In this document: positions 1 to 29,022 of the stretch, piece by piece
Layout of the letters: every line of letters begins with the position of its first letter
Numbering within the stretch: the first letter of the stretch is position 1
Virus record (IMG/VR): IMGVR_UViG_3300045806_000020
Location: 1-29,022 of that record
Length of the DNA stretch: 29,022 nucleotides
From: a virus
Strand: one strand, 5' to 3'
Notes under the pieces: generated by a model
What the model saw: only the letters and a program-made list of their open reading frames with translations
Told to the model about the DNA's origin: nothing
Databases searched by the model: none
Made by a program: the position numbers and the translations under genes

Positions 1-768
1 GAGATTGTAGCAAATTTAAGCATAGACTTATACAATCCAATTTGCATTGATGATATTGAATTGCCCCTCGATCCATACCTTTTGGGTGTTATTATCGGAG
101 ATTGTGGGTTGACAAATTCAAATATCGGTTTCTCGACTGCAGATGATGAAATGGTCAAAAATGTAAATTCCGTATTGCCGGTTGGATATGGGTGTGTTAA
201 AGTTTTATCGAAATACGAATACAATATCAGGGAATTGACTAAAACACAACCAGTGAATGAAATAAAAGAAAAATTGAAAGCAATTGGAATTGATGGTAAA
301 TTGTCGTATGATAAATTCATACCGGAATATTATAAAAATAGTTCAATCAAACAAAAATTACATCTACTACAAGGTTTATTGGATACTGATGGCACTGTAG
401 GCAATAAAAAACACAGTGGTTGCGTTTCTTTTTGCACCAGCAGTGTTAGGTTATCTCAAGATGTGTGTGATCTCGTTCGGTCTATTGGTGGCAAATGTTC
501 AATTTCATCAAAAACTTCATATTTCACATATAAAGGTATTAAAAAGCAAGGACATGACGCATACATTTTGAATATATCATATAAAAATCCCAAAGAGCTA
601 TTCCGACTTTCCAGGAAGAAAGATAGGTGTGTCGAAAATTGTGATTTGGATCAATATCGAAGACGCATTAAAGATATACAATTTATTGGAAATGAAGAGT
701 GTCAGTGTATCATGGTGGATGATGAATCACATCTATATGTTACGGACGATTACATTTTAACCCACAAC
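1..768 (+). other. LAGLIDADG intein inserted in PhoH Walker A (5' end outside window)
   Basis: The translated segment carries two dodecapeptide motifs typical of LAGLIDADG homing endonucleases: LGVIIGDCGL (about 82-111) and LLQGLLDTDGTVG (about 364-402). It ends with YVTDDYILTHN and is followed by Thr. This matches intein C-terminal block G with the conserved His-Asn, and Thr as the +1 extein nucleophile. The boundary at 768/769 follows from that match. Insertion between Lys and Thr of the P-loop is a typical intein position because the target is highly conserved. The N-terminal splicing block is upstream of the window and could not be examined. Confidence 0.92.
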
Positions 769-1323
769 ACTTTTTGTGCATTGTATAAAGCCATAGAGGA
801 AGTATTAGACAAGAATAACCCATTCAAGAAAGTTATTGTGGTTAGATCGGCAGTTCAGGGTCGCGAGATTGGACATTTGCCTGGGAGTGTTGACGAGAAG
901 ATGGAAATCTACCAACAACCATATGTCCAGATTTGTGATACACTTTTCGGACGTAAAGATGCATGGTCTAGACTAGCCGAACAGGGTTTTGTTGAATTCA
1001 TATCCACATCATTCATTCGAGGTATGAGTTTTGATGATGCTATTGTTATTGTAGACGAAATGCAAAATCTTACATTTGAAGAAATTGACACAGTGATGAC
1101 TCGTGTTGGGCATAGATCGAAGATTATTTGGTGTGGTGATTATCGCCAGACTGACCTAAATAAGAAGCGCAATGATGTGTCTGGTATATTGAAATTCTTT
1201 GATATTGCTATGCACATGGAGTCATTCACCAAGATTGAATTTGATGTGAATGATATTGTTAGGTCTAGTTTGGTTAGAGACTATATTATTGCCAAGCTTA
1301 AGATAGAAGACACTATGTATTGA
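1..1323 (+). CDS. phoH: PhoH-like P-loop ATPase, 3' part, interrupted by an intein
   Basis: The frame is open from the first base, so the gene begins upstream of the window. After the intein ends at 768, the C-extein (769-1320) resumes with Thr-Phe-Cys-Ala-Leu, as expected directly after the GK of a Walker A loop. It continues with VVRSAVQGREIGHLPG (PhoH family), a Walker B AIVIVDEMQN at 1039-1068, and the sensor-like TRVGHRSKIIWCGDYRQTDL. PhoH proteins are cytoplasmic ATPases, probably helicase- or RNase-associated, and are common in T4-like phages; the phage role is not settled. The first half of the ATPase, including most of Walker A, is outside the window. A late promoter starts two bases after the stop codon, so the next gene is transcribed separately. 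Confidence 0.9.
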   Translation, partial: EIVANLSIDLYNPICIDDIELPLDPYLLGVIIGDCGLTNSNIGFSTADDEMVKNVNSVLPVGYGCVKVLSKYEYNIRELTKTQPVNEIKEKLKAIGIDGKLSYDKFIPEYYKNSSIKQKLHLLQGLLDTDGTVGNKKHSGCVSFCTSSVRLSQDVCDLVRSIGGKCSISSKTSYFTYKGIKKQGHDAYILNISYKNPKELFRLSRKKDRCVENCDLDQYRRRIKDIQFIGNEECQCIMVDDESHLYVTDDYILTHNTFCALYKAIEEVLDKNNPFKKVIVVRSAVQGREIGHLPGSVDEKMEIYQQPYVQICDTLFGRKDAWSRLAEQGFVEFISTSFIRGMSFDDAIVIVDEMQNLTFEEIDTVMTRVGHRSKIIWCGDYRQTDLNKKRNDVSGILKFFDIAMHMESFTKIEFDVNDIVRSSLVRDYIIAKLKIEDTMY

Positions 1324-1324
1324 T

Positions 1325-1332
1325 TATAAATA
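1325..1332 (+). promoter_or_regulatory. T4-type late promoter TATAAATA
   Basis: Exact match to the T4 late -10 element, lying just after the phoH stop codon and 30 bases before the ATG of the glycine-rich tail protein. There is no -35 element, as expected for gp55/gp33-dependent promoters. The same NATAAATA element recurs before other structural genes in this window at a similar distance. Confidence 0.8.
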
Positions 1333-1362
1333 CAAGAATAAGATCGTCAAGAGAGGAAAAGA

Positions 1363-1980
1363 ATGTCAACTACGATAGGGAATGGAAATATAACATTTGG
1401 GGATGCAACTATTCAAAGCACCACATCAATGTTAACGGGGGGTTTTCAGAAATTCACTTCATCAGGAACCTTCACAATACCAGCTAATATCAAAAAATTA
1501 CAAGTTATCGTGGCCGGGGGTGGTGGTGGTGGTAGTGGTGTTGACACCAGCGCTGGTGGTAGTGGTGCAGGATGTGCCATTAAGTTTCTCACCGGATTAA
1601 CCCCATCCGCAACATTAAATGTCACCGTTGGCGCTGGTGGACTTTCTGACACCAACTCTGGTGGCAATAGTGTAGTGTATTCAGGCACACAATCAATATC
1701 CTCGATTACTGGTTCCGGCGGCGGTTTTGGTAATTATGGGTCCGCTGGTGGAGGGGCTTCTGGTGGTGATATTAATATTATAGGACAGGCAGCATCCGAC
1801 ACTATCGGGGGAGCAGGTGGGTCTAGCCACATTGCAGGTGGTGGTACTGGTAGTGGTAGTGTTGGCAGCGTCGGCGGCGACGGCGGCGTCGGCGGTGGTG
1901 GTGGTGGTGGTGGTTATGGTGGTGGTGGTACTGGTAGTGGTGGTAATGGTGGTGCCGGTCTTGTAATTTTTATGTGGTAG
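1363..1980 (+). CDS. Glycine-rich tail adhesin / tail-fibre tip protein
   Basis: 205 residues. The N-terminus (ITFGDATIQSTTS) resembles the short attachment segments of phage tail fibres. It is followed by FTSSGTFTIPANIKKLQVIV and then long Gly-Gly runs broken by Ser, Ala and Val, ending in GGAGLVIFMW. This is the layout of the glycine-rich domain found in many phage receptor-binding proteins, where polyglycine helices pack into a sandwich and the loops bind the host surface. A ribosome binding site (GAGAGGAAAA) precedes the ATG, and a TATAAATA late promoter lies 30 bases upstream. Long GGT tracts encode the glycine runs. The following gene resembles tail-fibre assembly proteins, which supports a host-recognition pair. 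The receptor is not predictable. Confidence 0.75.
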   Translation: MSTTIGNGNITFGDATIQSTTSMLTGGFQKFTSSGTFTIPANIKKLQVIVAGGGGGGSGVDTSAGGSGAGCAIKFLTGLTPSATLNVTVGAGGLSDTNSGGNSVVYSGTQSISSITGSGGGFGNYGSAGGGASGGDINIIGQAASDTIGGAGGSSHIAGGGTGSGSVGSVGGDGGVGGGGGGGGYGGGGTGSGGNGGAGLVIFMW

Positions 1981-1995
1981 AGAATGGGGAAATAT

Positions 1996-2427
1996 ATGAG
2001 ATATGTACAAGTAGTCAATAATATAGTATCAAACATAATTTTATGTGATGATTCAAATTATGCAAGTAATAATGGATTTATACAAGCCCCAGCCACCGTA
2101 AACATTGGTTGGTTATATGATGGAGCCGATTTCATCCCCCAATACATACCCCCAACCATCATGGATTTTGAAAATGCAGTGCAGTTGTATCTGGATTCTT
2201 ATGCGCAATCTTGGAAATATGAATCTATACTGTCCGCTGCAACATATCTAAATTCCACAAATATTCAATATCAAAAAGAAGCTGCAGCACTTATCCCATG
2301 GAGAGATCAAGTGTGGTCGAATTGTTATATAACATTGGCTGCTGTTGAGGCCAACACTATGCCAATGCCATCCAATACAGCAACATTCATTTCCACGCTA
2401 CCTCAACCACCAGCGAGACCAGTATGA
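1996..2427 (+). CDS. Probable tail-fibre assembly / chaperone-like protein
   Basis: About 143 residues from the ATG at 1996. That start is preferred because GGGGA lies five bases upstream; an in-frame ATG at 1984 has only a GAGA touching it. The N-terminal part (YVQVVNNIVSNIILCDD, then GWLYDGADFIP) matches the small N-terminal domain often seen in proteins encoded next to tail fibres. The C-terminal half (FENAVQLYLDSYAQSWKYES, later EAAALIPWRDQVWSNCYI) resembles the DUF4376/tail-fibre assembly type that follows fibre genes in many phages. Position directly after the glycine-rich adhesin fits a role in folding or attaching it. Assignment is by remembered family pattern and position only. It overlaps the next gene by four bases (ATGA). 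Confidence 0.6.
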   Translation: MRYVQVVNNIVSNIILCDDSNYASNNGFIQAPATVNIGWLYDGADFIPQYIPPTIMDFENAVQLYLDSYAQSWKYESILSAATYLNSTNIQYQKEAAALIPWRDQVWSNCYITLAAVEANTMPMPSNTATFISTLPQPPARPV

Positions 2428-2810
2428 TATTACAACTAAATTTCAAAGAAGAACTTATTCCATTGTATATCATTGGCTTGATTTGGTTCTTCTATGTACA
2501 ATTCGCCGGGGCCATTTCAGTGTATCGTTTAGCCATACAGAAAAAGTTAAACACAATCAACTTAATTGGTTATGCTCCATATTTGTTATTTTTCTTCTTA
2601 GTTGATATATTCTTAAATTGGACTGTGTTATTGATAATTGGAATCCCGCCAAAGGGTTGTACCACAATGTCGGATCGTTTTCAGGTATATCACTTAAACA
2701 CAAATCTAGACGGAACTCCATTTTCAGCAAATCAATTTCAGAGGTCGTTTGGAACATTTATATGTGAAAAACTACTAAACCCAATTGACCCTACAGGAAA
2801 TCACTGTTGA
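2424..2810 (+). CDS. Small membrane protein of unknown function, possibly lysis-related
   Basis: 128 residues, translationally coupled to the preceding gene through an ATGA overlap. Two hydrophobic segments are visible (about residues 11-33 and 47-75), followed by a polar C-terminal part ending ICEKLLNPIDPTGNHC. A similar C-terminus (leucine-rich segment, then Asn-Pro-x-Asp-Pro-x-Gly-x-His-Cys) is, as I recall, found in uncharacterised membrane proteins of several unrelated tailed phages near lysis genes. The next two genes are also small, and the second is another membrane protein, so a lysis cassette is possible. No spanin or classical holin hallmark is clear. Confidence 0.55.
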   Translation: MILQLNFKEELIPLYIIGLIWFFYVQFAGAISVYRLAIQKKLNTINLIGYAPYLLFFFLVDIFLNWTVLLIIGIPPKGCTTMSDRFQVYHLNTNLDGTPFSANQFQRSFGTFICEKLLNPIDPTGNHC

Positions 2811-2813
2811 AAA

Positions 2814-3020
2814 ATGCTAAGTCAAATCGACCCTTATGATGAAGAGTTGTTGCCTAATGTAAGAAATGCTTTGATTGAAATGCTACGTAAACAAGAAGAT
2901 TACGTTTGGCAAGGTAGAGCGCGTGATGCCCATGGGGCTGGTACTATGATATGGATATTATGGACGCATTTAAATGATACGCCAAATTTCACAGACCCTA
3001 CCAATTTTGATCACATATGA
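2814..3020 (+). CDS. Small hypothetical protein
   Basis: 68 residues and acidic, with no membrane segment. The composition is compact (DPYDEELLPNVRNALIEMLR, then a Trp-rich middle with AGTMIWILWTHL). I do not recognise a family. It starts three bases after the preceding stop and overlaps the next ATG by four bases, so it is embedded in a translationally coupled group. It has no strong Shine-Dalgarno sequence (AGGAAA is about 15 bases upstream), consistent with coupling. Confidence 0.55.
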   Translation: MLSQIDPYDEELLPNVRNALIEMLRKQEDYVWQGRARDAHGAGTMIWILWTHLNDTPNFTDPTNFDHI

Positions 3021-3370
3021 AACCATCAATAGATTTTATAACCTTGTTTACCAATATAAACTTTTTAGTATTCATCGTGTTTTGTATCATATTCTTCCTC
3101 ATAGTGGGAATAGTGTGGTCGTGGCACCATGATGATAAGAATAATTTCGACCTACAACAAGTCTTAGTAGATAATACAACAGGTAAAGTAGCTATCGAAA
3201 AAGTTGGATTTATGACTGCGTTGGCTATTGGATCATTCGGTTTCATTGCACTACTGTTTCAAGAGAAAATGACAGAATGGTATGCAGGATTGTATATGGG
3301 AACTTTCGCTGTCGCCAGACTAGGTAGTTCATGGATATCAATCAAAAAGTATATAGCAGACAAGTTATAA
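3017..3370 (+). CDS. Holin-like small membrane protein
   Basis: 117 residues with one strong hydrophobic segment (about 11-36) and two weaker ones (about 62-80 and 86-105), and a short polar loop with paired His and Asp between the first two. The motif VDNTTGKVAIEKVGFMTALA, followed by a small membrane pair ending in Lys-rich residues, resembles putative holin or membrane proteins I recall from other large phages. Size, topology, and position upstream of a cell-wall hydrolase (4634-5113) are compatible with a holin, but no experimentally defined holin family is evident. It starts in an ATGA overlap with the preceding gene. Confidence 0.55.
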   Translation: MKPSIDFITLFTNINFLVFIVFCIIFFLIVGIVWSWHHDDKNNFDLQQVLVDNTTGKVAIEKVGFMTALAIGSFGFIALLFQEKMTEWYAGLYMGTFAVARLGSSWISIKKYIADKL

Positions 3371-3373
3371 ATA
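3366..3373 (+). promoter_or_regulatory. T4-type late promoter TATAAATA
   Basis: Exact late-promoter consensus overlapping the stop codon (3368-3370) of the preceding gene and lying 26 bases before the ATG at 3400. The spacing matches the other late promoters here. Confidence 0.75.
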
Positions 3374-3399
3374 ATACTACACAATAAACAGGATTAACC

Positions 3400-4092
3400 A
3401 TGTACCTAACAGAAGAACAAGTTCAAGCTCGTGAAGATATTTTCATTGATCTAATTGAAGCAATATCAAAGAGTCACTATGATCTAAATGAAGAATATAT
3501 CATGACCGAAGATGATGCATATATCACTTCAATCTTGATGGACTTCTTTGTTGAAAATTATAAACAACCAACGATGCGCGACTCTGTGGTTGAATCATAC
3601 ACGGGTGTTGGTCCCAATGATGAATTGTTCGAAGCAATGATCACATTGATGTTAGACGAATCTATCGGGTCATTTGTGGCTGGTGCTGCACATGGTCTAA
3701 ATAAAGTATTTGCTAACAAGAAACAACAAAGAACTGGTGGTAATGTTAGAAGCACTGCACATGCAGCTAGACGTGCCAAGAGTAAGTATGATCTGGTTGG
3801 TGATAAATCTGAAGGCAAGCCTGTAAATACACTATCTGGAGCATTCCATGCAGGTAAACTAAAGACTGCTGGCGCTAAGATGCAAAAAGCGGCTGATAAG
3901 AAGCATGATGCAGAACAAGAACATGCGGCTGCAACAAAAGCACATTCTGACATTGTGGCTAAACAGAAGAATCTAGCACAAAGAATTGACACTGGCATTT
4001 CCAATGTAAAGAATAAAGTGACTGGTGCTGTCAAGTCTGGTGCCAATAAGGTTGCTGGTGCAATTGGCCGGGTGGCGGGTCATTTTGCATAG
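3400..4092 (+). CDS. Lys/Ala-rich late protein of unknown function, candidate internal virion protein
   Basis: 230 residues. The N-terminal 80 residues are acidic and helical. The C-terminal 120 are rich in Ala, Lys, Gly and His, with no long hydrophobic stretch, resembling DNA-binding or internal head proteins in composition. Two tripeptides followed by Ala, LIE|A at residues 18-21 and LFE|A at 76-79, fit the (Leu/Ile)-x-Glu|(Ala/Gly) cleavage pattern of T4 prohead protease gp21. That would suit a packaged, processed protein, but such short motifs can occur by chance. Expression from a TATAAATA promoter and a strong terminator right after the gene show it is a discrete late unit. No family was recognised. 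Confidence 0.7.
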
Positions 4093-4114
4093 ATAGTTGT
4101 TGTTCTTTTGCAAC

Positions 4115-4144
4115 AGGGCCACTTGACTGTGGCCTTATTTCTTT
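4115..4144 (+). terminator. Rho-independent terminator
   Basis: Perfect six-base-pair stem GGCCAC (4117-4122) with GTGGCC (4129-4134), a six-base loop, and a T-rich tail (4135-4144). It lies 24 bases after the stop codon of the preceding gene and separates the late unit from the small gene and tmRNA downstream. Confidence 0.8.
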
Positions 4145-4175
4145 GTACAATACACACAATCGAAAGGATAATGTA

Positions 4176-4331
4176 ATGAAACAGAAAAACATCATCAAGG
4201 AAATGTACAAGGCATGTGTCAATCACGATCTGAACAAACAGAAAGAATTGTACATGGAAGAATTGCGCAAAATCTTCAAGCGCAAAGAATCTGGAAAGCC
4301 GTTTAGTCCGAAATGGACTGTTGTCCAGTAA
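4176..4331 (+). CDS. Small hypothetical protein, 51 residues
   Basis: Start chosen at 4176 because AAGGA (4164-4168) lies seven bases upstream. The frame is open from 4143 but that ATG has no ribosome binding site. The product is basic and strongly helical ([20 protein letters not shown], then [16 protein letters not shown]), ending SPKWTVVQ. No family was recognised. The stop codon lies just before the tmRNA acceptor piece, so the two may share a transcript. Confidence 0.55.
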
Positions 4332-4398
4332 TAATGGTAGTAAACCTTTTGTAAGAAAGGTATGGAACACGCCGGGGCAGTACCGGCCCGGTCCACCA

Positions 4399-4447
4399 TA
4401 AGCATATCAGTACATACGGTCTATATAACGACAGGTGTGCTTATGAT
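4399..4447 (+). other. Intervening sequence of the permuted pre-tmRNA
   Basis: This segment joins the CCA end of the acceptor piece to the mature 5' end of the coding piece. Its flanks form an eight-base-pair stem (CATAAGCA 4397-4404 with TGCTTATG 4438-4445) that stacks on the acceptor helix. It would be removed during processing, by RNase P at the 4448 side and by 3' nucleases after CCA. The boundaries are inferred from the pairing. Confidence 0.8.
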
Positions 4448-4533
4448 GGGCCGGAACTAGTTTCGACTCCGTAATGAGTAAGATGAAGAGGCTACCCGAC
4501 ATATCGAGTCGTAAAAAGTAAATCAAAATAAAT

Positions 4534-4566
4534 GCAAATGAAAGCGTTTACAGTCTAGCTGCATAA
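4534..4566 (+). other. tmRNA tag reading frame, ANESVYSLAA
   Basis: Ten codons from GCA (4534) to GCA (4561), then TAA. The tag begins Ala-Asn-Glu and ends Leu-Ala-Ala, like known proteolysis tags such as E. coli ANDENYALAA. The stop codon lies in a small hairpin (TAGCT 4556-4560 with AGCTA 4566-4570), as in helix 5 of tmRNA. The Leu-Ala-Ala end should be recognised by ClpXP-type proteases, which is inference from known tags. Confidence 0.9.
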
Positions 4567-4633
4567 GCTAACTTGAGGTTTCGTTGACTGTCCTCATCAT
4601 CCAATCAGTCAACATCATTTAACTAAAGAGACT

Positions 4634-5113
4634 ATGACAAAGAAATTCATAATAGCCATCTTCGCATTTTTTATTCTCACTAACCCCCAAGTAACAGACA
4701 CTCTAAACATAACGGACGTAAATTTCACCAAAGAACTCTTTTGCTTGTCATCGAATATTTACCATGAATCTTCTGGTGAGTCCATTGAAGGTAAGAAAGC
4801 CATTGCACAGATAGTCATCAATCGCACACAGGACGCACATTTTCCTTCTGGTATATGTGAAGTTGTGTATGAAAAGCATGGGAAAGTGCATCAATTTAGC
4901 TGGACATCCAATCCAAACAAAAAGATCACAGACAATGTTACGTGGCAGGAATGTTTGTATATTGCACGTCAAGCCCTAACGGGACACACGCAACATAAAA
5001 AGCTAGAGCAGACCAATGCGCTGTTTTATCATGCGGATTATGTTCACCCAAAGTGGAATAAGAAACACATAATCACCAAGATAGGTAGACACATCTTCTA
5101 CACAAAGTTGTAG
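4634..5113 (+). CDS. SleB-type cell-wall hydrolase (probable endolysin)
   Basis: 159 residues. The N-terminus is a signal or membrane-anchor segment (Lys-Lys, then a hydrophobic stretch, residues 3-17), so export by Sec is likely. The rest matches the SleB/CwlJ hydrolase family (Hydrolase_2): LSSNIYHESSGES (39-50, with Glu45 the probable catalytic acid), AIAQIVINR, FPSGICEVVYE, HQFSW (86-90) and ALFYHADYVHPKW (129-141). These enzymes act on the peptidoglycan glycan strand. As a single-domain exported hydrolase it is the best endolysin candidate in the window. It starts 20 bases after the last tmRNA pairing, with AAAGAG as ribosome binding site, and may share its transcript. Confidence 0.85.
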   Translation: MTKKFIIAIFAFFILTNPQVTDTLNITDVNFTKELFCLSSNIYHESSGESIEGKKAIAQIVINRTQDAHFPSGICEVVYEKHGKVHQFSWTSNPNKKITDNVTWQECLYIARQALTGHTQHKKLEQTNALFYHADYVHPKWNKKHIITKIGRHIFYTKL

Positions 5114-5142
5114 TTGACATTAGTCATGTGAAGTGATATAAT
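5114..5142 (+). promoter_or_regulatory. Consensus sigma-70 promoter
   Basis: Perfect -35 TTGACA (5114-5119) and perfect -10 TATAAT (5137-5142), separated by exactly 17 bases. The predicted start near 5149 gives a leader of about 22 bases containing GGAG (5161-5164) before the gp33 gene. It should be read by unmodified host RNA polymerase and so drive gp33, gp59 and following genes early or in mid infection. Confidence 0.9.
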
Positions 5143-5171
5143 GTGGATTACCGAATTATTGGAGAACTACC

Positions 5172-5393
5172 ATTCCTACAAAAGACGAAATTACTGAATT
5201 TAGCATTGCTGTCGAAGAACTAGCTGACCTAAAAGATATCACATGTATAGAGGCTGTGGTTGAACATTGTGAATCCACAGGAATGGAAATTGAAGTGGCA
5301 GCAACGCTAGTGAGTACACATCTAAAGGCCCGTATCAAAGAAGAGGCACAATCCGTCAACCTTATTAAGAAGACCGAAAAACTCCCAATATGA
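5172..5393 (+). CDS. 33: gp33-like late transcription coactivator, ATT start
   Basis: 73 residues. The open frame begins after a TAA at 5139-5141 and has no ATG, GTG or TTG before the conserved region. ATT at 5172, seven bases after a GGAG ribosome binding site, is the best start. The sequence follows T4 gp33: a helical segment (EFSIAVEELADLKDITCIEA), then a second helix (HLKARIKEEAQSVNLI), ending EKLPI. gp33 bridges RNA polymerase and the sliding clamp to activate late promoters. The C-terminus is shorter than T4's clamp-binding tail. Overlap with gp59 by four bases (ATGA) and the gene order 33-59-32 support the call. Because it lacks a standard start, gene callers will probably miss it. Confidence 0.8.
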   Translation: MPTKDEITEFSIAVEELADLKDITCIEAVVEHCESTGMEIEVAATLVSTHLKARIKEEAQSVNLIKKTEKLPI

Positions 5394-5992
5394 GCGATAA
5401 CAATGGTTATGTGTGTTTCATGGAATACAATGCAATCAAAACGCATTTCAATTCAAAGAAATATGATTACCACAAATACCACGGTAAAACGAATGTCCCA
5501 AAAGAGACATTCCTAAGGCGCAAAGATCGATACTCATTCATCCGTATGGCTAAGAAATATAGCCTGGAAGATGCCAAATCATTTTTCATAGCTAATCTTG
5601 TATATCGTAGTAGTTCATGGGTTGGTGATATGCTCACGCCAGAAGGTGAAGATGCTTTTAAAATGTGGCAAAAAAACAACCAGAGCTTGCAATATCTGTT
5701 CAAGTCTGATATAATGAAACTTACCGAGAAATATGAAAACCCTTTGGTTATGCTACAGACAGTGGACGGCCAACTTCCGCCATTACTGAAAGATGTGATG
5801 TGTAAAGATATCATGATCGAAACATTGACTATCATGAACGATATAATGGGATTCTTCAATGCTTGGGATAAGACCATATCAGACGATATCATTTGGCCTG
5901 AATATAGAATGAAATGTGTGAAATATGCACCATTCATAGAATATGATAAGTCAAAATTTAAACAAATCATAAAGGAACAGTGTAGTGTATAA
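5390..5992 (+). CDS. 59: gp59-like loader of replicative helicase
   Basis: 200 residues, close to T4 gp59 (217). Family features are visible: FNSKKYDYHKYHGKTNV, FLRRKDRYSFIRMAKKY, then DAKSFFIANLVYRSSSWVGD, which aligns with the T4 segment around FISNLVANQDAWIGD. The C-terminal half is helical (ETLTIMNDIMGFFNAWDK), as expected. gp59 binds fork DNA and gp32 and loads the gp41 helicase. It sits between gp33 and gp32 genes as in T4, with only the HAD gene inserted before gp32. Translation is coupled to gp33 by the ATGA overlap. Confidence 0.85.
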   Translation: MSDNNGYVCFMEYNAIKTHFNSKKYDYHKYHGKTNVPKETFLRRKDRYSFIRMAKKYSLEDAKSFFIANLVYRSSSWVGDMLTPEGEDAFKMWQKNNQSLQYLFKSDIMKLTEKYENPLVMLQTVDGQLPPLLKDVMCKDIMIETLTIMNDIMGFFNAWDKTISDDIIWPEYRMKCVKYAPFIEYDKSKFKQIIKEQCSV

Positions 5993-6476
5993 GATTGATA
6001 AGATATATTTGGATTTAGATGGTGTGTGTTGCGATTTTAGTAAACGGTATGAAGAACTGTATGACGTGACACCAAAGGAAGCAAATGACCAGAAGATGTT
6101 TGGTGAATACTTCGATCACTTTATCCACACAGGTCAGTTTGCATCACTAGACCCAATGGAAGATGCGGATACACTATTAAAAGGACTGGATATTACTGGC
6201 ATTCCAGTGACAATCCTTTCATCCACTGCATATGAGAAAGTCCATAAGGAAATCTCATATCAAAAAGAGTTTTGGCTAAGTGACAATGGCATTAAGTACC
6301 CGTACATTTTTGTACCCGGCAAACGCCTAAAGTCACAGTACGCCAATCCAAATTCCATTCTCATTGATGATACAGAATCAAATATCAATGACTGGAATAA
6401 CGCGGGTGGTATTGGTATTCTGCACAAGAATGCTATTTCCACTCTCAAAGATTTATCTGCTATTTTAGGTAGATAA
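5985..6476 (+). CDS. HAD-superfamily phosphatase, 5'(3')-deoxyribonucleotidase-like
   Basis: 163 residues starting at GTG (5985), with AAGGA at 5972-5976, overlapping the gp59 end by eight bases. HAD motifs: DLDGVCCD at 10-17 (nucleophile Asp10, acid Asp12), motif II Ser-Ser-Thr (79-81), a Lys in the PGKRLKSQ segment (113 or 116), and motif IV DD (128-129). The short cap and Gly-Val-x-x-Asp after the first motif resemble 5'(3')-deoxyribonucleotidases, which dephosphorylate deoxynucleoside monophosphates. The exact substrate is not determined. Related HAD genes occur in many T4-like phages. Confidence 0.78.
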   Translation: MYKIDKIYLDLDGVCCDFSKRYEELYDVTPKEANDQKMFGEYFDHFIHTGQFASLDPMEDADTLLKGLDITGIPVTILSSTAYEKVHKEISYQKEFWLSDNGIKYPYIFVPGKRLKSQYANPNSILIDDTESNINDWNNAGGIGILHKNAISTLKDLSAILGR

Positions 6477-6479
6477 ATA
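6472..6479 (+). promoter_or_regulatory. Late-promoter-like GATAAATA
   Basis: Overlaps the stop codon of the HAD gene and lies 83 bases before the gp32 ATG, a longer leader than at the other late promoters. The leader is very AT-rich just before the AAGGAAAA ribosome binding site. T4 gp32 represses its own translation by binding such a region, and the same could hold here. Confidence 0.6.
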
Positions 6480-6562
6480 CCCTGCTGCACTGAGAGGTGT
6501 GGTAATTAATTTTATTATGTATACCGTGGGCAATATTTTTAAATTCGTATAAGGAAAATTCT

Positions 6563-7492
6563 ATGTCATTCGCAAATCTGAAACGTCAATCCCTTGGCAA
6601 CTTGAGCAAAATTACACAAGCAGTTGAAGCCCTCAGCAAACCTGCATACTCCAACAACAAAGATGATTTCTGGTTGGCGGAACTCGATAAGGCAGGTAAC
6701 GGTTCGGCGGTCATTCGCTTTCTACCCACACCGGCAGTAGATGAAAAAACAAATCCAGACGCAGCACTTCCATGGGCCAAAGTGTTCCAACATGCATTCA
6801 AGGGGCCGAGCGGTAAATGGATGATTGATACATGCCCAACAACTCTGGGCAATGGTACTGAATGTCCAGTCTGTGATAATAATTCGGTTCTCTGGAATTC
6901 AGGTCTGGAGTCGGACAAAGAATTTGTGCGCAAGAACACCAAGCGTAAGGTGCACTATATTTCAAATATCTATATTGTCAACGACCCCAAGCACCCAGAA
7001 AACAATGGAACGGTTCGTTTGTTTAAGTACAATGAATCTATTTTCCAGAAGTTGATGGATGCTATTAAACCAAAGTTTGAAGATGAAGCCCCATTCGATC
7101 CGTTTGATTTATTTACTGGTGCAGACTTCAAGCTGCGCATCTACAAGGATGGTGAATACTCGAACTTCGACAAGTGCGAATTCGCATCATGTGGGCCTGT
7201 TCTTGATGATGAAGCAGAAATGGAAAAAGTATATAACCAAGAGCAATCAATCTTGAAGTATCTCGACCCAGCCAACATCAAGTCATATGATGAATTGAAG
7301 ACTCGTATGGAAAAAACCTTGGGACTAAACGGCGACGGAACAAAGGCCAAGCGTACCACAGTGGAAACCCTCAAGGAAGCCGCAGAAACGGCTAAGGTCA
7401 GCGGTAAGCGCCCTCAGACGCCAGCATCAGAACGCACACTCCCAGCCGACGATGACGACGATATGGACTACTTCCGCAAACTCGCGGACTAG
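6563..7492 (+). CDS. 32: gp32-like single-stranded DNA-binding protein
   Basis: 309 residues, near T4 gp32 (301). The N-terminal basic segment (residues 1-16, ANLKRQSLGNLSK) corresponds to the cooperativity region that carries the LAST motif. The core has the zinc site His77, Cys91, Cys101, Cys104, whose spacing closely follows T4 His64, Cys77, Cys87, Cys90. Aromatic and basic residues for ssDNA contact surround it (VHYISNIYIVNDP, TGADFKLRIYKDG). The C-terminal tail is acidic (DDDDDMDYF) as needed for protein partners. It coats ssDNA in replication and recombination and recruits gp59. AAGGAAAA provides the ribosome binding site, and a strong terminator follows. Confidence 0.95.
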   Translation: MSFANLKRQSLGNLSKITQAVEALSKPAYSNNKDDFWLAELDKAGNGSAVIRFLPTPAVDEKTNPDAALPWAKVFQHAFKGPSGKWMIDTCPTTLGNGTECPVCDNNSVLWNSGLESDKEFVRKNTKRKVHYISNIYIVNDPKHPENNGTVRLFKYNESIFQKLMDAIKPKFEDEAPFDPFDLFTGADFKLRIYKDGEYSNFDKCEFASCGPVLDDEAEMEKVYNQEQSILKYLDPANIKSYDELKTRMEKTLGLNGDGTKAKRTTVETLKEAAETAKVSGKRPQTPASERTLPADDDDDMDYFRKLAD

Positions 7493-7496
7493 TGAT

Positions 7497-7520
7497 CAAA
7501 AGCACCTTCGGGTGCTTTTT
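7497..7520 (+). terminator. Rho-independent terminator between convergent genes
   Basis: Stem AAAGCACC (7499-7506) with GGTGCTTT (7511-7518), TTCG tetraloop (7507-7510), and a T-run on the plus strand. It ends gp32 and directly abuts the stop codon (7521-7523) of the minus-strand gene. On the minus strand the T tract is only about four bases, so it is probably weaker in that direction. Confidence 0.9.
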
Positions 7521-9209
7521 TTATACTTGTCTCACATTCGATCCAGTCACCCAGGCAAAGGATTCTTCATGGTTTCTTACAGGTGCAGATACGCCACTTA
7601 ATATAGTATCCTTTTCACTACTGACACTAGTAGACTTCTTAGAGTTGTCAATTTTTATAATAGATTTCGACGCCTTATTCTCTTCTTTAATTTTTGCACT
7701 ATTATCCGTAGCCTTGTTCAGATTCACAGAAGCTGGGGTTTCTTGTGGGATCGGTTTTGGTTGATCTATGGTTGGTGCGAAGTTCTTGAATTTATCATTG
7801 ACTTGCTTTATCTCATTACTTTCACCGGCATTACCACTATAAGTTGCTGCCGCCAGCCCCACAGATGACGCAGTTAATAGGTTAAACAGTAACTCACGAA
7901 TGCTACCATATTTCTTTTCACCAATATCCTTCTTCATATCTTTCCAGTAATCAAAAGACATTCCAATTTTACCATCACTGTCTTTGTTTACCAATGTACT
8001 CAGTAACATGGCTAAAGGCCCACCCATCTTGCCACTTATTTTTGGCACCTTTCCGCCGAGTTTATGTGGTTCTACTGTAGATGTAACCTTTTCCATTGGC
8101 TTCGCTGGCACCTTCTCTACCGGTTTTTCTGGTATCTTCTCCGCCGTTGGTTTTGTCGGCGCTGGCTTTGCTCCTTTTTTACTGACAGACTTTTCATATG
8201 CTGCCAGTTGTCTACGATATGCCCTATTTCCCTTTCCCTGCGACTTCAATTCTTCTGACCTAGTTTTTACATAATCTTTATTTCCCACGTCAGGACTAAC
8301 TTTAGATGCGGTTTTTGGTATTTTTGTCTCGCCTTTTATCTTTCCTTTAGAATTAGTCCCAGTTATTTTAGGTTCTTCTGTGACTTTGGATGCAGTTATT
8401 TTAGGTTCTTCTGTGACTTTGGATGCAGTTATTTTAGGTTCTTCTGTGACTTTGGATGCAGTTTTACCAATAGAATCCTTGGAACCACCAACACTTTTTA
8501 ATAATTTTCGAGCGCCAAGTACACCTCCAACACCACCAGCCCCAATGATAATATTTTTAATCGTATCAAATAGTCCTCCTGATGTATCCGGAGGTGGTGG
8601 CGTTGATGCACCATGTTCTTTATTTCCTGTTATCAGAGCGGCTATTTTCTTTGACCATTCGGCTTGCTCCATTGCTCTCTTTTTATTCTCTAGATGTAAT
8701 TCCTTCAATTGTTTCAGTTCTTCATTGTGATACTTCTTCATAAGGTTCAATTGCCTAGCTAATAAATCAGCCAAACCATCACCACGTCTAAATTTTTGAT
8801 CCTTACCTTCGCTTAATGATGTGTATTTTGCCGTATCTAGATTGCCCACAATCCTGCCACCAGAGCGAACACCAGGAACGGCACTGATTTTATTCTTATT
8901 TCTTTTTGATGGCCTTTCACCATAACCAGTAAAATAATGAATATCTTCATCGGACCGTCCGGTGGCCTTACCATATTTGTATGAAGCATAATTACCCACC
9001 AATGGCAGAGACTTTATTATGTTCATCGGGTCAAATGTCTCTTTAATTCTTGTCAATTTCGCTGTTGTCTTCTGTGATATAGCAGCCCCAACAGAGCCAA
9101 TACCTTTTCCGGCAACTAAGTTATGTTCAATCAAGTCCAATAAAGACCTATGCTTCATCCTATTGGCATTATAATAATCATGGGCGACTGATGGTTTAGT
9201 GTTATCCAT
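7521..9209 (-). CDS. Large virion/tail protein, candidate tape measure (gp29-like position)
   Basis: 562 residues. The N-terminal 180 residues are helical and share segments with the neighbouring upstream protein (RIKETFDP at 53-60; YTSLSEGKDQKFRRGDG at 129-145, followed by a long Lys/Glu/Leu helix), so the two are paralogues in this part. A glycine-rich hydrophobic segment (about 212-236) could be membrane-active. Next come three perfect 11-residue repeats and a Lys/Pro/Glu-rich linker (PEKPVEKVPAKPMEKV). The C-terminal third has a short hydrophobic Ala/Leu segment. Position as the last gene after gp26 and its frameshift extension is where tape measure genes lie in tail modules; T4 gp29 has 590 residues. 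The tape-measure assignment is inference from position and composition. Confidence 0.6.
   Translation of the reverse strand: MDNTKPSVAHDYYNANRMKHRSLLDLIEHNLVAGKGIGSVGAAISQKTTAKLTRIKETFDPMNIIKSLPLVGNYASYKYGKATGRSDEDIHYFTGYGERPSKRNKNKISAVPGVRSGGRIVGNLDTAKYTSLSEGKDQKFRRGDGLADLLARQLNLMKKYHNEELKQLKELHLENKKRAMEQAEWSKKIAALITGNKEHGASTPPPPDTSGGLFDTIKNIIIGAGGVGGVLGARKLLKSVGGSKDSIGKTASKVTEEPKITASKVTEEPKITASKVTEEPKITGTNSKGKIKGETKIPKTASKVSPDVGNKDYVKTRSEELKSQGKGNRAYRRQLAAYEKSVSKKGAKPAPTKPTAEKIPEKPVEKVPAKPMEKVTSTVEPHKLGGKVPKISGKMGGPLAMLLSTLVNKDSDGKIGMSFDYWKDMKKDIGEKKYGSIRELLFNLLTASSVGLAAATYSGNAGESNEIKQVNDKFKNFAPTIDQPKPIPQETPASVNLNKATDNSAKIKEENKASKSIIKIDNSKKSTSVSSEKDTILSGVSAPVRNHEESFAWVTGSNVRQV
8361..8459 (-). 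repeat. Three perfect 33-bp tandem repeats within the 562-residue protein
   Basis: Three identical, directly adjacent copies (8361-8393, 8394-8426, 8427-8459) encode TASKVTEEPKI three times in frame, with a partial fourth unit (TASKV) further on. Perfect identity points to recent expansion by slippage or recombination. The region is a flexible linker. Confidence 0.95.
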
Positions 9210-9211
9210 TG

Positions 9212-10579
9212 TTATCTACTTTTCTTGGGGTCTATTATTTTTGGTCTATCTGATTTCGGTTCTTCGCTATTGACTATTACCCTGCGTGTATTTAAGACAT
9301 TATTAACTGTAGTTGTGCTGTCAACCACCGCAGTTGTATTTTGTTGTACAATTTCTTCTTGGGGTACTATTGGCTTTGATTCCACCTCGGTTATCAATCT
9401 ATTGGAAAACCCCTCGCGTTCAAGTTTTTTCTTATAGTCACCAACAGACATCTTTGCCAATTCTTTATTAGACCCCGCTGCGGATTGCCCCATGACCTCG
9501 GCCATACTAGTATTTGGCGTAGCATCAAAGAACTTCTTCAGTCGATCCGCAGAGCCAACTCCCAGTATATGACCAAGCCGAACAACCTGTTCAGTGGCTG
9601 GGACATTGGCCGAATTTAGATTGGTTAGTAGCTCTGCATTGTAGTCTTGCCCAAGTAAATCTTGGTTCTTTTCATCATATAATTCGTTTTTCCAATTTGC
9701 CCCAAACCTTCTCTTGGCATACATTTCCAATGTACCGGGCATGAACTGATTTATACCTGATGCTTTTCCCGCAGATTTAACCAACTTACCATTCTTATCT
9801 TTTGTTGCGAATTTCTCACCACGGCGCATACTTAAATCATATACTTCTCCCATGGTCATTTCGGTTAAATTCTTACTGAATACTTTATCGGTAGTATCAT
9901 CGATAACGCCAGCCAGAATCCTATTATTTTTTGATGCGGGTGCTATATTCATCTGATTATAGTCGCTATTGGATTCCACTTTGGTTATTTTATCAATGAT
10001 TGATTTGTTTCCAGTGAAATGATTCTCATAAGTATTCACCACTGCACCAATAGCAACACCAGCAGCGGCTGCATTCTTGCGAATAAAATCTAGTATGTGT
10101 TGGGTTATGCTCTTACTTTCTGTATGCCTTTCGTCTCGCTTTCTCCACGTTCTAGATTTTTCATTATCTTCATTCTTTTTAACATCATCTATCACCTTGC
10201 TATATTCACGAATTTCTTTGGCATGTCCTTCTTTATCGAAGTCTGCCTCCAATTCCCTCTGCTCAACTTTCTGTGCATGTGCTTTAATAAGAAAATTGAT
10301 GGTCTTTGCAACAACATTGGATGCGCCATCGCCCCGTGTTAAACGAGAAACCCCACCTTCACCTAATGTGGTGTATTCTGCATTCTGTATCCTAGAGGTG
10401 GTTTCTGGTGGCTTTATTGGGCTAGTGAGTGGCACAGACGAGTTGTCTGTATTAGATGAGGGCGCACCACCCACAGAAGGCTTAATTCTTCCTATAATTC
10501 GAGACAGGGTTGCAGGATCAAACTTTGCCTTCAGTCTAGCTATTACATTTTCAGCACTTTTGGATATTTTTTGTGTCAT
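9212..10579 (-). CDS. Virion-associated lytic transglycosylase-like tail protein
   Basis: 455 residues. The N-terminal part (RLKAKFDP at 15-22; YTTLGEGGVSRLTRGDG at 69-85, then a charged helix) is related to the next gene's N-terminus. A short hydrophobic Ala/Gly segment lies at 169-182. Residues about 192-345 look like a lysozyme-fold domain: IIDKITKVESNSDYNQ with Glu202 as candidate catalytic acid, then AGKASGINQFMPGTLEMYAK, typical of lytic transglycosylases, with a helical C-terminal lobe. It probably cuts peptidoglycan during DNA entry. This could substitute for the lysozyme domain absent from this phage's gp5. The ATG overlaps the frameshifted gp26 extension by four bases, and the next gene starts two bases after its stop. 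Confidence 0.7.
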   Translation of the reverse strand: MTQKISKSAENVIARLKAKFDPATLSRIIGRIKPSVGGAPSSNTDNSSVPLTSPIKPPETTSRIQNAEYTTLGEGGVSRLTRGDGASNVVAKTINFLIKAHAQKVEQRELEADFDKEGHAKEIREYSKVIDDVKKNEDNEKSRTWRKRDERHTESKSITQHILDFIRKNAAAAGVAIGAVVNTYENHFTGNKSIIDKITKVESNSDYNQMNIAPASKNNRILAGVIDDTTDKVFSKNLTEMTMGEVYDLSMRRGEKFATKDKNGKLVKSAGKASGINQFMPGTLEMYAKRRFGANWKNELYDEKNQDLLGQDYNAELLTNLNSANVPATEQVVRLGHILGVGSADRLKKFFDATPNTSMAEVMGQSAAGSNKELAKMSVGDYKKKLEREGFSNRLITEVESKPIVPQEEIVQQNTTAVVDSTTTVNNVLNTRRVIVNSEEPKSDRPKIIDPKKSR

Positions 10580-10770
10580 CTACGTTCTGCATTTCTTTGT
10601 TTAATCTTTTCATTCTCTTCTTCAATGAATTGTGAAAGCATACTAATATAGACATCGCGTTCCCAGGGGATCATACCTTCAAGCTCAGACAAACTATACT
10701 TATGGTGTTGCATCAATGCGAAGTTTGTCTTATAATAGTTTCTCAGTGTATCATGACAAAATGTTAGGCG
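10576..10770 (-). CDS. C-terminal extension of gp26 made by -1 frameshift
   Basis: 64 codons from 10770 down to a TGA at 10576-10578. The frame has no ATG, GTG or TTG start until deep inside (TTG-ATG at about residue 19-20), but it is continuous with gp26 after a -1 slip at T TTT TTC. The product would be gp26 residues 1-240 plus RLTFCHDTLRNYYKTNFALM and then HKYSLSELEGMIPWERDVYI and a charged helix ending NAERR. The PWERDVYI and EEENEK pattern resembles the small conserved protein following gp26 in T4-like phages (sometimes annotated gp51; T4 gp51 itself is larger), so this is real coding sequence. It is followed by an ATGA overlap with the next gene. Frameshift expression is inferred, not measured. 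Confidence 0.75.
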   Translation of the reverse strand, partial: RLTFCHDTLRNYYKTNFALMQHHKYSLSELEGMIPWERDVYISMLSQFIEEENEKIKQRNAERR

Positions 10771-11489
10771 AAAAAATCTTCGATGCCTTCTACTTCAATT
10801 TTATGCTCAAACCCACATTTCTTACATTTAATGGCAATTGTAGATTTCAGTACAGGAAGGTTTTCAAAGAATCCTTCAATCTTGGAAAACTGCTCTTGAT
10901 TGAGCGATTCAATGAAATCATTAAGTTCTTTTCTTGGGGTCTCTTTGGCATAGTGGAACTGGTCGCCATCGAAAATATAATCCACACAATCCAATATCAT
11001 ATTGAATGCCATATCAGAAGTGGATGTAAATTTATTTGACTTCTCTATAATAGAATATTCCGGATAGTTAAACTTGATACTAATCCTATCTGTCAATTGG
11101 ATGGTATCTAATACATCTTCTGGAAAGATCACTTCAATCTTTGTTAGGTCAATATCAACTTCCATAGCATGGTTACACACATTACCGTCAACTACGTTCT
11201 CGCAACGATACTTGTTATGGACAATTTCACCAACTGATCTGGCGCGAAGTTGGATGAAGAAATACTCCACATCAACAACGGGAAGTTTATCAATATCAAT
11301 ACCTTCGGTTAATGTGCAATTATGTAAAACTTGCTTTACATTTTTTTCCATGGTATCTTTATCTGCAGACTCAAGTGCCATCAGAAGATTCCTCTGTTCC
11401 TTGACAGTAAACGGTTTGAATCTAATTTGCTTCTTAGATAGTGGGAGTGTCAATTCAAAGATTGGCGAATCTATTTTTGGTAATGCCAT
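10764..11489 (-). CDS. 26: gp26-like baseplate hub protein (T4_baseplate family)
   Basis: 241 residues (T4 gp26 has 208). It begins ALPKIDSPIFELTLPLSKKQ and then IRFKPFTVKEQRNLLMALES, the family's conserved N-terminus. In the middle, VDVEYFFIQLRARSVGE is likewise typical. Two Cys pairs (CENVVDGNVC and CKKCGFEH) suggest a metal-binding element. In T4 gp26 acts in baseplate hub assembly. The slippery sequence at its end and the extension frame suggest that it is made in two forms, like tail-assembly chaperones G and GT of lambda. A GAGGAT ribosome binding site precedes the ATG. Confidence 0.85.
   Translation of the reverse strand: MALPKIDSPIFELTLPLSKKQIRFKPFTVKEQRNLLMALESADKDTMEKNVKQVLHNCTLTEGIDIDKLPVVDVEYFFIQLRARSVGEIVHNKYRCENVVDGNVCNHAMEVDIDLTKIEVIFPEDVLDTIQLTDRISIKFNYPEYSIIEKSNKFTSTSDMAFNMILDCVDYIFDGDQFHYAKETPRKELNDFIESLNQEQFSKIEGFFENLPVLKSTIAIKCKKCGFEHKIEVEGIEDFFA
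10770..10776 (-). promoter_or_regulatory. Programmed -1 ribosomal frameshift site, T TTT TTC
   Basis: In the gp26 frame the codons read GAT TTT TTC GCC TAA, giving the canonical X XXY YYZ heptamer T TTT TTC one codon before the stop. An internal Shine-Dalgarno-like AGAAGG (minus strand, 10791-10786) lies nine bases upstream, near the spacing known to stimulate the dnaX -1 shift. A weak downstream stem (TTTGTC 10760-10755 with GACAAA 10729-10724) begins nine bases after the heptamer. The -1 frame entered is exactly the conserved 64-codon frame. Confidence 0.8.
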
Positions 11490-11513
11490 ATTATATCCTC
11501 ATGTTAAAATTTA

Positions 11514-12299
11514 TTATTTACCTACGGTGGTGTATCTGCCTAATATATTACTATTAACCTCACCATTTGTAATTTGATTTTGTGTTGCTTGTGGCAAATC
11601 ACCACCCAGACCGTGAATTGGTGTCTTGAGTGTGGTCGCTGAAATGATGTTATCTACAGGCGCAGCAACTTGCTGTACTGTTGGCGGGGGTTGTGGCTGA
11701 AATGTGGGCGCACCAATACCCAAGCTAGAAATGGCGGACTTGGGTAAAAAGTCGGAATTGTTCAATGCGTCCATACCTGCCATTTGCCAATAATCATATG
11801 CAAACACAACAACTAATTTATGTGCACCATCAGAACTCCAGTCCAAATCTAACTGATTTACCACTATTGGATATGCATTCAGTAAGTTGACAGCATATGA
11901 TAATTTATCTGCCACGTCAAATTGATACACAGTCACAGTAGCAGAATAATTGTCCTTATAATTAAAGTCAAAACTTTGTGAAGGATTGATATATTCCATC
12001 CATATATCAAAAAATGTCTTCTCAGACATATCATCAGACACTAAAAAGGATAATGATATGTCATTATATGACGTGTGGATTGGATATTTCTGGGTCGGGT
12101 TTGACCCAAATTTCTGATCCACTGTGCCAAATGTTCTACCTGGAAGTTCGGCATTCTCGCAACGAAATATAAAATTCCCCGGAAGTTGATTTGTATAAGT
12201 CAACAAATCCCCGGTATTTGGTAGTATATTTACCAAAAATTTACTAGGTCTAGCAATATCTACATTGGTAAATGAAGTTATAAATTCTTGAATTGCCAT
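11514..12299 (-). CDS. 54: Tail-tube-fold baseplate protein, gp54-like tube initiator
   Basis: 261 residues. The N-terminal 190 residues follow the gp19/gp54 tube fold: ARPSKFLVNILPN, CENAELPGRTFGTVDQKFG, YNDISLSFLVSDDMSEKTFF, DIWMEYINP, then VTVYQFD and a paired segment NQLDLDWSSDGAHKLVVVFA. The C-terminal 70 residues are a Pro/Gln/Asn-rich tail (QPQPPPTVQQ) not expected in the main tube protein. In T4 gp54 binds gp48 on the baseplate and starts tube polymerisation. A gp48 gene lies at 13495, supporting gp54 over the major tube protein. It lies in the minus-strand tail operon between the gp2-like and gp26 genes. Confidence 0.7.
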   Translation of the reverse strand: MAIQEFITSFTNVDIARPSKFLVNILPNTGDLLTYTNQLPGNFIFRCENAELPGRTFGTVDQKFGSNPTQKYPIHTSYNDISLSFLVSDDMSEKTFFDIWMEYINPSQSFDFNYKDNYSATVTVYQFDVADKLSYAVNLLNAYPIVVNQLDLDWSSDGAHKLVVVFAYDYWQMAGMDALNNSDFLPKSAISSLGIGAPTFQPQPPPTVQQVAAPVDNIISATTLKTPIHGLGGDLPQATQNQITNGEVNSNILGRYTTVGK

Positions 12300-12302
12300 T
12301 GC

Positions 12303-12971
12303 TTATTCCTGATTAAAATGTGCCATATGTTCTTTCCAGTGTTCCACAGAATCTTTCCACACCGCAGGAGCTTTTTCTTTTTGGAACTGTTGTATCGGAA
12401 GCATGACTGCTATGTCCCACTCATTAGGTTGAACTTCCAAAAGTGGTGATCTTATATGATTACTCAAATAACGCTTAATACACGGTCTGAATTCCGCCAA
12501 CCCTTTAGTCGCCTTGAGGATATCATAAGACACACGAAGACGCTCAATGTCACCTTCTTTGGTAATGCTCGTATTCTTATTATTCTTAACCTCATATGTC
12601 TTCACAAGTTTTCGCAGGAACGCAATACGATACTTGACCGGAAGGTAGTGTAGATTCAATCCCAGAAAACCATCATTATATATCTCCAAAACGAGAACCA
12701 ATGGGAACTTGTCCCAATATGGTAGTTCAGCTTTCAGTTTAGCGTCATAGTAAAAGAAGTACAAATGCCCACGATCACGATATTGCAGATTCTTACCATG
12801 CTGACGGAATTGTTCTTTAGAAATATCAGCGGCAATGCCAGATGTTCTCTTGATCGCATTAATCTTATCTTGAATCCACGTCACTGCCTTGGATGACAGC
12901 ATACGTAGTTCTAGATCGGACCTCTGGTTACCGAGTATAGTGAGTTTGGAATTTCTTGGTTTAGTTGCCAT
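12303..12971 (-). CDS. Virion protein next to gp4, candidate DNA end protector (gp2-like)
   Basis: 222 residues, basic. Conserved-looking segments are RDRGHLYFFYYDAKLKAELP, then YWDKFPLVLVLEIYNDGFLG and LNLHYLPVKYRIAFL. This pattern is common to a T4-superfamily protein encoded beside the head completion protein gp4. In T4 the neighbours are 2 and 4/50, and gp2 protects packaged DNA ends. I am not certain that this protein is orthologous to gp2 (T4 gp2 has about 274 residues). It starts three bases after the gp4 stop and is four bases from the tube-initiator gene, so all are co-transcribed. Confidence 0.55.
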   Translation of the reverse strand: MATKPRNSKLTILGNQRSDLELRMLSSKAVTWIQDKINAIKRTSGIAADISKEQFRQHGKNLQYRDRGHLYFFYYDAKLKAELPYWDKFPLVLVLEIYNDGFLGLNLHYLPVKYRIAFLRKLVKTYEVKNNKNTSITKEGDIERLRVSYDILKATKGLAEFRPCIKRYLSNHIRSPLLEVQPNEWDIAVMLPIQQFQKEKAPAVWKDSVEHWKEHMAHFNQE

Positions 12972-12974
12972 GGC

Positions 12975-13424
12975 TTATTTAGTGGATGGGAATAAATCTT
13001 TTTCAGTCAAAATCTTGAATTCCCACCCACGATCCTTACAATATTCCGTTGCTGCTTTGAATTTGGCCTGATTCACCGCCCATGTTGTGACTTCTGTAAT
13101 GTATTGCTTAGTCACTCTTTTCTTTTTTTGTGGCTCTTGGGTTTGCTTAAATGGCTTAACTTCTATCAAATAAGCCTTTATTGTACCATCTTTAGCCCGG
13201 ACCTTGGCAAAAAAATCTACAAAGTATCTATGATGCCGATTGTCTACTGGCGATATATATGGAATAATCTTCTCTTCTGATGACCACTCCAACACATTAA
13301 CGGCTGTATCGAGCCACACACACACCTTAACCTCCCATGAACTACGTGTCCATATGTTATTATGATCCCCGTTGTATTTTTTGGGGTTCTTAGGATACCA
13401 TCGATGTGGGGTGGGTCTAGCCAT
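12975..13424 (-). CDS. 4: gp4-like head completion protein, nuclease fold
   Basis: 149 residues (T4 gp4 has 150). The fold is that of TnsA/type II restriction nucleases: WTRSSWEVKVCVWLD with Glu31, HRYFVDFFAK with Asp70, and AYLIEVKPF with Glu88-Val-Lys90, forming an E...D...ExK catalytic set. gp4 (also called gp50) acts at the last step of head maturation before tail joining. It is the first gene of the minus-strand operon. A CATAAATA late promoter lies 26 bases upstream of the ATG. No clear Shine-Dalgarno sequence is visible in that leader. Confidence 0.85.
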   Translation of the reverse strand: MARPTPHRWYPKNPKKYNGDHNNIWTRSSWEVKVCVWLDTAVNVLEWSSEEKIIPYISPVDNRHHRYFVDFFAKVRAKDGTIKAYLIEVKPFKQTQEPQKKKRVTKQYITEVTTWAVNQAKFKAATEYCKDRGWEFKILTEKDLFPSTK

Positions 13425-13450
13425 AATAATAGTAAAGTTGATGTAGTTTT

Positions 13451-13458
13451 TATTTATG
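13451..13458 (-). promoter_or_regulatory. T4-type late promoter CATAAATA for the minus-strand operon
   Basis: CATAAATA read on the minus strand, 26 bases before the gp4 ATG. It faces away from the plus-strand late promoter two bases to its right. Both use the same spacing to the start codon. Confidence 0.72.
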
Positions 13459-13460
13459 TT

Positions 13461-13468
13461 GATAAATA
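13461..13468 (+). promoter_or_regulatory. T4-type late promoter GATAAATA for the baseplate operon
   Basis: GATAAATA on the plus strand, 26 bases before the gp48 ATG. The leader carries AAGAGAG as ribosome binding site. The first promoter of a packed gene run to the window end. Confidence 0.78.
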
Positions 13469-13494
13469 GTAGAATAATCTTATAAGAGAGCTAC

Positions 13495-14496
13495 ATGGCA
13501 TCGCTAACACAAATTTCCACGGGTATAGGAACTGCAACTAGGTCTGGGCCACTGAGTGCGCTGACCAATAAATTACTTGGCGCATCTACCTTACTATACC
13601 CGGCAGACCTGGGGAGCAGCACCAAAAACCATTATGTGAAGTTCACCATAAAGCAAATCGACACATCAAGTTTTGTTAGTAGTCAGGGAGTTGTCAATGA
13701 ATTGATAAAAACTGGAGTTGATCTATTCAGTGGACATAGTTTCAATGCTCCAACCATAACGATCAAAGATTTCATCGCTCTGTATATGCCAGACACTCTA
13801 AATGCGAGCTACAGTGCGGATTATGGAACTCTAAGTATAACAAATTCATTGGGGGCGGGTGTTACCGCTGGACAATATGCAACTGCCATCACAGATTCCA
13901 ACGCAGATACTGGAAAAAACTCAGGTCAAATTACAGCAACCGAAGCTGCGGTTCGTAGTGCTGGATTGTTGTTGGCATCTTCTTTAAGTCAAGGTATAGT
14001 TTCTCAAGATGCGGCACCAGTATCATTGCAGAGTAAGGGAATTGCAGTGAATCCACAACTGCAAATGATTTTTCAGGGAGTTGGGTTCAGGCACTTTCAG
14101 TTGGCATTTACATTCACACCAAGCTCACAGGCAGAAGCGGAGACCGTTGCTAGTATAATAAGCACATTCAAATACCATTTCGCGCCGGATATTCTAAGTG
14201 CAACATCAGCACGAGATGGACTATTCTTCGTGCCGCCATCTTATTTCAACATAGAATTCATGTTCAATAGCACAGAAAACCAATACTTGCCCAAATATGG
14301 AGATTGTGTACTGGATAGTATAGATGTGAATTATGCACCTAACGGATTTGCTGCACACATAGATGGTGCGCCGGTTCAAACCCAACTAATGTTGTCATTC
14401 AAGGAAATCGAAATTGTGACCAAATCCAAGCTACAATCCGACTATAATAGCAATATTAATACATCAACTGTAAATGGTTCAGGTGGGTTAAGATAA
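13495..14496 (+). CDS. 48: gp48-like baseplate tail-tube cap
   Basis: 333 residues (T4 gp48 has 364). Typical segments are LLYPADLGSSTKNHYVKFTI near the start, FIALYMPDTLNASYSADYGT, and NPQLQMIFQGVGFRHFQLAF followed by FTFTPSSQAEAETVASII. The C-terminal part is FAPDILSATSARDGLFFVPP and then QTQLMLSFKEIEIVTK. gp48 binds the baseplate hub and provides the platform for gp54 and the tube. It is the first gene after the divergent late promoters and overlaps gp53 by one base (TAATG). Confidence 0.85.
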   Translation: MASLTQISTGIGTATRSGPLSALTNKLLGASTLLYPADLGSSTKNHYVKFTIKQIDTSSFVSSQGVVNELIKTGVDLFSGHSFNAPTITIKDFIALYMPDTLNASYSADYGTLSITNSLGAGVTAGQYATAITDSNADTGKNSGQITATEAAVRSAGLLLASSLSQGIVSQDAAPVSLQSKGIAVNPQLQMIFQGVGFRHFQLAFTFTPSSQAEAETVASIISTFKYHFAPDILSATSARDGLFFVPPSYFNIEFMFNSTENQYLPKYGDCVLDSIDVNYAPNGFAAHIDGAPVQTQLMLSFKEIEIVTKSKLQSDYNSNINTSTVNGSGGLR

Positions 14497-15155
14497 TGCA
14501 ATACTTCGCACAATTCCCCAACATAACAACCACTGACTATAACGGGAACAGCATAAACGTCAAAAATATCCTAGAACGTGTTGACATTATACCATCCCTT
14601 TTGAATAATTCCATGTTGTTCTATTCTTATGATATACAAGACGGCGACACTCCAGATATCATAGCAAACAAATACTACACAGACCCAAATAGATATTGGA
14701 TGGTGATGTATGGCGCTATGTTATCTGATGTTGGTGGGGATTGGCCCATGAACACCAACCTATTCAATGACTACATTGTGGATAAGTATACCACAGCAAC
14801 AGCGAATGCATTGAATGTTAGCGCCAATACAATAACACCATCCCAAGTGTTGGCATACACACAAACTACAATACATCAATATATTAAAAATGTGACTACT
14901 ACGGATTCTGTTTCTAATAGTTCAAACACTATAACATACATAATAGACCAAACTGCATATAATAATACATTTCCAGGTACGAAAAGTGTAAATTTTAATA
15001 CTGGGTCTGTCAGCACAATAACAGTGTCCACATATCCACAATACTTATATGACTATGAAATTGAACTGAATGAAAGTAAAAGAACTATCAATATATTAAA
15101 CGTATCACATGCTGGTGCTATGGAGCAACAGCTTTCTAATCTATTGAGACAATAA
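14496..15155 (+). CDS. 53: gp53-like baseplate wedge protein
   Basis: 219 residues (T4 gp53 has 196). It opens with YFAQFPNITTTDYNGNSINV. The conserved LysM-like core follows: YSYDIQDGDTPDIIANKYYT, then DPNRYWMVMYGAM and a Trp-containing segment ending NDYIVDKY. gp53 joins neighbouring wedges and closes the baseplate ring. The last third (tyrosine, Asn and Thr rich) is less conserved. It ends one base before the gp27 gene. Confidence 0.8.
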   Translation: MQYFAQFPNITTTDYNGNSINVKNILERVDIIPSLLNNSMLFYSYDIQDGDTPDIIANKYYTDPNRYWMVMYGAMLSDVGGDWPMNTNLFNDYIVDKYTTATANALNVSANTITPSQVLAYTQTTIHQYIKNVTTTDSVSNSSNTITYIIDQTAYNNTFPGTKSVNFNTGSVSTITVSTYPQYLYDYEIELNESKRTINILNVSHAGAMEQQLSNLLRQ

Positions 15156-15156
15156 T

Positions 15157-16518
15157 ATGTCAGATAATGGTGTTCTATATTCAAGGGACTTTAATTTAGT
15201 CAATCTCATACTGCATACATCTGTTGGTAAGATAGACATTCGCTATATTATGGTAGAGTTGTCATATCAAGAGGATTTATTCAATAATGTAGCGTCCGGA
15301 TACGTCATGGTCACCGAAGGTAATGGATATGGTGAATTTTTGAGCATGACCGGGAGCGAATTTTTGGAAATAACATTCAATCTAGGCGGAGACCAAAAAT
15401 CACAAGTAAGTAAGCTGTTCCGTGTGTATAAAATGGACCGAAGGAAGTTATCGGACACATTATACACAGAATCATACTGCCTTCAATTTTGTTCAGAAGA
15501 ATTGTTCATATCTGAACAGTATAAAGTATCAAAATCATATAAAAATATGACGATTGATAGTATGATAACAGACATATGCACTAGCAATTCTGGCATAAAA
15601 TCATTAAAGATTAATGCAAACAAAATAAGCATAGACCCGACATATGGGCTATATAACATGATCGTTCCGAATCTAAAGCCATTAGATGCTATCAACTGGC
15701 TGTCCACGTATGCAATTGATACTGTTTATCCCGGTGCGGATATGGTGTTTTTCGAGAATAAGAATGGGTTCAACTTCAAATCGTTGCAACACCTGATGAA
15801 TGACGGTGAAGTATACGGAACATACAAATACGAACCAAAAAATATCAGTGGAATCTCAGGGTCCACGATGGGCCAGAAGGAATATAATGCAATGTCATAT
15901 GAGATAATCAACTCATATGATTCATTGAATGGTGTAAACACAGGAACATATGCCAACCGTCTACTATCTTTGGATGTTATGACGAGAACATCTAAGGTAA
16001 CTGACTTTGATTATATGCAGTATTTCCCCGGATCAGGTTCATTGAATAATAATCCAGTAATTAACAATTTCACCAACAGAAACGGGGATAAGCTGAATGA
16101 TACCGCACCGGCATGTCTAAAACTTGCTTTTACAAATTTTGATTCAAATAATCCAAAGTATCCAGCACTGGCACAAGCTAAAGTCGCCGGGACAATTGCA
16201 CCAAACATCGATGCAGAAACATACATACCATATAGAACCGCACAGTTGGCTCTGGCGAACTATACTAGAATAAAATTGACTGTTCCCGGTGACCCTGGTT
16301 TGACTGTTGGTGCATTGATTCAATTCAATCTACTGTCCAACAATCCAGCAAATAAAGCGCCAAATTTGTTTTATTCTGGTAGTTACATCATAACCGCAGC
16401 AAGACATGTATTAACCCAAGCAGAATATCATACTATCCTAGAGATAGCCAAGGACAGTGTGCCAACTAAATATGCAGATATCCCAGTAGGGTCTACAACA
16501 TGGAATTCTTTGGTATAG
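15157..16518 (+). CDS. 27: gp27-like central baseplate hub protein
   Basis: 453 residues (T4 gp27 has 391). The N-terminal beta-rich domain (IRYIMVELSYQEDLFNNVAS, GYVMVTEGNGYGEFL, GSEFLEITFNLGG) and the later LKLAFTNF and TRIKLTVPGDPGLTVGALIQ segments, the latter a barrel-like strand pattern, suit hub proteins of the gp27/VgrG-N type. In T4 the gp27 trimer forms the torus that holds gp5 and connects to the tube. Support comes from order: gp53, this gene, then the gp5 OB domain. The N-terminal match is by pattern, so the gp27 call is firm in role but not in exact orthology. Confidence 0.7.
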   Translation: MSDNGVLYSRDFNLVNLILHTSVGKIDIRYIMVELSYQEDLFNNVASGYVMVTEGNGYGEFLSMTGSEFLEITFNLGGDQKSQVSKLFRVYKMDRRKLSDTLYTESYCLQFCSEELFISEQYKVSKSYKNMTIDSMITDICTSNSGIKSLKINANKISIDPTYGLYNMIVPNLKPLDAINWLSTYAIDTVYPGADMVFFENKNGFNFKSLQHLMNDGEVYGTYKYEPKNISGISGSTMGQKEYNAMSYEIINSYDSLNGVNTGTYANRLLSLDVMTRTSKVTDFDYMQYFPGSGSLNNNPVINNFTNRNGDKLNDTAPACLKLAFTNFDSNNPKYPALAQAKVAGTIAPNIDAETYIPYRTAQLALANYTRIKLTVPGDPGLTVGALIQFNLLSNNPANKAPNLFYSGSYIITAARHVLTQAEYHTILEIAKDSVPTKYADIPVGSTTWNSLV

Positions 16519-16522
16519 TAAA

Positions 16523-16834
16523 ATGAAGTCAATTAATAATTTTGCAGGATTAAACGGATTTGTTTGGTGGGTTGGTGCTGTTGAAAACACTGCAGACCCA
16601 GCGGGAATGGGTAGATGTCAAGTTAGGATTTTTGGGTGGCACACTCCAGATGTGAATCTAATACCAACACTAGACTTACCATGGGCGCATCCTCTATTAC
16701 CTATGAATAGCAGCAACACAATATCAGCACCAGCGATAGGATCGTGGGTTGTGGGATTCTTTTTGGATAGCGAAAATGGACAATTTCCTGTCATGATGGG
16801 AGTATTGCCTGGGCTAAACCCAACATCACGATAG
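16523..16834 (+). CDS. 5: gp5-like OB-fold domain as a stand-alone protein
   Basis: 103 residues. GLNGFVWWVGAVENTADPAG, MGRCQVRIFGWHTPD, PWAHPLLPMNSS and GSWVVGFFLDSENGQFPVMM make up the OB fold at the N-terminus of T4 gp5 (Gly-Arg-Val/Cys-Gln-Val-Arg strand, Trp-Ala core, Gly-x-x-Val strand). In T4 this domain docks the spike to gp27. Here the protein ends right after the OB fold, and there is no lysozyme domain. The needle is a separate gene 0.9 kb downstream. Confidence 0.8.
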   Translation: MKSINNFAGLNGFVWWVGAVENTADPAGMGRCQVRIFGWHTPDVNLIPTLDLPWAHPLLPMNSSNTISAPAIGSWVVGFFLDSENGQFPVMMGVLPGLNPTSR

Positions 16835-16841
16835 GACTATT

Positions 16842-17711
16842 ATGACAAACCCAGCACAAACTGTAAACGTTGCAGTAACTAACGTATTCAATGGGGTTCT
16901 AAAAGAAGCAAATCCTCCTATATTTCCATGGGGAAATAGCTTCTTGCCTATCGGTGCGCCCACGACTCCTGGATTGGCTAGAGGGTACTTGGCGAATACT
17001 GGAGTATATTTCACTAATTCAGACGTATCCCATGCATGTGACGTTCGGTTCAATTTAAATCTCAATTTCAGTCTGACTGAGTTGACCCTCCCTAATTTGG
17101 GCATCCTAGCTGGTGGTATACAGAATGGTAAAATGGCAGCAGCAAAGGCGGTCAGGGCTGCAATGCAACAAGTTATTGGAGAATTTCGTATTGCGGTGAA
17201 GGCTATTATCATAACACTAAACACAGACCCTTCCGGTGAAATGTCTAAATCATTCTCCACATTGAAGAAAAACGTAAGACTGATTAATGAAAAATTGACA
17301 CAAGCTTCACAGAAGGCGGCAGACATAAGTTTTGTATATTACCTAATACAAGATATAGAACAGATAGTGCAATGGATATCAACACTGCCAGATAAATTAA
17401 GAAAAATGATACAAAGCTGTTTCATTAATTTCACCAACTCATTGGCAACGGCGAAAAGTCAAATTAGCGGAACTTTAGCACAAACACAGGCCAGCTTGAA
17501 TCAGAGTTTGAATTCTTCTATATCGGCGTCACAATCAGCAAATGCATCAGCCGCTGGTGATGTTAGCCCAGAACTACTCTCCGCAGTAAGTGATCCGGTG
17601 AATGCTAATGCCTCTGCTATAGGATCGTTTCTATCTGCACAATCAGATGCGGCATCATCAACACTTGCAAAAACGCAAGCAGCATTGTCATCTAATACAG
17701 GATCACCCTAA
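16842..17711 (+). CDS. Hub/spike-linked structural protein of unknown function
   Basis: 289 residues, seven bases after the gp5 OB gene and overlapping the needle gene by one base. The N-terminal third contains FPWGNSFLPIGAPTTPGLAR, then SHACDVRFNLNLNFSLTELT. The remainder is long amphipathic helix (AAAKAVRAAMQQVIGEFRIA, then KKNVRLINEKLTQASQKAAD) and a Ser/Ala/Gln-rich coiled-coil-like C-terminus. No catalytic motif is visible. Its place between the two gp5 pieces suggests a connector within the spike, but that is inference. I do not recognise a named family. Confidence 0.6.
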   Translation: MTNPAQTVNVAVTNVFNGVLKEANPPIFPWGNSFLPIGAPTTPGLARGYLANTGVYFTNSDVSHACDVRFNLNLNFSLTELTLPNLGILAGGIQNGKMAAAKAVRAAMQQVIGEFRIAVKAIIITLNTDPSGEMSKSFSTLKKNVRLINEKLTQASQKAADISFVYYLIQDIEQIVQWISTLPDKLRKMIQSCFINFTNSLATAKSQISGTLAQTQASLNQSLNSSISASQSANASAAGDVSPELLSAVSDPVNANASAIGSFLSAQSDAASSTLAKTQAALSSNTGSP

Positions 17712-18529
17712 TGCAACAACCGGACTTCTTTAAAGCTTGGACAGAGCCGGAATCTGCGGCCAACACAGACTACCAGCCAGTATACCCGTACAATAACGTA
17801 ACGGCCACTCCAAGCGGTCATACGTTTGAACTGGATGACACACCAACCAGAGAAAGAATTCGCCTCCAGCATCGTTCTGGTACGTTTATAGAAATGCACC
17901 CAAATGGTGATGAAGTGCATAAGGTATACGGAAGCGGATTCGAAATAACAATCAAAGATAAGAATGTATTGATTTCTGGAAATGTTAATGTGACTATTGA
18001 AGGGGATTCTTATCTACATGTTGTGGGGGATAAAATTGAACAAATTGATGGAAATGTCGAACAGCACATCAAAGGAAACTACACCCAAATAGTTGAGGGT
18101 ATAAGTAGTGTGACATCACAAGGAGACTACAACATAATATGCGGTGGTTTGCTTGGTGGTGGACTCAAGGTACAAACCGGCGATTATATGTACCTTACTG
18201 GCGACTTATGTGTTGACGGTGAGATAGTATCGGATAAGATAACATCAACCGGGAGAATTGATGCGGGCACGGGTATCAGCGCAGGAATTCTGGGGTTTGT
18301 TACTGTAGAAGGTGGATTATCTGTGGGAATTCCTGCGGCGGTGCCATCAGAAATAAATTCAGCGGGACCAATAAACTCCTTGGCGTCGGTATCAGCACCC
18401 ATGGGTGATTTTGGGGTTATGAGTGCGACTCTCAGTTACGACATTATCAATACTTTGTTATATGATATGCACGTACACCCAATTCCAACTGGTGTCACTG
18501 GACCCACGCCGAACGTTTTTGTAGAATAA
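17711..18529 (+). CDS. gp5-like beta-helical needle protein with HxH tip motif
   Basis: 272 residues. After a short N-terminal lead come repeated strands of a triple beta-helix (GSGFEITIKDKNVLISGNVN, VTIEGDSYLHVVGDKIEQID, NVEQHIKGNYTQIVEG), the pattern of the T4 gp5 C-terminal needle and VgrG needles. The last residues include HVHPIPTGVTGP (His254, His256), like the HxH iron-binding tip of P2 gpV-type spikes. The protein would be the membrane-piercing tip. It is separate from the OB domain gene, unlike in T4 where both are one chain with lysozyme. Confidence 0.8.
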   Translation: MQQPDFFKAWTEPESAANTDYQPVYPYNNVTATPSGHTFELDDTPTRERIRLQHRSGTFIEMHPNGDEVHKVYGSGFEITIKDKNVLISGNVNVTIEGDSYLHVVGDKIEQIDGNVEQHIKGNYTQIVEGISSVTSQGDYNIICGGLLGGGLKVQTGDYMYLTGDLCVDGEIVSDKITSTGRIDAGTGISAGILGFVTVEGGLSVGIPAAVPSEINSAGPINSLASVSAPMGDFGVMSATLSYDIINTLLYDMHVHPIPTGVTGPTPNVFVE

Positions 18530-18541
18530 AAGGATTATATC

Positions 18542-19366
18542 ATGAGTAGCATTTATGGAAGATTAGGGTTCAATTCGACCGACCCATTGACAGCAAACAC
18601 ATCAGTGGCGTACACTAGTAATGTGACAAATCAGATGGCAATGATCCCCCCACTAGTAAAGCCTTGGCAGAAAGCAGACATAGCAAACTCAAGTGCTACC
18701 GGTTACTTCACAAACCCAGTGTCTAATGTAGCTAATATCATTGGAAGTACCGCAGTGACACTTAGCAATGCAGTAGGAATGGCGAATCTAACATCAATAG
18801 CCGTCCCAAGTGCAAACGCTGTATTAGCTAATATAGCGTCAAATATTGGTGCATTAACTTCGGCAATAACACCTTTCTTATATTTAACCAATAGACAATC
18901 AAATATTGTTCCCGTTGGAAATGACCTACTAACGCCACATTACACCACAGCCATTGGTAATGGTAAAATCCTATCATATCTAACCAATCAAACGGATGGT
19001 GTGCAAAATAACTCATGTATCATGGGTAATTTTACCAGCATAACACTCAATACATTATTATACCCACTGAGCAACACTCTCATTGTGTACACAACAGAAC
19101 TGGTTGCTTCTATATCAGCCAATGGTACAGGTAATGTAACAACTATGTCATTGGCTGATATGTCCATATTACAGAATACTGTGCTTCAGCTTAACAATTA
19201 TATGATAAAATATCCAGCGCAAGATACTCAGTTTTTCAGGAATTCGCAGAATGTTGTTGCAGACTTTAATGCAGTCAGTCAATTTTCCAATATAGGACAA
19301 TCCGAGACTTCATTGATGAATAGCTACATAGGAACACCAAAGTTAGTATCAAGATTAAACTCTTAA
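18542..19366 (+). CDS. Structural protein of unknown function in the baseplate operon
   Basis: 274 residues, AAGGAT ribosome binding site before the ATG. The sequence is rich in Asn, Ser, Thr and Ala, with an Ala-rich helical centre (SVANAVLANIASN-like, actual VPSANAVLANIASNIG) and a Tyr/Asn-rich C-terminal half. It has no signal peptide and no catalytic motif. A likely virion or assembly protein because it lies between needle and gp25 genes and is transcribed with them. No family was recognised. Confidence 0.55.
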   Translation: MSSIYGRLGFNSTDPLTANTSVAYTSNVTNQMAMIPPLVKPWQKADIANSSATGYFTNPVSNVANIIGSTAVTLSNAVGMANLTSIAVPSANAVLANIASNIGALTSAITPFLYLTNRQSNIVPVGNDLLTPHYTTAIGNGKILSYLTNQTDGVQNNSCIMGNFTSITLNTLLYPLSNTLIVYTTELVASISANGTGNVTTMSLADMSILQNTVLQLNNYMIKYPAQDTQFFRNSQNVVADFNAVSQFSNIGQSETSLMNSYIGTPKLVSRLNS

Positions 19367-19374
19367 ATAACATT

Positions 19375-19382
19375 GATAAATA
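19375..19382 (+). promoter_or_regulatory. Late-promoter-like GATAAATA four bases before the gp25 ATG
   Basis: Matches the late element but lies only four bases upstream of the start codon. Transcription from it would start at or within the ATG. No Shine-Dalgarno sequence is visible upstream of gp25. It could be a leaderless late transcript or a coincidental motif. Confidence 0.5.
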
Positions 19383-19386
19383 ATAG

Positions 19387-19779
19387 ATGGCTAAATTACA
19401 AAAAATATACTCAGACCTAGACCTAACATTCAAACGTGTCCCTGGCACGAATGATGTTGCAATGCGGTATGATGATCAGGCTGTAATTTCATCTATTAGA
19501 CACTTGCTACTGACAAACTTCTATGACAGACCTTTCCAACCTACTCTTGGGTCCAATCTCACTGCATTGTTATTTGAACCAACCACTGGAATTACGGCGA
19601 ATATATTAAAAGACGAAATAAGAAACGTCATATCGAATTTCGAACCAAGAGCTATAATCAGTAGCCTCGATGTTACCCTAACTCCAGATCAAAATGGATT
19701 TAGTATTGACCTAAGTGTCTTCATTGGCAATAACACAACAACAACAACTGTATCTCTTTTGCTCCAAAGGACTAGGTAA
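19387..19779 (+). CDS. 25: gp25-like baseplate wedge protein
   Basis: 130 residues (T4 gp25 has 132). The GPW/gp25 family pattern is present: KIYSDLDLTFKRVPGTNDVA, then SIRHLLLTNFYDRPFQPTLG, EPTTGITANILKDEIRNVIS, and NFEPRAIISSLDV. gp25 has lysozyme-like size but acts structurally in the wedge, linking gp6 and the sheath; its fold is shared with type VI secretion TssE. The stop codon overlaps the gp6 ATG (TAATG). Confidence 0.9.
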   Translation: MAKLQKIYSDLDLTFKRVPGTNDVAMRYDDQAVISSIRHLLLTNFYDRPFQPTLGSNLTALLFEPTTGITANILKDEIRNVISNFEPRAIISSLDVTLTPDQNGFSIDLSVFIGNNTTTTTVSLLLQRTR

Positions 19780-21857
19780 TGTCAAATTCAAATACTCAAA
19801 TTCAAGTATCAAACCTAGATTTTTCTGGAATCAAGCAAAACTTCATAAATTATCTACAGAGTCAAGATACCTTCAAGGATTTCAACTTCTCCGGGTCTGC
19901 TATTTCGACGTTACTTGATGTATTGGCGTACAATACGCAATATAATGCATTCTATTTAAATATGACAGCCAATGAAATGTTCTTGGATTCGGCAATCCAA
20001 CGTTCGTCTGTGGTATCTCATGCTAAGCTGATGAACTATGTGCCAAATTCGGCCATTGGACCTATTGCAGTTATTGGACTAACCTTCAATGGAGTAACGG
20101 GAACATACTTCACAATCCCAAAATATACAAACTTCCTCTCAGAGTCTGTCAATGGTGTTAACTACAATTACGTTGCTATGGATAATTATAGCGCATCCGT
20201 AGCTAATAGTCAAGTATCATTCAGTGGAGTTGAACTTAAACAAGGGTCTTTGGCAGAGTACACGTTTGCAGTTAACAGCACAACAAACCCATCATATCTG
20301 TTTGAGATTCCCGATTCCCAAATAGATACCACTACATTAGCTATCACAGTGAGACAATCAAATTCTAACACTGCATATCAGATTTACAATAGTGCGTCTA
20401 ACTACCTACAGCTTGGCCCAACTGATCTTGTATATTTCATGCAAGAGGGAATATCAGGAAACTATCAAATTTATTTTGGCGATGGAGTTCTGGGTAATAA
20501 GCTCAGTGATGGTAACTTAATTGATGTTAAATACGTTTCTACCAGTGGCACGTCTGGCGGTGGTGCTAATAACTTCACATTGATGGATAATCTTGGTTCA
20601 TTCACCAGCTATACAATCAATCCACAAATTCCGGCTACAACAGGACAGGACATTGAAACTATAGATTCAATAAAATTCCAAGCACCAAAATCCTTTGCGG
20701 CACAAGGTAGAGCAGTTAGTAAAAATGACTACATTACTGCCATACAAAAAAACAGTCTTGGCATCCAATTTGATGCTGTGTCTGTGTGGGGTGGAGAAGA
20801 TAATACACCACCTGTATATGGTCAGGTGTTTATCTGCTTGAAGCCAAAAGGGGCTTATGATCTAACCGAATCCCAAAAAACTAGATTGGTATCCGAAGTC
20901 ATTAAACCCATCAGTGTGATGACTGTAGAGCCAGTTATCGTTGATCCGGATTATACATATCTTACTATATCAGCAAACGTATTGTTCCAACAATCACAGA
21001 CTACACTCACTCCTGCTGGAATCCAGAGTGCGGTACAGACTGCCCTATATGCATACTCCAGTACAAACCTCAACACTTTCAACTCAACACTGAATAGTTT
21101 TGATGTATTGAATACTATAAACACAGCGGATCAATCTATTCTAGCCAGCGACTATACACTCAATCTACAGAAAAAATTCTATCCAAATTTAAACACCCCA
21201 ACTACATATGTGCTTTACTATAATGGAGCATTGCAGAAAGGTATGTTCCAGAGTGGCATAAGCAGTAGTCCTGCACTAAAATTCAGAGACCCAAGCAATC
21301 CAACAAACACAATTGATAATGTATTTTTGGAAGAAGTTCCAAACTCAACTGCGGGTGTGGATTCAATTAATATTTTGAATCCTGGATTCTCGTATTCTCT
21401 AGTTCCAACAATTACTATCACCGGGGATGGGGTTGGGGCGACGGCTGTTGCAACTGTCACCAATAGCTCTATATCTGCAATAACTATCACAAACCCCGGT
21501 GTGGGATACACCAGTGCCATTGTGACTGTAACCCCAGCATCGGGCGACACCACTGGAAAGGGTGCGGCTTTGATTTGTATATTACAGGGCCAATTCGGAA
21601 TATTGCGTTCATACTACAACAGTAACTTGAATGCCAAGACTATCCTAAATGCCAACGTCGGAACCATTGACTATATAAATGGTACCGTAACACTGAACAA
21701 TTTCAACCCACTCCAAATTGATAATGCTCTGGGGCAGTTGACTGTGACGGTTAAACCAACTACGACTATTATTTCATCAACGTTCGATAGAATTATAACA
21801 GTAGACCCATTTGACCCTTCTGCAATTTCCGTACAGGTTAACGCCAAAAAGAACTAA
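19779..21857 (+). CDS. 6: gp6-like baseplate wedge protein
   Basis: 692 residues (T4 gp6 has 660). N-terminal hallmarks are LDFSGIKQNFINYLQSQDTF, SAISTLLDVLAYNTQYNAFY and LNMTANEMFLDSAIQRSSVV. The segment YQIYFGDGVLGNKLSDGNLI is also typical. Residues about 520-600 hold Gly-rich beta repeats (NPGFSYSLVPTITITGDGVG and a second copy NPGVGYTSAIVTVT). gp6 is the main ring-forming wedge protein. It overlaps gp25 by one base and is followed by gp7 after four bases. Confidence 0.9.
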   Translation: MSNSNTQIQVSNLDFSGIKQNFINYLQSQDTFKDFNFSGSAISTLLDVLAYNTQYNAFYLNMTANEMFLDSAIQRSSVVSHAKLMNYVPNSAIGPIAVIGLTFNGVTGTYFTIPKYTNFLSESVNGVNYNYVAMDNYSASVANSQVSFSGVELKQGSLAEYTFAVNSTTNPSYLFEIPDSQIDTTTLAITVRQSNSNTAYQIYNSASNYLQLGPTDLVYFMQEGISGNYQIYFGDGVLGNKLSDGNLIDVKYVSTSGTSGGGANNFTLMDNLGSFTSYTINPQIPATTGQDIETIDSIKFQAPKSFAAQGRAVSKNDYITAIQKNSLGIQFDAVSVWGGEDNTPPVYGQVFICLKPKGAYDLTESQKTRLVSEVIKPISVMTVEPVIVDPDYTYLTISANVLFQQSQTTLTPAGIQSAVQTALYAYSSTNLNTFNSTLNSFDVLNTINTADQSILASDYTLNLQKKFYPNLNTPTTYVLYYNGALQKGMFQSGISSSPALKFRDPSNPTNTIDNVFLEEVPNSTAGVDSINILNPGFSYSLVPTITITGDGVGATAVATVTNSSISAITITNPGVGYTSAIVTVTPASGDTTGKGAALICILQGQFGILRSYYNSNLNAKTILNANVGTIDYINGTVTLNNFNPLQIDNALGQLTVTVKPTTTIISSTFDRIITVDPFDPSAISVQVNAKKN

Positions 21858-21861
21858 GTAA

Positions 21862-24800
21862 ATGATTCAATCAAATCAAAAAACATCATTGTTGGTTCCA
21901 TACCAACTACCGAAGTTCATCACAGAAGACCCAAATTATTCGAACTTTGTTCTTTTTCTCCAAGCATATTATGAATGGATGGAAGAGCAAGGTAATGTGT
22001 TGGATTTCACAAAAAGTCTAAAAAACTACTCGGATATTGACACTACGTCATCTGCGTTCTTGAATTACTACATGAATGATTTCATGACGTATTTCCCTCA
22101 AGAAATGTTGGCGGATAAGACTAAAGTGTTGAAATTGGCTAAACAACTATATCAGTCAAAGGGAACTCCCGCGTCTTATCAATTCTTATTCCGCGTTCTT
22201 TATAATACTGATGTTGACTTTTTCTACACCAAAGATGTGGTTCTCAAGGCATCTGCCGGTAAGTGGTATGTCCCAAGAAGTCTAAAATTAGCATCCAGCG
22301 ATTCAAATTTCTTACACACAGCCAACCTTCGAGTATTTGGAGAAAACTCAAAGTCTATTGCAACCATCGAAAACGCAATATATGATGGCGCAAAGACCGA
22401 AGTTTTTATATCTAACATCGAACGACTATTCCAATCCGGAGAGAGAATCATCGTAGTAGATTCTGCAAATCAACCAGTGTACTTTTTGAATGGCGCAATA
22501 GTTCCATCGGGAACTATAGGGGCAGAGACATTATCATCAACCATCGTTGGACAAATAAGTCAATTGATCATAAATCCACAATATCGTGGATCGTTGTATA
22601 ATACAAATGATCCGATTGTAATCTATGGTGGATTGAATGCAAATACACCAAATCCTATTGGGGCTATAGGCACTGTAGGGGAAGTTACTTCTGGTGGTGT
22701 TCAGCGCATATCTGTAACGACAGAAGGATATGGATATACCCCCGGTGTATATAGTGGGATTGTTGGCGGGGCAAATACTCAAATATCATTCAGTAATGTG
22801 CCCACTAACGCTGGTATTATAGCTACAGTCGGTCTTTTGGATCAATCAACATCCGCCAATGTCGGAAGTATTCCTGTGGATAGCATAAGCAGAAAGCTTA
22901 ATATAAGACTATCTAATACCAATTACTTCTTTGCAAATGCCAACACCACGAATGCAAATACCTCATTGGCAAATGCATTCACATTCACAACCATTAATAC
23001 AAACCCAATTTTATCTGTTGTTGTCTACAATTCTGGTGGTGGCATATCCACAACACCCACAGTTGCCGCCACATCACTATATAACTCAGATAATCCATTG
23101 AATGTTATTAATGGGATAACTTATTATAGCCAGACAAATCTCGCTACACTAGGAGTGTTGGCACCAATCCAAATTGTGAATGGTGGATCGGGATATGCCA
23201 ATGGACAAACAGTTTTGTTATTGGGTGGTACAGGTAGGGGCGCATATGCCAATGTGGTATCGGTGAATAGTTCAGGCGCACTTACACAGGTAGCATACCG
23301 TTACAATCCGAGTGATTCTTTCCATCATTATCCAAATGGTGGTATGGGATATGGACCAGGTCTACCCACCGCCATAGTTGTCGCACCAGCAACTGGCAAT
23401 GTGACCACAAATTCATCCAGCAACGTAGTCACCGGAAATGGCTCCACATTCCTAACACAATTGAGCAACGGTGCTGTGTTGTATGCTAGTTCAAATGTGG
23501 TATTGGGGACAATTCAATCAATAACAAGTAATACATCATTGATTCTGAGCGGCAATGCAGCAACAAGTGTCATTGCGAATAATTTCTACATCAACACTGC
23601 GCATCTAGTGGTGCCTGGAGTTTTGGGCACCGGTGCGACATTTTCATCAGTGTCAAATCGAATTGGCGCAATCACCACACTGAATATATTGAATAATGGC
23701 GAAGATTATGTTTCTGCCCCTAAAGTTTCACTTGAAGTGCAAGACCTTATAGTATCTAACGTATCAATACAAAATATAGCATCATCCGGCGACATTGTAT
23801 ATCAAGGCGCAAACACCAACACAGCAACATATCTTGCTTTTGTAGATTCTATCAATATACTACAGAACAATATAAACCCTGCGGCTAGTATATACCAGAT
23901 GCGTGTATACAACTACACATCAAAGCCTAAACAAGTTTCAGGTTCTTCATTGCTCCCATTGAAAATAGACTCTAAGGGTGCTTCAATGGTTCTTATAAGC
24001 AATTACACCGCTGGGGCTACCCCAACCACATTCAATTTGTCAGACCCAAGATTTGATAGTGCCAACGGCGTAATTCAATATGGGGATGGTACGGCACAGG
24101 CAAACTCCACATTCTTAGACGGGTTGGTGATAGGAAATGGTCAATATCTGGATACGTCTGGACAACCAAGCTCATTTGATGTCATCCAAAGCACAGACTA
24201 TAACAATTATACATATGAAATAACACTCGAAAAAGAAATTGCCAAGTACCGCGATGTGTTAATGAATCTATTACATCCTGCCGGTATGCATGTCATCGGA
24301 AGATTCCGCATGGATTCTGCCAATTCGTTTAATTATAACATTGGTAATAATTTAAATAGTGGGCATAATCTATCGTTCTACACTGGTACTGCATTCTCCA
24401 ACGTGTCTATCAATGGTAGTTTCAGTTCACCCAGCAACAACATAATAAACTTCGGGAATCTAGCTGGTGCTAACATTTCTAATATAGTTTTTGCTAATAC
24501 ATCCACTATTAGATTCACAACATCAAATAACATCACAGTGGAATCTCTAGTTATTGGTGTCAATGGTCCAGCAAATACTGCAACACTTCAAGATAGTGTG
24601 TGGTTATCATTTATGAATGTCGCTTACGGAACATCCAACACCAGTGGTAACAATTATATAAATATAAACTATCTGACCAACTCATATGATATAGTCAATG
24701 GTGGGGCATATAGTAACACTCAATATCCATTGGTTGATATCATACATGCGGGTGATGTGATTATGGTGAATAATGCGACCCAAGTGGTGGCTAGTGTGAA

Positions 24801-24936
24801 TTACAGCAACAACACCGTCTACTTACAGGGTGGATTGGCTAATGGAGCTAACGGATTGATATCTGTCAATAGGGCGATCAATTCAACTAATGTACAAATT
24901 TTTGGACCAGTCGGCGCACAGGCCATTTGGATTTAA
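21862..24936 (+). CDS. 7: gp7-like baseplate wedge protein
   Basis: 1024 residues (T4 gp7 has 1032). The N-terminus (LPKFITEDPNYSNFVLFLQA, YYEWMEEQGNVLDFTKSLKN, YQFLFRVLYNTDVDFFYTKD) and the C-terminal KYRDVLMNLLHPAGMHVIGR match the gp7-type wedge protein of marine and other T4-like phages. The middle has several Gly-Tyr-Gly beta repeats (EGYGYTPGV near residue 290; NGGSGYANGQTVLLLGGTG near 440). Assignment to gp7 rests on size, position between gp6 and gp8, and the termini. It is followed by a GATAAATA and gp8. Confidence 0.75.
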   Translation: MIQSNQKTSLLVPYQLPKFITEDPNYSNFVLFLQAYYEWMEEQGNVLDFTKSLKNYSDIDTTSSAFLNYYMNDFMTYFPQEMLADKTKVLKLAKQLYQSKGTPASYQFLFRVLYNTDVDFFYTKDVVLKASAGKWYVPRSLKLASSDSNFLHTANLRVFGENSKSIATIENAIYDGAKTEVFISNIERLFQSGERIIVVDSANQPVYFLNGAIVPSGTIGAETLSSTIVGQISQLIINPQYRGSLYNTNDPIVIYGGLNANTPNPIGAIGTVGEVTSGGVQRISVTTEGYGYTPGVYSGIVGGANTQISFSNVPTNAGIIATVGLLDQSTSANVGSIPVDSISRKLNIRLSNTNYFFANANTTNANTSLANAFTFTTINTNPILSVVVYNSGGGISTTPTVAATSLYNSDNPLNVINGITYYSQTNLATLGVLAPIQIVNGGSGYANGQTVLLLGGTGRGAYANVVSVNSSGALTQVAYRYNPSDSFHHYPNGGMGYGPGLPTAIVVAPATGNVTTNSSSNVVTGNGSTFLTQLSNGAVLYASSNVVLGTIQSITSNTSLILSGNAATSVIANNFYINTAHLVVPGVLGTGATFSSVSNRIGAITTLNILNNGEDYVSAPKVSLEVQDLIVSNVSIQNIASSGDIVYQGANTNTATYLAFVDSINILQNNINPAASIYQMRVYNYTSKPKQVSGSSLLPLKIDSKGASMVLISNYTAGATPTTFNLSDPRFDSANGVIQYGDGTAQANSTFLDGLVIGNGQYLDTSGQPSSFDVIQSTDYNNYTYEITLEKEIAKYRDVLMNLLHPAGMHVIGRFRMDSANSFNYNIGNNLNSGHNLSFYTGTAFSNVSINGSFSSPSNNIINFGNLAGANISNIVFANTSTIRFTTSNNITVESLVIGVNGPANTATLQDSVWLSFMNVAYGTSNTSGNNYININYLTNSYDIVNGGAYSNTQYPLVDIIHAGDVIMVNNATQVVASVNYSNNTVYLQGGLANGANGLISVNRAINSTNVQIFGPVGAQAIWI

Positions 24937-24938
24937 TG

Positions 24939-24946
24939 GATAAATA
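24939..24946 (+). promoter_or_regulatory. Late-promoter-like GATAAATA four bases before the gp8 ATG
   Basis: Located between the gp7 stop codon and the gp8 ATG, with only GAAC in between. It has the same four-base spacing as the element before gp25, and again no good Shine-Dalgarno sequence is seen. See the separate observation on leaderless transcripts. Confidence 0.5.
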
Positions 24947-24950
24947 GAAC

Positions 24951-26399
24951 ATGTCAAATCTAAACATCGTAACATATAACGCAAGAGCAACCCAGGTAGA
25001 GCAAGAATATTTCTCTCCAGTTGCATCCATTCAAGGCTCTTATCCTATTGGCACCTTTTATGCATTTTTAGGTAGAGTCGATCCATGGCCTATTGTTGGT
25101 GGTGTGGAGACTCCCGAACAACCACAGCAGACCCAACAATATATCAAGCAAACATTCAAGAATATGTTTGCTGCAAAGAAACTATACAGCAGTAACTTAA
25201 GTCCGGTGGTGCAGCGCATAAACTGGACTACTAATACCGTATATTCAGCGTATAGTGATATGGTAGATATGTTTCAGACCGACTCCAATGGATTTTTGAT
25301 AAACCAATTCTATATAAAAAATCGATACGATCAAGTATTCAAGTGTTTATGTAATAATAATGGTGGTGCGTCGGTGAACGAACCATTCTTCCAACCCGGC
25401 ACATACCAAACAAATAACATCTTCGCTAATGCGGGCGATGGATATAAGTGGAAGTACATATACACCATTGACGCCGGTAGTAAAAAGACTTTCATGGATA
25501 GTAATTGGATGCCTGTTCCTGTGAGTGCAAATACACCACAACCGTATCTGACAGAGGCTGGGTATGGTGACATTGAAGTTATAAATGTTATCAATGGTGG
25601 CTCCGGTTACGATGCTGTAAACACTTACATAGTGGTCACTGTTACGGGCGATGGTGTTGGGTCGTCTGCCAATGTGACACCACAACAAATCTCAAGTGGC
25701 ATTATAACTGATGTGGTAGTTGGCTCCGCTGGTTCAAATTATACTACAGCCAATGCAACCATTGCAGTATATGCTTCTGCCACTGCATATACGGCTAAGG
25801 CACCACCAATACTTACGCATGGATCAGGAGCTATAATATCAACCCCAGTTTCGCCTGTTGGTGGACATGCATATGATCCAGTTTCTGAATTGGGTGTGTC
25901 TAATTTGATGCTTGTCGCAGAATTTAATGGCAGTGAAAATGGGATAATTCCGGCGAATGGAAATGGGCCTACGTATAGACAAGTTGGAATTTTGGTGAAC
26001 CCATTTGACTACAATTCATTCCCACATCCTTCTAGTAATGCAATATTCAATTTAGCTACCCAATTGACTGTTAGTACCAATCAAGGTAATGTATTCAATA
26101 ATGGCGAGATTGTTGTCCAACAAGACAACAACTTTAATACGTTCTTCTCGGGCACTGTGTTGGATTTTAACACATCATCGAACATACTACAGCTAATAAA
26201 TACAGCAGGCACATTTCAAATTGGGGCTACAGTAAAAGGATTGACCACATTTGCGTCACGCACCCTATTGACGGTATCACCACCACAAATGATTCCATTT
26301 TCTGGATATCTTTCATATATAGAAAACAGAGTTGGTGTTCAAAGAAGTGCCGATGGTATTGAACAATTTAAATTTGTCTTGGGGTATGGTACAAATTAA
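24951..26399 (+). CDS. 8: gp8-like baseplate wedge protein
   Basis: 482 residues (T4 gp8 has 334). The N-terminal core (PIGTFYAFLGRVDPWPIVGG, TFKNMFAAKKLYSSNLSPVV, RYDQVFKCLCNNNGGAS, then GDGYKWKYIYTIDAGSKKTF) is diagnostic of gp8. Residues about 204-285 are an extra module of Gly-Ser-Gly-Tyr and Thr-Gly-Asp-Gly-Val-Gly beta repeats that accounts for part of the extra length. The C-terminus (YIENRVGVQRSADGIEQFKF) is conserved. gp8 forms dimers that bind gp7 and gp10 in the wedge. Confidence 0.9.
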   Translation: MSNLNIVTYNARATQVEQEYFSPVASIQGSYPIGTFYAFLGRVDPWPIVGGVETPEQPQQTQQYIKQTFKNMFAAKKLYSSNLSPVVQRINWTTNTVYSAYSDMVDMFQTDSNGFLINQFYIKNRYDQVFKCLCNNNGGASVNEPFFQPGTYQTNNIFANAGDGYKWKYIYTIDAGSKKTFMDSNWMPVPVSANTPQPYLTEAGYGDIEVINVINGGSGYDAVNTYIVVTVTGDGVGSSANVTPQQISSGIITDVVVGSAGSNYTTANATIAVYASATAYTAKAPPILTHGSGAIISTPVSPVGGHAYDPVSELGVSNLMLVAEFNGSENGIIPANGNGPTYRQVGILVNPFDYNSFPHPSSNAIFNLATQLTVSTNQGNVFNNGEIVVQQDNNFNTFFSGTVLDFNTSSNILQLINTAGTFQIGATVKGLTTFASRTLLTVSPPQMIPFSGYLSYIENRVGVQRSADGIEQFKFVLGYGTN

Positions 26400-26403
26400 G
26401 AGC

Positions 26404-26411
26404 AATAAATA
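26404..26411 (+). promoter_or_regulatory. Late-promoter-like AATAAATA
   Basis: Located five bases after the gp8 stop codon and 28 bases before the ATG at 26440, the same spacing as the well-placed late promoters. AAAGG provides the ribosome binding site for the next gene. Confidence 0.6.
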
Positions 26412-26439
26412 CAATGCTCATTAGAATAAAGGCTAGTAA

Positions 26440-29022
26440 ATGTTAAATTTAAATGTTGGACCATATTACGACAATTTCGACCCATCTAAGAATTATCACC
26501 GCATCCTATTCAAGCCGGGTTATGCGGTACAAGCTCGTGAGTTAACCCAATCACAAACGATTCTCCAGAATCAAATCTCAAACTTTGCCAGTGCAATTTA
26601 CACACAAAATACACCAATTTCGGGTGGACAAGTAACCACAAACCTAAATTGTTATTTCATAAAATTGAACCCTACCGACTTGTCTGGTGGCATCGTTAAG
26701 GCTTCCAACTTTAATAACAAAGTTATTATGGATTTAGCCACAGGCACAATTATGGCAAAGGTGTTGGCTACCGCCGAAGCTATTAGTGGGGGCGATCCGG
26801 CAACTCTTATTGTTTCTTATTTGTCAGGTATTCAATTTTCCGATGGTATCACTATTCAACCCACAGACGGAACGTCATTCACGGCAACTGTGGCTACTTC
26901 ATCCGTTGGAAATCCTGCAATTGGACTATCTTCAGTGGCGTCTGTTGCGGCTGGTGTTTTCTATGTGGTTAATGGGTATTCACGTTCAGATACAGTAAAT
27001 CCTGATGGAACCCAAACTCAATATTCAATTGGCAATTTCGTTGACGTACTCCCACAGACTGTTATTCTTGATAAGTATGACAATAAACCGAGTCTAAGAG
27101 TTGGTCTGCAAATCAACGAAACTATATATGACTTTGTGAGTGATGCATCGTTATTGGACCCGGCCGTTGGAGCATCAAACTATCAAGCACCTGGAGCGGA
27201 TAGATATGTTATTACGCTGACACTATCCACATTGCCAGTTACATTGGGTAATGATGACAGCTTCATTGAACTTGTGAGAGTAGAATCCGGAAACATCGTG
27301 AAGCAAGTCGATGGTACCGTGTATTCCACGATTGATGATTATTTCGCAAAACGAGATTATGAAACCAATGGTGATTATATCGTTGATGATTTCAAATTAA
27401 CACCATCTGCCAACTCCAATGGGAATGCTGCACAATACGACTTGCGTGTTAGTAAGGGCATTGCGTATGTCCATGGTTATCGCGTAGAGAATCAGTCACA
27501 AGTTATTCTTACTAACGATAGGGCACAGTCAACTGCCAATGTGAATACCAATGCTGTATTTGCTGACTATGGAAACTACTTTGTCGTTGATACGGCTAAT
27601 GGAGTATTTGATATTGGACAGGTTCCGGCAGTAGATTTCCACTGCGTACCCGCATCCAGTGTTGTATCAACAAACACAGCAACATATAGCTCCACCCTGA
27701 TTGGATCGGGGTTCATGCGTAATATCAATTATGTCACCGGAACTGGAAGTAACACAAAGTCTTATGTATACAATGCATACATCTCAGACTTGGCTACAAC
27801 TACGCTATCTGGGTCTGTTGGTGCAACTGGAAACACTAGCACAACATTCGTTATAAATGACACTAATGGGTCATTCTCGGCTACTGCAAATGCTTACTAT
27901 GGGGTTACTGTAAGCATATCCACAGGCAGTATTGTGGACACCCGCAGTATTGTGAATTATAATGGCGGAACAAAGACCGTAACATTGGATAATCCACTAA
28001 CTGTGGTCCCATCGTCTACACTCGGTTCCACATTCACGATGCAATACCAACAATTTGACACCGAGTCTATTGTGCAAACAGTTGGTGGTGGTAACTATGC
28101 ATTGATTGCGAACACGAACATTAGCACATCCGGGAAAGTAAATGGACAGGCCACAGGCGACACTATACTCAATGGTGCGGGTAATCCGGAATTGGTGTTC
28201 AACATTGGATATCCATATGTTGCGCAACTAACAAATACAAATTACTTCTCTCAGCGTGTATATCACTCAAAGGTATTCAGTGGAACGGGTGGTGGTGCTG
28301 GTTCGGTTATTGTGTATGCACAAAATCAAAATAGTGCAAATCCATTAAGATTTGAAGGTTCTGGTTCGTTGGGTGGTGCTGCCGCAGAACAACTATTCAT
28401 GGTAATAGACAATTCAACTGGTAGTGTTCTAGACTTCACCAGCAGCGGAAATACCATTACAATTTCCTCCGATAAAACATATGCCACACTAAGTTCTACT
28501 GTGTATGGTGGTAAGAATGTTACTCTAATTGCATCTGTTCAAGTTAGTAGTGCGGATTCTCCCAACTGGGTTCTTAAAGCTAAAAATCTGGTCAATGGAA
28601 ATACTGCATTTGTCAGCACTTCATTGGCTGCTGTTACGGCCAACACGTCACAGGATTTGACCAAGGGACAAGTGACGATATCAAGGTCCGGTATTTCTTC
28701 AAGTGCTATGTCATTGTATGTGAATGACGTTAAGAATATTGTAAAAATTATAGACTCTAGAACACCTGGAACAAATCCGACAGGAGCTATTTCAGCATAT
28801 ACCGACATCACAAATTACTTCACGTTAGATAATGGTCAGCGTGATAATTTCTATGATCACGCAAAGATTAGTCTATTGCCGGGTGCGCCACTTCCTGTCG
28901 GTAATATTTTAGTTGTGTTTAATTACTATTCACACACAGCTACGGGTGATGGTTATTTCAGTGTCCAATCATATCAAAATTCAAGTACATTTGGCGGTTC
29001 ATCAACCTCACCAGAAAACTAT
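26440..29022 (+). CDS. DUF4815-type virion structural protein, cut by the window end
   Basis: Open from ATG at 26440 to the last base (861 codons, no stop), so the gene continues outside. The N-terminus (NVGPYYDNFDPSKNYHRILF, then KPGYAVQARELTQSQTILQN) is the start of the DUF4815 domain of tail or baseplate proteins in large phages, typically fibre-attached wedge proteins. Later parts include LRVSKGIAYVHGYRVENQSQ, also part of the same domain. The rest is Ser/Thr/Asn/Gly-rich beta sequence. A T4-like phage would carry gp9/gp10-type fibre connectors here. This protein may play that role, but that is inference. Confidence 0.75.
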   Translation, partial: MLNLNVGPYYDNFDPSKNYHRILFKPGYAVQARELTQSQTILQNQISNFASAIYTQNTPISGGQVTTNLNCYFIKLNPTDLSGGIVKASNFNNKVIMDLATGTIMAKVLATAEAISGGDPATLIVSYLSGIQFSDGITIQPTDGTSFTATVATSSVGNPAIGLSSVASVAAGVFYVVNGYSRSDTVNPDGTQTQYSIGNFVDVLPQTVILDKYDNKPSLRVGLQINETIYDFVSDASLLDPAVGASNYQAPGADRYVITLTLSTLPVTLGNDDSFIELVRVESGNIVKQVDGTVYSTIDDYFAKRDYETNGDYIVDDFKLTPSANSNGNAAQYDLRVSKGIAYVHGYRVENQSQVILTNDRAQSTANVNTNAVFADYGNYFVVDTANGVFDIGQVPAVDFHCVPASSVVSTNTATYSSTLIGSGFMRNINYVTGTGSNTKSYVYNAYISDLATTTLSGSVGATGNTSTTFVINDTNGSFSATANAYYGVTVSISTGSIVDTRSIVNYNGGTKTVTLDNPLTVVPSSTLGSTFTMQYQQFDTESIVQTVGGGNYALIANTNISTSGKVNGQATGDTILNGAGNPELVFNIGYPYVAQLTNTNYFSQRVYHSKVFSGTGGGAGSVIVYAQNQNSANPLRFEGSGSLGGAAAEQLFMVIDNSTGSVLDFTSSGNTITISSDKTYATLSSTVYGGKNVTLIASVQVSSADSPNWVLKAKNLVNGNTAFVSTSLAAVTANTSQDLTKGQVTISRSGISSSAMSLYVNDVKNIVKIIDSRTPGTNPTGAISAYTDITNYFTLDNGQRDNFYDHAKISLLPGAPLPVGNILVVFNYYSHTATGDGYFSVQSYQNSSTFGGSSTSPENY

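Follow-up and report, generated by a model that had tools for sequence, protein, structure and literature searches.

The locus studied here raises a two-part question: whether a phage carries a genuine tmRNA gene in two pieces, and whether such a gene would serve the phage. tmRNA releases ribosomes that have become stuck and tags incomplete proteins for destruction. The window (the whole stretch of DNA that was analysed, 29,022 nucleotides) is a 29-kb genome fragment from an uncultured virus, in which a sequence-only reading had proposed a circularly permuted tmRNA. Our analysis indicates that the locus is very probably a genuine circularly permuted (two-piece) tmRNA (ssrA) gene with a role in trans-translation, and that the T4-like aquatic phage carrying it is a relative of HTVC008M, Mosig and Melnitz. 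It is a real new case of a phage-borne split tmRNA, an arrangement already known in marine relatives since 2022.

Identity and anatomy of the tmRNA

The checks proposed with the sequence-only reading included a search with tmRNA covariance models and the permuted mode of ARAGORN. The Rfam covariance search returned a full-length match to RF04321 (tmRNA_permuted) at 4336–4566 on the plus strand, spanning model positions 1–213 with 111.3 bits (E = 3.2e-21; cut-off, 47 bits), and RF01849 (alpha_tmRNA), the top scorer among the older clan models, gave 73.8 bits (cut-off, 50 bits). As a background, RF04321 was run on 274 genomes sampled from a single bacterial class (taken to be Gammaproteobacteria from its centre genome), in which one genome contained a clear permuted gene (141 bits) and the remainder scored at most 49.3 bits. 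By comparison, 174 of 190 genomes sampled from another class (Alphaproteobacteria, the class again judged from the centre genome) exceeded the cut-off, those listed scoring 127–166 bits. The score of the window locus is far above chance. ARAGORN did not call the gene at default settings, but at a 90% score threshold it reported a permuted tmRNA at 4305–4657 with the tag ANESVYSLAA.

The elements that the sequence-only reading had named are all present (Table 1). The CCA-ended acceptor piece lies upstream of the strand with which it pairs, and the acceptor helix GGGCCGG/CCGGTCC forms seven of seven pairs in the helix parse, the third being G-U, the alanine identity pair G3–U70. P2 was verified by direct reading, and TTCGAC, the GTAAAAAG segment exactly 15 bases ahead of the resume codon, the tag with its stop and the downstream pseudoknot were likewise found where they had been placed. 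Only the 5′ limit of the proposed span, 4340, was slightly late, the model match beginning at 4336. The T arm, acceptor strand and CCA together read GCCGGGGCAGTACCGGCCCGGTCCACCA (4371–4398), and the tag is encoded by GCA AAT GAA AGC GTT TAC AGT CTA GCT GCA TAA. In the pseudoknot, stem S1 (TGAGG/CCTCA) occupies 4574–4578/4592–4596 and stem S2 (GTTGACTG/CAGTCAAC) occupies 4583–4590/4606–4613; its score was reached by none of 60 shuffled sequences. The ends of the spacer are complementary (TAAGCATA.. / ..TGTGCTTATGAT) and lengthen the acceptor helix in the predicted fold, and the spacer table lists no open reading frame in 4399–4447. A promoter for the tmRNA is only weakly indicated: the sigma-70-like match upstream is no better than shuffles predict, and no T4-type late promoter motif was found beside the gene.

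Table 1. Features of the tmRNA locus and its downstream neighbours (window coordinates)
Feature	Position	Strand	Basis
Acceptor (3′) piece, P2 3′-side strands to CCA	4336–4398	+	RF04321 alignment; ARAGORN tmRNAp at 90% threshold
P2, TATGGA with TCCGTA	4361–4366 with 4468–4473	+	One G-U among pairs; direct reading
T arm GCCGG/GGCAGTA/CCGGC	4371–4387	+	5/5 T pairs; loop GGCAGTA of alphaproteobacterial type
Acceptor 3′ strand CCGGTCC	4388–4394	+	Helix parse
A + encoded CCA	4395–4398	+	
Spacer (intervening sequence), 49 nt, presumed excised	4399–4447	+	Fold; spacer table
Coding (5′) piece	4448–4566	+	RF04321; helix parse
Acceptor 5′ strand GGGCCGG	4448–4454	+	
TTCGAC	4462–4467	+	
GTAAAAAG	4511–4518	+	Exactly 15 bases, then resume codon GCA at 4534
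Tag frame ANESVYSLAA + TAA	4534–4566 (tag 4534–4563, stop 4564–4566)	+	ARAGORN; direct translation
H-type pseudoknot 3′ of tag	4574–4613	+	Pseudoknot search versus shuffles; architecture recurs in relatives
Cell-wall hydrolase (SleB/Hydrolase_2) lysin, conserved neighbour	4634–5113	+	Pfam PF07486; phrog_938; synteny
gp33-like late transcription coactivator	5172–5393	+	phrog_254, E 2e-13
gp59 helicase loader, T4-like marker	5390–5992	+	Pfam T4_Gp59_N/C; phrog_269
gp32 single-stranded DNA-binding protein, T4-like marker	6563–7492	+	phrog_224, E 6.5e-91

Gene neighbourhood and inheritance

Besides gp59, gp33, gp32 and the SleB-like lysin, the contig encodes PhoH, a tail tube protein, a DNA end protector, a head closure protein, and baseplate hub and wedge proteins including gp25 and gp6. 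Judged from gp32, gp59, gp33, gp6, gp25 and PhoH, the contig belongs to a T4-like phage, in agreement with the sequence-only reading. Ranked by the bit score of gp6, HTVC008M (38.8% identity), Melnitz and Mosig are the closest isolates.

Three features of the neighbouring genes were also recorded. The apparent start of the gp33 homologue at 5172–5174 is ATT, in contrast to the ATG that eight relatives carry at the aligned site, and reflects either an unusual start codon or an error in sequencing. At 5114–5142, just 5′ of gp33–gp59, is a perfect sigma-70-type promoter (TTGACA-17-TATAAT), its second hexamer preceded by TG. The PhoH gene (1–1323) contains an intein-like insertion with LAGLIDADG homing-endonuclease matches.

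Relatives were fetched with gp32 and gp4 (head closure) as bait; gp59 as a query retrieved none. Permuted tmRNAs above the cut-off were found in 15 of 50 gp32-bait records and in 17 of 50 further records, the latter including the four isolates HTVC008M, Mosig, Melnitz and BUCT-ZZ01. When the window was searched against INPHARED at the DNA level, no close sequence was found, the single weak match being to the tmRNA itself (BUCT-ZZ01). A 14-mer acceptor pattern gave more than 100 unselected matches in viral contigs and was set aside, and an attempt to assign a host by the exact pattern GGCAGTACC + GGTCCACCA, searched genome-wide, failed because the 28 matches were scattered.

The window tmRNA lies 0.8 kb upstream of gp59. 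In 11 of the 14 gp32-bait contigs with a full-length tmRNA, the gene is on the same strand as gp59 and at most about 3 kb upstream of it, often with the SleB lysin between the two, and in Melnitz the distance is 0.6 kb. In the HTVC008M record, which is 147284 bases long and opens with gp59, the tmRNA is at 145161–145370 and would thus lie about 2 kb upstream of gp59 if the record is circular. The position is kept among relatives whose neighbouring proteins are roughly 30–50% identical. Given this constancy, the gene looks inherited rather than recently captured, and the gene order suggests that it has been passed on mainly within the phage lineage. A tree of tRNA-domain sequences, in which beta-, cyano- and SAR11 bacterial sequences were scarce or absent and which was used solely for grouping with phage copies, placed the window copy with other phage copies, on a long branch (0.75) and with weak support. 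The proposal in the sequence-only reading that the phage acquired a host-type gene may therefore hold for a remote event; synteny in 11 of 14 contigs and the grouping with phage copies speak against a recent one. An SmpB gene was found in none of 16 phage records (the window and 15 related records), so host SmpB is presumably used.

Comparison of phage copies and their spacers

The sequence-only reading knew of no well-described permuted tmRNA in a T4-like phage, a statement overtaken by a 2022 account of the two-piece tmRNA of the T4-like myophage Melnitz and its relatives (PMC9004378). Among phage genomes, that study counted 53 two-piece tmRNA structures, of which 50 were aquatic; of 47 clustered contigs, 17 had a permuted tmRNA. 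In 2025, RF04321 was built and 79 unique phage tmRNA sequences were listed (PMC11915505). Melnitz (a Methylophilales phage) and HTVC008M and Mosig (Pelagibacter phages) are, like the source of the window, T4-like myophages with a permuted tmRNA, and together with BUCT-ZZ01 they score 90–113 bits with RF04321. Compared with Melnitz, HTVC008M and Mosig, the window has the acceptor GGGCCGG/CCGGTCC and TTTCGAC. The tags differ (ANESVYSLAA in the window, ANDNYVPVDYALAA in Melnitz and ANFNEYALAA in HTVC008M), and the glutamine riboswitch that directly follows the Melnitz tmRNA (L279:1886–1934), as published, has no counterpart in the window in the Rfam search.

The window copy combines traits of two groups. 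Its T loop GGCAGTA and the AACTAG segment ahead of TTCGAC resemble the alphaproteobacterial two-piece tmRNA (RF01849), and sampled bacterial T loops are mostly GGCGGTA or GGCAGTA. However, it covers only positions 40–272 of the 355 in RF01849, and the sampled bacterial copies mostly carry CGCCTCC-type acceptors and AGGATCGAC, unlike the window. Its 10-residue tag and 3′ pseudoknot, unlike alpha_tmRNA, resemble a beta-type phage set (RF01850 matches among L172–L178 and L284–L290). Members of that set share TTTCGAC, the 10-amino-acid tag, the post-tag pseudoknot, the same gene neighbours and, in many cases, a GGGCCnG acceptor with the window, but have a tRNA-like T loop (TTCGACT or TTCGATT) that the window lacks.

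In each of 31 phage sequences, that of the window among them, all seven positions of the acceptor helix are paired, a count biased towards structure by the helix parse, which demanded at least six of seven pairs; the variety of pair types is independent of this filter. Pair 3 is invariably G-U, and compensatory changes occur at pairs 4–6: pair 4 is GC or CG, pair 5 is GC, CG, AT, TA or GT, and pair 6 is TA, CG, AT or GC. T arms are imperfect in a few relatives (L183 and L296). The post-tag pseudoknot keeps its architecture with a wholly changed second stem (GGTAGGTT/AACCTACC in L177, TTGGTGATTGA/TCAATCACCAA in L286 and TGCCTTGT/ACAAGGCA in L185). The tags of relatives are similar in kind (ANDEKFALAA, ANDERFALAA, ANEENFALAA, ANFNEYALAA and others), most ending in ALAA or a near variant. 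Although the sequences compared are not independent events, this variety is greater than one would look for in a passenger gene.

Spacers in the parsed phage set are 18–284 nt long; shorter still is that of L185:1501–1672, about 7 nt by eye (CCACCA/CAGACAC/GGGGGTG). In L292, the spacer contains a complete 86-codon gene for a Cys-rich protein matching Pfam PF03692 (CxxCxxCC) with 26.3 bits (cut-off, 23). This gene was found in 12 viral contigs, that of the query included, and the permuted tmRNA model spans it in 10 of 11 contigs scanned, some of them near-duplicates (L292 and L398–L408); in L398, for example, the nested gene occupies 1501–1758 within a tmRNA at 1428–1896. Comparison of the L398 and L407 copies gave 23 synonymous and 14 non-synonymous codon differences (dN 0.12, dS about 2.0), a ratio that marks the nested gene as being under purifying selection. 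A second case is a 60-codon open reading frame in the L174 spacer (L410:957–1136), the TGA stop of which lies at the very end of the spacer. Its relatives L411–L417 gave no tmRNA match within the contig stretches scanned, which suggests that the gene moved into the L174 spacer. As our limited literature search found no description of a protein gene inside a tmRNA spacer, a gene nested in this discarded segment may be a new finding.

Probable ribosome rescue and its alternatives

Ribosome rescue, which the sequence-only reading had proposed as the use of the gene during infection, is the most likely function; from established tmRNA biology we infer this role, its benefit to the phage, and the expression, processing, charging and tagging that it requires. 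In the folded transcript, the piece with the CCA, which ends at 4398, would pair with the downstream coding piece, which begins at 4448. Excision of the 49-nt spacer by tRNA-processing enzymes of the host would then leave two RNAs joined through the acceptor helix and P2. The alanyl-tRNA synthetase of the host would charge the tmRNA by way of G3–U70, and host SmpB would bring it to ribosomes stalled on broken messages. On reading ANESVYSLAA and stopping, the ribosome would be freed and the fragment marked for host tail-specific proteolysis, so that ribosomes might be kept free while host mRNA is destroyed.

It is very unlikely that the window copy is a decaying passenger, in the sense of a captured tmRNA that has kept its fold but lost its function. 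Its long branch in the tRNA-domain tree, its absence from the default ARAGORN calls and the imperfect T arms of L183 and L296 would fit decay. By contrast, the acceptor, T-arm and pseudoknot pairs of the window are all intact, as are its CCA, G3–U70, resume codon, LAA tag end and stop, and the compensatory changes across relatives and the fixed gene position also argue for a working gene. Scarcely credible is a fragment of host chromosome or a prophage attachment remnant: ssrA is a frequent integration target (PMC9004378, PMC11915505), but the tmRNA lies between phage genes and in the same place in related contigs and the isolate Melnitz, and no integrase was found among the contig proteins tested. 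We rejected this explanation on the basis of synteny.

A tmRNA acting mainly against the host, either by competing with host tmRNA or by hastening through its own tag the breakdown of host proteins for amino acids, as proposed for Melnitz (PMC9004378), seems unlikely, even though the lack of a phage SmpB means that host SmpB must be shared and a phage tmRNA without a coding sequence (DS6A) inhibits endogenous tmRNA in E. coli (PMC11915505). The complete tag of the window, with its canonical LAA end and stop, favours full trans-translation over a decoy, and rescue and tagging are compatible with each other. The authors of the Melnitz study suggested that the tmRNA keeps up the hijacked machinery or tags host proteins so that they can be recycled (PMC9004378); either could apply to the window tmRNA.

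With ribosome rescue as the preferred reading, the nested genes seen in relatives are the basis of a broader and more doubtful proposal, which we offer tentatively: the split tmRNA would be a long-standing, phage-owned rescue system whose spacer also offers small protein genes a docking site, the primary transcript could act as messenger when uncut (as in L398–L408) or as tmRNA when cut, and the window would represent the empty-spacer form. If confirmed, protein genes within a tmRNA spacer would represent an unusual arrangement of genes.

The window tmRNA is a well-supported added case of phage-borne trans-translation, and its relatives show the gene to be a stable part of a T4-like aquatic lineage and not a stray capture. 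In view of that stability, the benefit that lytic phages draw from a ribosome rescue of their own becomes a reasonable question, and with HTVC008M and Melnitz available as cultured relatives it can be tested at the bench.
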